This document shows, piece by piece, positions 1 to 45,930 of a stretch of DNA of 45,930 nt; positions within the stretch are counted from its first letter, which is position 1; every line of letters starts with the position of its first letter. The stretch lies in the IMG/VR virus record IMGVR_UViG_3300013306_000784, positions 1-45,930 of that record; one strand, given 5' to 3'. This DNA is from a virus. The notes beneath the pieces are model-generated. The model was not told the DNA's origin and searched no databases. It saw only the letters and a list, made by a program, of their open reading frames with translations. Both the position numbers and the translations under genes were made by a program.

Positions 1-462
1 TTAGTTCGTGAACGTGTCCTTTGGATATTGAGTACCGATGGGATCACCGAGAGAGTTTGTCGGGTCTAGCGACCGTCCTCCCGCCGGAACAAACCTGAGT
101 TGGAGGGAGCCGTCATTGTCATCAAGGCCATCGAACGTGTCATTGATCATCATCCACACATCCTCACCACCACTGAAAGCCCCTCGCAGACCCAGCGCCT
201 CTGGCGATCCATTCTCACCGACTCTAAATATTGCCTGCCCCACTATTGCCTTCTCACCGCTATAAGGATACTTCTTGTCGCCCTTATCAATATTCATAAT
301 GTAGTAGTTACCCTTGCCTACACCACATCCTTTAGCATCACAGGTTCTGGCGTCTCGCTCGCGAGTATTGAAGCACCATGTACCATCTGCATAAAGATTA
401 CCTGCCGATGGAATTTTCCCGATACGCTGCCAGCCCTTATTTGCGTGAATTTTACTTTCCAT
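1..462 (-). CDS. LecA/PA-IL-like lectin domain protein
   Basis: A 153-residue protein whose residues ~75-130 follow the P. aeruginosa galactose lectin LecA (PA-IL). A VGQAIFRVG...GLRG stretch matches the LecA ALVMKIGNSG...VNTG region. A MINDTFDGLDDNDGS stretch matches the calcium/sugar loop YNDVPGTYGNNSGS. In that loop the first Asp and the second Asn are kept, the Thr is replaced by Gly and one Asn by Asp, so calcium-dependent sugar binding is plausible but unproven. There is no signal peptide. A GAGGTG ribosome site precedes the ATG at 462 and the TAA occupies bases 1-3, so the gene is complete. It lies outside the tRNA att site, so it is either chromosomal or part of an older phage remnant. 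Confidence 0.6.
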   Translation of the reverse strand: MESKIHANKGWQRIGKIPSAGNLYADGTWCFNTRERDARTCDAKGCGVGKGNYYIMNIDKGDKKYPYSGEKAIVGQAIFRVGENGSPEALGLRGAFSGGEDVWMMINDTFDGLDDNDGSLQLRFVPAGGRSLDPTNSLGDPIGTQYPKDTFTN

Positions 463-617
463 TTAGCAACACCTCATCATCCAAGAAATAGAATTTTGTC
501 TGCAGCAAAAAAACTATAGCTCGATATTTCTTGGCGTCAAAGATACTTACGGCCTATATACTTCTATATACCGGACCTACAAAGCAACATCAGCACTATG
601 GCGCTATTTCGAAAGTG

Positions 618-892
618 TTAAGTTGTAAAAGCAAGAAACTTGATAACCCTCAAAGACGCGACGCGCTGGAAGAAATGTCGTCTAACATCGGAAATAATGG
701 CTTTCATCGACATCTTGCCTGCCTGAAGCGCAATGAGGCTGCGGATGTCCGCGTTGGTGATGACGTTATTCGCTGCGCATACATTGGTGCAGTCGTGCGG
801 ATACGACCGCATGACCCACGCAACCCGACGTCGCAGCCTTTGGCTAAGTCCGTATCGAGGTCAACCAGTTCGCGAGGACCGGCTCTGATCAT
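618..892 (-). pseudogene. Decayed Rz (i-spanin) remnant
   Basis: This stretch is a diverged copy of the C-terminal third of the intact Rz gene at 1647-2153. One frame reads LVDLDTDLAKGCDVG, matching the Rz stretch LLDATDIAKGCDVP. The match then continues in another frame as IRSLIALQAGK, matching RGLIALQACQ. The two genes share the exact DNA string ACGTCGCAGCCTTTGGC. The change of frame shows a frameshift, and everything N-terminal to the AKGCDV motif is missing. It ends about 90 bp from the tRNA att fragment, so it is probably the residue of an earlier, related prophage at the same site. The rest of 463-984 holds only the tRNA terminator. Confidence 0.7.
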
Positions 893-939
893 CTTGAGGA
901 GAAAAACGGGATGAACCCCCGCAAAAGTCCCTACGCATG

Positions 940-967
940 AAAAAGCCCAACCTTGTCAGATTGGGCT
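940..967 (-). terminator. Intrinsic terminator downstream of tRNA-Pro
   Basis: Minus-strand stem AGCCCAA / TTGGGCT with a 10-nt loop, followed by a run of T. It sits 17 bp beyond the CCA end of the tRNA fragment, as expected for the original chromosomal tRNA transcription unit. Confidence 0.8.
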
Positions 968-983
968 AAGTCATTGAATTATA

Positions 984-1031
984 TGGTCGGGACGGAGTGA
1001 TTCGAACACTCGACCCCTAGCACCCCATGCT
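984..1031 (-). other. Prophage attachment site: 3' part of tRNA-Pro(GGG)
   Basis: Read on the minus strand this is the 3' half of a tRNA. It has an anticodon loop ATGGGGT (anticodon GGG), a T-arm GAGTG-TTCGAAT-CACTC with a perfect 5-bp stem, an acceptor strand CGTCCCG and a terminal ACCA. The 5' half (D-arm and the CGGGACG acceptor strand) is missing on the high-coordinate side, where unrelated sequence begins near base 1032. That is how the integrase-distal att site of a phage integrated in a tRNA gene looks: the prophage lies to the right and the complete tRNA should be rebuilt at the far end, outside this window. Confidence 0.85.
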
Positions 1032-1245
1032 GGGAACTGTAGCGGCCCAAGCACTTGTTTTATAAGGATAACATCCTATTTTACTGCTAGCAAAACATCC
1101 GTTTTTTTGTGCTTATGCAAACGAAAACACGCGGTCTCTAGAGGAGGTTTTGCGCAACCCATCCCCGGCGTCCTGCCGACCGAACACCAAACCAAAATCC
1201 TACAGTTCGTCGCCTCACCCTCGCCCACATCCCCCACCTCGATTA

Positions 1246-1261
1246 CTGTATATTCAAACAG
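1246..1261 (+). promoter_or_regulatory. LexA (SOS) box
   Basis: CTGTATATTCAAACAG fits the CTG-N10-CAG LexA consensus, with a T/A-rich centre. The flanks extend the palindrome to TACTGT...ACAGTA. It ends 20 bp before the GTG start of the coiled-coil gene. A TATATT hexamer at 1249-1254 inside the box could be the -10 element, so LexA bound here would block the promoter directly. Confidence 0.85.
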
Positions 1262-1281
1262 TACAAAGCAAGGCGCATCCC

Positions 1282-1665
1282 GTGGATCCCTCCGATATCG
1301 AAAACACCGACGACTGGCTCGGCTGCCCGACGCCGCTCGAAACCTGCCGGCACCAGTTGGCCCTCTACGAAAATGAGTTCGAGGAACTGAACCTTCAGCT
1401 GCAACAGTCCAGGGAGCGGATATTCAAGCTGGTTGAGATGCACGCTGCCGAGTCGGCCGAGTGCGAAACCCTCCGCTCTCAATTGAGCGTTGCGAAGTCA
1501 GAAGCCTCGGATGCAAGCCGGCGAGCGACCGATATCGAGACCAAAAGTAACTGGGAGCTGATGGCGAACGACAAGCACATAGCTGAGTTGCGAACCCAGA
1601 TTCGGATCCTCAGCGGAGACAATCCATTCAAGGACCCCTTCCCCCATCAGCGAGATAATTCTTGA
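1282..1665 (+). CDS. SOS-controlled coiled-coil protein, putative antirepressor
   Basis: A 127-residue protein read from GTG 1282, chosen because AAGG lies 8 nt upstream and the LexA box ends 20 bp before it. The frame stays open upstream, but an earlier start would put the LexA box inside the gene and add a Pro/Ser-rich tail of no protein character. The product is charged and helical: residues ~20-110 (from LETCRHQLALYENEFEELNL to HIAELRTQIRIL) look like a coiled coil. It is convergent with Rz and overlaps its 3' end by 19 bp. I recognise no family. Its SOS control, together with a CI protein lacking the cleavage domain, suggests an induction role like the LexA-controlled antirepressors of phage 186 (Tum) and Gifsy phages; that part is inference. 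Confidence 0.6.
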   Translation: MDPSDIENTDDWLGCPTPLETCRHQLALYENEFEELNLQLQQSRERIFKLVEMHAAESAECETLRSQLSVAKSEASDASRRATDIETKSNWELMANDKHIAELRTQIRILSGDNPFKDPFPHQRDNS

Positions 1666-2153
1666 ACATAGGCCTGGCACGCCTGCAACGCGATCAGTCC
1701 ACGGTCGCCGGTGTCGGTGATGGCGATAATTCGTTGAGCATGCGCCGGGTCAAGTCGGGATCGTACGGTTGCATGATCCACGCCGCCGGTGTCGGGGGTG
1801 GCTGGCACGTCGCAGCCTTTGGCAATGTCGGTTGCGTCGAGGAGGACTGACAGGCGGACATCAGCAGTGGCAAGGCGATCGCGCAGACGATTCTGGTTCT
1901 TTTGGGCATCGGTCATTTTCTCGAAGTGGGTTTTTTCGCTTGCATCAAGCCGCTGCTCGAGCGCCAGCCGCTTGTCCTGCTCGGCCTGCTGGGCCGTCGC
2001 TGCAGCCAGGGTCATTTGATTGAGGGTTTCAGCGTACAGCCGCCCCTGTTCAGCAAGCTGCTGGCCGTATCTCCAATCCTGAAACTGCCAGGCGCTGCCG
2101 AAGCCGGCGAGCACCAGCATCAGAACCCCTACCGCTTTCCATGGAACGACCAT
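1647..2153 (-). CDS. Rz: Rz-like i-spanin (DUF2514-type), lysis cassette B
   Basis: A 168-residue inner-membrane spanin subunit. It has an N-terminal anchor (about residues 5-22, AVGVLMLVLAGFGSAW), then a long periplasmic coiled coil rich in Gln, Glu and Ala. It would join its Rz1 partner to fuse the inner and outer membranes at the end of lysis. The ATG at 2153 shares one base with the endolysin TGA; a longer frame opens at 2219 but would run far into the endolysin gene. Rz1 is encoded entirely inside it in another frame. A frameshifted relative lies on the other side of the att site. Confidence 0.85.
   Translation of the reverse strand: MVVPWKAVGVLMLVLAGFGSAWQFQDWRYGQQLAEQGRLYAETLNQMTLAAATAQQAEQDKRLALEQRLDASEKTHFEKMTDAQKNQNRLRDRLATADVRLSVLLDATDIAKGCDVPATPDTGGVDHATVRSRLDPAHAQRIIAITDTGDRGLIALQACQAYVQELSR
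1694..1909 (-). CDS. Rz1: Rz1-like o-spanin lipoprotein nested in Rz
   Basis: A 71-residue lipoprotein encoded wholly within the Rz gene in a different frame, as in lambda. It starts MPKRTRIVCAIALPLLMSAC: a basic N-terminus, a hydrophobic stretch and a lipobox LMSAC with the acylated Cys at residue 20. After processing the mature part is short and Pro-rich (QPTLPKAATCQPPPTPAAW), typical of outer-membrane spanin subunits. It should be lipidated, sorted to the outer membrane and bind the C-terminus of Rz. Confidence 0.85.
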   Translation of the reverse strand: MPKRTRIVCAIALPLLMSACQSSSTQPTLPKAATCQPPPTPAAWIMQPYDPDLTRRMLNELSPSPTPATVD

Positions 2154-2575
2154 CACGGCACATCCCTGAAGAAGACGTGACCGCCCAGCTTGAGAGTCTG
2201 CTTTGCCTTCGTCGACCAAGCCGGCGCTTTGATGCTGGTCGCGTAGTAGTGCGTAGCGCCGCCGGTTGGGTCCGGGACCTTGCCGTCGATCACCTGGTCA
2301 GCAGCGATCCGACATTGCGCCAGTTCGCGGAAAGGGATCTGCTTCACGCCGATCAGGAACTGATAGTTCGGGTCGGTCTTGTTCCAGCAGCTGAACTGAT
2401 ACTTCGCCTGGCAAACGCCAGCGTAGCCCTCACCCCACCACGACTTTTCCTTTCCGTCGAACACGCGGTGGCGGATCGTCCAGGCCACGGCAATCTGCCC
2501 CGCCGTACCTTCGCCTCGCGCCTCACCCCACAGCGTGCGCGCAAGGATGTCGCGATCTTTTTCGGTTGCAGTCAT
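2153..2575 (-). CDS. Endolysin, SleB-like cell-wall hydrolase
   Basis: A 140-residue enzyme of the Hydrolase_2/SleB cell-wall hydrolase type. The family signature is seen in LARTLWGEARGEG (catalytic Glu in the WGEARGE motif, residues ~15-21) and later in YQFSCWN and GGATHYYA. It has no signal peptide or membrane anchor, so it needs the holin to reach peptidoglycan; the holin gene lies 25 kb away at 27866-28189. GGAGA precedes the ATG at 2575. It is followed, with one base of overlap, by Rz. An intrinsic terminator lies just upstream (2591-2618), so expression depends on antitermination of the late transcript or on a local promoter. Confidence 0.85.
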   Translation of the reverse strand: MTATEKDRDILARTLWGEARGEGTAGQIAVAWTIRHRVFDGKEKSWWGEGYAGVCQAKYQFSCWNKTDPNYQFLIGVKQIPFRELAQCRIAADQVIDGKVPDPTGGATHYYATSIKAPAWSTKAKQTLKLGGHVFFRDVP

Positions 2576-2590
2576 CTATTTTCTCCAGGC

Positions 2591-2618
2591 AAAAAGAAGC
2601 CCGCACGACGGCGGGCCT
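2591..2618 (-). terminator. Intrinsic terminator between tail genes and endolysin
   Basis: Minus-strand stem GCCCGC / GCGGGC (2611-2616 with 2599-2604), followed by TTCTTTTT. It would stop late transcripts coming from the tail genes before they reach the endolysin gene. Confidence 0.75.
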
Positions 2619-2678
2619 TAGGTAGAATGAGGCTGATTTTCAGAACCACAAATATTCCGAACGACGAATCAAGAGCCT

Positions 2679-3785
2679 ATGAGTACGAATCTATCAACTA
2701 AAAAAAATCGAACACTTCACCTTGATGGTATTCGAGGTGTAGCAGCATTGTCGGTTGCTCTCTTTCATTTTTTTAGGTCGTTCGATAACTCGCTTATCTC
2801 TGGAAACCATTTCATAAATCAAACATTCATAAGCGCTTTATGGAACGGGCACTTTGCAGTCTCGCTATTCTTTGTTCTAAGCGGGTATCTTTTTTTTGAT
2901 AAATTTAAGTCTGAGAGTTTTTTCAATGGCGCAAAGGCATCAGCCAAACGTTTTCTAAGACTAAGCATCCCCATACTATCTATATGCCTTCTAGCATACG
3001 TTATTCATAAAACCGGATTTTTCGAAAATCAAACGGCAGCAAAGCTAAGTGGATCTGACTGGCTCGCGCGCTGGTACGTATTCGAACCAAGTCTTAGCTT
3101 GGCAATTTTTGAATCATTATGGTTCGACTATGTATCATTCAACCCAAACCACACATACAATTCGAACTTATGGACTATATCATACGAACTATTTGCCGTA
3201 ATCGGAGTAATATTCACTGCTATCATTACTAAAAATATCAACAACTCTATTCGAATAGCGATATTAATTTGCTTAGCAGCAACTTCCTACGGAACGCACT
3301 ATTTCGAATTCATAATAGGAGCAGTGCTAGTCATGGTGGTTTCAGAAAGAAAATCAAGCACCTCTCTACGAGCATCAATTATAACCCTAGTATTCGCCCT
3401 TTCACTATCCGCACTTGTTTTACCGAATGCCATATCTGGTTTTGCTAGCGATTTCTTCTATCCTGTAGGTGCGGCATTGCTAATTATATCTGTTAGCATA
3501 AACAGAGCATTGAAACTTGCGTTCTCCAATAGCTTTTTTCTGAAACTTGGCGAGATATCTTTCGGGTTATATCTAACCCACTTCCTGACATTAAACAGCG
3601 TGGCATCATCAGTATACATTGCCACAGAATCCATCCCCATAACATTTATATGTTATGTAGTATCAACTATTGCATTGTCGATTTGTTTCACCTATATCGT
3701 GGATGAGCCTTGGACAAAAACACTAAACGTATTGTTCCGCAAGAAAACACAGCCGATAAATCAGGATTTGAATATCAAAATATAA
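2679..3785 (+). CDS. Acyltransferase 3 family membrane protein (OafA-like)
   Basis: A 368-residue integral membrane protein of the acyltransferase-3 family, which moves acetyl or other acyl groups onto O-antigen or exopolysaccharide sugars. The N-terminal signature LDGIRGVAALSVALFHFF (residues ~15-32) carries the family Arg and His, and NGHFAVSLFFVLSGYLFF follows at ~64. About ten hydrophobic segments run through the protein. It is clearly more AT-rich than its neighbours and lies on the opposite strand between the tail-fibre chaperone and the endolysin, overlapping the chaperone's 3' end by 11 bp. This is the profile of a lysogenic-conversion moron that alters the receptor surface; the substrate is unknown. 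Confidence 0.85.
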   Translation: MSTNLSTKKNRTLHLDGIRGVAALSVALFHFFRSFDNSLISGNHFINQTFISALWNGHFAVSLFFVLSGYLFFDKFKSESFFNGAKASAKRFLRLSIPILSICLLAYVIHKTGFFENQTAAKLSGSDWLARWYVFEPSLSLAIFESLWFDYVSFNPNHTYNSNLWTISYELFAVIGVIFTAIITKNINNSIRIAILICLAATSYGTHYFEFIIGAVLVMVVSERKSSTSLRASIITLVFALSLSALVLPNAISGFASDFFYPVGAALLIISVSINRALKLAFSNSFFLKLGEISFGLYLTHFLTLNSVASSVYIATESIPITFICYVVSTIALSICFTYIVDEPWTKTLNVLFRKKTQPINQDLNIKI

Positions 3786-4110
3786 TTGCTGGCCAATCCG
3801 GGGTGAGCGGCCAACCAGCCCGCTCCGGCGTCTTGATTAGAGCGCTGCGATATCTCTTCCAAGCTTTCCACTTCGCAAGATTTCCCTCCGTGATATCTCC
3901 CACGTCGTAATCGTCCTGCAGTGGCTGGATTACGTTGTCAGCTTCAGTCACTAGAGAGCCCAGCGTGATCCTAGCAGCCGTGTCGATTCGCTGCTCCTCG
4001 GCAACCATGAGCAGCCACTCAGGTAGTTCCTCGGTGTAAGCTTCGCCCTCGGCCAACTCCCATCCTTCGCCGACCGCTCTCCATCCAATATTGGTGATTG
4101 CATAAGGCAT
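3775..4110 (-). CDS. Tail fibre assembly (chaperone) protein
   Basis: A 111-residue protein directly after the tail-fibre gene (3-bp gap), where lambda-like and Mu-like phages place their Tfa-type chaperone. The pattern of Trp-rich helices (LAKWKAWKRYRSALI, TPERAGWPLTPDWP) matches the C-terminal part of that family: a W-x-x-Y-R segment followed by a Pro/Trp tail. It would help trimerise the fibre or stay attached to its tip. The 3' end overlaps the convergent acyltransferase gene by 11 bp, suggesting that the acyltransferase was inserted exactly at the end of this gene. Confidence 0.75.
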   Translation of the reverse strand: MPYAITNIGWRAVGEGWELAEGEAYTEELPEWLLMVAEEQRIDTAARITLGSLVTEADNVIQPLQDDYDVGDITEGNLAKWKAWKRYRSALIKTPERAGWPLTPDWPAIIF

Positions 4111-4113
4111 GAT

Positions 4114-5271
4114 TTATCGCTCCAGTCCGTAACCGCGCACGCCGATAGAACTGCCGACCGTGACAGCAGCGTTGTTCCTGTAGTTAATCGTTTGGACTGA
4201 GCTGCACAACGTTTCGGCCTGATATCTGTTCCCGGCGGGGCATGAAAGTATTTCAATTGTGTTGGCATACCCAACAATTAGCGTACCGCCACTCGGAGCG
4301 GCGTAAAGCATCAAAATGCATCTTTGCGTTGTAGGCGGGATAAACGAAGAGCAGTTAACTGACGTAGACGTTGTGGCAGTCCCGCCTGACAATGCCAGGG
4401 TCGATGAAGCGTCCTCAGTGTAGATAACTGCACCGTTTGAACACAGGAAAGGCCTGAACCCAGCGGCCCCAACTCTGAGCGCTGCGATAAAACGCATTGA
4501 GCTATCACCGGCTTTCGTTCGTGCTGCTCCCAGATAAGGTGAGGCAGGCGGTGTAGTTGAGAAATTAATATCCGGCGTGCCGAAGTTATCGAAGAGATAT
4601 ATGTAGTACCAAGTATTCGTAGCGGGGGCTAGACCAGTTTTCACTATTGGCGACGGTACTTTCAGAGCTTTGCCAGCGCCGGGAACATATGCGGCGCCGG
4701 AGTCAATCCCAATGGAGTTTGCGGAATACCAGACCGGTAACAATCCTTCGATGTAGCTTTCTGCCACCCCGCCCTGCTGCAGTGTTAGGGGCTTTGTGAG
4801 GGAAGACAGTTCCGTGATATCCGCGTTAACGCCAGACTTGGCCGCGACCAGCGTCGCGCGCGCTGCCGGCGCATCGACGTCATTGAGAAGTCCTTGAATG
4901 AAAGCGGAAAGATCCGTGATCCCAGTGCCACCCTTGCTCGGCGGCAGGACTTCATAATTACCCGTGGTGCCAAGAGCCGCCATCTTCGGGCCGTAGGTGT
5001 TCACCCAGTCCCGAACCTGATCTGCCAGCCCCTTCTGATACCCTTGAATCGGGGCAATTGCATAGCTCGCGCCCGAAGCAGTTGATCCAAGGTAAGGCGG
5101 GATGATCGAAATTACCGTATCGCTTGCGACGTTGCCTAACTCGTATTGACGCCCATCTGGGCCAATAAAAGCATCGCCGATGCGCGTGTTCGCTGCGAAA
5201 GCTGTATTCACGCCGGTCACAACGCTTGAATTTTGGGTAACAGAAACCGTACCCAGTCTGTGCCATGACAT
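4114..5271 (-). CDS. Tail fibre protein
   Basis: A 385-residue protein starting MSWHRLGTVSVTQNSSVVTG, a common N-terminus of phage tail-fibre proteins (small beta domain followed by GIGTAFA-like and GDAF stretches). ATG 5271 is preferred over the frame's earlier opening at 5418 because GGAGT precedes it and the earlier start would overlap the upstream gene. A PSKGGTGITDL motif at about residue 107, typical of fibre linkers, leads into a Ser/Thr/Gly/Ala-rich C-terminal half with little charge, expected for a trimeric beta-structured receptor-binding region. The next gene is its chaperone. Confidence 0.75.
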   Translation of the reverse strand: MSWHRLGTVSVTQNSSVVTGVNTAFAANTRIGDAFIGPDGRQYELGNVASDTVISIIPPYLGSTASGASYAIAPIQGYQKGLADQVRDWVNTYGPKMAALGTTGNYEVLPPSKGGTGITDLSAFIQGLLNDVDAPAARATLVAAKSGVNADITELSSLTKPLTLQQGGVAESYIEGLLPVWYSANSIGIDSGAAYVPGAGKALKVPSPIVKTGLAPATNTWYYIYLFDNFGTPDINFSTTPPASPYLGAARTKAGDSSMRFIAALRVGAAGFRPFLCSNGAVIYTEDASSTLALSGGTATTSTSVNCSSFIPPTTQRCILMLYAAPSGGTLIVGYANTIEILSCPAGNRYQAETLCSSVQTINYRNNAAVTVGSSIGVRGYGLER

Positions 5272-5296
5272 TGAGTTACTCCGAAAATGAAAAGTC

Positions 5297-5959
5297 TCAG
5301 GCCAGCAACTTGGCACAGAGGAATGGCCTATGGCCTTGGTTGGTCCAAGCCGTAAAGGCAAGGCTGTACATGATGATTCGGCCGTTGGCGTAATCGACCC
5401 CAAGGGCGCATCCGCCACCAGTGCCTTCGTTATGGCAGTTCATCGTGAAAGGGTTCAGTGAAACGTACTCCCCCACCCCCAGACTCTTATTTATGCCCCA
5501 AAGATATCTGCGCCCGACACTCAACTGCTCAGTTCCTAAATAGGTCCAGTCGCCTGCGGCGAACGTTACGATCACCGCCGGAGCGCCGCTGTCGTACACC
5601 AAGACGCCGCTAGGGTCCCAGAGACGCATCCCATACGAAGCGGTGCCCATAGAAGCCCAGGCCGCCACAAAATACTGTCCGCTGAGGTTTTCATTTACCC
5701 TTGAAGCGTTCATGGAAAATCCAGTCCAGTTACCCGGCCCGCCCGTGAACCAAACCGAGATGGGAACCTGAATCGCCCCGCCCTGATCTGGACGTATGAA
5801 AACCATTGGTGGATCCTGACTGGTCACCGCACGCGCAAAAACTCCTGATGCAGTTGCAACGCCAGAATAGGAGCCTTTGGTGAGAAGGCAGAGCCTTGGA
5901 GCCTCCGAATCAATCTGGACAAATGAATTGTCATTGATGCTCTGAAATCCATAGGTCAT
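5297..5959 (-). CDS. Small tail protein, possibly receptor-binding
   Basis: A 220-residue protein between the tip protein J region and the tail fibre. It opens with MTYGFQSINDNSFVQIDSE, a beta-rich N-terminus resembling that of the preceding protein (GLRVFNESGQLAMDTNS), so the two may share a virion-attachment domain. The rest is rich in Gly, Trp and aromatic residues, with GHRPFLCAKLLA at the C-terminus; the fibre protein has a similar GFRPFLCSNGA stretch. Its ATG overlaps the upstream stop by 4 bp (ATGA). I do not recognise a named family; a tail-tip or receptor-binding role is inferred from position. Confidence 0.6.
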   Translation of the reverse strand: MTYGFQSINDNSFVQIDSEAPRLCLLTKGSYSGVATASGVFARAVTSQDPPMVFIRPDQGGAIQVPISVWFTGGPGNWTGFSMNASRVNENLSGQYFVAAWASMGTASYGMRLWDPSGVLVYDSGAPAVIVTFAAGDWTYLGTEQLSVGRRYLWGINKSLGVGEYVSLNPFTMNCHNEGTGGGCALGVDYANGRIIMYSLAFTAWTNQGHRPFLCAKLLA

Positions 5960-6312
5960 GTCGAATACCTGATTGCATAACCCTTTGCGATGACCGTCGA
6001 GCCAATCGTCGCGGCGCTCGCAGATGGATTTTTCTTCAGCACCACGACTTGGCCCGCTGAGGTTGTAACAAACGGGTAAGACTTTTGATTTCCACTGCCA
6101 TCAGTCTCAGACGATTGAACATCCTGTGCTCTCGTCGGAATGATCATGAACACGCAATTGGCAGGATTGAAGCCAGGAATATTCAGCGTGTAGCTGGGCA
6201 CGGCCCCGCTGAAATCTATGACGCCCTGCCAGATCACTTGATAGGTGAAGCTATTGGTGTCCATAGCGAGCTGACCGCTCTCGTTAAAAACACGCAGTCC
6301 AAATAGCGCCAT
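5956..6312 (-). CDS. Small tail-tip protein
   Basis: A 118-residue beta-rich protein starting MALFGLRVFNESGQLAMDTNS, located 3 bp after the tip protein J. It overlaps the next gene by 4 bp (ATGA), so the two are translationally coupled. Small proteins with this 'G-L-x-V-F-N-x-x-G-x-x-x-x-D' opening sit behind J in many Pseudomonas phages, but I know of no assigned function. Probably a virion component of the distal tail. Confidence 0.6.
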   Translation of the reverse strand: MALFGLRVFNESGQLAMDTNSFTYQVIWQGVIDFSGAVPSYTLNIPGFNPANCVFMIIPTRAQDVQSSETDGSGNQKSYPFVTTSAGQVVVLKKNPSASAATIGSTVIAKGYAIRYST

Positions 6313-6315
6313 TGT

Positions 6316-9300
6316 TTACCCCAGATACCCGAGACGAACACGCAGCACGTTGTTGGCGTCGTAGACCGAGACGTTCAGTGAGTTGATCACCAGACGCCCT
6401 TGCCCCGGAACGATGCCGTTAATTTCAAGCGTGCCGTCTTTATTCAGGATCCAGCCTTGCTGGCCGGCGATGTAGTTGGTGGAACTGATGTAGCTGCCGA
6501 TCTTCGCGTTGGTAATCGTGCCGTCCTGAATGAACGCCGAGTTCATAAACACCTGTCCGCCCTGCACTGCAAACGGCACCGCGATGGCGCCGCCGGCGAT
6601 GGTGTTGACGATGGCGAAACGGTCAGCGCTCACCAGGAACTGGCTCTGCAGTCCGGCGCCTGTATTCTCGATTCCCAAACCAATACCGGCTGCAACGTAC
6701 TGCCCGTTCGCCGTAACCTGCATCTTCACCGACCACATCGTGCTCAGCTTGCCGGCCGTGTCCGCGTAGGCCGAAGAGGTCTGTTGAATAGCCGCAGAGT
6801 TGTCGCCGACAGAAACATTCAACTGATCAATCTTCGTCGCCGTTACCGACTTGTTCGTAGCCACCACTTCTTCAAGCTCGGTGATATTGGCTGCGTTCTC
6901 ACCAATCTTTGCGTCGAACGTGGTCACCCTTCTCGCCATTGCCTCATTTTCAGAGGCTCTGACCTTTTCCTCCGAAGCAATAGCGGCAGTGCTTGTCCAT
7001 CCCTTCATGGCGTCGGCCAGATCACCCTCACCATCGTCGTCACGGTATGACGCACGTAGCGCCTGAAATGCCGTCGCCTGTGCGGTAACCACTCCATCGA
7101 GTTCTGTAATCTCGGCGGTGTTGGTGGCCACCTGCTGGGCGAGGCCGTTTGCAGTTTCTACGGTTTTGCCAACGTCGAGCCAATAGGCTGGGTTCGGAGG
7201 TGGAGTGTCGACCGGAACCGGACCGGTTGCTTGATAGATGCGCTTTCCTTGAACTACCAGGTCGTACTCTTCGTAAGGTTCTTCAGGGTCATAACCCTTC
7301 AAGCCGTCGAGTGCGTCGATCTGAGCCTGCAGTCCCGGGATCTTGTCGATCTCGTCTCGCAGATCCTGGCCAAGTTCCGTTTCGGTGAGCTGTCCGGCGA
7401 TCATTTCCAGGATGGCGGCAGCGTCAGAGCTGGACTGCCCCTGAACTCCAAGCCCGATCGGATACCAAGGACCGATGTTGCCGATCTTGTCGACGATGCG
7501 CCCCCAGAAGTAAAAGGTCACGCCGCCGCGCAGCCCGAGCATGGAGAAGTCACTCTGCGGATAGGCCAGGTCTGTCAGCTTGGTTGCCGCTTCCAGTGAG
7601 GTCGTCGGTCCGTACCAGATCTCCGTGCGTTGGCTGTCCTCTGCTCCAGAAGGGAAACCCCACTTCAGATAGATGCCGAACAGCAGCGGGGTGGCCGTCA
7701 GGAACACCAGCGCCGGCGGCAAACCCTGCTTGCCGCTGAGGTTGTTCAGGATCGAATTACGCCACGGCGACGTGATGTCGAACGCGCTCACAGCCCGAAC
7801 CCGGGCCACATAGGCGCCGGCGTAGATGCCGACCACGTCAACGTTGGTCATTCCGGTGCGCTGTAGCTTGATCCAGTTGCCGCTGTCTTTGCGCCACTCC
7901 ACGTCATAGCCGACGGCGCCATCCACGGCGGGCCAACTGATCGTCATGGTGGCCACGGCCAGGCCCTGCACCACCGATGAAGTCGACGAAAGCGTAACGC
8001 TCGCCGGCGCCGGAACAACGGTGATCGGGATCACGCTGATTGGGCGTTCTTCCAAGCGTGCGCCGGTGTCGATGAATGCGAACTTGCTTGGCTCGAACTG
8101 CAGCGCGCTGATTTCGTAGTCACCTTCGGTGGTGCGCTTGGTGCGCAGCACGCGGTACAGCGGGATAGCCAGGTCATCAGCATCGAGCGCCCACTGCAAC
8201 TGCGCCACCGGCGGTTCGCTGTAGGCGACCGTTACGGTCACGGCGCGGCCGTTGACGCTTTGCACAGTGCGCCCTTCGGCGCGTCCGCCCGGCAGGTTGA
8301 TGATCAACCGATCACCGGCCTTGGCCTGGGTGTCACGATCAAGCGTGATCACCCGCCCAGCGACCGCTGAGATCCGTCCGCCGACTTCACGACCAGCGAG
8401 CAAAGAATCCGCCACCGGAATGATGTGACCCGGCAGCGGGATCACGCCTTCCATGCCAGTCTTGAACGAGACGGTGCGGTCTTGGTTGTTGCTGAGGATC
8501 GCCCACTTGCCACGGCGCTGGGCCTCGGAGGCGCGGGTACAGCCAATGGCGCTCAGTTCGGTCGGCCGGTCGCCGTAACGGCGTTGCATATCCAGATCAG
8601 CGAATGGAATAACGTCGGTGTCATAGTTGTTCGCCGGATTGTCGTAGCTGACCAGCGCACGGGTGTAACGAGTCTTCGCCGATGCGCTGCCATAGGAGAA
8701 CTTGCCGTCGATGACGTTGGCACGGGTGAAGACGTAGTCGAAGTCCTGCGCGCGCGGCATGTCCGCCTGCATCACCAGTTGACCCTGCGCCCAATAAGTC
8801 ATGCCCCGATAAATCGCCGAGATGTCGCGCAGCGGCGACCAGGCATCAGCCTTGCCCTGCAGGTTCATGTCGCAGAGAAAGCGCGGTTCCTGCCCGTCCA
8901 AGCCGTTCGGCACCAACTGGTCGCAGTACTGGGCGATGCGATACAGCTCCCACTTGTCGACCATGAACGGCTTGATGCGCTTGCCCAGGCCGAAGCGGTC
9001 TTCGGTGCAGATGCCGTAGGTGATCCACGCCGGGTTATTAGTCCAGGCCGACTTCATCGAACCGTCCCACGTCCCGGTGTAGGTGCGCAGAATCGGGTCG
9101 TAGTTGGTCGGCACCATCCAGCGACGGGCCTTGCACTTCACGGTCACGGCCGGGATGTTGGTGAACTGCTCGGCGTCGAATTCGATGTAGAGCAGCGCGG
9201 TGTTCGGGTAGCGCAACTTGGCGTCGATGACTTCGGTGTAACCGGCCACCAGCATGGTGTCGGCGATCTTGTTGGTGTTCTGGTTTGGCGTCAGACGGCG

Positions 9301-9879
9301 CACGCGGATCTGCCATCCTGTAGCGGCGTCCGGCAGATCAATGCGGCGCGAGCGCTCGTAGCGCGTAGTGGTTTTGCCGTCGACCGCATCCACCAGCACC
9401 TGCTGATAGGAGCCGCCATCAGTGGCCACGTCGATTGCGTACTCGATCCGGTAGCCGCCGACGTTGCCCTGGTCATCAGACCGTTGCAGCGCTGGCCAAG
9501 CCAAACGCATGCGCACGGCGGAAAGCTGGGTATTGGTGATCGAGCGCACCCACGGCGAATCGCTGCGCAGTTCAATGTTCAGCGACGTCTCGTTCTCCAC
9601 CGACGGAATGCCCGGGATGTAGGTCTGATCCACCGACCCCGGACGCCAGTCCCACTTCACATTCGGGAAGTTGTAATTGCCGCTGGCATCGCGGATCGGC
9701 GTGTTGTCCAAGTAGATGTCGTAATCGGTCGGGACGCTGTCGAATTCACCCTCGCCCACAGCGATCAGCAGCTTGGCCAGGTTGGTCGAACGCAGGCTGT
9801 CGCTGGCTTCGGTCGGCGACTTCGGCTTACTGCTGCCACCCTTCTCGCCATGGATATCGATCTGTGCTGCTGCGCCCAT
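6316..9879 (-). CDS. J: Tail tip / host specificity protein J
   Basis: A 1187-residue central tail-tip protein of the lambda J family. The N-terminal ~600 residues carry the conserved tip fold: SSKPKSPTEASDSLRS near the start is the J hallmark, and PAWITYGICTEDRFGLG at ~285-305 is also typical. Fibronectin-III-like segments follow (around VTLSSTSSVVQGLAVATMTI and the next 100 residues). Helical stretches from about residue 850 to 1030 precede a beta C-terminus. Recognition of the host surface normally resides in the C-terminal part. It is separated from gene I by an intrinsic terminator. The long open frame on the opposite strand (8425-9897) is a codon-bias shadow. Confidence 0.93.
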   Translation of the reverse strand: MGAAAQIDIHGEKGGSSKPKSPTEASDSLRSTNLAKLLIAVGEGEFDSVPTDYDIYLDNTPIRDASGNYNFPNVKWDWRPGSVDQTYIPGIPSVENETSLNIELRSDSPWVRSITNTQLSAVRMRLAWPALQRSDDQGNVGGYRIEYAIDVATDGGSYQQVLVDAVDGKTTTRYERSRRIDLPDAATGWQIRVRRLTPNQNTNKIADTMLVAGYTEVIDAKLRYPNTALLYIEFDAEQFTNIPAVTVKCKARRWMVPTNYDPILRTYTGTWDGSMKSAWTNNPAWITYGICTEDRFGLGKRIKPFMVDKWELYRIAQYCDQLVPNGLDGQEPRFLCDMNLQGKADAWSPLRDISAIYRGMTYWAQGQLVMQADMPRAQDFDYVFTRANVIDGKFSYGSASAKTRYTRALVSYDNPANNYDTDVIPFADLDMQRRYGDRPTELSAIGCTRASEAQRRGKWAILSNNQDRTVSFKTGMEGVIPLPGHIIPVADSLLAGREVGGRISAVAGRVITLDRDTQAKAGDRLIINLPGGRAEGRTVQSVNGRAVTVTVAYSEPPVAQLQWALDADDLAIPLYRVLRTKRTTEGDYEISALQFEPSKFAFIDTGARLEERPISVIPITVVPAPASVTLSSTSSVVQGLAVATMTISWPAVDGAVGYDVEWRKDSGNWIKLQRTGMTNVDVVGIYAGAYVARVRAVSAFDITSPWRNSILNNLSGKQGLPPALVFLTATPLLFGIYLKWGFPSGAEDSQRTEIWYGPTTSLEAATKLTDLAYPQSDFSMLGLRGGVTFYFWGRIVDKIGNIGPWYPIGLGVQGQSSSDAAAILEMIAGQLTETELGQDLRDEIDKIPGLQAQIDALDGLKGYDPEEPYEEYDLVVQGKRIYQATGPVPVDTPPPNPAYWLDVGKTVETANGLAQQVATNTAEITELDGVVTAQATAFQALRASYRDDDGEGDLADAMKGWTSTAAIASEEKVRASENEAMARRVTTFDAKIGENAANITELEEVVATNKSVTATKIDQLNVSVGDNSAAIQQTSSAYADTAGKLSTMWSVKMQVTANGQYVAAGIGLGIENTGAGLQSQFLVSADRFAIVNTIAGGAIAVPFAVQGGQVFMNSAFIQDGTITNAKIGSYISSTNYIAGQQGWILNKDGTLEINGIVPGQGRLVINSLNVSVYDANNVLRVRLGYLG

Positions 9880-9895
9880 GCTGTCCTCCAGGCAT

Positions 9896-9918
9896 AAAAA
9901 AACCGCCTCGCGGGCGGT
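9896..9918 (-). terminator. Intrinsic terminator between genes I and J
   Basis: Minus-strand stem ACCGCC / GGCGGT with a 5-nt loop, followed by a run of seven T. It lies in the 58-bp gap between I and J, inside the late operon. Confidence 0.8.
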
Positions 9919-9937
9919 CGGTGTACTGCTGTCCTGA

Positions 9938-10531
9938 TTACACTTTGTCTTCAGCCAGGATCGAGGCCGAGATGATCATCCCGCCCCACCGGCGTTCGCC
10001 GATGCAGATCGGCACCGGGTTGCCGCTGGCCGTGGTGTTCTTGGCGCTGCCGAAGGCGTAGGACGGAGAGTTCTCGGGGGATGCGCTTTGCTTCAACCCA
10101 GTCGCTTGCGGACTGAGAAGCTGCACGACACCACCGATCGTCAGACCAACACCGGCAGAAAATAGACTCGGCCCAGCGCCGCCTGCAAAGAAAGACGCGG
10201 CGATCAGCACGACGCCTATGATCGTTTGAAGGACGCCCGCTCGCTTGCTACCCGAGATCACCGGGACGATCCGAATCTCCTGGGTACCACCCAGCGTAAA
10301 GTCCTTATCGCCAACATTCGTTCGGTTCCGAAAAATTGCAAACCGCATTCCGCGTAGATCTAAATCTTTTATCGCCTGCTCAAATCCATCGAGCGTACAT
10401 TTCAAAGCCTTGAAGGCCTCGCCAACTGACTTTGTTCCGAGCTCTCGGTAATGAGTTCGGCCGAACATTTTTGCCAGCGGTCCCGATAAAAGGATGGTTG
10501 TCATTGATGGGTTCGACGCTGTCGCAGCCAT
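9938..10531 (-). CDS. I: Tail assembly protein I
   Basis: A 197-residue protein of the lambda tail assembly protein I family. It opens with TTILLSGPLAKMFGRTHYREL, a near-standard I N-terminus of ubiquitin-like character, and has a Gly/Ala-rich hydrophobic middle (VLQTIIGVVLIAASFFAGGAG, about residues 99-120). The C-terminus ends with a PVPICIGERRWGGMIISA motif. It acts during assembly of the tail tip together with K, L and J and is not usually found in the virion. In lambda I lies directly between K and J; here a lipoprotein gene separates it from K, and terminators lie on both sides. Confidence 0.9.
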   Translation of the reverse strand: MAATASNPSMTTILLSGPLAKMFGRTHYRELGTKSVGEAFKALKCTLDGFEQAIKDLDLRGMRFAIFRNRTNVGDKDFTLGGTQEIRIVPVISGSKRAGVLQTIIGVVLIAASFFAGGAGPSLFSAGVGLTIGGVVQLLSPQATGLKQSASPENSPSYAFGSAKNTTASGNPVPICIGERRWGGMIISASILAEDKV

Positions 10532-10550
10532 TACGCATTTTCTCCCGACG

Positions 10551-10574
10551 AAAAAAAACCGCCATTTGGCGGTT
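10551..10574 (-). terminator. Intrinsic terminator after lipoprotein gene
   Basis: Minus-strand stem AACCGCC / GGCGGTT with a 4-nt loop, followed by eight T. It closes the lipoprotein gene, giving it the gene-plus-terminator layout of a moron. Confidence 0.85.
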
Positions 10575-10591
10575 TGATTGATTTGATCGCG

Positions 10592-10936
10592 TCACAAACA
10601 GTCGCGGACAGCGGCTTCCAGCGCGCCTCTTCCCCACATCTTTGACCAAGGCATCCGCTGGTATAAGGCGACCTTGCTACCAGATCCAGCACTGGAGACC
10701 TCAAGAACCTCATCGGTCATCATGTCAGTAGCAACCACCAAGCGATATCCATTCTCGGTTTCAGACATCGTTGCCGTTGATCGCTGCTCTTGCCATTTTG
10801 GGAAAACACACAGCGCATACTTCTTGGCAGACTTGGCAGTAGAGGTGCTGATTGTTGGGTCATTCTTCTTCACGTCGCCTGGCGACGCACACCCCGCCAA
10901 CAACGCTGCAGCCAACGCCACTAAGATCATTTTCAT
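10592..10936 (-). CDS. Small phage-encoded lipoprotein (moron)
   Basis: A 114-residue lipoprotein starting MKMILVALAAALLAGCASPG: short basic N-terminus, hydrophobic core and lipobox LAGC with the acylated Cys at residue 16. ATG 10936 is chosen because GGAG lies 8 nt upstream; a GTG nine bases earlier lacks its own site. The mature protein has three further Cys and no domain I can name. It interrupts the usual K-I gene order and is followed by its own terminator, so it is probably extra cargo. Phage lipoproteins in such positions (e.g. T5 Llp) block receptors against superinfection; that role here is inference. Confidence 0.8.
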   Translation of the reverse strand: MKMILVALAAALLAGCASPGDVKKNDPTISTSTAKSAKKYALCVFPKWQEQRSTATMSETENGYRLVVATDMMTDEVLEVSSAGSGSKVALYQRMPWSKMWGRGALEAAVRDCL

Positions 10937-10969
10937 GCAGGTCACTCCTGTGGGAAATGGCCAACGATA

Positions 10970-11725
10970 TCACTGCGCGTCCTTGTGGCGCAGCACCAAC
11001 CGTGTGCGGTCGAGCCATGGCCCGCCGAAGACAATGACCTCTGACGGCCTGCCATACAAGTGGTGCAACAGGAACGGCCCGGGGCCGAACGTCGCCGCAT
11101 CCTCACCGGGCAGTGCTGGATCAGGACCGAGGAATATCCCGGCGTGGTTTGGGTAAACGGTGCGCCCCACTTCCATCACGATCATGTCGCCGCGCTGCGG
11201 CTGGTCGACACGATAGAACCCGGCGGCCTCGTAGTTCGCTTCGTAGAGGCTGGTGTTGTCTTTGCTTTCCCACCAGCCATCAGCGCGTTTGAACGCTTCG
11301 AACTCCAGCCACCACTCGCGCTTGTACCAATCTGCGCAGACCTGCCAGCAGTCCCACGCCCCGTGCACAAATGGTCGCTTCAGCAGCGGTACTTCGCCGG
11401 TCGGTACGATGGTGCGCAGATCCCCTTCCGGCCAGCTCAGTATGTGCCAGGGCATCGCCGTCGCTTCGCACATCGCAAGGTCACGCGGTGACGGCCTGCT
11501 GGTGGCGTCCGGATGTGAATGAATTACTCCGATTACTTCGCCCTCGTCTTCGGCGGCTGCGTACTGCTCTGGATCGATTCGGAACTCTTCGTTCGGCTCG
11601 GTCGAGACATTGACGCAGGGGAAGTATTGTTGCTTGCGCCCAATCGCCAGCAGAAGCCCACAGCACTCTTTCGGGTACTCTGCCGCCGCGTGATCCTGGA
11701 TCGAATTCAAGATGTGCTTTCGCAT
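10970..11725 (-). CDS. K: Tail tip assembly protein K (JAMM peptidase + NlpC/P60)
   Basis: A 251-residue two-domain protein of the lambda K family. The N-terminal Mov34/MPN/JAB half shows Glu20 (PKECCGLL) and the zinc motif HSHPDATSRPSPRD (His69, His71, Asp82). The C-terminal half is NlpC/P60-like: HGAWDCWQVC carries the catalytic Cys126, and YPNHAGIFLG carries the His. It cleaves or remodels during tail-tip assembly and may degrade peptidoglycan at DNA entry. It lies immediately downstream of L. Confidence 0.93.
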   Translation of the reverse strand: MRKHILNSIQDHAAAEYPKECCGLLLAIGRKQQYFPCVNVSTEPNEEFRIDPEQYAAAEDEGEVIGVIHSHPDATSRPSPRDLAMCEATAMPWHILSWPEGDLRTIVPTGEVPLLKRPFVHGAWDCWQVCADWYKREWWLEFEAFKRADGWWESKDNTSLYEANYEAAGFYRVDQPQRGDMIVMEVGRTVYPNHAGIFLGPDPALPGEDAATFGPGPFLLHHLYGRPSEVIVFGGPWLDRTRLVLRHKDAQ

Positions 11726-11726
11726 G

Positions 11727-12476
11727 TCAGCTCCGGGCGATCAGGGAAACAGCCGGGAAGCCACCGAACGGCAACGGGTTGCCTTCGCCGAAGCGCGGGA
11801 TGCAGCCCTTGCCCAGCGTGGCGTCGCATTGGTCAAGTTCCGGGTTGTCGGTAACGACGCCGTCCTTAGTCACGTACGGGCCGGTGTAGCCGCAGTTTGG
11901 CCCGCGATACCCACCGGTGAGACACCAATGGCAGAGGGTAGTGGCCTGCCGGCCAATTGACTCATTGCCCACGTCACCCGGGCTGGCCAACTCCCAACTG
12001 ACATTCTCCCCGTCCTCGTTCGTTTTCTGGTCGATGTACCAGACCTCGATTGTTTCTTGGGTTGGATCTGCCGTCGGATTGCCGGTTGGGAAATTCACTG
12101 CGTCGAGGTAGGTGCCGAGCGTGTGCCGCATCGTCAGCTTGAACTCAAGCAGATCCTCGAACGCCAGACAGAGCGCGGTGATACGCCCGTTCACGTTGCC
12201 CACCGATAGCGTTGGCCGAACAGCAGTACCATCGCCATTCGCCTCGATGCCATCGATCTGCATCGGCCAGGCGCTGTACTCGTTGCCCTGCCAGTAGATC
12301 GCCTTCGCTGGCAGTTGGTCGGCATCGGCGCCGGCGGCAATCAACTCGGCCGGCGTGTGCGGAATTGCGTGTCCGTGGAAGCGCAGAACATCCGCGCCGT
12401 AGTCTGTGCCGTCCAATTCAAAGAGCAGCACTTCGCTGCCAGGCTCAAGCACCTGGATGTCACTGATCAGCGGCAT
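11727..12476 (-). CDS. L: Minor tail protein L
   Basis: A 249-residue protein of the lambda gpL family, a tail-tip protein that closes the tube and contacts J. Four Cys in the family's iron-sulfur arrangement are visible in the C-terminal half: TLCHWCLTGGYRGPNCGYTG, with a further DQCDATLGKGC stretch. The N-terminal part (IQVLEPGSEVLLFELDG) is also family-typical. It follows gene M after 9 bp and is followed by K after 1 bp, the order M-L-K seen in lambda. Confidence 0.92.
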   Translation of the reverse strand: MPLISDIQVLEPGSEVLLFELDGTDYGADVLRFHGHAIPHTPAELIAAGADADQLPAKAIYWQGNEYSAWPMQIDGIEANGDGTAVRPTLSVGNVNGRITALCLAFEDLLEFKLTMRHTLGTYLDAVNFPTGNPTADPTQETIEVWYIDQKTNEDGENVSWELASPGDVGNESIGRQATTLCHWCLTGGYRGPNCGYTGPYVTKDGVVTDNPELDQCDATLGKGCIPRFGEGNPLPFGGFPAVSLIARS

Positions 12477-12485
12477 GATTGCCCC

Positions 12486-12824
12486 TTATGGATGGAATGC
12501 ACGCTCGAACGTGGCTGTGAGTTTGAAAACGCCGCCACCCACCGGAGTGGGCACGGGGTTCTTGCAGGTGAACAGGCCAAGCTGGCCCAATGGCGTGGTC
12601 CAAAGGAAGGCTTTTGCACCTGCATGCCGGTCGAGGAACGCCATGAGCTCCAGCACCTTGGCCTGAGGTCCGCTGTAGGTGATCGGGTAAGCGTCTTCCT
12701 TGTTGTTCGGCCCGTCACCCACACTCTGCCCATAACCATTGCCGAACTTTGATGTACGCACCCGATACAAGATCTCAGGCGAGTCACCGTGCTGGGTCGG
12801 CCAGTTGAATGTCTCGATGGCCAT
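12486..12824 (-). CDS. M: Minor tail protein M
   Basis: A 112-residue protein of the lambda gpM family. It opens MAIETFNWPTQHGDSPE and contains FGNGYGQSVGDGPNN, which is the family hallmark. It makes the hexameric ring between the distal tail tube and the tip. ATG 12824 overlaps the tape-measure stop by one base (TGATG). The reading frame stays open far upstream (to 13214), but that part is antisense-like Gly/Arg-rich sequence inside the tape-measure gene. Confidence 0.92.
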   Translation of the reverse strand: MAIETFNWPTQHGDSPEILYRVRTSKFGNGYGQSVGDGPNNKEDAYPITYSGPQAKVLELMAFLDRHAGAKAFLWTTPLGQLGLFTCKNPVPTPVGGGVFKLTATFERAFHP

Positions 12825-15800
12825 CAGCCCCTCCCGTTCGTGAGTTTCCAGATTGAGCCGCCGGGCTGCAGCGCTCGGGCGATCGCAGTTTCGGCTTCGG
12901 CTTTCGCTGCCTGCTGAATGCCCTTTCCAAGCTGCGTGGTGTCTTCTGTGCTGGCTGTGCCGCCATTGCCCTGGGTTTGCACTGACACCGCGACGGGGAA
13001 GTTGTAAACGTTGCCGCCACCACTTCCGCCGCCGCTGATTGCGCGCACTCCCAGTTGACCGCCAGCGGTGCGGGTCAGAGGCATGATCGCCTCCGGCCCT
13101 GCCTCGCCCATGACGCCCGTCTGACCGCCTGCCATTCCGAACGCTGTCGGCTTGCTCACAACGGAGTTGGTGAACGCAGCGCCATTGGCGAACATCTGCA
13201 CGCCGTTGGCCCACGCCCCGCCGTCTGCCTGAAAATAGGCGGACGAGTAACCAGCCTGAGAAGCCCCGAGGTTGGATGACGTTGCGCCAGCGGATCCAGC
13301 CGCCAGCCCATTCCCGCCACCTCCGCCAGTGAAGTAACTGGTGGCCGCACCAACCAGACTGCTCAGCAACGCGGAGCTGGCCTGACGGGTCGCGATCCGC
13401 GCCATATCCGCCAGAATCGACTTGGTGAAGTCAGCAAACGACAGCTTCCCGGTCATGGCAAAGTTGACGATCGCGTCTTCCATCGAGCTGAAGGCGTTGC
13501 CGAACAGGGTCTTTGTCTGGCCGGCGATATTGCTCGCCGAGTCCAGGTAATTGGCCCAAGCCGACGTTGCGCCCTTGGTCCAATCCCCTTGAGCTTTCTC
13601 GACATCGGCGTAGTTCTGCCGGATCTGATCGGTTGCGGCCTTGTTCGCATCGGCGAGAGCCTGCGACTTACGGGCGAACTCCTCCTCCGACATATTCCGC
13701 GACGGATCGGACTTCTGGTTTGCCAGTTCCAGTGATTGCTGAGCGAACCGATCCTGCTGGCTATTCAGCTCATTGTTGAGCGCGTTCTGGCGATCGCCTT
13801 GTCCGACGCCAAGCACGGCGCGCTGCCCCGCCAGTTCCAACGCTCGCTGCTGCTGAGCCAAGGCCTGAACGTAGGTCGTTATCGCACGCTCTTGTCGGGC
13901 GAGACGGCCGGTCTCGTTCGTGGCCAGAACCTCGAGCTGGCTGTCCGCGTCCTTCTGCGCTTTGACCATGCCGGCGCGCGCATCGGCGATCTTCTGGTCA
14001 AGCTGGATGCTTTGGGCGGCAGAGGTGGTCTTTTTCGCCTTCGCGGCTTCCAGAGCAGCAATCTCCGCGTCGTAGGCCGCGGTCACCTCGTCGCGCTCGT
14101 TACCGATCAGCGCTTCGCGTTTCAGGGCATAGTCGGCTTGAGAAACGAGTCCGGCCTTCTGCGCTGCGTCCAGTTCCTTCTGGGCGTTTTTGTACTCTTC
14201 GCTGATGGCTGCGAGGTTGTTCTTGGCGTTGTTGAAACTGGTCAGATCAACCTGCGACCCGGCTGCTTTCGAATCCTTGAACTGGTCATTGATATTCGCC
14301 AGGTTCTTGTCGATCGTCGCCTGATTCAGGCGCGGGTCATTGGGGGCTACCTTGCGGATGTCTTCGAGCTGCCGCTTGTACTCTTTGATCGCCTCTGTAC
14401 GTTTCTGCTCATTCGTCCAAGCTGACTTGGTGAGAGCGTCGACCTTCGCCATAGAGGAGACGGCATCGCCCTGGGCTTTCGCCTGCTCACCCTGCCATTT
14501 GGCGATATCGGCTTCTGCCGCTTTCTGGTCCTCCAGCATGTTGAGTCGATTCTGGTAGAGATCAATCATCTCCTGCCTGTTCTGGAACAGGCCGACATTG
14601 CCTGCCTGCGCGCCTGCCAAGTCGCGTTGAGCCTGCTCGATATCGGCGCCGATATCGCTACGCCCGATATTCTTCAGTCCATCAGCAGCCCGAGCAACGG
14701 CGTTGTAACCCTTCTCCCAGAAACTCAGGTTTTCGAGGATTCGCGGCGTTCGCTCGTTGATCGCATCAGCGAACGATTCGGTGGCCAGCTTCACGGCGCC
14801 AGCATGGTCGCCCTGCTTCTCCAGCGCGGTGATTTGCGAGTAAACCGACGCAGTCAGATAGTGGTATTGCTCATTAAGCGCGGCAGAGGCTTTGACCGGG
14901 TCGTCGGCGAGCTTGGCGAACTCCGCTACTGTCTCGCTTACGGCCTTGCCGGTCGCTTCCTGCATCGACACGGCGGCTTGGGTGATCCCGGTGAAGCTCT
15001 CGCCGGCGATCTTTCCGTTGTCGGCCAGCAGAGCGAGCACGGCTGCTGCTTGGCCAGTGGTGCCGACAGTCGCGCTCACCTGACGCGCCATATCGCCGAG
15101 CTGTCCAGCACTCACACCGGCGTAATTGCCAGTGAGGATGAGCGATTTGTTGTAGCTGTCCTGCTCCTCACTGCCCTTGTAGAAAGCGTATGCCAGCCCA
15201 CCCACCGCGGCGGTGGCCAGCGCCAGCGGGCCGAGAATGGCCAGTAGACCCGCCGCACCCTCACCCGCACCAGCGCCCAGTTGTGCGACTGCGCGAACTC
15301 CGCTACCCCAGTCTCCCGAAGACAGCGCATTCCCCAGTTGCACGACGTTTTCCTGTGCCTGGCGCGTGCCAAGTCGCAGTTTGTCGAAACCGGTGGTGGT
15401 TCTGTTGAGTTTGTCGTAGTCCTTATCGATCTTGCTCAGGGCGGTGTTGTACTCGTCCTGGCTGATCCGGCCGGCATCCAGATGTTTGCCCAGTTGCTCG
15501 CCCTGAGTATCCAGCTTCGCCAGCGCGGCGCGGGCCGGGTCAATGGCGCCCAACAGGCTGTTCAGTGCCTTCTGCTCATCCATGGTCGACTTGGCCAGCG
15601 CTACCTGCTGCTTATCGAGCTGCGCCGAGATCTTCGCGGCCTCAGCCTCGCCATAGGCGCCAGTTTTGGTCAGCTTCGCCAACGCATTGCGCTGTTTGGC
15701 AAGGTCCTGCGTAGTCTTGGCGCTGGTAGAGAGCGACTTCTCCAGCGCCTGCATTTCATTCATCAGCGAAACGGCGGACTGCTCGGCCCGGCCGCCGGCC

Positions 15801-15880
15801 TTCGCCATTTCATCCAGGCTCGTTTTAGCCTCAATTGCATCGGCCGAGTCGATCTTGACGCCGAGTTCTGCAATGTTCAT
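12824..15880 (-). CDS. H: Tail tape measure protein
   Basis: A 1018-residue tape measure, which sets tail length and is ejected with the DNA. It starts MNIAELGVKIDSADAIEAKTSLDEM. Long coiled-coil segments fill residues ~30-170 and ~440-740. A hydrophobic stretch at ~215-240 (LLAILGPLALATAAVGGLAYAF) could insert into the host membrane. The C-terminal part has the lambda-type SFADFTKSILADMARIATRQASSAL segment (about 820-845), followed by a Gly-rich end with a GVMGEAGPEAIMPLTR motif common to these proteins. Position after G/GT and before M is standard. Confidence 0.93.
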   Translation of the reverse strand: MNIAELGVKIDSADAIEAKTSLDEMAKAGGRAEQSAVSLMNEMQALEKSLSTSAKTTQDLAKQRNALAKLTKTGAYGEAEAAKISAQLDKQQVALAKSTMDEQKALNSLLGAIDPARAALAKLDTQGEQLGKHLDAGRISQDEYNTALSKIDKDYDKLNRTTTGFDKLRLGTRQAQENVVQLGNALSSGDWGSGVRAVAQLGAGAGEGAAGLLAILGPLALATAAVGGLAYAFYKGSEEQDSYNKSLILTGNYAGVSAGQLGDMARQVSATVGTTGQAAAVLALLADNGKIAGESFTGITQAAVSMQEATGKAVSETVAEFAKLADDPVKASAALNEQYHYLTASVYSQITALEKQGDHAGAVKLATESFADAINERTPRILENLSFWEKGYNAVARAADGLKNIGRSDIGADIEQAQRDLAGAQAGNVGLFQNRQEMIDLYQNRLNMLEDQKAAEADIAKWQGEQAKAQGDAVSSMAKVDALTKSAWTNEQKRTEAIKEYKRQLEDIRKVAPNDPRLNQATIDKNLANINDQFKDSKAAGSQVDLTSFNNAKNNLAAISEEYKNAQKELDAAQKAGLVSQADYALKREALIGNERDEVTAAYDAEIAALEAAKAKKTTSAAQSIQLDQKIADARAGMVKAQKDADSQLEVLATNETGRLARQERAITTYVQALAQQQRALELAGQRAVLGVGQGDRQNALNNELNSQQDRFAQQSLELANQKSDPSRNMSEEEFARKSQALADANKAATDQIRQNYADVEKAQGDWTKGATSAWANYLDSASNIAGQTKTLFGNAFSSMEDAIVNFAMTGKLSFADFTKSILADMARIATRQASSALLSSLVGAATSYFTGGGGGNGLAAGSAGATSSNLGASQAGYSSAYFQADGGAWANGVQMFANGAAFTNSVVSKPTAFGMAGGQTGVMGEAGPEAIMPLTRTAGGQLGVRAISGGGSGGGNVYNFPVAVSVQTQGNGGTASTEDTTQLGKGIQQAAKAEAETAIARALQPGGSIWKLTNGRG

Positions 15881-15907
15881 CGACTCACCTTGAATAAGTG
15901 CCCGTGG

Positions 15908-16234
15908 TTACGGGCTGTTTTCCCTATCCTCCGCCATGACGCGCAGGGCTTCGCCTTCCAGCACCTGCAGGTCAGGAAAGATTTCAGCGAGTTTCTTTTT
16001 CTTGATTTCGAGGAAGCCGGCGACATCGCGAATGCAGTTGTAATCGAGACCGATCGGGCCACCGGTGCCGACCCGCCACTGCGTGGACATTCGGTTGAAC
16101 AAGAGAAAGGCCGGCCAGTTGCATGGCCAGACCTCTACATCGTCACCAGACAAATCAGCAGCCGTCAGCCCGAGGATTGCCAACTGCTCAGCAGATGGTC
16201 CGCTTTCGTACAACGCCGCGGCGGCCGCCCTCAG
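15908..16234 (-). CDS. T: T part of the tail assembly chaperone GT
   Basis: The downstream half of the G-T fusion. It is made only when ribosomes slip -1 on GGGAAAC, so it has no start of its own. It adds 108 residues after Lys-Leu-Arg (KLRAAAAALYESG...), with a DUF1799-like helical region (CNWPAFLLFNRMSTQWRVG, GLDYNCIRDVAGFLEI). The frame stays open rightwards to 16303 only because it overlaps the G gene. The full GT product would be 234 residues. In lambda, GT recruits major tail protein to the tape measure and is absent from the finished virion. Confidence 0.85.
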   Translation of the reverse strand: MRAAAAALYESGPSAEQLAILGLTAADLSGDDVEVWPCNWPAFLLFNRMSTQWRVGTGGPIGLDYNCIRDVAGFLEIKKKKLAEIFPDLQVLEGEALRVMAEDRENSP

Positions 16235-16611
16235 TTTCCCAAGCGGGCCTGATTGAATGCGCTCTGATAGGCATTCACTACCGCTTCGGCAGTACCCTGG
16301 CATGACTTCACAAGGGCGAGGATGCTCTTGTCGTCGAACTTGTCATCGAATCCCCAGCCCGCGACCAGATCCTTGATCTGCTGCACCTGATACTCGGTTT
16401 CGACAGCAACGACATCCGACAATGTGGTGCCTTCCCCGAACCCCTCGCGCATTTCCTTCGCCTTCCTGTTCCACTCGTCGAACAGCGCGGCGAGTGCCGA
16501 GCGATCGCGATACTTGAAGGTGAACTCGATTGCCTCGGGCTCACACCCAACGATTGGAATGTGCACGTTGGCTTTGAACGTAGGGTTCTGAGCGATCCTG
16601 ATCTTTGCCAT
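16231..16611 (-). CDS. G: Tail assembly chaperone G
   Basis: A 126-residue protein of the lambda gpG class, starting MAKIRIAQNPTFKANVHIP, with an acidic helical C-terminal half. It coats the tape measure during tail assembly. It lies between the major tail protein and the T frame, and its TGA follows directly after the slippery heptamer GGGAAAC. The unshifted product is this protein; a minority of ribosomes should make GT. Confidence 0.88.
   Translation of the reverse strand: MAKIRIAQNPTFKANVHIPIVGCEPEAIEFTFKYRDRSALAALFDEWNRKAKEMREGFGEGTTLSDVVAVETEYQVQQIKDLVAGWGFDDKFDDKSILALVKSCQGTAEAVVNAYQSAFNQARLGN
16234..16240 (-). promoter_or_regulatory. Programmed -1 frameshift site GGGAAAC
   Basis: On the minus strand the G frame reads TTG GGA AAC TGA, so GGGAAAC has the X-XXY-YYZ phase needed for simultaneous -1 slippage. 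After slipping, the ribosome reads CTG AGG GCG and enters the T frame. The G stop codon touches the heptamer. Lambda uses GGGAAAG at the same place. Confidence 0.9.
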
Positions 16612-16620
16612 GAGAAGTCC

Positions 16621-17280
16621 TTATGCGCCGGCCAAGTAACGGAGCGAACGAGCAGAAAGCCCGATGCTGATGGTGCGCGTCATGACGTTGTTGCGCTCCA
16701 TCGTTGGATCGGGAGTGATGCTCACATAACCCGGATAGAGGGTCTGATCGCCGTTGCGCAACTTCATGCGCACGACGGCCAGCTCTTTGGTGTCATCGAA
16801 GCCCTCGACTGTCTCGACGTATTGAGCGGTCGGCTGATCCTCCACCACGATGGTGATCGTTGTCGGGCTTCGGTTAATTGGAAATTGCTTGTCGTCGTCA
16901 TCTTCCAGGTAACCGACAGTTTGATATTGCTGCTCGCCGCCGGAGGATGTGAAAGAAGTGACTTTCGAGATCTGCGTCCATCCGGACACAGGAATCACTG
17001 AGCCAGAACCAGCTCCGGCAGTGAATTTTTCGGTGTTGGTGGTATTGAGACCGGCCAGCGCAAATGCATCAGCGGTAACGCCGGACGCCTTTACTGCGCG
17101 GTCATTGATCAGCGCCCAGCCGGAGTTGATCAGCAAAACGTCGCCGTTTTCAATGTCGTGCCCTACTGAGGCAGCGACCGGCGGTTTCGCATTGGTCAAT
17201 GCAGTGAAAGCGACGGCGGATCCCATAACGCTGGCGATCTCCAGCACAGCGCCGTTCGGCAGCGGGAAGCGTGCGGCCAT
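16621..17280 (-). CDS. V: Major tail (tube) protein
   Basis: A 219-residue protein in the position of lambda V, upstream of G/GT and downstream of the tail terminator. It has a beta-rich composition (FPLPNGAVLEIASVMGSAVAFTAL at the start, TVGYLEDDDDKQFPINRSP in the middle) typical of tail tube proteins. It would stack as hexamer rings around the tape measure. I place it by position and character rather than by a sequence signature. Confidence 0.82.
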   Translation of the reverse strand: MAARFPLPNGAVLEIASVMGSAVAFTALTNAKPPVAASVGHDIENGDVLLINSGWALINDRAVKASGVTADAFALAGLNTTNTEKFTAGAGSGSVIPVSGWTQISKVTSFTSSGGEQQYQTVGYLEDDDDKQFPINRSPTTITIVVEDQPTAQYVETVEGFDDTKELAVVRMKLRNGDQTLYPGYVSITPDPTMERNNVMTRTISIGLSARSLRYLAGA

Positions 17281-17319
17281 GGTGTGTTTCCTCTTGAATG
17301 CCCGCCTGACGGCGGTAGG

Positions 17320-17748
17320 TTATGCCCCAGCGGGCGGTAGGTCTGCGACACCTGCGTAGGTGAAGCTGGCCGGGACCGTGTAGGTCGCCGACTCTGTGAT
17401 TGTTGGCCCTTGATCTACTGGTTCCGTGATGAGGCCATCGAACCCATTGCGGGCCAGTGGCGTGTCTACGCGAAAGAGTCGGGTCAGCTCTTCAACAAGC
17501 GTCTCTGCGGTGGCCATGGCCTGGGCAGATGGACAAACGATGCTGATCTGATAAACACCGGCGTATTCGTAGGCGTCCCCGCCGAGATAACGGCAGGTGG
17601 TGCTGGCTGGAAGCTGAAAGGCCCGCAGATAGGTTTCAGATGGATTCGGAGTAAATGGCTGATTCGAGTAGGCCACTCGTATTGGGCGCGCAGCCGACCA
17701 TGCGGCCAGCTTCGTTTCGATGGCCTGACGGGCGCGTGCGTGACTCAT
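17320..17748 (-). CDS. U: Tail terminator protein
   Basis: A 142-residue protein in the lambda U position. The start ATG 17748 (MSHARARQAIETKLAAW) overlaps the preceding stop in an ATGA, so the longer open frame to 17883 is not used. The RQAIETKLAAW opening and the FRAFQLPAST and YQISIVCPS strands fit the small alpha/beta tail terminator fold (DUF4128-like). It would cap the tail and dock it to the head. Confidence 0.78.
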   Translation of the reverse strand: MSHARARQAIETKLAAWSAARPIRVAYSNQPFTPNPSETYLRAFQLPASTTCRYLGGDAYEYAGVYQISIVCPSAQAMATAETLVEELTRLFRVDTPLARNGFDGLITEPVDQGPTITESATYTVPASFTYAGVADLPPAGA

Positions 17749-18341
17749 ACCTGATTGTTCCTGATGGCCTCCTGCACGATCTGCTGGAAGCGAGCCACGG
17801 TTACCCGAACCATGCCGCCGGGGGCCTGAGTGGAATGGCCGAACTCCAGAGGAATCGCATAGGGCAAGTTGTTGATGATGCAAGCCATCTGGCCGGCAGT
17901 GAAATCGCTCATCGCGGCAACCAGCGCGGCGGTAGTCTCGGCGCCGCTCGGGTCAACCTCGTCGAACGTGACGCTCTCGACCACGCCGAGGGAAATGTGC
18001 CAGTTCGCGCGGAACCTGCCGCCGACGTAGCCGTCGGGCGCCTTGATATCCATGCCGTCGTTGAGCTTGCGGCCTTTCTTGAGCCTGCCGCCCTTGGTGA
18101 GGTTGGTCGGATCGCTGCGCAGCGCGCTGTTGTGGTCGTCGACGGCCTTGTTGTACTGGGCTGCGACAGCGTTCTGCGCCCAGATCTCCGGGTTGCCCAC
18201 TGGAGACATGCGGATCAGGCTGCTGCCGACCTCGATGATGATCTCGCGCACACTCGCGTCGATGGCTTCGCTGGTCTTGGTCGCAAACTCGGCAAGACTA
18301 AGCGCGAAACTGCCGGATTGACCGGCGCCCGCCCGGCTCAT
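17745..18341 (-). CDS. Neck protein, HK97 gp10 / lambda Z-like
   Basis: A 198-residue protein between the head-tail stopper and the tail terminator, with 4-bp ATGA overlaps on both sides. A Ser/Ala-rich N-terminal helix (SLAEFATKTSEAIDASVREI) is followed by SSLIRMSPVGNPEIW and PDGYVGGRFRANWHISLG. The SPVdTGrfRanW pattern is characteristic of the HK97 gp10-like tail-completion family. It would act where the tail meets the connector. Confidence 0.8.
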   Translation of the reverse strand: MSRAGAGQSGSFALSLAEFATKTSEAIDASVREIIIEVGSSLIRMSPVGNPEIWAQNAVAAQYNKAVDDHNSALRSDPTNLTKGGRLKKGRKLNDGMDIKAPDGYVGGRFRANWHISLGVVESVTFDEVDPSGAETTAALVAAMSDFTAGQMACIINNLPYAIPLEFGHSTQAPGGMVRVTVARFQQIVQEAIRNNQV

Positions 18342-18706
18342 GACCTCACCTGCAATTCGTAAAGAATCGGCGTGCCGGCCGGGTTGATTTCTTTTAAGGG
18401 AGGGACGATTGACCAGGTGCGACTTTGAACAACGACCTTGTTCAGTAACTCAGGCGCCCACTCCAGCCCCTGCGCGGCGATCTTGAGCTTCTTGTCGCCC
18501 TGCTTGATGAGGCTGTTGTTCTGGAATTCCTGCCCGGTGAAGTCGAGCAGGATCCCTTGAGCAATTTGCTCGATGGTGATGCCCGGTGACTCGCCTCCGG
18601 TCTCCGGGTCGTATTCTCCCGGCTGTGTCTTGCTAATGGTTACGGGCTGGCCGAACTCTGTGATCATCTCAAGAGCCATCACGGCCATTTCGTCGTAGAA
18701 GGCCAT
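18338..18706 (-). CDS. Head-tail joining (stopper) protein
   Basis: A 122-residue beta-rich protein just ahead of the gp10-like neck protein. The VTISKTQPGEYDPETGGES opening and the closing SIVPPLKEINPAGTPILYELQVR match the small head-closure/stopper proteins that sit in this gene slot in many Pseudomonas phages. It overlaps the next gene by 4 bp. Assignment rests mainly on size and position. Confidence 0.65.
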   Translation of the reverse strand: MAFYDEMAVMALEMITEFGQPVTISKTQPGEYDPETGGESPGITIEQIAQGILLDFTGQEFQNNSLIKQGDKKLKIAAQGLEWAPELLNKVVVQSRTWSIVPPLKEINPAGTPILYELQVRS

Positions 18707-18721
18707 GGTGGCTCCAGATGT

Positions 18722-18747
18722 AAAAAGCCCAGACCTAAGGCTGGGCT
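18722..18747 (-). terminator. Intrinsic terminator after small gene 18753-18956
   Basis: Minus-strand stem AGCCCAG / CTGGGCT with an 8-nt loop, followed by five T. It isolates the small upstream gene from the neck genes. Confidence 0.8.
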
Positions 18748-18752
18748 TGAAT

Positions 18753-18956
18753 TCAAGTATTTCGATCCTGGTTCGATTTTTGCTGCTTCAGAAAGTCAGC
18801 TTTTTGCAGCCAAATCTCCAGCATCCGATCAGCATAGTCAGCCGCTTCAAGCGCTGCTATTGCCGGATCCAAGTCGCTTTTCGCAATAATAATTGCCCCT
18901 AAGGCTTCTTGGCTAAACCGGGTCCAAGCTTCAAGTCTAGGTGGAAAATCAGCCAT
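18753..18956 (-). CDS. Small unknown protein in the head-tail region
   Basis: A 67-residue helical protein (MADFPPRLEAWTRFSQEALG...) with GGAG eight bases before the ATG at 18956. Its hydrophobic core is short and there is no signal peptide. It lies between the DnaT-like connector gene and the stopper gene and is immediately followed by its own terminator, which suggests inserted cargo rather than a structural gene. I recognise no family. Confidence 0.6.
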   Translation of the reverse strand: MADFPPRLEAWTRFSQEALGAIIIAKSDLDPAIAALEAADYADRMLEIWLQKADFLKQQKSNQDRNT

Positions 18957-18992
18957 TTCAGAACTCCATTCAAATGAATTTCGAAACCTACG

Positions 18993-19496
18993 CTAAGCCC
19001 GAACCGCAAACAACCCGCGCTTCTGCAAGTAGTCAGCAAACTGTGTCGTGCTAGGGCGATCCGGGGCCGCCGGAAGCAGTCGGCCGCTAGTGTTCGGGAT
19101 CGTCGCGTACTCGCGAGTGACCGCGCCTTCGACTCGTTCCAGAGTTACCGCGCCTTTGCGCTTCTCGATCGGGTCAATGTCGTCAGTGTGGATCTCAGCG
19201 GCCAAAGCCATTTGCCCGTACTGGATCCGCGCAGGCAGGTAGTTGTCGGGCTTGATCTCGTAATCCAGCTCGACGCCCCGGCGCGGCCAGGACAGGGCCT
19301 GTTCGCTGTTGGACTTTCGCCCTTTCCAAGTCATGCCATCCATTGCCAGCGCGGACCGGCGCAGCAGCGCTTCCTGTGCAGGCACTTCTGCCGGGATGGT
19401 CACGCCGAACTTCACGGCGTACATAGCCAGATCTTCGGCGGATGCAGAGCTTTCGGCGTCAGGCTTGCCGGTACCGTCCTCAATGATGAGAGTCAT
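18993..19496 (-). CDS. DnaT-like domain head-tail connector protein
   Basis: A 167-residue protein of the type annotated 'putative DnaT-like ssDNA binding protein' that occupies the first connector slot after the capsid gene. The N-terminus MTLIIEDGTGKPDAESSASAEDLAMYA matches the family opening (IIEDGTG..A-x-SY), and the middle has AMDGMTWKGRKSNSEQALSWPR, the W-x-G-x-R...L-x-WPR signature. In spite of the name it probably works as a connector adaptor. Confidence 0.82.
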   Translation of the reverse strand: MTLIIEDGTGKPDAESSASAEDLAMYAVKFGVTIPAEVPAQEALLRRSALAMDGMTWKGRKSNSEQALSWPRRGVELDYEIKPDNYLPARIQYGQMALAAEIHTDDIDPIEKRKGAVTLERVEGAVTREYATIPNTSGRLLPAAPDRPSTTQFADYLQKRGLFAVRA

Positions 19497-19553
19497 GAAT
19501 CAGCTCGCTGTGATGTTTTGGATCGGATGCCACGTTACCGGGCACCCGGACTG

Positions 19554-20129
19554 TTAAGCCTGCTGCATATCAGCTACTGCCTTTTCCAGCGATTCTACCG
19601 AAGCATTTGCCCGATACGTCACGTTGGCAGCGTCGAGTTGCGCTTTGAGGTTCGCCATCTTCTCGGCATTGTCGACCGGCTCCGCTGTCGCCTTGAGGCG
19701 TTCGACTTCAGCGCGGAGCAAATCAACCTCGCCCGCCAGACCATCGCGTTCGCCCTCGATGGTGACGACACCTTCGTGAATGGCCTTGAGTGCATCGAAC
19801 AGGCGGATAGGCAGCTCGCCGGCGCCCGGGTGTTCCAGTTCGGACAGACCTTCAGCGGCGTCGATCAGCAACACGATGCCGTCACGCTCCGCATTCAACT
19901 TATCGATCAGCTCCTGCAGCGCGGCGCGCTCACCACTATCGGCGATCAGCAGCACCGGTGCCGGTTCAACCTGCCGCACCGTAACCTCCGGCACGTCATC
20001 GGCCTCATCCTCGCGACTTTCGGTGATATTCGCGTCGATGATGCGCAGGCCGTGTTCCTTTGCCAGCGCCTTCACGTCTTCCCGGTACTGGTGAAACGGT
20101 CCAGGTAGATACCAGATTTTGTTGCTCAT
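19554..20129 (-). CDS. Unknown virion-associated protein with HeH/LEM-like C-terminus
   Basis: A 191-residue acidic protein behind the major capsid gene. The C-terminal ~30 residues (MANLKAQLDAANVTYRANAS, then SLEKAVADM) fit the HeH/LEM-like motif, 'LKaqLdalgi.y..naskaeL', seen at the ends of many phage head proteins. The middle is a predicted coiled coil (residues ~115-150). The N-terminus (MSNKIWYLPGPFHQYREDVKALA) is not recognised. It may be a head decoration or head-completion protein. Confidence 0.6.
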   Translation of the reverse strand: MSNKIWYLPGPFHQYREDVKALAKEHGLRIIDANITESREDEADDVPEVTVRQVEPAPVLLIADSGERAALQELIDKLNAERDGIVLLIDAAEGLSELEHPGAGELPIRLFDALKAIHEGVVTIEGERDGLAGEVDLLRAEVERLKATAEPVDNAEKMANLKAQLDAANVTYRANASVESLEKAVADMQQA

Positions 20130-20180
20130 GATTGCATCTCCGCCAAGCCGGGCACACGTCCCGGCTTGGACATCACAGGG

Positions 20181-21149
20181 TTACTTGGAGGCGTCACCGA
20201 TCAGAGCCACGCCAGCGGTGTGCTTGATACTGGTAGCGGTCTTGTCCCAGTTGGTACCGGTCGCCAGTTCGGCGTCGGTCGGAGACTTGCCGCCGGCGGT
20301 GGTGTCCCAGGTGTAACCCTTCAGACCCAAGCCGAAGGTGTAATCGGTTTGGAGCGTGGTTTCGATGCGCTCCTTGCCGTTGGTGGTCTGGACGTTGCTG
20401 ATGATGTCGCGGCCGTCGTGGACCAGCGCAGCGCCTTGCACCAGGGAGAGGATGATTTCCTTGTTCGGGGTGCCGGCCTGCATCAGCGCAGGGGCATCCG
20501 TCACAACGGAGATCTTGCCGAGGATGTCAACCACGCGAACGTTGCCCGCTTGGAACAGCTGCTGCTGGTTCGCCAGGTTCTGGCCGACCAGCTTGTGGTA
20601 ACTGGTGCCCTGCATCACCTGGGTGACCAAGTTCTGACTGGCGTCGCCGAACTTCGCATGCGCGTTGTTCAGGCCGGCGTAGGTGATGCCTGCGGTCGCC
20701 GACACATCGTTGACTGCGGCGGCTTGGGCGGTGATCGCTGCAACCAGTGCCGCGATCGCGGTATTCAACTGGTCCTTCAGCAGGATTTCAGCGAACGCGC
20801 GGCTTGCGACTTCGATACCTTGCGCGGTTGGGCGCTCCAGCCAGGTCATCTGCGATGGCTCATAGCGGATCGGGCCGAAGCCGCCGGCGACCTGCACCGA
20901 AGTGTTCTTCAGCTCGGTCAGGTCGGTCGCAGCAACGGCGGCGTTGGCGCTGTAGCGGTCCACGCGGCGCTGGGCAGCAGCAAGAGTCTGGAAGAACGAC
21001 TCTTGGAGGAAGTCGCCAGTAAAGCCGTCCGGGGACAGCACAATAGCGCCCCGGCTCGCAGCGTTGAACGCAGCGAGATACTGATCCAGCGTCTCGAGAG
21101 TCGCCGGCATGATGTATTCGTTGAAAACCTGCATTTGCGACAGGGACAT
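20181..21149 (-). CDS. Major capsid protein
   Basis: A 322-residue protein directly after the scaffold gene and before the connectors. It opens MSLSQMQVFNEYIMPATLETLDQYL, the N-terminus of the Gp13-like major capsid family found in Pseudomonas and related phages (T-x-Q-x-x-x-x-N-x-x-I-x-P-x-x-x-E motif). An Ala-rich helical middle (AALVAAITAQAAAVNDVSA) and a C-terminal YTFGLGLKGYTWDTTAGGKSP stretch follow. It would form the icosahedral shell, presumably in an HK97-like fold. Confidence 0.85.
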   Translation of the reverse strand: MSLSQMQVFNEYIMPATLETLDQYLAAFNAASRGAIVLSPDGFTGDFLQESFFQTLAAAQRRVDRYSANAAVAATDLTELKNTSVQVAGGFGPIRYEPSQMTWLERPTAQGIEVASRAFAEILLKDQLNTAIAALVAAITAQAAAVNDVSATAGITYAGLNNAHAKFGDASQNLVTQVMQGTSYHKLVGQNLANQQQLFQAGNVRVVDILGKISVVTDAPALMQAGTPNKEIILSLVQGAALVHDGRDIISNVQTTNGKERIETTLQTDYTFGLGLKGYTWDTTAGGKSPTDAELATGTNWDKTATSIKHTAGVALIGDASK

Positions 21150-21160
21150 GAGTTATTTCC

Positions 21161-21868
21161 TTACGATTGAGGGAGATCTGGGAACCGGCTTGCGATTGCA
21201 GCCGTGCGTTCCTCTTTGGTACCGCCGATTTTTCCTTTCGGGGCCCCGCCCCCACCACCTGCACCGCCGGCCCCGCCGCCCGATGCTTTACTGCCCGCGA
21301 TCAGCGGGGCGAACGCCGCGTCGTTCGCGATTTCTGCTTTCAGCTCATCCAGCGTTGCCGCCGAGAGCTTGCCCTGTGCGTCGAGGACAACCACAACAGG
21401 CTTCCCGTCGCGCTGCTCGACGCTCAGACGGCGCTCGATGTGCGGCAACAGGGCTTTTGCACTGCCTTGCACTGCAAGTGCAGAGGCGATGTCAGTAGCG
21501 GTACGACCGACAGTCAGATCCCGGATCTGCCCGCTCAGCGTTCCACGCTCCTGTTCCAACATGCCGTTCAGCTCAGCTTCGCGGCGGGTAAATTTTTCAG
21601 TCCAGGAGCGTTCGAGCTCTTCGACGTTGCCGGACTTGCGAGCGGCCTCTTCGCGCTCTTGGCGTGCGGTGTCTTCGGCCTCGCGTGCCTTCCGTTCAAT
21701 CTCTTTCTTTTCAGCCAGCAGTTCTGCGTTTTTGGCCTTCAGGCCCGACACATCTTCTTGCTGCGGCAGACCTTCAATGCCGAGTACGAACTTGCCGTCC
21801 TTCTCGGTGTAAAGAGCGCGCACGGCTTCATCTACCCCTTCTAGGGTATCCAGTTGGAATTTCAGCAT
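21161..21868 (-). CDS. Scaffolding protein
   Basis: A 235-residue protein directly upstream of the capsid gene. It begins MLKFQLDTLEGVDEAVRALYTEKDGKF and has a long charged coiled coil (residues ~40-110, rich in Glu, Lys and Arg). A Gly/Ala-rich hinge (GGGAGGAGGGGGAP) and a basic C-terminal tail follow. This is the usual layout of scaffolding proteins, which guide capsid assembly and leave before packaging. The open frames on the other strand here are shadows. Confidence 0.85.
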   Translation of the reverse strand: MLKFQLDTLEGVDEAVRALYTEKDGKFVLGIEGLPQQEDVSGLKAKNAELLAEKKEIERKAREAEDTARQEREEAARKSGNVEELERSWTEKFTRREAELNGMLEQERGTLSGQIRDLTVGRTATDIASALAVQGSAKALLPHIERRLSVEQRDGKPVVVVLDAQGKLSAATLDELKAEIANDAAFAPLIAGSKASGGGAGGAGGGGGAPKGKIGGTKEERTAAIASRFPDLPQS

Positions 21869-21913
21869 TGGTTGTCTCCCAGAGACTTAGGTGCAGGCCC
21901 TGCCTGCGGGCAT

Positions 21914-21935
21914 AAAAAAACCCGCCGAAGCGGGT
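21914..21935 (-). terminator. Intrinsic terminator after unknown gene 21955-22287
   Basis: Minus-strand stem ACCCGC / GCGGGT with a CGAA-type loop, followed by seven T. On the plus strand it is followed by CTGTCTTTTT, so it may also work weakly in that direction. Confidence 0.78.
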
Positions 21936-21954
21936 CTGTCTTTTTCATCTGTTA

Positions 21955-22287
21955 TTAGATGTATGTCATTCGTATAACTTCAGCAACACGAGCCCCATAC
22001 GGTTTCTGTCCGTCAGCCTTTATAACCAAGTCATCCAGCCCTTCCCCAAGCTTTTTGGCTTTGTCAAGAAGATCAGGAAATGCGGCAACAAATAAAATAA
22101 TTTCCTTGGACTCATTATCCAGTCTTCCGGCGGCAATTGCTTTCTGAACAATCCCGCCAAGCATTGCCAATTGATTTAAAGCTGCCGGACAATTATTTGC
22201 GTCAATTGCGCACTCGAAATAGTAAATACAGAGTCCAACGTCATATTTTTCGGAGACTTTCAGGCTGTAAATCATGATTGACTTCAT
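21955..22287 (-). CDS. Unknown AT-rich cargo gene
   Basis: A 110-residue protein (MKSIMIYSLKVSEKYDVGLC...), helical with a Lys-rich C-terminal half (LLDKAKKLGEGLDDLVIKAD). The base composition is clearly more AT-rich than the flanking head genes. It sits between the Mu F-like gene and the scaffold gene and is followed by its own terminator. The ribosome site is weak: ATG 22287 has none I can see, while the in-frame ATG at 22275 has GAAG six bases upstream and may be the true start. No family recognised; it looks like a moron. Confidence 0.6.
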   Translation of the reverse strand: MKSIMIYSLKVSEKYDVGLCIYYFECAIDANNCPAALNQLAMLGGIVQKAIAAGRLDNESKEIILFVAAFPDLLDKAKKLGEGLDDLVIKADGQKPYGARVAEVIRMTYI

Positions 22288-22302
22288 AGTGAACGGTAGA
22301 TC

Positions 22303-23397
22303 TTATGACCCTATCAAACCCGCACGTTCGAATGCTAGAGGCTCAAGCGCCTTCATCTGCACAAGCGACAGCGGTGCAAAGTTTCGATCAAGCTGCAGTT
22401 CGGCAAAACGCTCTACGCTCAAACCACCTTCGCGAAACAACTTCGCCCGAACCGGGCCGATAGCCTTGTCCTGAAACGCTGCTGGTTGTTGCTTAAGCCA
22501 GTCGTAGTAGCTGAGGTCTGCTCTAACCTGTTGCGCGCCGCTATCGCCGACGGATGCCCGAGTGGCTCCCTCGGCGAACAGCGCGCTGAAGCGAGTCACC
22601 GCTACCACCGTCGAACGGCAATTGATGTGGATCGGCGGCCGCGGCCCTTCGGTCAGCTTGAAACGGCGCTTGTCGAGCGTCCGGCACTGGCTGGTCGTCT
22701 TCGAATCCAGAGTGCTGACCCACTCCACCGACGGCACGACATCAGAGTTCGCTTTCAGCGTCTCCATGCGCGCCTGGGTGGCGACGTGCTGCACTGCCGT
22801 CCGCACGATCGCACCGGCATTTCGATTGGTCGTGGCCAGGATGCCGTCGTTGTACTTGAGCGCCTTGGTCCCACGAATATTCTTGATGATCTGGAAGTTG
22901 GTTTGGCCTTCGAAGAAGCCCTGCCGAATCGCGCCAGTGAGGCGTTGCCGCTCGGTAGCGGTGAAGCCATCAATGAACGACTTGAGCAGCTTGCCGCCGT
23001 CCGCGCCGCGCACGCTGAGTGGATTTGTCAGGATTGCTGCCCTGATTGCCGCCGCACCAGGCACCGCCGCATCGAACGAGACTCCGACCGGTGCCACCCG
23101 GGTCAGGCTGGTTGCTTCAAATTCGGCCTCGTAGTTGGCGATATCGACCAGGTCGAGGCTCAGCTTTTCGCTGTACCGATCGAAGATGCCCAGCAGCAGG
23201 CTATCGACTTCGCTCAGCAGCCGCTCCAGGCGGGCGACGGTGTAATCCGTCAGATCCGCCCGGGTCAGCCGTTCACGGATCGAGCGGTCGATCTCCTTGA
23301 GGAATGGCGCGAACTTCGCCACCTCCCCCGACTTCAGTTGCTCAAGGAAGACGGCGTGCCGAATCGTGGCATCAAGGATCGCTTGGTTTGCCGCCAT
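22303..23397 (-). CDS. Phage head morphogenesis protein (Mu F-like)
   Basis: A 364-residue minor head protein of the Mu gpF/SPP1 gp7 family. The signature lies at ~225-270: VEWVSTLDSKTTSQCRTLDK followed by PPIHINCRSTVVAV, the conserved 'D..tc..C..l.g......' and 'P..H.nCRC' blocks. It begins inside the end of the portal gene (26-bp overlap), which fits its role as a portal-associated protein present in a few copies and possibly ejected. Confidence 0.9.
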   Translation of the reverse strand: MAANQAILDATIRHAVFLEQLKSGEVAKFAPFLKEIDRSIRERLTRADLTDYTVARLERLLSEVDSLLLGIFDRYSEKLSLDLVDIANYEAEFEATSLTRVAPVGVSFDAAVPGAAAIRAAILTNPLSVRGADGGKLLKSFIDGFTATERQRLTGAIRQGFFEGQTNFQIIKNIRGTKALKYNDGILATTNRNAGAIVRTAVQHVATQARMETLKANSDVVPSVEWVSTLDSKTTSQCRTLDKRRFKLTEGPRPPIHINCRSTVVAVTRFSALFAEGATRASVGDSGAQQVRADLSYYDWLKQQPAAFQDKAIGPVRAKLFREGGLSVERFAELQLDRNFAPLSLVQMKALEPLAFERAGLIGS

Positions 23398-24835
23398 TTA
23401 GGTTTGCCTCGACGTCGTCATCCAGATCCGGCCCGGTGCTTTGCGCTTCGAGTTCACCCCGAATTTCATCATCCGTTTTCTCTGGGTTGATCACGCCTCG
23501 ATCACGCAGGTACTGCCAGAAGTCGCCTTCCGGTAGCTTGCCGCCTTGCACTGCGTTGAACAGTGCTGCCAGGATCGTCGCGTCCAGAGTGATCTGGCTG
23601 AAGTCCTGATTGAGTTTGTAGACCACCTCACCGGTGGCATTCACGAACTCAGCCATCCATGTCAGGCACTGGCTGTAAGCCTCGCTGACGTTGCTGACCA
23701 CCAGCGAGAGAACGCTGTGTTCTGCTGCGCTGTCGTTGTCGGCCTGGGTTGCCGTCTTCACCGCACTTCCACGCTCAATCAGCCGGGCACCGAGGGACAC
23801 CATGTCCTGTTTCTTGGCGTCCATCGCCTCTTTCACAAGCGTGTTCGGCTCAGGCTGAGCAAAGCCGCACGACCCATTGGCCGGCAATGTAAGCGGCGCC
23901 CTGGAGCCGACATAAATGCCGTTCTCCTCAAGGTGATCGCGCCAGGCTTCGTCCAGCCCCGAGATCCAGAACTGCGGCTGGCCGGAAAACCATACCGAAT
24001 CCTCATAGTCCGCACTGTTGCAGTAATGGCCGATGTTCAGCACAGCCATGTCGTATAGCGGCGCGTCGTCGATGCTGGTGTCGTTGTTCTCGCTGCCGAG
24101 AAAGTGAAACGGGATGATCCGCCAAGGCTGGCCGGCGCCGTTCAGTGGAGTGAAAGGGGGGGTAATCATAGCCGTTTGGATTGAACCCTCTTCCCACACC
24201 TCCTGCGTGTATACGCCTGTTTCATCCAGGCGAAGCACTCGGTATTGGGTAATCTTTTCGCTACCGAAGCCATCATCGGTATCGACATCCACGGATTCCT
24301 GCAGCACCACCAAACTCAGCAGGTGCTGACCGCCAACTTTGCGGGTTTTCCAGTTCCTGATCGACTCAGCTGGGTAGCTTGCAACACTCGCTCGAGCGCG
24401 TCCGGCCTGCTCGTCCGCTTTGCTCACCGTGCCCGCCTGCACAGCGACGTAATCCACCAGCAATCCGTGTCGACCAACTTCGAGCAGGTGCCCAATGACC
24501 GATTGTGATTGCTGGTAAACGCTTACGCCCTGCCCGTCGATATCCGTAGACACGTAATCGAGCGCGCCGGGGACAGTGAGGGTTGGCCAAGTGCGGAACA
24601 CCGCGCCGACCAAGCTGTGTTTCGTACGCCCCGTAGCGTTGTAAAACACGGCCCGCTGCTTGTAGGACTTGTACCGCTCGACGTTTTCCCGGCTGGTGTC
24701 GTGATGGTTGGGCTTCGGCAAATACACATCGCCGCGAGCCTTTACAGTCTCGGAACCCTTGCACACGTCGCGCACCAGCCGCCAACGGGACTGTGCCGCG
24801 TCGTATTCCGGGCGGGTGTAGGTGACGTCTGCCAT
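23372..24835 (-). CDS. Portal protein (DUF4055 family)
   Basis: A 487-residue portal protein. ATG 24835 (MADVTYTRPEYDAAQSRWRL) overlaps the TerL stop as TAATG; the frame stays open to 24976 but that part is inside terL. The opening YTRPEYDAAQSRWRLVRDVC and YNATGRTKHSLVGAVFR, and FHFLGSENNDTSIDDAPLYD and DSVWFSGQPQFWISGL further in, are typical of DUF4055 portals. Twelve copies would form the ring through which DNA is packaged and ejected. The C-terminal tail is acidic (DLDDDVEANLNGG). Confidence 0.88.
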   Translation of the reverse strand: MADVTYTRPEYDAAQSRWRLVRDVCKGSETVKARGDVYLPKPNHHDTSRENVERYKSYKQRAVFYNATGRTKHSLVGAVFRTWPTLTVPGALDYVSTDIDGQGVSVYQQSQSVIGHLLEVGRHGLLVDYVAVQAGTVSKADEQAGRARASVASYPAESIRNWKTRKVGGQHLLSLVVLQESVDVDTDDGFGSEKITQYRVLRLDETGVYTQEVWEEGSIQTAMITPPFTPLNGAGQPWRIIPFHFLGSENNDTSIDDAPLYDMAVLNIGHYCNSADYEDSVWFSGQPQFWISGLDEAWRDHLEENGIYVGSRAPLTLPANGSCGFAQPEPNTLVKEAMDAKKQDMVSLGARLIERGSAVKTATQADNDSAAEHSVLSLVVSNVSEAYSQCLTWMAEFVNATGEVVYKLNQDFSQITLDATILAALFNAVQGGKLPEGDFWQYLRDRGVINPEKTDDEIRGELEAQSTGPDLDDDVEANLNGGKPSDP

Positions 24836-26322
24836 TAGCGTGCGAATCCCATTTTGATTGATTTGACCGGCTTCCTTGCGCTCTTGGAGACAGCGAAGTA
24901 CCGGAAGGCGTCGGAGCCGTGAGACGTCCAATCGTGAAGCGGCTTGTCTTTCCAGCAGCCGCGCTTGTCGTCCCACTCCTTGCGATAGTTCTCAAGGCAC
25001 GCGATGCCTTCCTCGCATTTCGACTCATCGAAGGCGCACTTGGGCAGGATCTCGCGAGCCTGCTCAATGCCGTCGTTGACGCCGAGCTTGGGAACGACCT
25101 GAAACGTCATGCAGTACTTCTGCCCGTCGATGTCGTAGCCCTCACGGGCCAGCTCGCGGCGGGTCTTGGCATCGCTGCCGAACTCGCGGTTGTCGATATC
25201 GTGCGGCCCCCAATGCTCGGAGTAGGTGTATCCCTTGTCCTTGAGCACCTTCATGTAGTGCCGCAGGCCTTCGCCTGAGTTCTCGTAGTAATCGATGACA
25301 TGGTATTGCTCGCCGACCTGACGCACGAACCAGATGGCCGTGGAGTCGCCGACGCCGATGTCCCAGAAGGTCATCACAGGCAGGTGGCTGTTGTTTGGCA
25401 GCGTGCCGATGCGCTGAGCGGCGTAAAGCTTGTTGAACTGCTGGGCGTAGTAAGCGCCCTCGATCGACTGCTGGAATGCTTCGGCCGGCAGAGACGGGTA
25501 TTCCCGCTTCATGTCGTCGCCGAGGGTCTTCTCCTTGGCGGCGTACCAGGCGCGCTGGCCCGGGTTGGTGTCGATGCCGTGCTTAGCAAACAACTCGTTG
25601 AAGTAGTCGGTCAGGCGCTGCGGGATGACCGCCTCAGTCGGATCGAGCCAGTAGGCCTTGTTCTGCCACCAGCTGAAAAAGAAGAACTTCCAGTCCAGCT
25701 TGCCGAGCGGAGTACCGGACAACAGTTGCTTCTCGGCACTCTGTGAGTAGTCGAAGAAGTAGCCCGCCCGCCCCTCTGCCGTCGACTCAATCGTGACAAA
25801 GCAGTCAGTGGCCACCGCCTCAAAAGCACCCGTGACGATCTCGCGCGCCTTGTGTGGAAACTTGGCGCAGATCTTCCCGAACTCGGACACGTGCAGGTAT
25901 CGCAGCGTGCCGCCCCGGAACGAGGTACTGACGTAGAGCGAGCCGCCCTTGCTGAACACCAGTTCACCGGCAGCGTCGTTGCTCGCAGGGTTCGCGGCAC
26001 GGATCTCTTTCGGCAGGTTGTCGTAGGCGTACTTCACCTTTTCACGGAACAAGCGCTTGGCGTCGTTCAGGGTATGGGCAATCAGCGCGCACTTGGCCGA
26101 CTCGAACAGAGCGGCGTCGAGCTGGATGATGCAGCACTCAGTGGTGAAGCCGAGCTGCCGAGCCTTCAGGATGATGTTGCGGGTATGCATCCCGTCGAAG
26201 TATTCAATCTGCTCGTCCGTCATCCGGAAGCGGACTTTCTTGCCCTGCTTGTCGGTGATGAAGTAGAGATTGTTCAACCGCCAACGCTTATCCCGGAGCA
26301 GCTTCATGTGCTCGGGCTTCAT
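24835..26322 (-). CDS. terL: Terminase large subunit
   Basis: A 495-residue packaging motor. The ATPase half has the motif KARQLGFTT at residues 53-61 (Walker-A-like, of the terminase R-Q-x-G type) and a probable Walker B region at YLHVSEFGKI (~142-151). The C-terminal RNase-H-like nuclease shows FWDIGVGDSTAIWF (first acidic residue) and HDWTSHGSDAFRYFA near the end (last acidic residue). It lies between TerS and portal, with a one-base overlap with the portal gene. Whether packaging is cos or headful cannot be decided from the sequence alone. Confidence 0.93.
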   Translation of the reverse strand: MKPEHMKLLRDKRWRLNNLYFITDKQGKKVRFRMTDEQIEYFDGMHTRNIILKARQLGFTTECCIIQLDAALFESAKCALIAHTLNDAKRLFREKVKYAYDNLPKEIRAANPASNDAAGELVFSKGGSLYVSTSFRGGTLRYLHVSEFGKICAKFPHKAREIVTGAFEAVATDCFVTIESTAEGRAGYFFDYSQSAEKQLLSGTPLGKLDWKFFFFSWWQNKAYWLDPTEAVIPQRLTDYFNELFAKHGIDTNPGQRAWYAAKEKTLGDDMKREYPSLPAEAFQQSIEGAYYAQQFNKLYAAQRIGTLPNNSHLPVMTFWDIGVGDSTAIWFVRQVGEQYHVIDYYENSGEGLRHYMKVLKDKGYTYSEHWGPHDIDNREFGSDAKTRRELAREGYDIDGQKYCMTFQVVPKLGVNDGIEQAREILPKCAFDESKCEEGIACLENYRKEWDDKRGCWKDKPLHDWTSHGSDAFRYFAVSKSARKPVKSIKMGFAR

Positions 26323-26323
26323 G

Positions 26324-26848
26324 TCAGGCGTCCTTCGATAGTTCGTCCATCATCGCGGCCAGGGTGTCGACTGTCTTGTCGCCCTCTTCCGTGTCGAGGT
26401 TGTAGGCCTGGCGCTCGCCTTTGATCACCTTGAGCTGAGCGTCGACTCCTGCGTTGAGCGATCGGGAGAAGTCGCCGATGTTGTCTTCGGTCACTTCGAT
26501 GTCTTGCAGCGCATCACGCAGCTTGTTCGAGATGGATCGCCACTGCGCAAGATCCACGCGGTGAGCCAGCACAACGGAAGCCGCCTCTGTTGCAGCCTCC
26601 TCGACGATTTCCGCATCTTCACGCACATCGCGCTGCGTGACGTCATTGCGTGAACCTTTGCGTGAAAGCTTTTCTTTCGTCGCTGTGCGCACCTGCTCAG
26701 TCAGATCTCGCACCCAGCCATTCTTCTTGGCTCGGCTGCGTATCGTGCCCTCGTTGGTGTCGTACTTCTCTGCGATTGCTCGAACTGAAAGCGACCCAGC
26801 CCGGTAGGCTCGTTCGATCGCCTCCCAGTCGGGTTGCTTGGTTGTCAT
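26324..26848 (-). CDS. terS: Terminase small subunit
   Basis: A 174-residue protein with an N-terminal helix-turn-helix (LSVRAIAEKYDTNEGTIRSR, residues ~20-39) of the kind that opens phage small terminases. A charged helical middle and an acidic C-terminus (DLDTEEGDKTVDTLAAMMDE) follow. It would recognise the packaging site and load TerL. AAGGA precedes the ATG. Confidence 0.88.
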   Translation of the reverse strand: MTTKQPDWEAIERAYRAGSLSVRAIAEKYDTNEGTIRSRAKKNGWVRDLTEQVRTATKEKLSRKGSRNDVTQRDVREDAEIVEEAATEAASVVLAHRVDLAQWRSISNKLRDALQDIEVTEDNIGDFSRSLNAGVDAQLKVIKGERQAYNLDTEEGDKTVDTLAAMMDELSKDA

Positions 26849-26856
26849 GGGGATCC

Positions 26857-27288
26857 TTAGTCTTGCTTGATGGTCATCGTACGGATCGTGCCGCCGGTGT
26901 AGATGTCTCGCTTCATGGCGGCGCGCACTGCTTCTTCTGCGCTTGCACCCATATCCATTGCAGCGAGGGCATAAGCGGAGCCGCTGCCAATGGCGTCAGG
27001 GTTGGATGGGTCGAGCTCCTGCTTCCACACACCTGTCTGGTCGTCGTGACCGACCATCATCAGCTTGCTACCGTCGACGACATAGCCCGAACACTCCACG
27101 GGCACGAGCGAGGCGGTTCCGAAGTAGGCGGCAATCAAAGCCCTTTCATCGCAGACAGCGCCAGCCAGGAAGAAGCTGACTCCATCAACGGTCGTGCGCT
27201 TCAAGCAATCATCTGAGACGATCGCGCCTGACCTGGTTTGCCGCGAGTCATAGGCAATAACGCCGTCTTTGTAGGCAATGGTGGTCAT
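26857..27288 (-). CDS. HslV/proteasome-beta-like Ntn-hydrolase
   Basis: A 143-residue protein from ATG 27288 (GGAGAGAGA upstream; the frame opens earlier at 27312). The N-terminus MTTIAYKDGVIAYDSRQT matches the HslV/proteasome-beta pattern in which Thr2 becomes the N-terminal nucleophile after Met removal. Asp14 and Lys30 sit where the family keeps its Asp and catalytic Lys, and FFLAGAVCDERAL matches the 'GfaGa.aDa..l' block. It may process a head protein or degrade a host protein. It is short for the family (HslV is about 175) and lies next to terS, a place usually given to packaging or maturation genes. Confidence 0.75.
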   Translation of the reverse strand: MTTIAYKDGVIAYDSRQTRSGAIVSDDCLKRTTVDGVSFFLAGAVCDERALIAAYFGTASLVPVECSGYVVDGSKLMMVGHDDQTGVWKQELDPSNPDAIGSGSAYALAAMDMGASAEEAVRAAMKRDIYTGGTIRTMTIKQD

Positions 27289-27298
27289 TCTCTCTCCA

Positions 27299-27340
27299 GT
27301 GTCGCGACACAATTTGCACTCTCGCGAAACGTGTCGCGAC
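27299..27340. repeat. Two copies of the palindrome GTGTCGCGACAC
   Basis: A perfect 12-bp palindrome at 27299-27310 and a 10-of-12 copy at 27331-27340 lie in the 52-bp gap between Rz1 of cassette A and the HslV-like gene. The same perfect palindrome recurs at 34358-34369 in the rha gene. They may be operator sites for a phage regulator. Confidence 0.5.
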
Positions 27341-27607
27341 CTACTTGCTCTGACTGCGCTTGATCTGCGCGTCCACCTGGTCTGCGCAAGTGTCGAGCAG
27401 GTTGATGGCTTGGTTCTTCAGCTCCCACAGCTGGCCGTTGTCGGCGAGGTCTTCATCAGCTACCCGCTCGCACGGCACCAGCTCAGGGGGTTCGACTCCT
27501 ACTGCCGCTGTCTTTGTTACCAGTGGCGGCTTTCCCGCGCAGGCCGTCAGGCAGAGGCTGAGCAGCCCAATCACGAACAGGCTTGCTGTTGCGCTTGAGT
27601 TCTTCAA
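27341..27607 (-). CDS. Rz1: Rz1-like o-spanin lipoprotein, lysis cassette A
   Basis: An 88-residue lipoprotein starting MKNSSATASLFVIGLLSLCLTACAGKPP, with lipobox LTAC (acylated Cys ~23) and a Pro/Val-rich mature N-terminus. It overlaps the end of the Rz-like gene by 125 bp in another frame, a usual Rz/Rz1 arrangement. The tail is longer than in cassette B and carries two more Cys. It should partner the i-spanin at 27483-27869. Confidence 0.8.
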   Translation of the reverse strand: MKNSSATASLFVIGLLSLCLTACAGKPPLVTKTAAVGVEPPELVPCERVADEDLADNGQLWELKNQAINLLDTCADQVDAQIKRSQSK

Positions 27608-27869
27608 AATTCTTCTCCGCCTTTTTGGCTTTGGCTTGGCTGGCCTGCAACCGCTTGTTCAGGTCTTTCTGGTAATCGGCGTTGCGCTGGGCTTCGGCGC
27701 GCAGGGTGGTGATCGTGGCCTGGCTTTCGAGGTTGGCGGCGAGAGCGTCATCCTTGCTCTTGGTCTCGATCTTCATCTCGCCGCGCAGGGCGATTACCCG
27801 GTACTGCTGAATCCCGACGAGCAGAACGGCGACCAGCGCAATGATGATTGCAGCAGCGAACGCCTTCAT
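27483..27869 (-). CDS. Rz: Rz-like i-spanin, lysis cassette A
   Basis: A 128-residue protein: N-terminal membrane anchor (FAAAIIIALVAVLLVGIQ, residues ~3-20), then a charged coiled coil (EMKIETKSKDDALAANLESQ and on to ~110) and a basic C-terminus. ATG 27869 overlaps the holin stop in ATGA, so the longer frame from 27986 is not used. It is not closely alike in sequence to the Rz at 1647-2153, so this phage carries two unrelated spanin pairs. Confidence 0.8.
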   Translation of the reverse strand: MKAFAAAIIIALVAVLLVGIQQYRVIALRGEMKIETKSKDDALAANLESQATITTLRAEAQRNADYQKDLNKRLQASQAKAKKAEKNFEELKRNSKPVRDWAAQPLPDGLRGKAATGNKDSGSRSRTP

Positions 27870-28189
27870 GCGGCATCCGCCTTGCGACCGAGGAAGCGGG
27901 TCACCAGCTCGCGAATGGCTGTCACGCCAAGGAAGCCGATCGTGCCACCGGCAGCGACCGACAGACTGGAAGGCCAGGCCATCCACTCAATAATGCTCGA
28001 CGCGACCAAGCTCAGCGATCCACAGATCAGCGCCTCGAACACAATCCGGCGCTTACTTGTTTCCTTCGCGTCGTACATGACTCGAAGCAACGATACGGTG
28101 ATGGACATGATCACGCCCTGCCAGAGCGGATTGCTCAACGCCAGCCAGATCTTGGCCCATGTGTCTGGCTTGTCAGGCATGTTTGGCAT
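27866..28189 (-). CDS. Holin, lambda S-like
   Basis: A 107-residue protein with three hydrophobic segments (about 24-37, 50-66 and 74-90) and a basic C-terminus (RFLGRKADAA), the class I layout of lambda S. The start is MPNMPDKPDTW: Met1 has GGAGG eight bases upstream, and Met4 gives a second start like the S107/S105 pair of lambda (MKMPEK). The ribosome site sits in a hairpin. It would form the membrane holes that release the endolysin, whose gene is 25 kb away. The frame opens much further upstream (28411), but that part crosses a terminator and is not coding. Confidence 0.8.
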   Translation of the reverse strand: MPNMPDKPDTWAKIWLALSNPLWQGVIMSITVSLLRVMYDAKETSKRRIVFEALICGSLSLVASSIIEWMAWPSSLSVAAGGTIGFLGVTAIRELVTRFLGRKADAA

Positions 28190-28198
28190 CCGGGTTGC

Positions 28199-28213
28199 CT
28201 CCCCCTTGGGGAG
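28199..28213 (-). promoter_or_regulatory. Hairpin covering the holin ribosome binding site
   Basis: On the mRNA, CTCCCC-AAG-GGGGAG forms a 6-bp GC stem whose 3' arm is the Shine-Dalgarno sequence GGGGGAGG. The holin ATG begins 8 nt after it. Such a stem would lower or choose between the two holin starts, as the sdi stem-loop does in lambda S. Confidence 0.6.
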
Positions 28214-28273
28214 ATTGATAAATCCGGCGTCCTCTGCACTCCCAGCTCGGAGCAATGGGTGTGGGGAGCCGAA

Positions 28274-28302
28274 AACGAAAAAGCCTCCGCGAATGCAGAG
28301 GC
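28274..28302 (-). terminator. Terminator in the late leader (tR'-like)
   Basis: Minus-strand stem GCCTC / GAGGC with a partial inner stem, followed by TTTTTCGTTTT. It lies ~85 bp before the holin ATG, after about 220 bp with no recognisable gene. In lambda the PR' leader RNA stops at such a terminator until Q lets transcription through into the lysis genes. Confidence 0.65.
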
Positions 28303-28524
28303 CCTGAATAGGTGCGCTCGTCTTTCCGAGCTGTCGGCCAAAGACCATCCCAGCGTCAACGCCCCTTTGCATCGATCTCGCTGTTCCAGTCTCGCGCCAC
28401 CCTGCAAGCATGTGAGGTCAGGGTGCACGGGCTGCCGGTGTTGATTCCGTACGTCGCACTATCCGGCTATCGACGTCCAGGCATTCCCGAGGGCTGCCCT
28501 GACTACAGGTAAATTCGAGGCAAT
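28303..28524 (-). ncRNA. Gene-free late leader, candidate 6S-like RNA
   Basis: About 220 bp between two minus-strand terminators contain no convincing coding frame. A small hairpin (GCTCG...CGAGC, minus) lies just before the downstream terminator. The position, after the Q-slot gene and before the holin, is that of the lambda PR' promoter and its short leader RNA. I could not identify a clear -35/-10 pair here, so the call rests on layout. Confidence 0.35.
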
Positions 28525-28549
28525 AAAAAACCCGGCGCGGTGGCCGGGT
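28525..28549 (-). terminator. Intrinsic terminator after gene 28562-29035
   Basis: Minus-strand stem ACCCGGC / GCCGGGT with a 6-nt loop, followed by six T. Confidence 0.85.
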
Positions 28550-28561
28550 CCTTTCCGCATA

Positions 28562-29035
28562 TCAGGGTCGGTAACTGAAATGCTTCCGGATTATTTGATA
28601 AACATCTTCGAAGAGGGCAGAGAAGTCTGGGGAGGCACTCTCGGCTGACGCGCGGACCGAAATAGCATGCTCATCTGAAGTAACGAGGTAACCTCCGCTC
28701 TCTTTTTTCAACTTGAGCGATGTATAAAGCGTCTGTTTTGGGAATGCATTACGCTCCTGGTCAAGCGTTAACGCGAGGGAAAAGCTCAGCAAAGAATCAG
28801 CACCAGGTAGCTCATGCAGCATGCAACGCTTGAATTTTCCGCCTTCAACCTTTCCCAGTTGAACGTATTGGGCCTCCTCGCGCTTGTCATCCAAATAGGT
28901 GGATTCCGGCAGCTCAAGATAATCTTCAAAACCCTGCCGTATCGCTCCTGCGACGCCCTGCAAGTCGTGGTAATAATCGGACATTGCCTGACGCTGCTTT
29001 ACTCGCTCTTCTCGAAGCTGCAAAAAACGGGACAT
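28562..29035 (-). CDS. Unknown protein flanked by terminators
   Basis: A 157-residue protein (MSRFLQLREERVKQRQAMSD...), chosen from ATG 29035 because GGAGGG stands 8-9 nt upstream; the open frame to 29203 has no such site. It is a mixed alpha/beta soluble protein, basic at the N-terminus, ending in a helix IIRKHFSYRP. There is no signal peptide or membrane segment. Terminators lie both upstream (29091-29116) and downstream (28525-28549), so it is an independent unit of the moron type between the Q slot and the lysis genes. No family recognised. Confidence 0.65.
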   Translation of the reverse strand: MSRFLQLREERVKQRQAMSDYYHDLQGVAGAIRQGFEDYLELPESTYLDDKREEAQYVQLGKVEGGKFKRCMLHELPGADSLLSFSLALTLDQERNAFPKQTLYTSLKLKKESGGYLVTSDEHAISVRASAESASPDFSALFEDVYQIIRKHFSYRP

Positions 29036-29090
29036 ACGAAACCCTCCAATGGCGGAGGCATCACATTGCCATATTCGTTTGATCGCGAAA

Positions 29091-29116
29091 ACAAAAACCC
29101 GGCGCTGGGCCGGGCT
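29091..29116 (-). terminator. Intrinsic terminator after the Q-slot gene
   Basis: Minus-strand stem CCCGGC / GCCGGG with a 5-nt loop, followed by TTTTTG. It would end transcripts of the nin-like region. Confidence 0.8.
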
Positions 29117-29192
29117 TCTAAGTGGTCGTGCGCTGGAGGTAAGTTGCGCAGTGTGGGAAAAGTACATCAAATTCCCCACCATAGCAACACCT

Positions 29193-29870
29193 TTATGCCG
29201 CATCCTCTGAATTTTCTGCGTGAATAACCTGCCAAACTGGCTCTTGAGCTTGGATATCCACTTCCTCGATGGCTTTTCGCAGGAAATTCCAGATATCGAG
29301 CCAATCGCGATCCCAGTGCTTGGGCTGGATAGCGATCCCGTACAGCTTCAACATGGCGTCAGACACTCGAGCCGGCCCCCACGCATCACCGCCGTTTGCC
29401 TCGGCCTTGTAGGACTGCAGGGCGCAGGTGATCAGGCAATGCACCTTCGCCGCCTTGGAATCGGTGAGCGCACCAAAGTCGGTATCCGACCAGATCAGCT
29501 TCTCGGCGTTGAGCATGTGAACGACCGTCATGCAAGGGTGGTAGAGGTAGTGCCCCAACTGCTGCACCTGGAAAGGCAAAGACTCGATCGCCTTCTGGAC
29601 CTTCCCCATGGTCACCAGGTGAGCAGCTCGATGTGTCGACCGACCAATCGGCGTGCGGCGCGTCTCGGCGATGTGGATCTTCTGGCGCACAGCCATGATG
29701 CGCTCTTCCTTGTCCTCGCCCTGGGCGGCGAAGATTATCTCTCGCAGCGCGGCCTTTTCCTTCCGAACGACAGTTGCGGATTTTGCCCGGTCAGCCGCTG
29801 CCGCACTGATTGAGGCGTTCGACTCATGCTGTGCGTCTGTCCACGCTTGACGTGCGTTGATCAATCTCAT
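29193..29870 (-). CDS. Protein in the Q (late antiterminator) position
   Basis: A 225-residue protein immediately after NinG (ATGA overlap) and before the lysis region, exactly where lambda has Q. The N-terminal ~80 residues are Lys/Arg/Ala-rich and helical (SATVVRKEKAALREIIFAAQ). The C-terminal half has a Trp-rich pattern (YGIAIQPKHWDRDWLDIWNF) that could be a DNA-binding helical domain. I cannot match it to a known Q family by eye, so the antiterminator role is inferred from position and from the many terminators within the late operon. Confidence 0.55.
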   Translation of the reverse strand: MRLINARQAWTDAQHESNASISAAAADRAKSATVVRKEKAALREIIFAAQGEDKEERIMAVRQKIHIAETRRTPIGRSTHRAAHLVTMGKVQKAIESLPFQVQQLGHYLYHPCMTVVHMLNAEKLIWSDTDFGALTDSKAAKVHCLITCALQSYKAEANGGDAWGPARVSDAMLKLYGIAIQPKHWDRDWLDIWNFLRKAIEEVDIQAQEPVWQVIHAENSEDAA

Positions 29871-30520
29871 GCTGCCTGCCCCTTCTTCAGTTCTCGGGTC
29901 TTGGCCCGATATTCAGCGGTGATTGCCTTGAGTTCGTCTACGGTGTGTTTTCGCGGTTCGTGGTCAGCCTCAAGCGCTTCGACGGCATCCAAGCCGATGC
30001 GGGCGATAAGACCAGTTCGGAAGCCTTGGGAGACGGTGTATCCCTTGCGGGCATGCATGTAGGAGCCTGAATTACAGGCCTTGCACTGAAGCCATATGTT
30101 GGATGGCTCCAAGCGCAGCTCAGGCCGGGCGCCTTTACCCATGAAATGACCTGCGTCAAACGCTCCTCCGACCTTCCAGCCTTGGGCGGCCAGAATCGCT
30201 TCCTGCGATTCCCCGCAGCTGATGCAACCGCTGCCGATGCTCAGCTCATAGGTTCTCCGGTAGTCGCGTACCGCCTTCTCGGCATCCTTGAGGTGATCGC
30301 CGCGACTTTTCAGGGCCTCTTTGCGGACCTTGATCTCGCGGCGACCGAGCTGCGCGATTGCCTTACTGGCTCGCTCGATGTTCGCCGGCGCCATGGCCAG
30401 CGCACACTTCGGACTGCACACCGCCTGACCCAAGCGCTGCGGCGGGAAGCTGATACCGCACGCAGGGTTCTTGCACCTCTTCGGCTTCGGGGCCTTCTTT
30501 TCCTTGATGGCGGTTCGCAT
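29867..30520 (-). CDS. ninG: NinG/Rap recombination protein
   Basis: A 217-residue protein of the NinG (Rap) family, a structure-specific endonuclease that acts on recombination intermediates. Zinc-binding Cys are visible: KRCKNPACGISFPP and AVCSPKCALA near the N-terminus, and ISCGESQEA plus WLQCKACNSGSYMHARKGY further on, with the family's GAFDAGHFMGKG block (~127-138). ATG 30520 overlaps the NinB stop as TGATG; the six codons upstream in the same frame are inside ninB. Confidence 0.92.
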   Translation of the reverse strand: MRTAIKEKKAPKPKRCKNPACGISFPPQRLGQAVCSPKCALAMAPANIERASKAIAQLGRREIKVRKEALKSRGDHLKDAEKAVRDYRRTYELSIGSGCISCGESQEAILAAQGWKVGGAFDAGHFMGKGARPELRLEPSNIWLQCKACNSGSYMHARKGYTVSQGFRTGLIARIGLDAVEALEADHEPRKHTVDELKAITAEYRAKTRELKKGQAA

Positions 30521-30918
30521 CAGTAGCGCCCGCCCCACTTGTCCTGCTCAGTCCAGCGCACGTCATGCTCGGCGCCGAAGGCATGCATCAGCTCGAACAG
30601 ATCGCTGAACCACTTCTGCGACTGCTTGCGGGTCGATACGGCCATCACGACGAAGCCACCGTCGAGGCCTGGCTCCGCGCGCTGCTTCTCCAGCGAGGCA
30701 CTGAAAAGGCACTTCCAGTCTTCACTGGTCAGCTTCTTGCCGTGCCAGATGACTTGCTCGGATACGTCCTTGAGCATTGCCCACATCTTCCGGTTGCAGA
30801 CGTCAGGGCGTTTCTCGTCCTTGATGACCACGATCTTGGGCTTGGTGAAGTCGGTGGCGTGCAGCACACCCATGAGGCGGCTGATATCGCGCTGGCTGCG
30901 GATTGCGAATTCGTTCAT
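30520..30918 (-). CDS. ninB: NinB recombination protein
   Basis: A 132-residue protein of the NinB (lambda Orf) family, a recombination mediator that binds single-stranded DNA and SSB. Family blocks seen: RKMWAMLKDVSEQVIWHGKK, SEDWKCLFSASL and FSDLFELMHAFGAEHDVRWTE. It overlaps the C39-like gene upstream by 4 bp and NinG by one base, giving the typical tight nin-type operon. Confidence 0.92.
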   Translation of the reverse strand: MNEFAIRSQRDISRLMGVLHATDFTKPKIVVIKDEKRPDVCNRKMWAMLKDVSEQVIWHGKKLTSEDWKCLFSASLEKQRAEPGLDGGFVVMAVSTRKQSQKWFSDLFELMHAFGAEHDVRWTEQDKWGGRY

Positions 30919-31391
30919 GCCGCAACCTCCGTCGCCATAGCGTTCGTGTATTTCTCCACCAAGTGGGAACGTGAGACGAACGCATCGACGACGAATCCTC
31001 CGAGATCGATTGCGAGCGGATCACCGTTACCTTGGCCGCGCGGCACGTAATACTTGCGATCCTCGCGGCCCTGGACCGGGTCAATCACGAAGTAACCCTC
31101 ATCGGTCACCTCAATCAGGATCTGGTGATTGCCAGCCTCGATATTGAGCGACGGCGCCGTGCAGAGATAAACGCCCTCGTCCGCCAGCGGCGGGTTGTCA
31201 ACACTGAAAAACGCCGTGTATTTGATCCCGAGGTATTCGAGCATTTCGCGCATGGTCAACTCGCCCTCGCGGTAAGAACTGTGCAACTCATCGATGACCT
31301 CGGCAGCAGGTCGACCGGCAAGCATCGCGAGGCACGTTGAAACGCAACTCACCGGGCAAGGTTGCATCTGCCGAACGATCAGCGGATTCAT
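30915..31391 (-). CDS. C39-like cysteine peptidase
   Basis: A 158-residue protein with the papain-like C39 layout. The N-terminus has RQMQPCPVSCVSTCLAMLAG (Gln in the oxyanion position and a Cys nucleophile among residues 12-20). GNHQILIEV has the His (~91), and YFVIDPVQGR has the Asp (~103). It has no transporter domain and no signal peptide. It is coupled by ATGA overlaps to both neighbours in the nin-like region. Substrate unknown; it could process a phage protein or act on a host target. Confidence 0.72.
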   Translation of the reverse strand: MNPLIVRQMQPCPVSCVSTCLAMLAGRPAAEVIDELHSSYREGELTMREMLEYLGIKYTAFFSVDNPPLADEGVYLCTAPSLNIEAGNHQILIEVTDEGYFVIDPVQGREDRKYYVPRGQGNGDPLAIDLGGFVVDAFVSRSHLVEKYTNAMATEVAA

Positions 31392-31846
31392 GGCTGCACC
31401 GCCTTGCCCAAGGCAGCGTCGATGGCGCGATCAAGTTCATCGCCAAATAGGCGGTATTCATGTGGGCCGATCCACTCGCTGACTTGGATGTTTGGGCCGG
31501 AACCGGTCTCAGCTCTCAACCACTGATACCGATCGGCGGCCTTGCGCAGCGCAGTGAGCTCTTCCGCGAATGCGGGCCCCTGCAGTTGATCCAGTTCTTG
31601 CTGCAAGCCTTCCTTCTCGGTCCTGTGGCAGTTCCGTTCGGCCGTGATGCTCAGCCGCCAAGTTTCAATATCCGAGCGCAGCGCCACATTTTCGGCCAAT
31701 AGCTCCAGTGCCACCTCCTCCACGGTCTTCTCCCCGAGGAATTCTTGCAGCGCCTCGGTGTTGCGCTTCCAGTCTGCGCAGTCGGCACGGTAGGACGCAG
31801 CTTCAGCCCACAGCAGCTTCTGGAGTTTTTGTTTGTCGACGGTCAT
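31388..31846 (-). CDS. Ead/Ea22-like early phage protein
   Basis: A 152-residue helical, acidic protein (EEVALELLAENVALRSDIET and on) with a strong coiled coil at residues ~40-105. A C-terminal RYQWLRAETG...GDELDRAIDAAL stretch is of the kind seen at the end of Ead/Ea22-like phage proteins. It overlaps both neighbours by 4 bp. Function unknown; these proteins are accessory early products. Confidence 0.6.
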   Translation of the reverse strand: MTVDKQKLQKLLWAEAASYRADCADWKRNTEALQEFLGEKTVEEVALELLAENVALRSDIETWRLSITAERNCHRTEKEGLQQELDQLQGPAFAEELTALRKAADRYQWLRAETGSGPNIQVSEWIGPHEYRLFGDELDRAIDAALGKAVQP

Positions 31847-32640
31847 TGAGCAGCGCTCCTTGCTTCCAATTGTTCGGCCTGCTGGATCAGCAGCTGCCGG
31901 CGATCAGCCAGCTCATTGGCTGCCAGAATTCGCAGTTCTGTTTTTTCCTCGGCCGATGCTTGGCGCATGGCAAGCATCGAGTCTTTCACCGCAGCGAGCC
32001 TCTCGCGCAGCTTTGGCGAAGGCCGCGCAACCTCACCGGTAAGAAGCGCGACGACAGCCCGTCCGTCTTCGGTAACCGGCGCGACACTCAAGTCGGCCAG
32101 GTACAACTGCCCCCGCTCATGTGGGATCCGTTGCATCTGCACGGCCTTGGTGATCGCCTGGGTGCGGCGGTTGGCGTCGAATCCAACCGACACATGCCAA
32201 TTGACGTTTTTGTTGTCCTCCCGAGCCTGCCCCACCAAGCGCTCGTAAGCACTATTGAACGCCATGCGTGCACCGACCTTGTCGCCGGCGTCGAGGACAG
32301 GCTTCGCCGCAGCCAAGGCGAGCTGGATTTCGTCGGTCAGAACCACGGTTTCGAACTCGTCGTTCGTCGTCATGGCGATTGCCCAAGCTTCGTCCTTGCC
32401 CGGGCGACCATCTGCAACCTGAACTCGCTGGAGGATGTCAGCCATGGCCAACTTGCCCTTCACTTCGAAGCGGCAAGCCTTCAGCGCGGCCTTTACCACC
32501 TGCACCGGGTAAGCACAGAGATCTTCGGCCATGATCGCCGCGGTGCCTGGGTTCATTTCCTGACCCATGGCCTCGGCGGTGGCGCAGATCGCTGCAGCGA
32601 GCCCGGCAACCTGCTGGTCGTGCATTTCAAAGGTACTCAT
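31843..32640 (-). CDS. Replication accessory protein, helicase-loader-like
   Basis: A 265-residue protein directly behind the O-like initiator (14-bp overlap), the slot of lambda P. The first ~75 residues resemble the G39P-type 'loader and inhibitor' fold: AAAICATAEAMG...AEDLCAYPVQVVKAALKACR...LAMADILQRV, with the YP...V..A....... pattern. The remainder is helical, with a coiled coil near the end (EERAKTELRI-like). Its likely role is to bring the host DnaB helicase to the origin. The identification is tentative. Confidence 0.5.
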   Translation of the reverse strand: MSTFEMHDQQVAGLAAAICATAEAMGQEMNPGTAAIMAEDLCAYPVQVVKAALKACRFEVKGKLAMADILQRVQVADGRPGKDEAWAIAMTTNDEFETVVLTDEIQLALAAAKPVLDAGDKVGARMAFNSAYERLVGQAREDNKNVNWHVSVGFDANRRTQAITKAVQMQRIPHERGQLYLADLSVAPVTEDGRAVVALLTGEVARPSPKLRERLAAVKDSMLAMRQASAEEKTELRILAANELADRRQLLIQQAEQLEARSAAQ

Positions 32641-33598
32641 TGCGCTCCCCTGCTTGGCGCTTGGCCAAGACCATTTGCGCGGCCTGCTCGGCGGCGGAGA
32701 CGTTCGCTTCAGTGCGCTCCATCTGGCGAGCCGTTGTCCCGTTGATGCGCTGACCGGTCACCCACTGGGTGTGGTAGCTCTCCGCGTTGGTCAGCAGTTC
32801 GTTGAGGCTGTGGCACTTGCGCAGGACGGCGGCATCGCTGGTTTTCAGGAAGTGCGCGGCGACGTGGTGGGCGACATCGGCGCCGAGGCGATCGACCAGT
32901 TGGCCGAGCTGGCCACCGACCTTGGCGTTCCACACGGGCCAGGTGCTGTAGCGCTTGCGGTAGGCCATGGCGTAGTTCGCCCAGACCTTGAAGGTTTTGC
33001 AGGACTGATCTTTTGGGCCTGGCATGTCAGCGGGAATCTCAACCCGTGGCGCATCGGTGCGATCAACAACCAGAATCAGATTGCGGGCCGGCTTGTCCGG
33101 GCTGCCTTGCAAGTCCTGACTGGTATCCTGATTGGTACCCTGATGATTGGTATCCTGATTTGTCGGAGATTTTTCCGACCCTTGCTCGGATTTTTCTCCG
33201 ACCTTGCTCGGATTTTTTTCCGAGGTAGATCGGATTTTTTTCCGACCTCCGTTCTTTGGTGGGGTCGGATATTTTTCCGACCCATCCAGCTTCTGGTTCC
33301 ACTCGATCGCCTTCTCGGTCAGGCGGAACAATGTGATGTTCGAAGTGCTGGAAAGCTCAATCAAACCCGCCTCTTCCAGGGCCTTCAGCATGCGGTAAGC
33401 AGTGTCTGGCTTGTCAGTGAGCAGCGGCAGCTCCTCAGTGATCTTGGCCTTACTCAGCGCGAAGAAGATCCCGTCGTCAGTCTTGATTGGCTTGGTCCAG
33501 CTCGGACAGCCGTAGACGAAGGCGAACAGCAGGGCCTGCTGAGAGTTCAGCCCCCACTCCAACGCCTTCACCTGATTGATCGTGACGGTGAATTGCAT
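32627..33598 (-). CDS. O-like replication initiator with internal origin repeats
   Basis: A 323-residue protein. Residues ~1-110 form a winged-helix DNA-binding domain (QVKALEWGLNSQQALLFAFV, ITEELPLLTDKPDTAYRMLK, LEEAGLIELSSTSNITLFRL), typical of phage replication proteins. A low-complexity linker follows at ~110-165 (SEKNPSKVGEKSEQG, NQDTNHQGTNQDTSQ), encoded by DNA repeats that look like iterons. The C-terminal domain (CKTFKVWANYAMAYRKRY...) probably contacts the helicase loader. Lambda O has the same plan, with ori iterons in the middle of the gene. Confidence 0.82.
   Translation of the reverse strand: MQFTVTINQVKALEWGLNSQQALLFAFVYGCPSWTKPIKTDDGIFFALSKAKITEELPLLTDKPDTAYRMLKALEEAGLIELSSTSNITLFRLTEKAIEWNQKLDGSEKYPTPPKNGGRKKIRSTSEKNPSKVGEKSEQGSEKSPTNQDTNHQGTNQDTSQDLQGSPDKPARNLILVVDRTDAPRVEIPADMPGPKDQSCKTFKVWANYAMAYRKRYSTWPVWNAKVGGQLGQLVDRLGADVAHHVAAHFLKTSDAAVLRKCHSLNELLTNAESYHTQWVTGQRINGTTARQMERTEANVSAAEQAAQMVLAKRQAGERNEYL
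33121..33157. repeat. Three direct repeats TGGTATCCTG in the O-like gene
   Basis: TGGTATCCTG at 33121-33130, TGGTACCCTG at 33133-33142 and TGGTATCCTG at 33148-33157. They lie next to the iteron array and encode the NQDT repeats of the linker. Confidence 0.7.
33163..33280. repeat. Five iterons, candidate phage replication origin
   Basis: Five near-identical 16-bp imperfect palindromes of the form TCGGATTTTTTTCCGA start at 33163, 33186, 33208, 33230 and 33265. The first four are 22-23 bp apart, about two helical turns; the fifth is 35 bp on. Each has TCGGA and TCCGA arms around a T-rich centre. They lie in the linker region of the O-like gene, matching the iteron position in lambda ori. Confidence 0.85.
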
Positions 33599-33599
33599 A

Positions 33600-34406
33600 T
33601 CAGGCTTTCCCGACCAGTTTGGCCAATTCAGGGAAACGATCCACGTACCAGTGAGGCTGTGTCTCGCGTGGGGATTGGGGGTTGGTCAGGTTCTTCCCGT
33701 AGGTCATGCCCTTCTCGGTCACCGACCAGAACGGAACCATTTCCTGTTTGGAGTTCTTGCGCTGGAGCTGCTTCAGAAAGCCTTTGGTTTCCAGTGCGCG
33801 GTTGAACGCAGCAGGTGAAACGCGAATGCCGTTGTCTTTCAGCAAGGCCGTGGCTGACTTGGTGGGCATAGAGGATCCGCCGGTAGCATCTGGCGCGGCG
33901 TCGACGGCGTAGCCTGGGAGAAACTTCGGGTCAAGACCGTTGTTCTCGGCGATCTTCGTGAGCATGGCCATCTGGCAGGATGGAGCCGGCTTCAGCAGGC
34001 GCGTAAAGCACTCCATGATGGCGATCTCGCCAACGACCTTGGTGCCATTGAGCAGAACCTGCTCGCGGGCGCCCTGCTGCTGCTCCAACTCCCGCCAACG
34101 ACGAATCACCTTCATGCGCATCGGGGCGCTGTATCCGGTGAGCAGGCAGTCGGTGTGTTCGCGGTCGAGCATGTATTCGACCTGCTCCCGGTTTTGACCG
34201 TCCAGATAGATGTGCTCAAAACTGAGTACATCTAATTTCAGTTCTTTCAGCATCGCAACGATGTCGCGCTTCACGTTGGCGTGACGCTTGCCGGTGACGT
34301 TAGCGATCTCGCGGGAGGACATCGTGGTACGCGACACGTTTTCAGAACTCGAAAAACGTGTCGCGACACTGTTGGGGGTATTGCTTGAAGTAGGTTGGCT
34401 ATGCAT
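33600..34406 (-). CDS. Rha family phage regulatory protein
   Basis: A 268-residue protein. The pRha domain is clear at residues ~28-105: MSSREIANVTGKRHANVKRD, FEHIYLDGQNREQVEYMLDR, and LTGYSAPMRMKVIRRWRELE. The C-terminal ~150 residues (AIMECFTRLLKPAPSCQMAM, LLKDNGIRVSPAAFNRALET) resemble KilA-C/antirepressor-type DNA-binding domains. ATG 34406 has GAGG six bases upstream; the frame opens earlier but crosses a terminator. Rha proteins interfere with growth in some hosts and are usually regulatory. Two copies of a GTGTCGCGACAC-type palindrome lie in the first 25 codons. Confidence 0.85.
   Translation of the reverse strand: MHSQPTSSNTPNSVATRFSSSENVSRTTMSSREIANVTGKRHANVKRDIVAMLKELKLDVLSFEHIYLDGQNREQVEYMLDREHTDCLLTGYSAPMRMKVIRRWRELEQQQGAREQVLLNGTKVVGEIAIMECFTRLLKPAPSCQMAMLTKIAENNGLDPKFLPGYAVDAAPDATGGSSMPTKSATALLKDNGIRVSPAAFNRALETKGFLKQLQRKNSKQEMVPFWSVTEKGMTYGKNLTNPQSPRETQPHWYVDRFPELAKLVGKA
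34329..34369. repeat. Inverted repeat and GTGTCGCGACAC palindrome in rha
   Basis: The arms CGCGACACGTTTT and AAAACGTGTCGCG are a 13-bp inverted repeat around a 10-bp spacer. The right arm runs into the perfect palindrome GTGTCGCGACAC (34358-34369), which also occurs at 27299-27310. It may be an operator or an RNA hairpin near the rha start. Confidence 0.55.
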
Positions 34407-34434
34407 AATCGGCCTCATCAAGTGGTAATGAATT

Positions 34435-34460
34435 AGCCGGGGCGCAATCCCGGCTTTTTT
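34435..34460 (+). terminator. Plus-strand intrinsic terminator between rha and the CII-slot gene
   Basis: Stem AGCCGGG / CCCGGCT with a 7-nt loop, followed by six T on the plus strand. All nearby genes are read on the minus strand, so in this direction it would stop only antisense transcripts. On the minus strand the stem lacks a following T-run. Confidence 0.55.
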
Positions 34461-34471
34461 GTGCCTGCGAT

Positions 34472-35089
34472 TCAGGCAAGCTTCAAATTCGGTTTGTGTT
34501 TCGCAAGCAGGGTTTCGGCCTTCCGTCCTAACTCTCCCGCCCGAGCCTCGACCTGACGGCATTGCTCAGCGAACGCTGGCAGATGCGGCAAGTCCTCTTC
34601 GCACATCACTTGGTCGTCAAAGACTTCGCTGCCGGTATCGATCACATCGCCCAGCGCGCGGATCAGCGCACCGAAGCTTTTGTTGGCGCATTGGTTGCTC
34701 TGCATCTGGCGGGCGCCAGTGAGGCCGTGGCGACCGGCCAGTTCGTTAATGCAGTTGTCGCGGTACTCTGGCTCCACAGCGTTTACCCAGGACTCCTCAA
34801 GCCAAGACGGCATTTCCTGATCACCGGACAGCCAGCGCTGCACACGCTTCAGCCAGCGGCCTGTAGCCTTCACGAATTCACCAACGTCGTTCAGGCGCGC
34901 CAACTCATCAAAGTCCGGAACCTTTGCCTGCACGCCTTTCACTGCTGGAACTCGCAGGCAGATCTCCCGGCTCAAGGCTTGGGCGAAATCGTCCTGACTC
35001 AAGCTGGTGCGTGCGATCTGGTTTTGAGCGTGGGCGACCAGCACTTGGTCGCGGGTTTGGGCGCTATGTCTTGGACTGGACGTTTCCAT
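34472..35089 (-). CDS. Unknown early regulator in the CII slot
   Basis: A 205-residue helical, soluble protein directly after cro in the PR operon, the place of lambda cII. It has a helical N-terminus (SLSQDDFAQALSREICLRV), Trp-rich central helices (FVKATGRWLKRVQRWLSGDQ), a Cys-containing GLTGARQMQSNQCANKSF stretch and a helical Lys/Arg/Ala C-terminus. I see no convincing helix-turn-helix and do not recognise the family. ATG 35089 follows a weak AGAG-type ribosome site. Confidence 0.55.
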   Translation of the reverse strand: METSSPRHSAQTRDQVLVAHAQNQIARTSLSQDDFAQALSREICLRVPAVKGVQAKVPDFDELARLNDVGEFVKATGRWLKRVQRWLSGDQEMPSWLEESWVNAVEPEYRDNCINELAGRHGLTGARQMQSNQCANKSFGALIRALGDVIDTGSEVFDDQVMCEEDLPHLPAFAEQCRQVEARAGELGRKAETLLAKHKPNLKLA

Positions 35090-35143
35090 GGGGACTGCTC
35101 TCTTCTAATCTGGCTTCAACGGATTGGCGGACAGGGATGTCGC

Positions 35144-35359
35144 TTAGGCGGCCATCTCGGCCCAAGGAAACGACGGACACAGCTTTTCTTTTTTGAAAGC
35201 ACCTTCGGTCAGCGCCTCCGCTCGTTTGGCAATAACCGGAGACATGCCGTGCTTCCCCCGAACCCAACCGGAAACGGTGCTTTGATCAACCTTGAGCTTT
35301 TCGGCGGTGGCCTCCTGGGTGCCGAAGTAGTCAACGAGGCCCTTGTAAATTGCGTTCAT
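35144..35359 (-). CDS. cro: Cro-like repressor (YdaS type)
   Basis: A 71-residue protein from ATG 35359, with GGAGGGG upstream. The helix-turn-helix TQEATAEKLKVDQSTVSGWV (residues ~13-32) is of the YdaS/Cro type, followed by RGKHGMSPVIAKRAEALTEG. It is the first gene of the rightward-equivalent early operon (minus strand) and faces cI across the operator region, as in lambda. It should bind the same operators to shut off cI and moderate early transcription. The open frame to 35533 runs into the operators and cI and is not used. Confidence 0.85.
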   Translation of the reverse strand: MNAIYKGLVDYFGTQEATAEKLKVDQSTVSGWVRGKHGMSPVIAKRAEALTEGAFKKEKLCPSFPWAEMAA

Positions 35360-35370
35360 GATGCCCCTCC

Positions 35371-35437
35371 ATACGGGAATTCCCATATAGTAGATTACGG
35401 GAATACCGATTTGCAACCATATGGGCGCTCCCGTAAT
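35371..35437. promoter_or_regulatory. OR: three repressor operators
   Basis: Three copies of a TAYGGGAnnTCCCRTA-like site: ATACGGGAATTCCCATAT (35371-35388), TTACGGGAATACCGAT (35395-35410) and ATATGGGCGCTCCCGTAAT (35419-35437). The centres are 24 bp apart, so all three lie on similar faces of the helix. The same motif occurs twice more at 38230-38273. This is a three-site switch like lambda OR. Confidence 0.88.
35387..35416 (-). promoter_or_regulatory. PR promoter for cro
   Basis: On the minus strand, -35 TTGCAA (35416-35411) and -10 TACTAT (35392-35387) stand 18 bp apart. The -10 overlaps the left operator and the spacer contains the middle operator, so repressor binding would block it. Confidence 0.75.
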
Positions 35438-35439
35438 AC
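35411..35439 (+). promoter_or_regulatory. PRM promoter for the cI operon, leaderless
   Basis: -35 TTGCAA (35411-35416) and -10 TAATAC (35434-35439) with a 17-bp spacer. TTGCAA is its own reverse complement and also serves PR. Transcription would start at about 35446-35447, on the cI ATG itself, so the message may be leaderless as in lambda PRM. The GGAGG directly touching the ATG is too close to be a normal ribosome site. The right operator covers the -10. Confidence 0.68.
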
Positions 35440-35446
35440 TTGGAGG

Positions 35447-35986
35447 ATGGAATTCAAAGACCGTCTGAAGGCAGCCAGAAAACACGCGAAGCTCAATCAG
35501 GGCGAACTCGCGATCCTTGCTGGCATCACCCAAACATCGATATCAGACCTAGAACGTGGAAAATCAAAGGGAACGTCCTTTGCCGCGCAGATAGCAGCTA
35601 TCTGTAACGTTTCGACCATGTGGCTCGTAACCGGCAAGGGAAAGATGCTCGACGAATCAGTTGCGGTGGATGAGTTCATGTCCACCAGAGACAGGCTCGA
35701 CCGTAACCTACTGGGTCTATCCGACTTAACGCTGGTTGACCATGGCGATGCGCAGGTAGAAAGGCATGCTGCCGATCTCGCAATGTTGGCGAGTCCTCGA
35801 TCACAAGCTGCCCTGAAGAGAATTGTTGAAGCCGCTGGGTCTGGGCGCCTGACCGAAGCGGATGTTGTACTGCTTGAAAAGATCGCCGAGCGTATCGCCG
35901 GCAAACCTGTGACTACTAAGGAAGGGGCGAACGCCCGGATCGCAAGGAAGATCAAGAATGCCCCTCAAGATTCTGACCGAAGATGA
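35447..35986 (+). CDS. cI: CI-like repressor without a cleavage domain
   Basis: A 179-residue repressor. The N-terminal XRE-type helix-turn-helix is GELAILAGITQTSISDLERG (residues ~20-39), preceded by MEFKDRLKAARKHAKLNQ, a standard CI opening. Residues ~80-179 are helical and charged (RSQAALKRIVEAAGSGRLTE, VVLLEKIAERIAGK) and show no S24/LexA peptidase motifs (no A-G cleavage site, no Ser/Lys dyad), so RecA-driven self-cleavage is not expected. The gene starts at the edge of the operators and overlaps the HipA-like kinase by 29 bp. The layout also recalls HipB-HipA pairs. Confidence 0.85.
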   Translation: MEFKDRLKAARKHAKLNQGELAILAGITQTSISDLERGKSKGTSFAAQIAAICNVSTMWLVTGKGKMLDESVAVDEFMSTRDRLDRNLLGLSDLTLVDHGDAQVERHAADLAMLASPRSQAALKRIVEAAGSGRLTEADVVLLEKIAERIAGKPVTTKEGANARIARKIKNAPQDSDRR

Positions 35987-36797
35987 CTACCACGGCTCCG
36001 CTCCTGGGGCAGTAGTTACCGACGGTATCCTCGCTCACACCCACATTGCTTTGCTGGAGACGGTCCGTGACCAGGCTCCAGTTCGTTGCTACGTCAAAAT
36101 GTATCCGGACATGGCGGGCGATCGCGAGCATCGCGGCATAGTCAATGAGATGATCGGACATATCCTTGGGTCAATATTCGGCGTTCAGGTTCCCAAAAAC
36201 GCCGGCCTCATCACTTTGAACGCGGCGCAGTTAACAAATCGCCCTTCGTGGTCAGATGAGGATAGCGACCTGGTAGGCTGGTGGGTGCAGGACGCGGCAG
36301 CCCCATCCCTCAAGGCTCACTACAGCCTTGAAGGAGTGGAACTGACACCGAGGGCTATTGAAAGACTTGCCCAGGCTCGCGCGGAGCTGGCGAAGAGCGA
36401 CCAAGTCAACATGATCATCGCTTTCGATACCATCATCGCCAACGTCGACAGAAATTTAGGAAATCTCCTACGGATTAAGGCGTCCAAGTACCTTATGATC
36501 GACCACGGGCTCTGCCTTTCCAGCGATGATTGGCTGGCGGAAGAGCTCGATCCGGAGAAGAATTTTGTGAACAAGCTGCACGATTTCATAGGCACGGACG
36601 CCATGTTCCTACCTTTCAGGCACGCTACTATCAGCGCGCACGAGAAGCTGGCCGCTAATATAGAACCAGCGATAGGGGCGTTGCAGGAATGGCTGCCGTA
36701 TGCCATTGATCATCGGGACTGCGCAGCCGTAGAACGATTCATCCGGCGCCGAGCAGATACCGGGACCGCAACCAAACGCATGGGGTTGTTCATATGA
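35958..36797 (+). CDS. HipA-like kinase (HipA_2 type)
   Basis: A 279-residue kinase-fold protein. Visible kinase elements: ATP-binding Lys47 in VRCYVKMYP, helix-C Glu64 in IVNEMIG, the catalytic loop NVDRNLGN (Asp164, Asn169) and the metal-binding IDHG (Asp182), which takes the place of DFG. This matches HipA-type Ser/Thr kinases, and the length fits the short HipA_2 form rather than full HipA (440). AAGGAAG lies upstream of the ATG. It is translated with the CI-like repressor, so it is made in the lysogen. A superinfection-exclusion or dormancy role is inferred. Confidence 0.82.
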   Translation: MPLKILTEDDYHGSAPGAVVTDGILAHTHIALLETVRDQAPVRCYVKMYPDMAGDREHRGIVNEMIGHILGSIFGVQVPKNAGLITLNAAQLTNRPSWSDEDSDLVGWWVQDAAAPSLKAHYSLEGVELTPRAIERLAQARAELAKSDQVNMIIAFDTIIANVDRNLGNLLRIKASKYLMIDHGLCLSSDDWLAEELDPEKNFVNKLHDFIGTDAMFLPFRHATISAHEKLAANIEPAIGALQEWLPYAIDHRDCAAVERFIRRRADTGTATKRMGLFI

Positions 36798-37711
36798 GCA
36801 GCAACTCGAGATTAATCCTGAATCTGTCAACTGGAACTGGCAAGACCAGCACAGCTATACGGAACCCCGTGCGCGGAAAATGGCTTAACATTCGATTAAA
36901 GCCAGATATATTTTCCGGAGAACTGTTCAATATCGGCGTTGGCTTTATCGATAATAATGGCACCCTACACAGCCAATTTACCGATGACTTGAGCCGTCTC
37001 CAATGCCTGTTCGATGACAGGATTGATTTACAGGAAATGGCATTCATCGTTGATCTTGCAGCATCCCAATACGATAGAGCCGCATTCGACGAAATAAAAG
37101 ATAAGACAATAAGCCCACAGATAATACTGGGAGAACCATCATACGCTTCTGGAAAGACTATAGGATCTATATTAAATCAGTTTTATGATGAGACAATTTC
37201 CCTAAAACCATTCGGCGAAGACTCCAAAACAAGAAGGCCTCGATTTGCTAGTTCTAGTACAGAATCTGTGCGATCTGAGGTTTTCAATTGGCTAAGACTC
37301 CAGCATCCATTGTTAGCGAAGGAAATAATACCATCCAACTCTCAGTTTGTGATTCAGACCAGTGACAATGGGGTCCAGCAAAGGCATACCGTAGAGCTGC
37401 CGCTGCGGGCACCAGGTAGGGCCGCCGGCACAATAGTTTCTGCGAATTGCAAGACAGCACCAACGGCTGAATTACGAATACTACAAGCAGCGATGAACAT
37501 TCATACTGCGGTGAGGCATTTGGAGGGAGAGGATTGCGGTCTTTTCATTCTGCGCCCTGGCGATAACTCGGCTCTTCCAAGATCAACACTTGATAGATTT
37601 GATGACTTGATCGATGAGAGCGTTTGGAAGTTGCGTGATGCTGGTGTTTACGTTGGAGTTGAAGACTCAATAGAAGGTCTGGGGAAAGAGATCGTAGGCT
37701 GGGCGGCGTAG
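36794..37711 (+). CDS. DUF3037-like partner of the HipA-like kinase
   Basis: A 305-residue protein overlapping the kinase stop by 4 bp (ATGA). The N-terminal part has the pattern PVRGKWLNIRLKPDIFSGEL and FNIGVGFIDNNG...RLQCLFDD, similar to DUF3037, the usual neighbour of HipA_2 kinases ('vrGEfvNvGvvl......rl..lf'). The rest is not recognised. The run STGTGKTSTA near the N-terminus looks like a P-loop but lacks the first Gly. The gene is more AT-rich than the phage core. It may regulate or direct the kinase. Confidence 0.55.
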   Translation: MSSNSRLILNLSTGTGKTSTAIRNPVRGKWLNIRLKPDIFSGELFNIGVGFIDNNGTLHSQFTDDLSRLQCLFDDRIDLQEMAFIVDLAASQYDRAAFDEIKDKTISPQIILGEPSYASGKTIGSILNQFYDETISLKPFGEDSKTRRPRFASSSTESVRSEVFNWLRLQHPLLAKEIIPSNSQFVIQTSDNGVQQRHTVELPLRAPGRAAGTIVSANCKTAPTAELRILQAAMNIHTAVRHLEGEDCGLFILRPGDNSALPRSTLDRFDDLIDESVWKLRDAGVYVGVEDSIEGLGKEIVGWAA

Positions 37712-37735
37712 AGCTTAATATATCGGAAAGGACGC

Positions 37736-38158
37736 ATGAAAATATTCGGGTTGCTGCTGTTACTAATTTTTACCGGCCTGTGCTATATCGTAGGAAGTAA
37801 CGGAAGTGACTCGAATACCATAGGGAAAATAGCCTCTATAGTTTTATTTCCCTGTGCAATTTCTGTGTATTTTTATCCGTCCATATGCGCCGTAAATGAA
37901 CACCCCAAAGTCACGCCCATATTTGCAATCAATCTGCTCTCAGGATGGACATTCATTGGGTGGATGGTTGCCTTCATCTGGGCGCTAAACAAACCGGACG
38001 CCACGCAAAGCTCCACTGAAAGCCCTTCCTCCACCGATCTGCATCATGCCTACGATAACGGCCAAGGTGGGGAGGTAGATATAAAGGTTTGCCCATATTG
38101 CGCAGAAACCATCAAGGCTGCGGCTGTGAAATGCCGATACTGCGGCTCCGAGCTGTAG
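37736..38158 (+). CDS. Superinfection immunity membrane protein with zinc ribbon
   Basis: A 140-residue protein. The N-terminal hydrophobic helix (KIFGLLLLLIFTGLCYIVG) is followed by a second hydrophobic segment (~32-50) and by the Imm_superinfect block TPIFAINLLSGWTFIGWMVA (residues ~59-78), related to T4 Imm. A Ser/Thr linker leads to a C-terminal zinc ribbon, CPYCAETIK...CRYCGSEL (two Cys-x2-Cys pairs). GGAAAGG precedes the ATG. T4 Imm blocks DNA entry of superinfecting phages; the same role is likely here. It is the last gene before the terminator of the cI operon. Confidence 0.85.
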   Translation: MKIFGLLLLLIFTGLCYIVGSNGSDSNTIGKIASIVLFPCAISVYFYPSICAVNEHPKVTPIFAINLLSGWTFIGWMVAFIWALNKPDATQSSTESPSSTDLHHAYDNGQGGEVDIKVCPYCAETIKAAAVKCRYCGSEL

Positions 38159-38190
38159 AACCCGCCAAACCTAGTCGCCCCCCCCCTAGA

Positions 38191-38215
38191 AGCCCGCCAA
38201 GCGCGGGCTTTTTTT
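38191..38215 (+). terminator. Terminator of the cI immunity operon
   Basis: Stem AGCCCGC / GCGGGCT with a 5-nt loop, followed by seven T on the plus strand, 33 bp after the Imm-like stop codon. It separates the immunity operon from PL. Confidence 0.9.
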
Positions 38216-38229
38216 GCCCACCTTAAAAA

Positions 38230-38274
38230 ATATGGGAACTCCCATTGACAACCAAATACGGGAACTCCTATATT
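38230..38274 (+). promoter_or_regulatory. PL promoter with two repressor operators (OL)
   Basis: -35 TTGACA (38245-38250) and -10 TATATT (38269-38274) are 18 bp apart, near consensus. Two operators of the OR type overlap it: ATATGGGAACTCCCATT (38230-38246) over the -35 and ATACGGGAACTCCTATAT (38256-38273) over the spacer and -10. Repressor bound here would silence the left early operon; the centre spacing is 26 bp. Confidence 0.9.
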
Positions 38275-38306
38275 CGTATCCATCGAAACGCCACGGCAGA
38301 TCGAAA

Positions 38307-38319
38307 CGCTCTTTAACAA
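38307..38319 (+). promoter_or_regulatory. boxA antitermination element
   Basis: CGCTCTTTAACAA matches the rRNA/lambda boxA consensus (GCTCTTTAACA) and lies about 25 nt into the PL transcript. Nus factors bind boxA. A short GC hairpin (CCGG-CCAGT-CCGG, 38340-38352) lies downstream in the boxB position. Confidence 0.75.
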
Positions 38320-38370
38320 CCAGCGCCATGAACGACTACCCGGCCAGTCCGGTTAGGTCACTCCCGGCTC

Positions 38371-38397
38371 CATCGGTGGGAGGTCAGTAAACCGATG
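38371..38397 (+). promoter_or_regulatory. Hairpin enclosing a ribosome site and start codon
   Basis: CATCGGT (38371-38377) pairs exactly with ACCGATG (38391-38397). The loop holds GGGAGG and the 3' arm ends in the ATG of the 32-codon frame. The fold could regulate translation of that frame. Confidence 0.5.
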
Positions 38398-38493
38398 AAC
38401 AAAACCGCACTTGCCTCTACCGGCGACCGGCGATCCGACAGGCCCGAAAGCCTGCCAACGCGCAGCCCACTGCGACGGCGGACGAGGTGTTGA
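38395..38493 (+). CDS. Possible Arg-rich leader peptide (N position)
   Basis: A 32-residue frame starting ATG 38395 with GGGAGG 11 nt upstream. It contains ten Arg, ending with PLRRRTRC. It is the first possible gene after PL and boxA, the place of the Arg-rich N antiterminator of lambda, but it is far shorter than N (107 residues). The remaining 38494-38601 shows no gene. Could be a chance frame in GC-rich DNA. Confidence 0.3.
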   Translation: MNKTALASTGDRRSDRPESLPTRSPLRRRTRC

Positions 38494-38601
38494 CCGAACT
38501 GAGTGAATGACCTGGTAAGCGGGTGCGGAGAAAAACAGATTTCACTGGTTGGCCTTGGCGACAGGGCCAGGCGGGAAATCAACCGAACAGGGGTGTGCGA
38601 C

Positions 38602-39099
38602 ATGAAGCTTGCAGAATTGGAAAGACAGCGAATCAGCCTGAACACGCTGATCGGCGAAGAAAACGATCGACACAAGAAGCAACTATCCGGCCTGAACAAA
38701 GACCTAGCGGAAACGAACCGGCTGATCTCCGCGTCCGCCGACGGCATTGACCTTGATGCGTTGAAGCTTGCCGAGTCGGTGCTTGAGGTTCGTGGCTCCT
38801 ACGACAAGGCCGGCGACGACAGGGCTTTCGCACTTCAAAAGGCTGTCGATGATCTGGCGAACGGCGCAACAAACCTGAAAAAGGCATACGTCGGCACCAA
38901 GCAATACGCTCAGTGGCACGGGCAGTTCGTTGAATGCAGCTACGGCATGGGGCCATCCCATGGCAGCGTGATCTTCTCCATCGGCATCCGCCGAAGCGAG
39001 CTCGGCCGGGATCTTTCGGAAAGCGAAATCGAAGCATCCCTGTACTACCTGCGCAATCTACAGCGCATCCAAGCGGCATCCGTACAAACAGCCGCCTGA
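38602..39099 (+). CDS. Unknown early protein, first clear gene of the PL operon
   Basis: A 165-residue protein from ATG 38602 (MKLAELERQRISLNTLIGEE...), with AGGGG upstream; the frame opens earlier at 38503 without a ribosome site. Residues ~1-50 form a charged coiled coil. The middle (LKKAYVGTKQYAQWHGQFVE) and the C-terminus (SESEIEASLYYLRNLQRIQA) are helical. No signal peptide or membrane segment. I recognise no family. Confidence 0.7.
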   Translation: MKLAELERQRISLNTLIGEENDRHKKQLSGLNKDLAETNRLISASADGIDLDALKLAESVLEVRGSYDKAGDDRAFALQKAVDDLANGATNLKKAYVGTKQYAQWHGQFVECSYGMGPSHGSVIFSIGIRRSELGRDLSESEIEASLYYLRNLQRIQAASVQTAA

Positions 39100-39111
39100 A
39101 CAACCAGCGCC

Positions 39112-39270
39112 ACGACAGCCTGTCGTTAACTGCCCGATCCTCTCTATGAGAGCGCATCGGGGTGTGATTTGAGGTTAAGTCTCGGGCAGCGGATGAGCCA
39201 ACCGGTCGCCATTGGGCTACCCCTTCCGCCGAATGCCGGTTGAGTCCCGGCCAGATCACACCCCGATGCG
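39112..39270. ncRNA. Strongly structured intergenic element, candidate RNA
   Basis: Five perfect inverted repeats in 159 bp. ACGACAG-C-CTGTCGT (39112-39126). CTGCCCGA (39130-39137) pairs with TCGGGCAG (39182-39189). CTCTC-TAT-GAGAG (39140-39152). CGCATCGGGGTGTGAT (39153-39168) pairs with ATCACACCCCGATGCG (39255-39270), a 16-bp stem. CAACCGG (39199-39205) pairs with CCGGTTG (39236-39242). The second and fourth interleave, as in a pseudoknot. No coding frame fits. Strand is not known. Confidence 0.6.
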
Positions 39271-39284
39271 AAAGAAGCTGAGGA

Positions 39285-39632
39285 CTACTCCCGTTCCTTT
39301 GCATCTCGGTAATAGCTATCACATACGACTTCAAGTAAATCTTGGGTGGCCTCGGTCCGCATGCGCAGAACAGTATCGTCAAGTTCTGCTTTGTGTTTTG
39401 GCTGCGAGGAGAACTCCCTAATGTCGTTTGCTAATTGAGTCGACATGTGTGGATGTAGCGATATGTATTGCTCTAAAGAAAGCTCCTTTTCTGGATGCTT
39501 CTGCCCGCAGACTTGGTAGAGAGCTGAACCAACGACGACCATCTCATGTTCGCTGGCAGCCTGTGCGGTCGACGCAAAAGTGCAGCCAATAAGCGCGGCG
39601 AACACGCCTATACGCGATCTTTCCAACGGCAT
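39285..39632 (-). CDS. Secreted small protein on the opposite strand
   Basis: A 115-residue protein with a clear signal peptide: MPLERSRIGVFAALIGCTFA followed by STAQA and a probable cleavage before Ser-Glu (residue ~26-27). The mature part is helical, charged and has two Cys (YQVCGQKHPEK and VVCDSYY) that could form a disulfide in the periplasm. GGAG lies eight bases before the ATG at 39632. It runs against the PL operon, so it has its own promoter and may be expressed in the lysogen. No family recognised; a moron acting in the periplasm is likely. Confidence 0.75.
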   Translation of the reverse strand: MPLERSRIGVFAALIGCTFASTAQAASEHEMVVVGSALYQVCGQKHPEKELSLEQYISLHPHMSTQLANDIREFSSQPKHKAELDDTVLRMRTEATQDLLEVVCDSYYRDAKERE

Positions 39633-39820
39633 TTCATACTCCAGCTTTCATGTTTGGCATCAATGCCGACGCAAGCCTATCGGCTTAGTCCAATCATTTC
39701 TTTAACCCCACCCCGCTGCCGACACCATCCGAATGCACTCCCCTCCGCGCCCAACGGCAACCAGCGGAGCGGATGAGTGCATCCGAGTTTTGTTGGATCA
39801 ACCAAACACTGGAGACAGTC

Positions 39821-40222
39821 ATGGAAGTCAAATCGAACGAAGAAGTGCGCGAAGAGTTGTTACTGAAAGCCATGAATCACCTGAAGGCTCAGGCCAAAGA
39901 CGTGATCGACGGAATCATGGGCGACCTCTACTGCGAGTATCTGCCCCATGTGGTTACCGACACCGATTCGAACATTGGTAATCGGGTCACCGGCGTAATC
40001 AAGAACCTGATCGCTGGCAAGTTCGAGAAGCTCGGCGACTCGATGGTCAAGGTCGGAGATAGCTACCAGTGCGAGCACTACATCAGCTTGAACAGCTACG
40101 ACGGACTGGTTAAGCCCCTGTGCGACCTGATGGGCCCCGCGATCGTCGGCGCTCGCGTCAAGCAGCTTGAGAACGAAATCGAATCGCTCAAGCAGCAACT
40201 TGAAAGCGCCTATCGCCGCTGA
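39821..40222 (+). CDS. Unknown early protein with C-terminal coiled coil
   Basis: A 133-residue protein from ATG 39821 (MEVKSNEEVREELLLKAMNH...), with GGAG seven bases upstream; the frame opens at 39773 without a ribosome site. The middle (NLIAGKFEKLGDSMVKVGDS) is alpha/beta, and the C-terminus (VKQLENEIESLKQQLESAY) is a leucine-zipper-like coiled coil. It begins the second half of the left early operon. Family unknown. Confidence 0.7.
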   Translation: MEVKSNEEVREELLLKAMNHLKAQAKDVIDGIMGDLYCEYLPHVVTDTDSNIGNRVTGVIKNLIAGKFEKLGDSMVKVGDSYQCEHYISLNSYDGLVKPLCDLMGPAIVGARVKQLENEIESLKQQLESAYRR

Positions 40223-40253
40223 TTCCGCCTAACCACACTCTGGAGCCGACACC

Positions 40254-40490
40254 ATGTCCACCAGCTATGCAGACAGTGCGCAGGCCCGAGAGTGGGACAG
40301 GCGCTATGACGATTGGGGGCGCCTTAAAGCGCCGAAGGTTGAAGACTTCCATGACTACGAAGCTGCTGAGCAGCAACGCACAAAGCGTCAAGCGCTGATG
40401 GCAGCTCAGGAACTGGTCGACCGCAAGGCTCGGGCTAAGCGAGTCGCGGCAGCAGTGGTCGCTTACGGCGAGTTCTGGGGGTTGAAATGA
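40254..40490 (+). CDS. Small unknown early protein
   Basis: A 78-residue charged helical protein (MSTSYADSAQAREWDRRYDDW...), with GGAG upstream. It overlaps the next gene by 4 bp (ATGA). It is the first of a chain of tightly coupled small genes. Family unknown. Confidence 0.65.
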   Translation: MSTSYADSAQAREWDRRYDDWGRLKAPKVEDFHDYEAAEQQRTKRQALMAAQELVDRKARAKRVAAAVVAYGEFWGLK

Positions 40491-40720
40491 ACGTTCAGCA
40501 GCGAGATCACCAGACGGCGATCACTTGGATCGAGGGCGAGATCAACAACATGATCAAAGACCTCGGACAGCCCAACGCCAGCGCCGCCGCAACATCTGCA
40601 ATCACCCTCGCCTTCCTGCTTCGCGCCATCGATAACGATGAGCACCGGCATTTCCGGGCGCGCATCGACCAGATCTACGCCTCCTACAACGCTTCGATAA
40701 CGCAAGGAGCTGCAGCATGA
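40487..40720 (+). CDS. Small unknown early protein
   Basis: A 77-residue helical protein (MNVQQRDHQTAITWIEGEIN...) with Ala-rich central helices. ATGA overlaps on both sides make it part of the coupled chain. Family unknown. Confidence 0.65.
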   Translation: MNVQQRDHQTAITWIEGEINNMIKDLGQPNASAAATSAITLAFLLRAIDNDEHRHFRARIDQIYASYNASITQGAAA

Positions 40721-40911
40721 CAACGCCACCGGTAAAAACGCTCGTCGATGAGCAGCTCGACGATATCGAGCGCCGTATTGCGATCCTCGGCTTCGGCCTG
40801 CCCTTCAACGAGGTGATCGGCCGCAGACGCGAGGACCTGGTCGGCAGCCTCCCGCAGCGTCTGTCGGTGACCATGAAAGGCGGACGCATCGCTGTGAGGG
40901 CTCGCCAATGA
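40717..40911 (+). CDS. Small unknown early protein
   Basis: A 64-residue protein (MTTPPVKTLVDEQLDDIERR...), acidic at the N-terminus and basic at the C-terminus (SVTMKGGRIAVRARQ). It is coupled by ATGA overlaps to its neighbours. Family unknown. Confidence 0.6.
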   Translation: MTTPPVKTLVDEQLDDIERRIAILGFGLPFNEVIGRRREDLVGSLPQRLSVTMKGGRIAVRARQ

Positions 40912-41033
40912 ACCTCGTCTACTGGGTTCTCGTTGTGATCCTGATTGCCGGGGCAGGCGCTTATGGCATTGTTCAGGATGGTTCGGGCGCTTGCCAAATG
41001 CCGCGCTCCACCACCTACCACGTGTTCAGATGA
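40908..41033 (+). CDS. Very small membrane protein
   Basis: A 41-residue protein, MNLVYWVLVVILIAGAGAYG followed by a short polar tail. The first 22 residues form one membrane segment. Its ATG overlaps the previous stop by 4 bp and its own stop overlaps the next ATG in the same way, which supports translation in spite of the small size. Confidence 0.5.
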   Translation: MNLVYWVLVVILIAGAGAYGIVQDGSGACQMPRSTTYHVFR

Positions 41034-41146
41034 CCAGTCTTCAGAGAGCGCGCCGGCTGCTGATTCGGCGCGGCTCGTTCTCCGCCATCGGCGTTTACAC
41101 CCTCTTGATGCTGCTCAGCGCCCTCGCCGAACGCATCACGCAGTAG
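41030..41146 (+). CDS. Very small membrane-associated protein
   Basis: A 38-residue protein with a basic N-terminus (TSLQRARRLLIRRG) and one hydrophobic segment (FSAIGVYTLLMLLSALA). The ATGA overlap with the preceding gene supports it. It could sit in the inner membrane with the basic end inside. Confidence 0.5.
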   Translation: MTSLQRARRLLIRRGSFSAIGVYTLLMLLSALAERITQ

Positions 41147-41152
41147 GCCCAC

Positions 41153-41299
41153 ATGAATACATCACCCCGCTTGGCCGCCCAGTTCGACTGGATGACGGTC
41201 GGCGCATTCTCGCCCGAGCAGTTCAGCGGCGAGCAGCGCAAAGAGTACGAAGACGAAGCCCGCCGCATTGAACAGCAGTGGGACAACCAACCGAACTGA
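41153..41299 (+). CDS. Very small soluble early protein
   Basis: A 48-residue acidic protein (MNTSPRLAAQFDWMTVGAFS...), ending in a charged helix (EYEDEARRIEQQWDNQPN). It fills the gap before the ATPase gene. It continues the coupled cluster, though its start has no clear ribosome site. Family unknown. Confidence 0.45.
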   Translation: MNTSPRLAAQFDWMTVGAFSPEQFSGEQRKEYEDEARRIEQQWDNQPN

Positions 41300-41310
41300 G
41301 GTAACTCGCG

Positions 41311-42177
41311 ATGTTCAAGAAAGCCGAACGCAAGCAGGCCAAGCTACGGCTGGCACTTGCCGGGCCATCTGGATCAGGCAAAACCTACTCCGCTCTTCTG
41401 CTCGCACAGGGAATTGGCGGGCGAATCGCGGTGATCGACACCGAGCATGGAAGCGCCTCGCTGTACGCGGACATCGCGGACTTCGACACGGTCGAACTGC
41501 ATGCTCCCTACTCGCCCGAGCGCTACGTCGAAGCCATCATCGCCGCAGAGCAAGCCGGTTACAACGTCCTGATCATCGACAGCTACTCCCATGAGTGGAC
41601 CGGCTCCGGCGGATGCCTGGAGGCGAACGAGAAGCTTGCCCACCAGAAATTCAAAGGCAACACCTGGGCGGCGTGGAACGAGACGACGCCGCGCCACCGG
41701 CGGCTGACCGACAAGATCCTGACCAGTTCGCTGCACATCATCTGCACCATGCGGAGCAAGACGGAAACGGTCCAGGGTGAAGGGAAAAAGATCCTCAAGC
41801 TGGGCATGAAGTCCGAGCAGCGCGACGGCACCGATTACGAGTTCACCGTGGTTCTGGACCTGACACACGACGGTCATACCGCCATGGCAAGCAAGGATCG
41901 GACGAAGCTTTTCGAAGAACCTGAGCTGATCACTGCTGAGACCGGCCGGCGGTTGCTGGCCTGGCTGAACTCTGGTGTCAGCCCTGAAGAGCGCGCCAAG
42001 GAGCTGCTTGTGGATGCCCTGGCTGATATCGCCTCAGCCAAGGACATGGCCTCTTTGCAATCGGCATTCAACGCAGCCAAGGCGATTGCCGTCGGCTTCG
42101 ACGACCTCGTTCAGCGGGTCGTGACGGCCAAAGACAAGCGCAAAAACGAACTCTCCCCACAAAGGCAATCAGCATGA
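41311..42177 (+). CDS. RecA-like ATPase (Sak4-type) recombination protein
   Basis: A 288-residue AAA/RecA-core ATPase. Walker A is AGPSGSGKTYS (residues ~17-27), Walker B is NVLIIDSYSHEW (~84-95), and a polar stretch (LHIICTMRSKTETV) carries the sensor region. The C-terminal ~60 residues are a separate helical domain (ELLVDALADIASAKDMASLQ). Phage proteins of this size and fold are single-strand-annealing (Sak4-like) recombinases that work with an SSB. The next gene, an exonuclease, overlaps by 4 bp, so the two probably form the phage recombination pair. Confidence 0.82.
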   Translation: MFKKAERKQAKLRLALAGPSGSGKTYSALLLAQGIGGRIAVIDTEHGSASLYADIADFDTVELHAPYSPERYVEAIIAAEQAGYNVLIIDSYSHEWTGSGGCLEANEKLAHQKFKGNTWAAWNETTPRHRRLTDKILTSSLHIICTMRSKTETVQGEGKKILKLGMKSEQRDGTDYEFTVVLDLTHDGHTAMASKDRTKLFEEPELITAETGRRLLAWLNSGVSPEERAKELLVDALADIASAKDMASLQSAFNAAKAIAVGFDDLVQRVVTAKDKRKNELSPQRQSA

Positions 42178-42845
42178 CCGCATACATCTTCGACAGCGAA
42201 ACAACCGGCTTGAACGAACCGCACCTGGTAGAGGCTGCGTGGCTGAAACTCAACAACTTGAGCAGTCTCGCTGTAACCGACTCGTTCCTGCACCGCTACA
42301 AGCCGGGCAAGCCGATTGAGTTGAGCGCGCTCGCCACCAGCCACATCCTCGACGACGAATTGGCTGATTGCCCACCACACACCGATTTTGCTTTGCCGGG
42401 AGACGTCGTCTACCTGATCGGGCACAACGTTGATTACGACTGGCGCGTGATCGGCGAGCCAGATGTGAAGCGCATCTGCACCCAGGCTTTGAGTTCGAAG
42501 CTCTGGCCGCACGCAGGCAGTCACACGCAGTCGGCAATGATCTACCTGCACTACCGCGCCGAGGCGGCCGGCCTACTCCGCAATGCCCACGCAGCGCTCG
42601 ATGACGTGAAGAATTGCCGACTGTTACTGGTGAAGATCCTCGATCAGCTCGCTGCTGACCTTGGCCGGCCGGTCAACGACTGGGAAGAGTTGTGGCAAAT
42701 ATCCGAGGATGCACGGATCCCCACGATCATCGGATTCGGCAAGCACAAGGGCACCGCCTTCGCGGACTTGCCAATCGACTACCGGCGCTGGCTTTTGAAC
42801 CAGCCCGACCTTGATCCCTTCGTTCGTAAAGCGCTTTCGCGCTGA
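42174..42845 (+). CDS. DnaQ-like 3'-5' exonuclease
   Basis: A 223-residue DEDDh exonuclease. Exo I motif FDSETTGL (Asp and Glu at ~7 and 9), Exo II IGHNVDYDWRV (Asp at ~85), and Exo III HAALDDVKNC (His ~138 and Asp ~142) are all present. The C-terminal ~45 residues, IGFGKHKGTAFADLPIDYRR, match the DUF3820 tail found on such enzymes. It overlaps the ATPase gene by 4 bp and would degrade or trim DNA ends for annealing. Confidence 0.9.
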   Translation: MTAYIFDSETTGLNEPHLVEAAWLKLNNLSSLAVTDSFLHRYKPGKPIELSALATSHILDDELADCPPHTDFALPGDVVYLIGHNVDYDWRVIGEPDVKRICTQALSSKLWPHAGSHTQSAMIYLHYRAEAAGLLRNAHAALDDVKNCRLLLVKILDQLAADLGRPVNDWEELWQISEDARIPTIIGFGKHKGTAFADLPIDYRRWLLNQPDLDPFVRKALSR

Positions 42846-42854
42846 TGGTGAATC

Positions 42855-43097
42855 ATGATCAGCAACCACCTCAACCTCGTCGAGCAACACCGGCCGGATG
42901 CCGAGTCGATCTCTGAGCGAATCGCGCAATACCTTGCCGCCGGCGGGCAGATCGATCAACTGAAGAGCCCGCCGCGCAACCCGCTGCCACCGCCTCGCTC
43001 GAACAAAATAGACCCTGAAACGGTACTCAAGCGGAGGCCGAAGCCGATATCGGCCGCCGACCGCAAGACTCTGCGCAAAATGGCGGACTCGCTATGA
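42855..43097 (+). CDS. Small unknown early protein
   Basis: An 80-residue protein (MISNHLNLVEQHRPDAESIS...), with a helical N-terminus (ERIAQYLAAGGQIDQL) that could be a small DNA-binding helix pair and a basic, Pro-rich C-terminus (PPRNPLPPPRSNK). It overlaps the next gene by 4 bp. Family unknown. Confidence 0.65.
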   Translation: MISNHLNLVEQHRPDAESISERIAQYLAAGGQIDQLKSPPRNPLPPPRSNKIDPETVLKRRPKPISAADRKTLRKMADSL

Positions 43098-43558
43098 AGT
43101 CGAAACGCAAACCCAACAACGGTTTCGCCCGGGCCGAACGCAGTTGCCGGGCGCTCCTGCGCACCAACCACGTCGCGGTGGTGAACATCGACCCGAGCAG
43201 CAGCCAGATCATGGCGAACTGGAAGAGCTGCCGGCAGATCCGCAGTCTGGCTATCGCCAACGCGATATTCGACTTCTCCTACCGCTGGACGATCTACATC
43301 GCCGCCATGTGTCGAGACGAGCGCGGTGCCGAGTACATCAAGTCGGTGGAGATATCGCCCGAGGGTATCTACAAGGTTGAGCGCCTGACCGATGCCATCG
43401 AGCATTACTACCTGGAGCTGCGCAACAGCGCGAACCCGAACCATTTGGTGGCGTCAGGCTGGATCGCCATTCCCGACGAGATATCGATGGACGAAGCCCA
43501 AGCCGCGAAGCTGTTCTACGCCGCCGGCGCCTGGCATCAGGTGAAGGTCGCAGCGTGA
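43094..43558 (+). CDS. Unknown early phage protein
   Basis: A 154-residue protein with a basic N-terminus (MKSKRKPNNGFARAERSCRA) and a mixed alpha/beta body with aromatic residues (IFDFSYRWTIYIAAMCRDER). It is coupled upstream by an ATGA overlap. I have no named family for it. Confidence 0.68.
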   Translation: MKSKRKPNNGFARAERSCRALLRTNHVAVVNIDPSSSQIMANWKSCRQIRSLAIANAIFDFSYRWTIYIAAMCRDERGAEYIKSVEISPEGIYKVERLTDAIEHYYLELRNSANPNHLVASGWIAIPDEISMDEAQAAKLFYAAGAWHQVKVAA

Positions 43559-43630
43559 GACGTTTTCGCACCCAACAACGCAAACAGACCTGGCTGGACT
43601 TGCCGGCCAGCGGAATTGAAGAGGTAGGCC

Positions 43631-43939
43631 ATGGCCAAGAGCAATGCGCAATTGCAGAAGGACAAGCGAGCCAAGGAGAAGGTGCTGCTCGATCGGACCG
43701 GCGCCGAGAAGCGATCGCTGATTGTGTCGAAGGCTTTGGATGATGCCCTTAATGTTCTTGGCGAGCGCCACGACTTCGAGGAATGGCAGGAGACGGTTTC
43801 GACGTTCATCATCAATCTGGCCGCAGCGCCGGCTAGTGAGTCGGAACGCTTCGTGATTATGTCGCGACCGGAATTGGTTATTAAGGAAAAGTGGTCGCGG
43901 CAGCTAGAAGAGTTCGCCGCGACCGGTGTAGAGGCATGA
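43631..43939 (+). CDS. Small unknown early protein
   Basis: A 102-residue charged protein (MAKSNAQLQKDKRAKEKVLL...), with a Lys/Arg-rich N-terminus and a helical C-terminus (ELVIKEKWSRQLEEFAATG). The N-terminal part, with 'RAKEK...RS..V...', recalls small ribbon-helix-helix-like proteins, but this is weak. A GAGG ribosome site precedes the ATG. Family unknown. Confidence 0.65.
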   Translation: MAKSNAQLQKDKRAKEKVLLDRTGAEKRSLIVSKALDDALNVLGERHDFEEWQETVSTFIINLAAAPASESERFVIMSRPELVIKEKWSRQLEEFAATGVEA

Positions 43940-43963
43940 TTAGTTGTACTGGATTCCAGGTAC

Positions 43964-44455
43964 CTAGTTATGAATCATCAGTAGCGATTTCATCCTTTCT
44001 TGGATGTCTTTATCGCCAGTCACTGAAGCTGCCCACTTATCCACCGCATCTGCTATCTCGATGCAAAACTTATCGACCTGCAGCTGGAGCGTATTGTTGA
44101 TCCTGTTGCGGTGAACAGTGTTTCCGTTACCGGGCGGCACGATGAAATGAAAGTCATCTAAGGCTTTGCGGGCCTTCTGCTGGGATATATCCGCGCCGCC
44201 TTCGTGCAAATAACTGCAGCGCAGAGCATAACAATCGTCGCCGGTAAGAAAGCAGTGAAAACCGATTTGAGGAAGCTCGTGAACGTAACCGGGGGCTACC
44301 CATCCATCAAACCATGCTGCATACCTCGGTCCGCTGTTGATTTTTGGATTGATCAAGCGACCACACACATCAGGCAAGGTTAGAGCTGTCGCCAGCGCTA
44401 CATACCAGTCTTGATGGGTTACAGACGATCGAAGGCTTTTCGTAAAACGCTCCAT
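43964..44455 (-). CDS. HEPN-like protein (R-x4-H motif) on the opposite strand
   Basis: A 163-residue protein from ATG 44455 (GGGAGAG upstream; the frame opens far earlier but that part overlaps the adenine methyltransferase gene). It is mainly helical: SSVTHQDWYVALATALTLPD at the start and TLQLQVDKFCIEIADAVDKW at the end. The centre reads YALRCSYLHEGG, with Arg79-x4-His84, the catalytic pattern of HEPN RNases. It runs against the early operon and therefore has its own promoter, as expected for a gene active in the lysogen. An abortive-infection role is inference; no partner domain is seen. Confidence 0.6.
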   Translation of the reverse strand: MERFTKSLRSSVTHQDWYVALATALTLPDVCGRLINPKINSGPRYAAWFDGWVAPGYVHELPQIGFHCFLTGDDCYALRCSYLHEGGADISQQKARKALDDFHFIVPPGNGNTVHRNRINNTLQLQVDKFCIEIADAVDKWAASVTGDKDIQERMKSLLMIHN

Positions 44456-44561
44456 TTTGCTCTCCCTGTGCCGACGGCATGCCAGCTGAAAAGCAATAGA
44501 CCACAAACACAACTTACGCCACCACCGGTCACGGAGGGCGGCGCCTGACTGGAGATAATCC

Positions 44562-45353
44562 ATGGCGAAGATTCCAAAGGAAGCCGCCAAGCGACACAAC
44601 CGGGCTCTCGATCTGGTGAAGAGTGATAAGCGCCTCAGCCTGGATGATCGCCTGTTCATCCTCGAAAACTTCCACGAAGGCGCCACGAACATGAACGGCC
44701 TGGCTGGAGCCTTCTTTACTCCAGAGGGTTTGGCTCGCGATCTTTCAATTGAGGTTGCTGAGTGCGATTCGATTATCGATCTCTGCGCCGGCATCGGTCG
44801 CTTGTCGTTCGCCTGCATGGACAGCGCGAAGCGAATTGTTTGCGTTGAGCAGAACCCTGAGTATGCCGAGGTCGGCAAGCGCGTTATGCCTGATGCCGAG
44901 TGGATCGTGGCTGACGTGTTCAGCATTGGAGATATCGGGCGGTTCTCTTGGGCAATTTCGAACCCGCCGTTCGGCTCTATCAAGACAGGATCGGCTTTTG
45001 AGGGAAATTACACTGGCGCAAAGTTCGAATACAAGGTGATCGAACTGGCTAGCCGCCTTGCTGAATGGGGTACGTTCATCATTCCACAGCCGTCCGCGCC
45101 GTTTCGATACTCAGGGCGCCAAACCTACAGCGTCGAAATCGACAAAGAGTGTCAGAAGTTCATCGAACAGACCGGCATTGAGCTCGGTATGAACTGCGGG
45201 ATCGACACCGCGACCTACCTGAGTGAGTGGAAAGGTGTCAGCCCCACTTGCGAAATTGTGATCTGCGAGTTCGGAAAGCCAGCTGCGGAAGCACCTGAAG
45301 AAACCGCACCATCTTTCGCCGAAACACAGTTGAGTTTATTCGACGCAGCCTGA
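44562..45353 (+). CDS. Adenine-type DNA methyltransferase with clamp-binding tail
   Basis: A 263-residue class I SAM-dependent methyltransferase. Motif X/I region FFTPEGLA and IIDLCAGIGRLSF (SAM binding, ~71-83), and the catalytic AISNPPFG (~130-137), which is the NPPF form of N6-adenine methyltransferases. The C-terminus ends AETQLSLFDAA; QLSLF fits the bacterial beta-clamp binding consensus, so the enzyme may be tied to replication. GGAG precedes the ATG. No restriction gene is seen beside it, so it probably protects phage DNA. Confidence 0.85.
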   Translation: MAKIPKEAAKRHNRALDLVKSDKRLSLDDRLFILENFHEGATNMNGLAGAFFTPEGLARDLSIEVAECDSIIDLCAGIGRLSFACMDSAKRIVCVEQNPEYAEVGKRVMPDAEWIVADVFSIGDIGRFSWAISNPPFGSIKTGSAFEGNYTGAKFEYKVIELASRLAEWGTFIIPQPSAPFRYSGRQTYSVEIDKECQKFIEQTGIELGMNCGIDTATYLSEWKGVSPTCEIVICEFGKPAAEAPEETAPSFAETQLSLFDAA

Positions 45354-45423
45354 TCGCGCCCAATGCCGGGCCAAACACAAATACCCCACTTCTACGAATC
45401 ACGCCAGCCGGCGAGGAAGCCTT

Positions 45424-45930
45424 ATGGACATTGAATACGGCTCGGTCTGCTCCGGCATCGAGGCGGCAACGCTTGCATGGAAACCGCTCGGCATGCGCGC
45501 CACCTGGTTCGCCGAGATCGAAGCGTTCCCGAGTGCCGTGCTGGCTCACCACTACCCGAACACACCGAACCTCGGCGACATGACCAAGCTCGGCGCCCAG
45601 GTGCTGGCCGGCAAGATCGCGGCGCCAGACGTCCTCGTCGGCGGAACACCGTGCCAAGCCTTCAGCGTGGCAGGGATGCGCGAAGGCCTCACCGACCCGC
45701 GCGGCGCCCTCACCATAAAATACGTGGAGCTTGCAGATGCAGTTGACTATGTTCGCGCCGGCCAGCGAAAGCCCGCCTGCGTTGTCGTCTGGGAAAACGT
45801 CCCCGGCGTCCTCAGCGACAAAGGCAACGCCTTCGGATGCTTTCTTGGCGCGCTTGCTGGGGAAGACTGCGAACTGCAGCCTTCAGGGAAGAAATGGCCG
45901 GACGCTGGTTGTGTGTATGGACCCAAAAGA
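45424..45930 (+). CDS. DNA cytosine-5 methyltransferase, 3' end outside the window
   Basis: At least 169 residues of a C5-cytosine methyltransferase, cut off by the window end. It starts MDIEYGSVCSGIEAATLAW, a standard motif I opening (x-SG-I/F-E-x-x). The catalytic PCQAFSVAGMREG (motif IV, Cys nucleophile at ~77) and VVWENVPGVLSD (motif VI, ENV) follow, with LTDPRGAL between them. AGGAAG precedes the ATG. It lies just behind the adenine methyltransferase, so the phage may carry both base modifications against host restriction. Confidence 0.9.
   Translation, partial: MDIEYGSVCSGIEAATLAWKPLGMRATWFAEIEAFPSAVLAHHYPNTPNLGDMTKLGAQVLAGKIAAPDVLVGGTPCQAFSVAGMREGLTDPRGALTIKYVELADAVDYVRAGQRKPACVVVWENVPGVLSDKGNAFGCFLGALAGEDCELQPSGKKWPDAGCVYGPKR

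What the first reader, a model, noticed from the sequence alone, without database searches (positions are those of the whole stretch)
35447..38158. Lysogenic operon built from CI, a HipA-like kinase, a DUF3037-like protein and an Imm-type membrane protein
Four genes are read from PRM, with overlaps between the first three, and end at a strong terminator. A HipA_2-type kinase with all catalytic residues sits directly behind the phage repressor, and the operon ends with a T4-Imm-like protein. It looks like an immunity island in which the repressor, a kinase-based exclusion or dormancy module and a DNA-entry block are made together in the lysogen. The first two genes also have the layout of HipB-HipA. 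I know of no described phage system with this combination.
Basis: partly seen in the sequence, partly recalled or inferred. Interest (0 to 1): 0.88.

Follow-up and report, generated by a model that had tools for sequence, protein, structure and literature searches.

The report
Phage repressor operon with HipA-like kinase
In this Pseudomonas-type temperate phage the gene for the repressor that keeps the virus dormant is translationally coupled to a HipA-like kinase and a probable antitoxin; in relatives the end of the repressor follows the kinase type while its DNA-binding head is freely swapped, so the repressor is probably a working part of a kinase-based toxin-antitoxin or phage-defence unit.

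Summary
The operon is real. CI (35447-35986, 179 aa, no S24 peptidase), a HipA-like/PI3K-fold kinase (35958-36797), a DUF3037-like protein (36794-37711) and an Imm-domain membrane protein (37736-38158) lie between three D3-type operators beside cro and two more on a promoter at 38245. This is the rexAB position of a lambda-like immunity region. Kinase + DUF3037 is a known two-gene defence/toxin-antitoxin architecture (PDC-M66, DS-6/HipAD, retron-Sda1 operon), although the PADLOC models see this pair only weakly. The Imm-like gene is private to this phage.

Comparison adds something I found in no paper. The C-terminal tail of CI ([ST]PR[ST]...L..I..AA..GRL[ST][ED].D..LL..IA) occurs in phages with at least nine unrelated HTH heads, and 26 of 26 tail loci from one scan have the kinase directly downstream. 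In natural chimeras the tail follows the kinase class, not the HTH (83% HTH, 23% kinase; or 27% HTH, 71% kinase).

Best reading: a tripartite HipA-type module whose third component is the phage repressor itself. The effect on defence or induction is untested. S24-type CI in front of the same pair, and standalone pairs, show that the tail is not indispensable.

The parts
35144..35361 (-). Divergent Cro-like repressor (ORF reads from the ATG near 35361)
   Evidence: P22_Cro/YdaS-type HTH near cut-off and PHROG 35 repressor 3.4e-13; cro plus the start of cI 86% identical in DNA to phage PseuP_222 over 35116-35627
35371..35434 (.). OR-like region: three CI operators, ATACGGGAATTCCCAT (35371), TTACGGGAATACCGAT (35395), ATATGGGCGCTCCCGT (35419), 24-nt spacing
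   Evidence: same 24-nt spacing and similar sequence as the three annotated operators of phage D3
35447..35986 (+). CI-type repressor, 179 aa: D3-type HTH head (residues 1-~67) plus kinase-linked tail (residues ~108-179); no S24 peptidase
   Evidence: HTH 61-74% to CI of D3, F10, JBD44, PseuP_222, match ends at residue 63-82; tail
35769..35986 (+). Part of cI encoding the tail AADLAMLASPRSQAALKRIVEAAGSGRLTEADVVLLEKIAERIAG...
   Evidence: tail alignment A5; 26/26 tail loci of viral contigs carry the kinase next door
35958..36797 (+). HipA-like kinase with PI3K/PI4K-type fold; invariant K47, E64, D164, N169, D182
   Evidence: (PDC-M66A 2.6e-5)
36794..37711 (+). DUF3037-like protein, probable neutraliser of the kinase
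   Evidence: (PHROG 14695 1.3e-30); role inferred from PMC12548924 and PMC13092281
37736..38158 (+). Accessory membrane protein with Imm_superinfect domain and UPF0547 zinc ribbon
   Evidence: PF14373 5.5e-13; absent from all other trio loci
38190..38215 (+). Intrinsic terminator-like hairpin and T run
38230..38274 (+). OL-like region: two CI operators (38230 ATATGGGAACTCCCAT, 38256 ATACGGGAACTCCTAT) on promoter TTGACA-18-TATATT (38245-38274)

Best explanation
This is the immunity region of a lambda-like phage in which the rexAB position holds a HipA-type kinase module, and the repressor has become part of that module. Shown by sequence: CI is a D3-type HTH head joined to a short tail instead of an S24 peptidase. 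The tail tracks the class of the downstream kinase while the HTH is freely exchanged. cI, kinase and DUF3037-like genes overlap and are flanked by CI operators on both sides. Inferred: in the lysogen all four genes are made from PRM. The kinase is a toxin/effector held inactive by the DUF3037-like protein, and CI contacts the complex through its tail, so DNA binding, kinase control and stoichiometry are coupled as in the tripartite HipBST systems. Infection by another phage disturbs the complex and the freed kinase phosphorylates a host (or phage) target, so that the infection aborts. CI should not be cleaved by RecA. The Imm-like protein is an independent accessory exclusion gene.
For: Operators on both sides and the D3 comparison. 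In D14P a different operator-like repeat also flanks the trio. Trio conserved in unrelated phages. Tail: 26/26 loci with the kinase adjacent. Median identities over 22 loci are HTH 20%, kinase 29%, tail core 61%; tail and kinase similarity correlate (Mantel 0.30, p about 0.001), HTH and kinase do not (-0.002). The result holds for 11 loci found without the tail pattern (HTH 20%, kinase 43%, tail core 61%). Natural chimeras: L104/L105 HTH 83%, tail 42%, kinase 23%; L105/L056 HTH 30%, tail 60%, kinase 56%; L106/L107 HTH 27%, tail 58%, kinase 71%. Published: deletion of the HipA-like kinase abolishes defence and deletion of DUF3037 is toxic (PMC12548924, read); a catalytic mutant of DS-6A loses defence and a DS-6A/DS-6B complex is predicted (PMC13092281, read).
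Against: The tail lies next to the kinase on the DNA, so co-inheritance could partly be linkage. The same kinase + DUF3037 pair also follows S24-type CI (L026/L039: kinase 70% and DUF 79% identical to D14P; also L014, L017, L018, L042, L084) and stands alone on chromosomes and 3.5-kb plasmids. Weak tail relatives exist in short repressors without a kinase nearby (L072-L075). In retron-Sda1 the HTH gene was not needed for defence. No physical interaction, toxicity or defence was tested. PADLOC models match only weakly.
Confidence: 0.55

Rival explanations
1. Ordinary rexAB-position cargo: a two-gene HipAD-like toxin-antitoxin/defence pair plus an Imm-like gene are simply co-transcribed with cI. 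CI is only the phage repressor and its tail is a generic dimerisation element that hitch-hikes by linkage.
For: S24-type CI before the same pair; standalone pairs; weak tail relatives without kinase; HTH dispensable in the Sda1 operon (PMC12548924); a RexAB-type system downstream of CI is known in a P. putida prophage (PMC12894663).
Against: The tail core is better conserved than the kinase itself and switches with kinase class under a nearly identical HTH. Tail matches in 50,697 phage records are limited to the one trio phage. 26/26 linkage across very diverged loci.
Confidence: 0.27
2. The kinase pair is the lysogeny switch: with no S24 domain CI cannot be cleaved, and the kinase, held by DUF3037, phosphorylates CI (conserved [ST]PR[ST] and GRL[ST] residues) to inactivate or tune it.
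For: The tail replaces S24 in a CI whose HTH is otherwise D3/PseuP_222-like. Three tail positions were always Ser or Thr in 22 loci; L105 has Lys at the last one.
Against: Published relatives act in defence and as toxins, not in induction. S24 CI with the same kinase pair exists. No phosphorylation data.
Confidence: 0.1
3. HipBA-like: CI is the antitoxin (HipB) and neutralises the kinase; DUF3037 has another role, such as a phage sensor.
For: Gene order HTH then kinase with overlap, and the kinase-tracking tail.
Against: DUF3037 deletion alone is toxic in the Sda1 operon although its HTH gene is present (PMC12548924). Kinase loci without an HTH still carry the DUF3037-like third gene.
Confidence: 0.08

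Closest known systems
PDC-M66 / DS-6 (HipAD), HipA-like kinase + DUF3037 defence pair
   Same: Same two-gene order and same remote families (PDC-M66A 2.6e-5 for the kinase); kinase required and DUF3037 protein predicted to bind it in published work (PMC13092281)
   Different: Sequence only remotely similar (PDC-M66B 0.023); no DUF1829 detected in the third gene; embedded in the cI operon with a dedicated CI tail
Retron-Sda1 operon (HTH, HipA-like, DUF3037, retron RT)
   Same: HTH + HipA-like + DUF3037 in one operon; kinase needed for defence, DUF3037 deletion toxic (PMC12548924)
   Different: The HTH there is dispensable for defence and is not described as a phage immunity repressor; no retron was seen here
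HipBST of E. coli O127 and Legionella
   Same: Three-gene HipA-family toxin-antitoxin system with a separate DNA-binding partner that is not the main antitoxin (PMC8262856)
   Different: Gene order (HTH, antitoxin, kinase) and antitoxin family differ; kinase only distantly related (best fold matches are PI3K/PI4K)
Lambda RexAB and RexABpp of P. putida prophage P1
   Same: Exclusion genes transcribed with cI inside the immunity region (PMC12894663)
   Different: Unrelated proteins; no repressor tail known to be linked to the effector
Phage D3 immunity region
   Same: Same HTH class, cro, three operators with 24-nt spacing
   Different: D3 CI has an S24 domain and no kinase pair downstream
T4 Imm
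   Same: PF14373 domain in a small membrane protein
   Different: Adds a zinc ribbon; only the 42-residue domain is shared; function untested

Membership tests
HipAD / PDC-M66 | HipA-like kinase gene with catalytic residues | tested here: met
   PDC-M66A 2.6e-5, HipA_2 below cut-off; invariant K47, E64, D164, N169, D182
HipAD / PDC-M66 | Adjacent DUF3037 protein | tested here: inconclusive
   DUF3037 15.9 bits against cut-off 22.6; PDC-M66B 0.023; the N-terminal W..I...PD..(T/S)GE..N(V/I)GV signature is present
HipAD / PDC-M66 | DUF1829 C-terminal domain in the partner, as in DS-6B | tested here: not met
   No DUF1829 at E 0.1
HipAD / PDC-M66 | Kinase-dependent antiphage activity | not testable with these tools
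   needs plaque assays
HipBA | HipA kinase of the HipA family proper | tested here: not met
   Pfam gives weak HipA_2 and PI3_PI4_kinase only; no HipA among the 50 best fold matches listed
HipBA | Upstream HTH protein is the antitoxin | not testable with these tools
   Only layout and tail co-inheritance seen
HipBST-like tripartite system (works like) | DNA-binding partner plus separate antitoxin plus kinase | tested here: inconclusive
   Three genes conserved together; binding not tested
RexAB | RexA/RexB homology | tested here: not met
   Pfam, PHROG and PADLOC hits are to other families
RexAB position (immunity-region exclusion operon) | Genes between cI and OL/PL, co-directional with cI | tested here: met
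   Operators at 35371-35434 and 38230-38271, promoter 38245-38274
LexA/CI-type SOS-cleavable repressor | Peptidase_S24 domain | tested here: not met
   Absent in window CI; present in D3, PseuP_222 and L026 CI
T4 Imm superinfection immunity | PF14373 domain in a membrane protein | tested here: met
   5.5e-13; DNA-entry block not testable

The most novel reading that the evidence does not exclude
A class of temperate-phage repressors has replaced the RecA-cleavable S24 domain by an adaptor that binds, or is phosphorylated by, a co-encoded HipA-like kinase. The kinase/DUF3037 pair would then control both superinfection defence and the decision to leave lysogeny, and the adaptor can be plugged onto any HTH head.
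Probability: 0.25. Interest if true: 0.85.

Novelty: new variant of a known kind. Interest (0 to 1): 0.62.

Why it matters
It links two fields: phage immunity repressors and kinase toxin-antitoxin defence. If the repressor itself is a subunit of the defence complex, loss or exchange of immunity and release of a toxic kinase would be mechanically coupled, which is a simple way to make a prophage costly to lose and an infected lysogen hard to take over. It also points to lysogens whose repressor cannot be cleaved by RecA, so how they are induced is open and directly testable. The modular tail gives a search handle (GRL[ST][ED].D) for such operons, which the defence models tried here barely see.

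Tried and rejected
Single-protein scan of viral contigs with the kinase found nothing; alignments were needed. The genome search by genus of the window was not possible for a virus record. PDB sequence searches gave no useful relative of DUF3037 or of the tail. The DUF3037 model (pLDDT 86.7, pTM 0.53) had no significant PDB match. Loci that seemed to lack DUF3037 turned out to carry a divergent third gene (W....EP...SGER...V.A) in the same place, so 'tail + kinase only' was dropped. Phage CBW1004C-Prop1 and Klebsiella phages matched CI beyond the HTH only by alignment running into S24-type or unrelated sequence, with no kinase pair annotated downstream. Papers combining HipA, CI repressor and superinfection: none held; the original HipAD paper (PMID 40409266) is not held, so the position of HipAD in E. 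coli prophages could not be checked.

Full report
OBSERVATION. Four co-directional genes are present as described: a CI-type repressor (35447-35986), a kinase (35958-36797, 29-nt overlap), a DUF3037-like gene (36794-37711, 4-nt overlap) and a small Imm-domain membrane protein (37736-38158), followed by a terminator-like hairpin. The family assignments of kinase and DUF3037 protein are right in kind but weak: both lie below the Pfam cut-offs, and the PADLOC models PDC-M66A and PDC-M66B give 2.6e-5 and 0.023. The kinase keeps K47, E64, D164, N169 and D182 in all 32 aligned relatives. It folds confidently (pLDDT 89.8) into a PI3K/PI4K-like kinase, the superfamily to which HipA-type kinases belong (my knowledge).

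PLACE IN THE PHAGE. Sixteen-base operator-like sites lie at 35371, 35395 and 35419, between cro and cI, and again at 38230 and 38256 on a near-consensus promoter (TTGACA, 18 nt, TATATT). A 12-base core search with up to two mismatches found 11 matches against 3.5 expected, with the best ones at these places. Phage D3 has three annotated operators with the same 24-nt spacing and similar sequence, and the first 67 residues of the window CI are 63% identical to D3 CI and 74% to PseuP_222 CI over 73 residues. The region is therefore a lambda-like immunity region, and kinase, DUF3037 and Imm-like genes sit where lambda has rexAB. In D14P, whose HTH is unrelated, a different operator-like repeat (ACCATCGGT/ACCGATGGT) also occurs on both sides of the trio, and a related early gene follows.

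WHAT IS CONSERVED. The trio HTH-kinase-DUF3037 occurs in Pseudomonas phage D14P and relatives, Moraxella phages Mcat18 and Mcat22, many IMG/VR contigs and genomes of Pseudomonas, Stutzerimonas and Azotobacter. It is rare: 7 of 400 Pseudomonas species genomes have a kinase hit. The Imm-like gene is in none of the other trio loci, so it is accessory.

THE TAIL. The window CI has no S24 peptidase. Its C-terminus shares a motif, [ST]PR[ST]...L..I..AA..GRL[ST][ED].D..LL..IA, with the other short CI proteins. A scan of 2.9 million viral contigs for the motif gave 26 confirmed loci, all with the kinase directly downstream and usually overlapping. Several of the 26 are near-identical; 22 distinct loci (including the window and some found by other searches) were used for statistics. 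Their HTH heads fall into at least nine groups. Median pairwise identity is 20% for HTH, 29% for kinase and 61% for the 33-residue tail core. Tail and kinase similarity are correlated (Mantel r 0.30, p about 0.001), HTH and kinase are not (r -0.002). The motif search favours conserved tails, but the 11 loci found only through kinase or DUF3037 give the same picture (HTH 20%, kinase 43%, tail core 61%).

Natural chimeras make the point without statistics. L104 and L105 share 83% of the HTH but have kinases 23% and third genes 19% identical, and their tails differ (42%) and match those of their own kinase class (L105 tail is 60% identical to L056, whose HTH is 30%). L106 and L107 have HTHs 27% but tails 58%, kinases 71% and third genes 60% identical. 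Tail, kinase and third gene therefore move as one cassette under exchangeable DNA-binding heads.

LIMITS. The tail is adjacent to the kinase on the DNA, so linkage is part of the explanation. The kinase + DUF3037 pair does not need it: L026/L039 carry a D14P-like pair (70 and 79%) behind a CI with S24, as do L014, L017, L018, L042 and L084 with their own pairs, and pairs without HTH occur on chromosomes (L034, L085-L087) and as almost the only cargo of small plasmids of E. coli and Klebsiella, with the kinase also on Salmonella and Raoultella plasmids. Weak relatives of the tail occur in short repressors without kinase nearby (L072-L075).

MECHANISM. From the literature: in the retron-Sda1 operon the HipA-like kinase is required for defence against Bas51, deletion of DUF3037 is toxic, and the HTH gene is dispensable (PMC12548924). 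In DS-6 (HipAD) a catalytic mutation abolishes defence, and kinase and DUF3037/DUF1829 protein are predicted to bind each other (PMC13092281). By homology of architecture, the window kinase is most likely a toxin or effector kept inactive by the DUF3037-like protein. What is new here is that the phage repressor carries a kinase-class-specific tail, which I read as contact with that complex, similar in logic to the tripartite HipBST systems, where the HTH partner is not the main antitoxin (PMC8262856). Shown: gene order, overlaps, operators, tail-kinase co-inheritance. Inferred: PRM expression, toxicity, neutralisation, tail contact, defence, lack of SOS cleavage. The alternative that the kinase modulates CI, and so induction, is open: the S/T residues of the tail are strongly conserved (one exception, L105).

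VERDICT. A real, conserved lysogenic kinase operon; the pair is known, the coupling to the immunity repressor through a dedicated tail is, as far as I could check, undescribed. New variant of a known kind.

Noticed in passing
L110 (NZ_AP027872.1), L111 (NZ_AP022531.1), hits H28-H34: 3.5-4.7 kb non-mobilizable plasmids of E. coli, Salmonella, Klebsiella and Raoultella carry a related HipA-like kinase gene; in the two opened, a DUF3037-like gene follows and the pair is almost the only cargo.
   Followed up: partly
L106:2880-5186 and L107:2957-5215: A third class of trio in Pseudomonas genomes with a longer, different repressor tail (about 100 aa, conserved between unrelated HTH heads), HipA_2 kinase above cut-off and a divergent third gene.
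   Followed up: partly
L030:4080-4260: Kinase gene of a Moraxella-type trio appears frameshifted near its start; L031-L033 keep only a truncated DUF3037 gene without kinase.
   Followed up: no
L072:1183-1707: Repressor with a degenerate version of the tail and no kinase within the 1.4 kb seen downstream; may be a derivative that lost the cassette.
   Followed up: no
window 38602-39099: First gene behind the OL-like promoter (PHROG 13608, 1.1e-71, unknown function); the DNA at its start is shared with many P. aeruginosa phages.
   Followed up: no
window 38180-38190: Run of about nine C just before the terminator hairpin; possible slippage or assembly-sensitive site.
   Followed up: no
L092:4654-5427 (BK070131.1): A DUF1828 gene lies two genes downstream of the CI-like repressor of a Helicobacter pametensis prophage, another possible immunity-region cargo.
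   Followed up: no

Follow-up and report, generated by a model that had tools for sequence, protein, structure and literature searches.

A conserved structured element with an exchangeable central domain in the putative PL operon of Pseudomonas phages

Genomic context of the element

The window, that is, the whole 45,930-nucleotide stretch of viral DNA that was analysed, carries a region in which a promoter, a boxA, the open frame 38602-39099, the structured element described here, an opposite-strand frame, a hairpin (39733-39782) and further frames succeed one another (Table 1). The promoter scan retrieved two promoter-like sites, compared with 1.6 ± 1.4 in shuffled sequences, and the name PL is a computational assignment derived from the promoter match and the gene order. 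Upstream of this region, positions 35958-38158 hold two adjacent frames, the first weakly resembling HipA-like kinases (below the Pfam cut-off), followed by the frame of a superinfection-immunity protein (37736-38158); a putative repressor-like frame lies upstream.

Table 1. Features of the putative PL region and of the element in the window
Feature	Position	Strand	Remarks
PL-like promoter TTGACA-18-TATATT	38245-38274	+	11/12 consensus matches
Exact boxA, GCTCTTTAACA	38308-38318	+	in PL leader
13-mer, AACAACCAGCGCC	38315-38327	+	overlaps boxA; the same 13-mer opens the element
Upstream open frame	38602-39099	+	stop TGA (39097-39099) abuts the element; no Pfam match
Conserved 5′ platform	39097-39160	+	R1 match, 82.8 bits
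Hairpin A	39112-39126	+	6 bp, GCC loop; one pair is UA in 38/67 and AU in 27/67 rows
Conserved linker, TAACTGCCCGA	39127-39137	+	CCGA (39134-39137) is able to pair with the 5′-arm TCGG (39157-39160)
Interleaved stem	39130-39137 with 39182-39189		8 bp
Hairpin B	39140-39152	+	sequence and size vary among relatives
Short stem	39140-39144 with 39148-39152		read from the window sequence
Long arms	39153-39171/39252-39270		19 nt, 95% complementary
Perfect stem within long arms	39153-39168/39255-39270		16 bp, closes 86 nt
Stem C, 5′ arm	39154-39171	+	little variation in the outer 7 nt, covariation in the inner 11 nt
Exchangeable cargo	39172-39251	+	hairpins 39172-39182 and 39189-39229; T-arm-like hairpin 39235-39251 abuts stem C
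Inner-cargo stem	39199-39205 with 39236-39242		
Stem C, 3′ arm	39252-39269	+	
Alternative 3′ helix	39265-39305	+	GATGCGAA (39265-39272) with TTTGCATC (39298-39305); competes with the outermost pairing of stem C
Second conserved RNA hairpin (motif 2)	39733-39782	+	loop GCCCAMCGGCAACCA; before the next operon frame

The element lies 0.8 kb downstream of the PL boxA. A model, R1, that was built from 68 aligned 5′ parts of elements finds a weak second match in the PL leader (38313-38376, 17.4 bits, E 0.0022) and, since the 13-mer is also common to both, the leader and the element may be related. The element's 13-mer, or a copy with one mismatch, directly follows TCTTTA in 19 of 162 loci, the window included, and an exact boxA occurs 0.4-1.9 kb upstream in 41 of the 124 loci having at least 2.5 kb of upstream sequence. 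Over all loci, which are partly redundant, 137 exact copies of boxA were counted, compared with about 2 expected by our own arithmetic. Inside the element, no boxA core was found on the + strand with up to two mismatches, and the window has a stop codon at that place. In the PL leader itself (38308-38530), the RNA after boxA comes in several unrelated types among relatives; that of the window folds with a long helix, CCGCACUUGCC/GGUAAGCGGGUGCGG, and the leader as a whole is not more stable than shuffled sequences (z -0.98).

The surroundings were also compared over the 162 loci. Taking the 3′ end of stem C as reference, terminator-like hairpins on the element's strand number 0.03 per locus over the preceding 750 nt and 0.34 per locus over the following kilobase, and beyond that 0.00-0.02 per 250 nt; 1-3 kb upstream, probably before PL, there are 0.06-0.24 per 250 nt. 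In 60 of these loci, a hairpin resembling motif 2 is found near the element, at a distance of 146-1181 nt on the downstream side; its outer stem is not the same in the different types. Little is known about early transcription in lambdoid Pseudomonas phages, to which the boxA leader and this further conserved hairpin are additions. The neighbouring genes vary: when 56 upstream and 54 downstream frames (drawn from up to 120 each and including those of the window) were compared with PHROGs, the commonest families had just 12 members upstream and 8 downstream, so that the element is unlikely to be the leader of one particular gene.

Structure and novelty of the element

A sequence-only reading had drawn attention to dense inverted repeats at 39112-39270, and these are genuine, as all of its stems were recovered in the same places. 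Short frames do cross the element, and the alternative 3′ helix coincides in part with the end of the frame on the opposite strand (39285-39632). Compared with dinucleotide shuffles, the element is predicted to fold more stably on both strands (z -3.07 on the + strand and -3.72 on the - strand), and a z of -3.41 was obtained for 39097-39310 (+). When 160-nt windows were moved across 37700-41539 with 40 shuffles per step, the minimum on the + strand corresponded to the element (z -2.27), the minimum on either strand being -2.80, at 40100 on the - strand. The - strand scoring lower, folding energy is unusable as evidence for the strand; moreover, function cannot be proved from energy alone, and the case rests on homologues.

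Between 38900 and 39500 there is no Rfam 15 match at E ≤ 10, and neither ARAGORN nor Rfam recognises a tRNA or tmRNA gene in the window's element. The whole window has one Rfam match at gathering score, the Proteo-phage-1 RNA (RF03044; 28430-28508, - strand, 76.5 bits). Below-threshold matches among relatives (Trp_leader, mir-3660, asX2, sX6 and others) were set aside as chance. A literature search, mostly of papers outside subscription, yielded nothing recognised as this element. The earlier proposal of a candidate new structured RNA is supported by the lack of an Rfam match to the window's element and by the massive compensatory change in homologues described below.

Homologues and host range

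BLAST searches with 201 bases retrieved 17 phage records, 16 of them bearing Pseudomonas names, and 4 Pseudomonas plasmid records, most matches being limited to the first 40-50 bases or to the region of the 5′ arm. An exact 23-base pattern was found in at least 120 stretches of IMG/VR, as was each of three further patterns, of which the 14-base core one must contain chance matches. In GTDB species genomes, the 23-base pattern occurs in 26 stretches, all titled Pseudomonas. R1 matches 75 of 298 genomes in the genus of a genome titled Pseudomonas extremorientalis and, across the class of this genome, 1 of 369, namely the query genome itself. Within one Pseudomonas genus, roughly one sampled genome in four thus has an element that is absent from Rfam.

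There is one full-length R1 match in the window, with no second one, and one in each of five of six complete phage records, the sixth having only a partial match; additional matches in these six records are weak or partial. Some contigs carry a second stem-C unit about 240-650 nt downstream of the first (L002, L015, L033, L039, L114, L118 and L154) and, under laxer rules, two units were counted in 25 loci and three in one.

Stem C is maintained by pairing

Stem C is a helix of 18 bp whose sequence changes while its pairing is kept. The sequence-only reading had proposed that compensating base changes be looked for, and the covariation expected of a structured RNA family is present in the homologues. 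In 320 distinct elements, which were picked without regard to inner pairing, from hairpin A, the linker and the first part of the 5′ arm, an inner score of at least 10 out of 11 (with G-U counted as half) was reached in 254 of 320 cases with the element's own partner, compared with 4 of 960 when partners were swapped. Similarly, a partner scoring at least 9.5 exists for 83 of the 102 distinct inner arms. Among 79 distinct stems found by complementarity, at least four canonical pair types are seen at 10 of the 11 inner positions, and the outer seven pairs hardly vary.

The strand on which this pairing acts was approached by counting G-U against A-C in 156 distinct stems selected with Watson-Crick scoring only. 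The counts are 54 versus 26 for pairs 9-18 (the inner stem), 36 versus 34 for pairs 1-7 and 1 versus 38 for pair 8, which makes 91 versus 98 over all 18 pairs. Pair 8 (39161/39262, G-C in the window) is a conserved A-C mismatch in many relatives, and the whole-stem counts are even because of it. A second count, in which stems were picked with G-U as pairs and which consequently favours G-U, gave 101 versus 53 outside pair 8 and 103 versus 95 with it. It is thus the inner stem alone that speaks for an RNA from the + strand, and the strand evidence is modest.

A conserved platform precedes the helix

The element opens with the conserved ACAACCAGCGCC, usually directly after an upstream stop codon; in 108 of 162 loci, 27-29 nt separate the end of this codon from the linker. 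Hairpin A, linker, hairpin B, stem C, cargo, stem C′ and the 3′ flank follow in this order. Among 289 distinct platforms, selected by allowing up to two mismatches to the linker, 251 have the exact linker AACTGCCCGA. Hairpin B, for its part, occurs in 128 distinct sequences. The pairing of the linker CCGA with UCGG is available in 67 of 67 rows, yet these bases are nearly invariant, so that the pairing is permitted by the sequences without being proven by them. Of five measures of the 5′ structure, three are higher than in shuffles (the covariation score, the number of paired cells and that of cells with changes on both sides), with no excess in pairs changed on both sides (4 vs 4.0) or in pair types (11 vs 12.7). 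Of 122 elements, 3 yielded no 5′ arm and 10 more scored below 20. Among 28 distinct units devoid of hairpin A or linker, 11 keep CCCGA (1.5 expected), and many of those not keeping it were read only from the opposite side.

Further variation is found around this core. In L104, L042 and L030, an extra domain is inserted after AACTGCCC, between the linker and hairpin B, and the loop GGGTGG of its hairpin is complementary to a downstream CCACCC, in a pseudoknot-like arrangement. On the 3′ side, the arm GATGC has a downstream GCATC partner in 161 of 291 relatives, compared with 27 in mononucleotide shuffles, and stem C is directly followed, in some of the phages, by an ATG with a likely ribosome-binding site.

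The cargo is diverse and exchanged as a unit

From 445 stem-C units, 69 lacking any platform feature were excluded; the remaining 376 comprise 352 distinct ones, and the 329 of these with linker or hairpin A were clustered. They fall into 88 cargo sequence clusters, a few of which are probably chance matches, with lengths of 29-179 nt (median 84). A recognisable tRNA-like feature is present in a minority of cargos only. For instance, T-arms were detected in 7 of the 88 cluster representatives, compared with a mean of 0.11 and a maximum of 1 in 200 shuffled sets. One cargo (L051) matches the Rfam tRNA family at 37.2 bits (gathering score 29) under permissive filters, a match missing from a scan with stricter filters, and ARAGORN found one untyped tRNA and no tmRNA in 122 elements.

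Cargos of 15 clusters (31 units) share a frame of two hairpins with complementary loops, the first hairpin lying beside the 5′ arm and the second at the 3′ arm. In the 22 units that were parsed, the loops covary in two single sequences (ACTGAT/ATCAGT and GCCGA/TCGGC), and their pairing is weakened in five and broken in one. A general test for loop-loop pairing of at least 4 bp was positive in 16 of 70 clusters (mean 7.0 and maximum 15 in 500 shuffles), an excess that derives largely from one scaffold type. The window's own cluster has 24 units, 23 of which were aligned to obtain the cargo structure of Table 1 (the 39172-39182 hairpin was identified by eye and is not drawn by RNAalifold); a 5-bp hairpin with a 7-nt loop abuts stem C. 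This cluster presents little covariation because its members are close, and one compensatory pair was found inside the cargo of a second cluster and five in a third. The interleaved 8-bp stem between linker and cargo, which had been likened to a pseudoknot, did not hold as a general feature: its mean z over 41 cargo clusters is 0.28 ± 0.15, with p ≤ 0.05 in three of them, including that of the window, and a general linker-cargo pseudoknot was rejected.

Cargo can be swapped wholesale between similar phages while the frame is kept. Counting duplicates, excluding pairs from the same locus and using flanks of 600 nt, the cargo cluster differs in 8 of 25 pairs in which both flanks are at least 90% identical over at least 450 nt, and in 14 of 32 pairs at 85% over 350 nt or more; of the 19 pairs that reach 95% over 500 nt or more, only 2 differ. 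In one such comparison (L012 with L411), the alignment breaks at the arms of stem C, stopping at position 2800 and restarting at 2878 of L012, whose unit spans 2779-2895. Furthermore, among 48 cargo clusters with at least two members, and counting the catch-all "other" as a type, 29 are associated with at least two types of hairpin B and 33 with more than one kind of 3′ flank; the window's cluster has a single hairpin B type in 24 of 24 units. A central domain that is swapped as a cassette within a maintained frame points to an arms race or a specificity system at the RNA level.

Possible functions of the element

The analysis shows the covarying helix, where it lies, and that cargo is exchanged between flanks that are nearly identical. 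Our preferred explanation, to which we give a probability of about 0.4, is that an RNA from PL displays an exchangeable, sometimes tRNA-like domain to a host factor. The element would be transcribed from PL and act as a + strand RNA, in which the platform (hairpin A, linker AACUGCCCGA and hairpin B) would lead to a stem C holding a compact, swapped domain. During folding, CCGA of the linker would pair first with UCGG of the 5′ arm, and a second copy, CCGAU, in the 3′ arm would then displace it and free the linker. The displayed domain may bind a host RNA-binding factor as a decoy or a tether, and such binding would explain why the turnover of cargo resembles that of a specificity determinant. 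The likeness of some cargos to tRNA suggests tRNA-handling enzymes or tRNA-directed defence proteins as candidate partners. The display of a specificity domain would fit a platform that stays constant, a helix maintained through pairing and a cassette-like cargo; nevertheless, the conservation of the platform and of the outer stem is not accounted for by display alone, and the position of the element and its kinship with the boxA leader suit a role in cis equally.

That role in cis, which we regard as a serious candidate without thinking it probable, would consist of a platform that folds on the nascent PL transcript and carries RNA polymerase through later terminators, in the manner of nut or of the put sites of HK022, whether or not Nus factors are recruited at the PL boxA, the cargo either setting specificity or being tolerated. 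It would explain the platform and the position, and terminator-like hairpins are indeed rare just before the element and commoner just after it. It also agrees with the exact boxA upstream in 41 of 124 loci, with the 13-mer after TCTTTA in 19 of 162 loci and the weak R1 match of the PL leader, and with the restriction to one host genus. Additionally, PMC7326022 reports on a lambdoid phage of P. aeruginosa that has no N homologue and has several terminators some kilobases downstream of PR or PL. By contrast, a terminator within 4 kb downstream is detectable in just 57 of the 162 loci (median distance 342 nt), the PL boxA alone could suffice, further R1 matches are lacking in the window or weak or partial in the six phage records, and tRNA-like, exchanged cargos would not be predicted. 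The display of a domain and an action on transcription in cis are, in any case, compatible and not exclusive, and regulation of the operon by the element is possible.

Two other explanations appear less attractive. Pre-rRNA stems are long helices that are cut by RNase III to release or protect pieces, and stem C could be cut likewise, or could block exonucleases, so that pieces of the PL transcript are released or protected and the cargo is a passive fold. We consider this improbable: while an inner stem constrained in pairing rather than in sequence and a start at the upstream stop codon (108 of 162 loci) agree with it, it leaves unexplained why cargo is exchanged and why the linker and the outer stem hardly vary. 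The arms might instead be recombination or cruciform sites acting as DNA in the exchange of cassettes, with no function in RNA. Cargo swaps do break at the arms, and the even counts of G-U and A-C over the whole stem weaken the claim for a strand and make such a reading likelier. It is, even so, somewhat less probable still in our opinion, given the excess of G-U in the inner stem, the loops that covary in two sequences, the compensatory pairs inside cargos (one and five), the tRNA-like cargos and the fact that 108 of 162 loci have the element in the same orientation after the upstream stop codon. An action as cruciform or single-stranded DNA, one of the options of the sequence-only reading, is conceivable.

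If the display of a domain to a host factor is extended to the whole family, Pseudomonas phages might share a repertoire of small folded RNAs, some of them tRNA-like, with one constant scaffold and traded cassettes, each of which would disable or exploit its own host target, an RNA-binding or a defence protein. This wider proposal is, in our opinion, less likely than not; if true, it would represent an RNA counterpart of exchangeable anti-defence genes.

Comparison with known systems

In Y RNAs, the paired ends form a long stem that displays a variable module able to mimic tRNA, and the element resembles the bacterial Y RNAs (YrlA, RF02553) in presenting a variable, sometimes tRNA-like module on a long stem. 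Unlike YrlA, it sits in a phage operon and its cargo is hypervariable. There is no RF02553 match in the window and none at gathering score in 17 relatives; one relative, L051, reaches 25.7 bits with a cut-off of 69. PMC8058203 treats Rsr, Y RNA and PNPase; a gene for a TROVE protein (Ro60/Rsr) was found in none of seven phage records (the window and six others), and partial matches of about 60 residues were seen in 6 of 99 Pseudomonas genomes. Membership among the Y RNAs was rejected on these two grounds, the sub-threshold RF02553 scores and the absence of a TROVE partner in the phage records.

Some cargos also resemble domains of tmRNA and tRNA in having a T-loop and, in a few cases, a D-like arm on an acceptor-like helix, which in the element, unlike in those molecules, is extended by the outer stem. 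As in the leaders of lambda nut and rrn boxA, an exact boxA is present in the PL leader of the window, and the element shares the adjoining 13-mer; unlike nut, the element itself has no boxA core. Finally, putL and putR of HK022 belong to the early transcripts of a lambdoid phage, form at least two stems and promote read-through of terminators, according to PMC9378689. They are about 70 nt long, with copies after both PL and PR, whereas the element has one full copy about 0.8 kb after PL and an exchangeable cargo, and is set apart from put by this description; put-like copies after both promoters were not found when copies were counted per record, without mapping PR. As each of these systems fails in a defining feature that was tested, the element is filed with neither the Y RNAs, which are the nearest to it in design, nor put and nut, which are the nearest in place.
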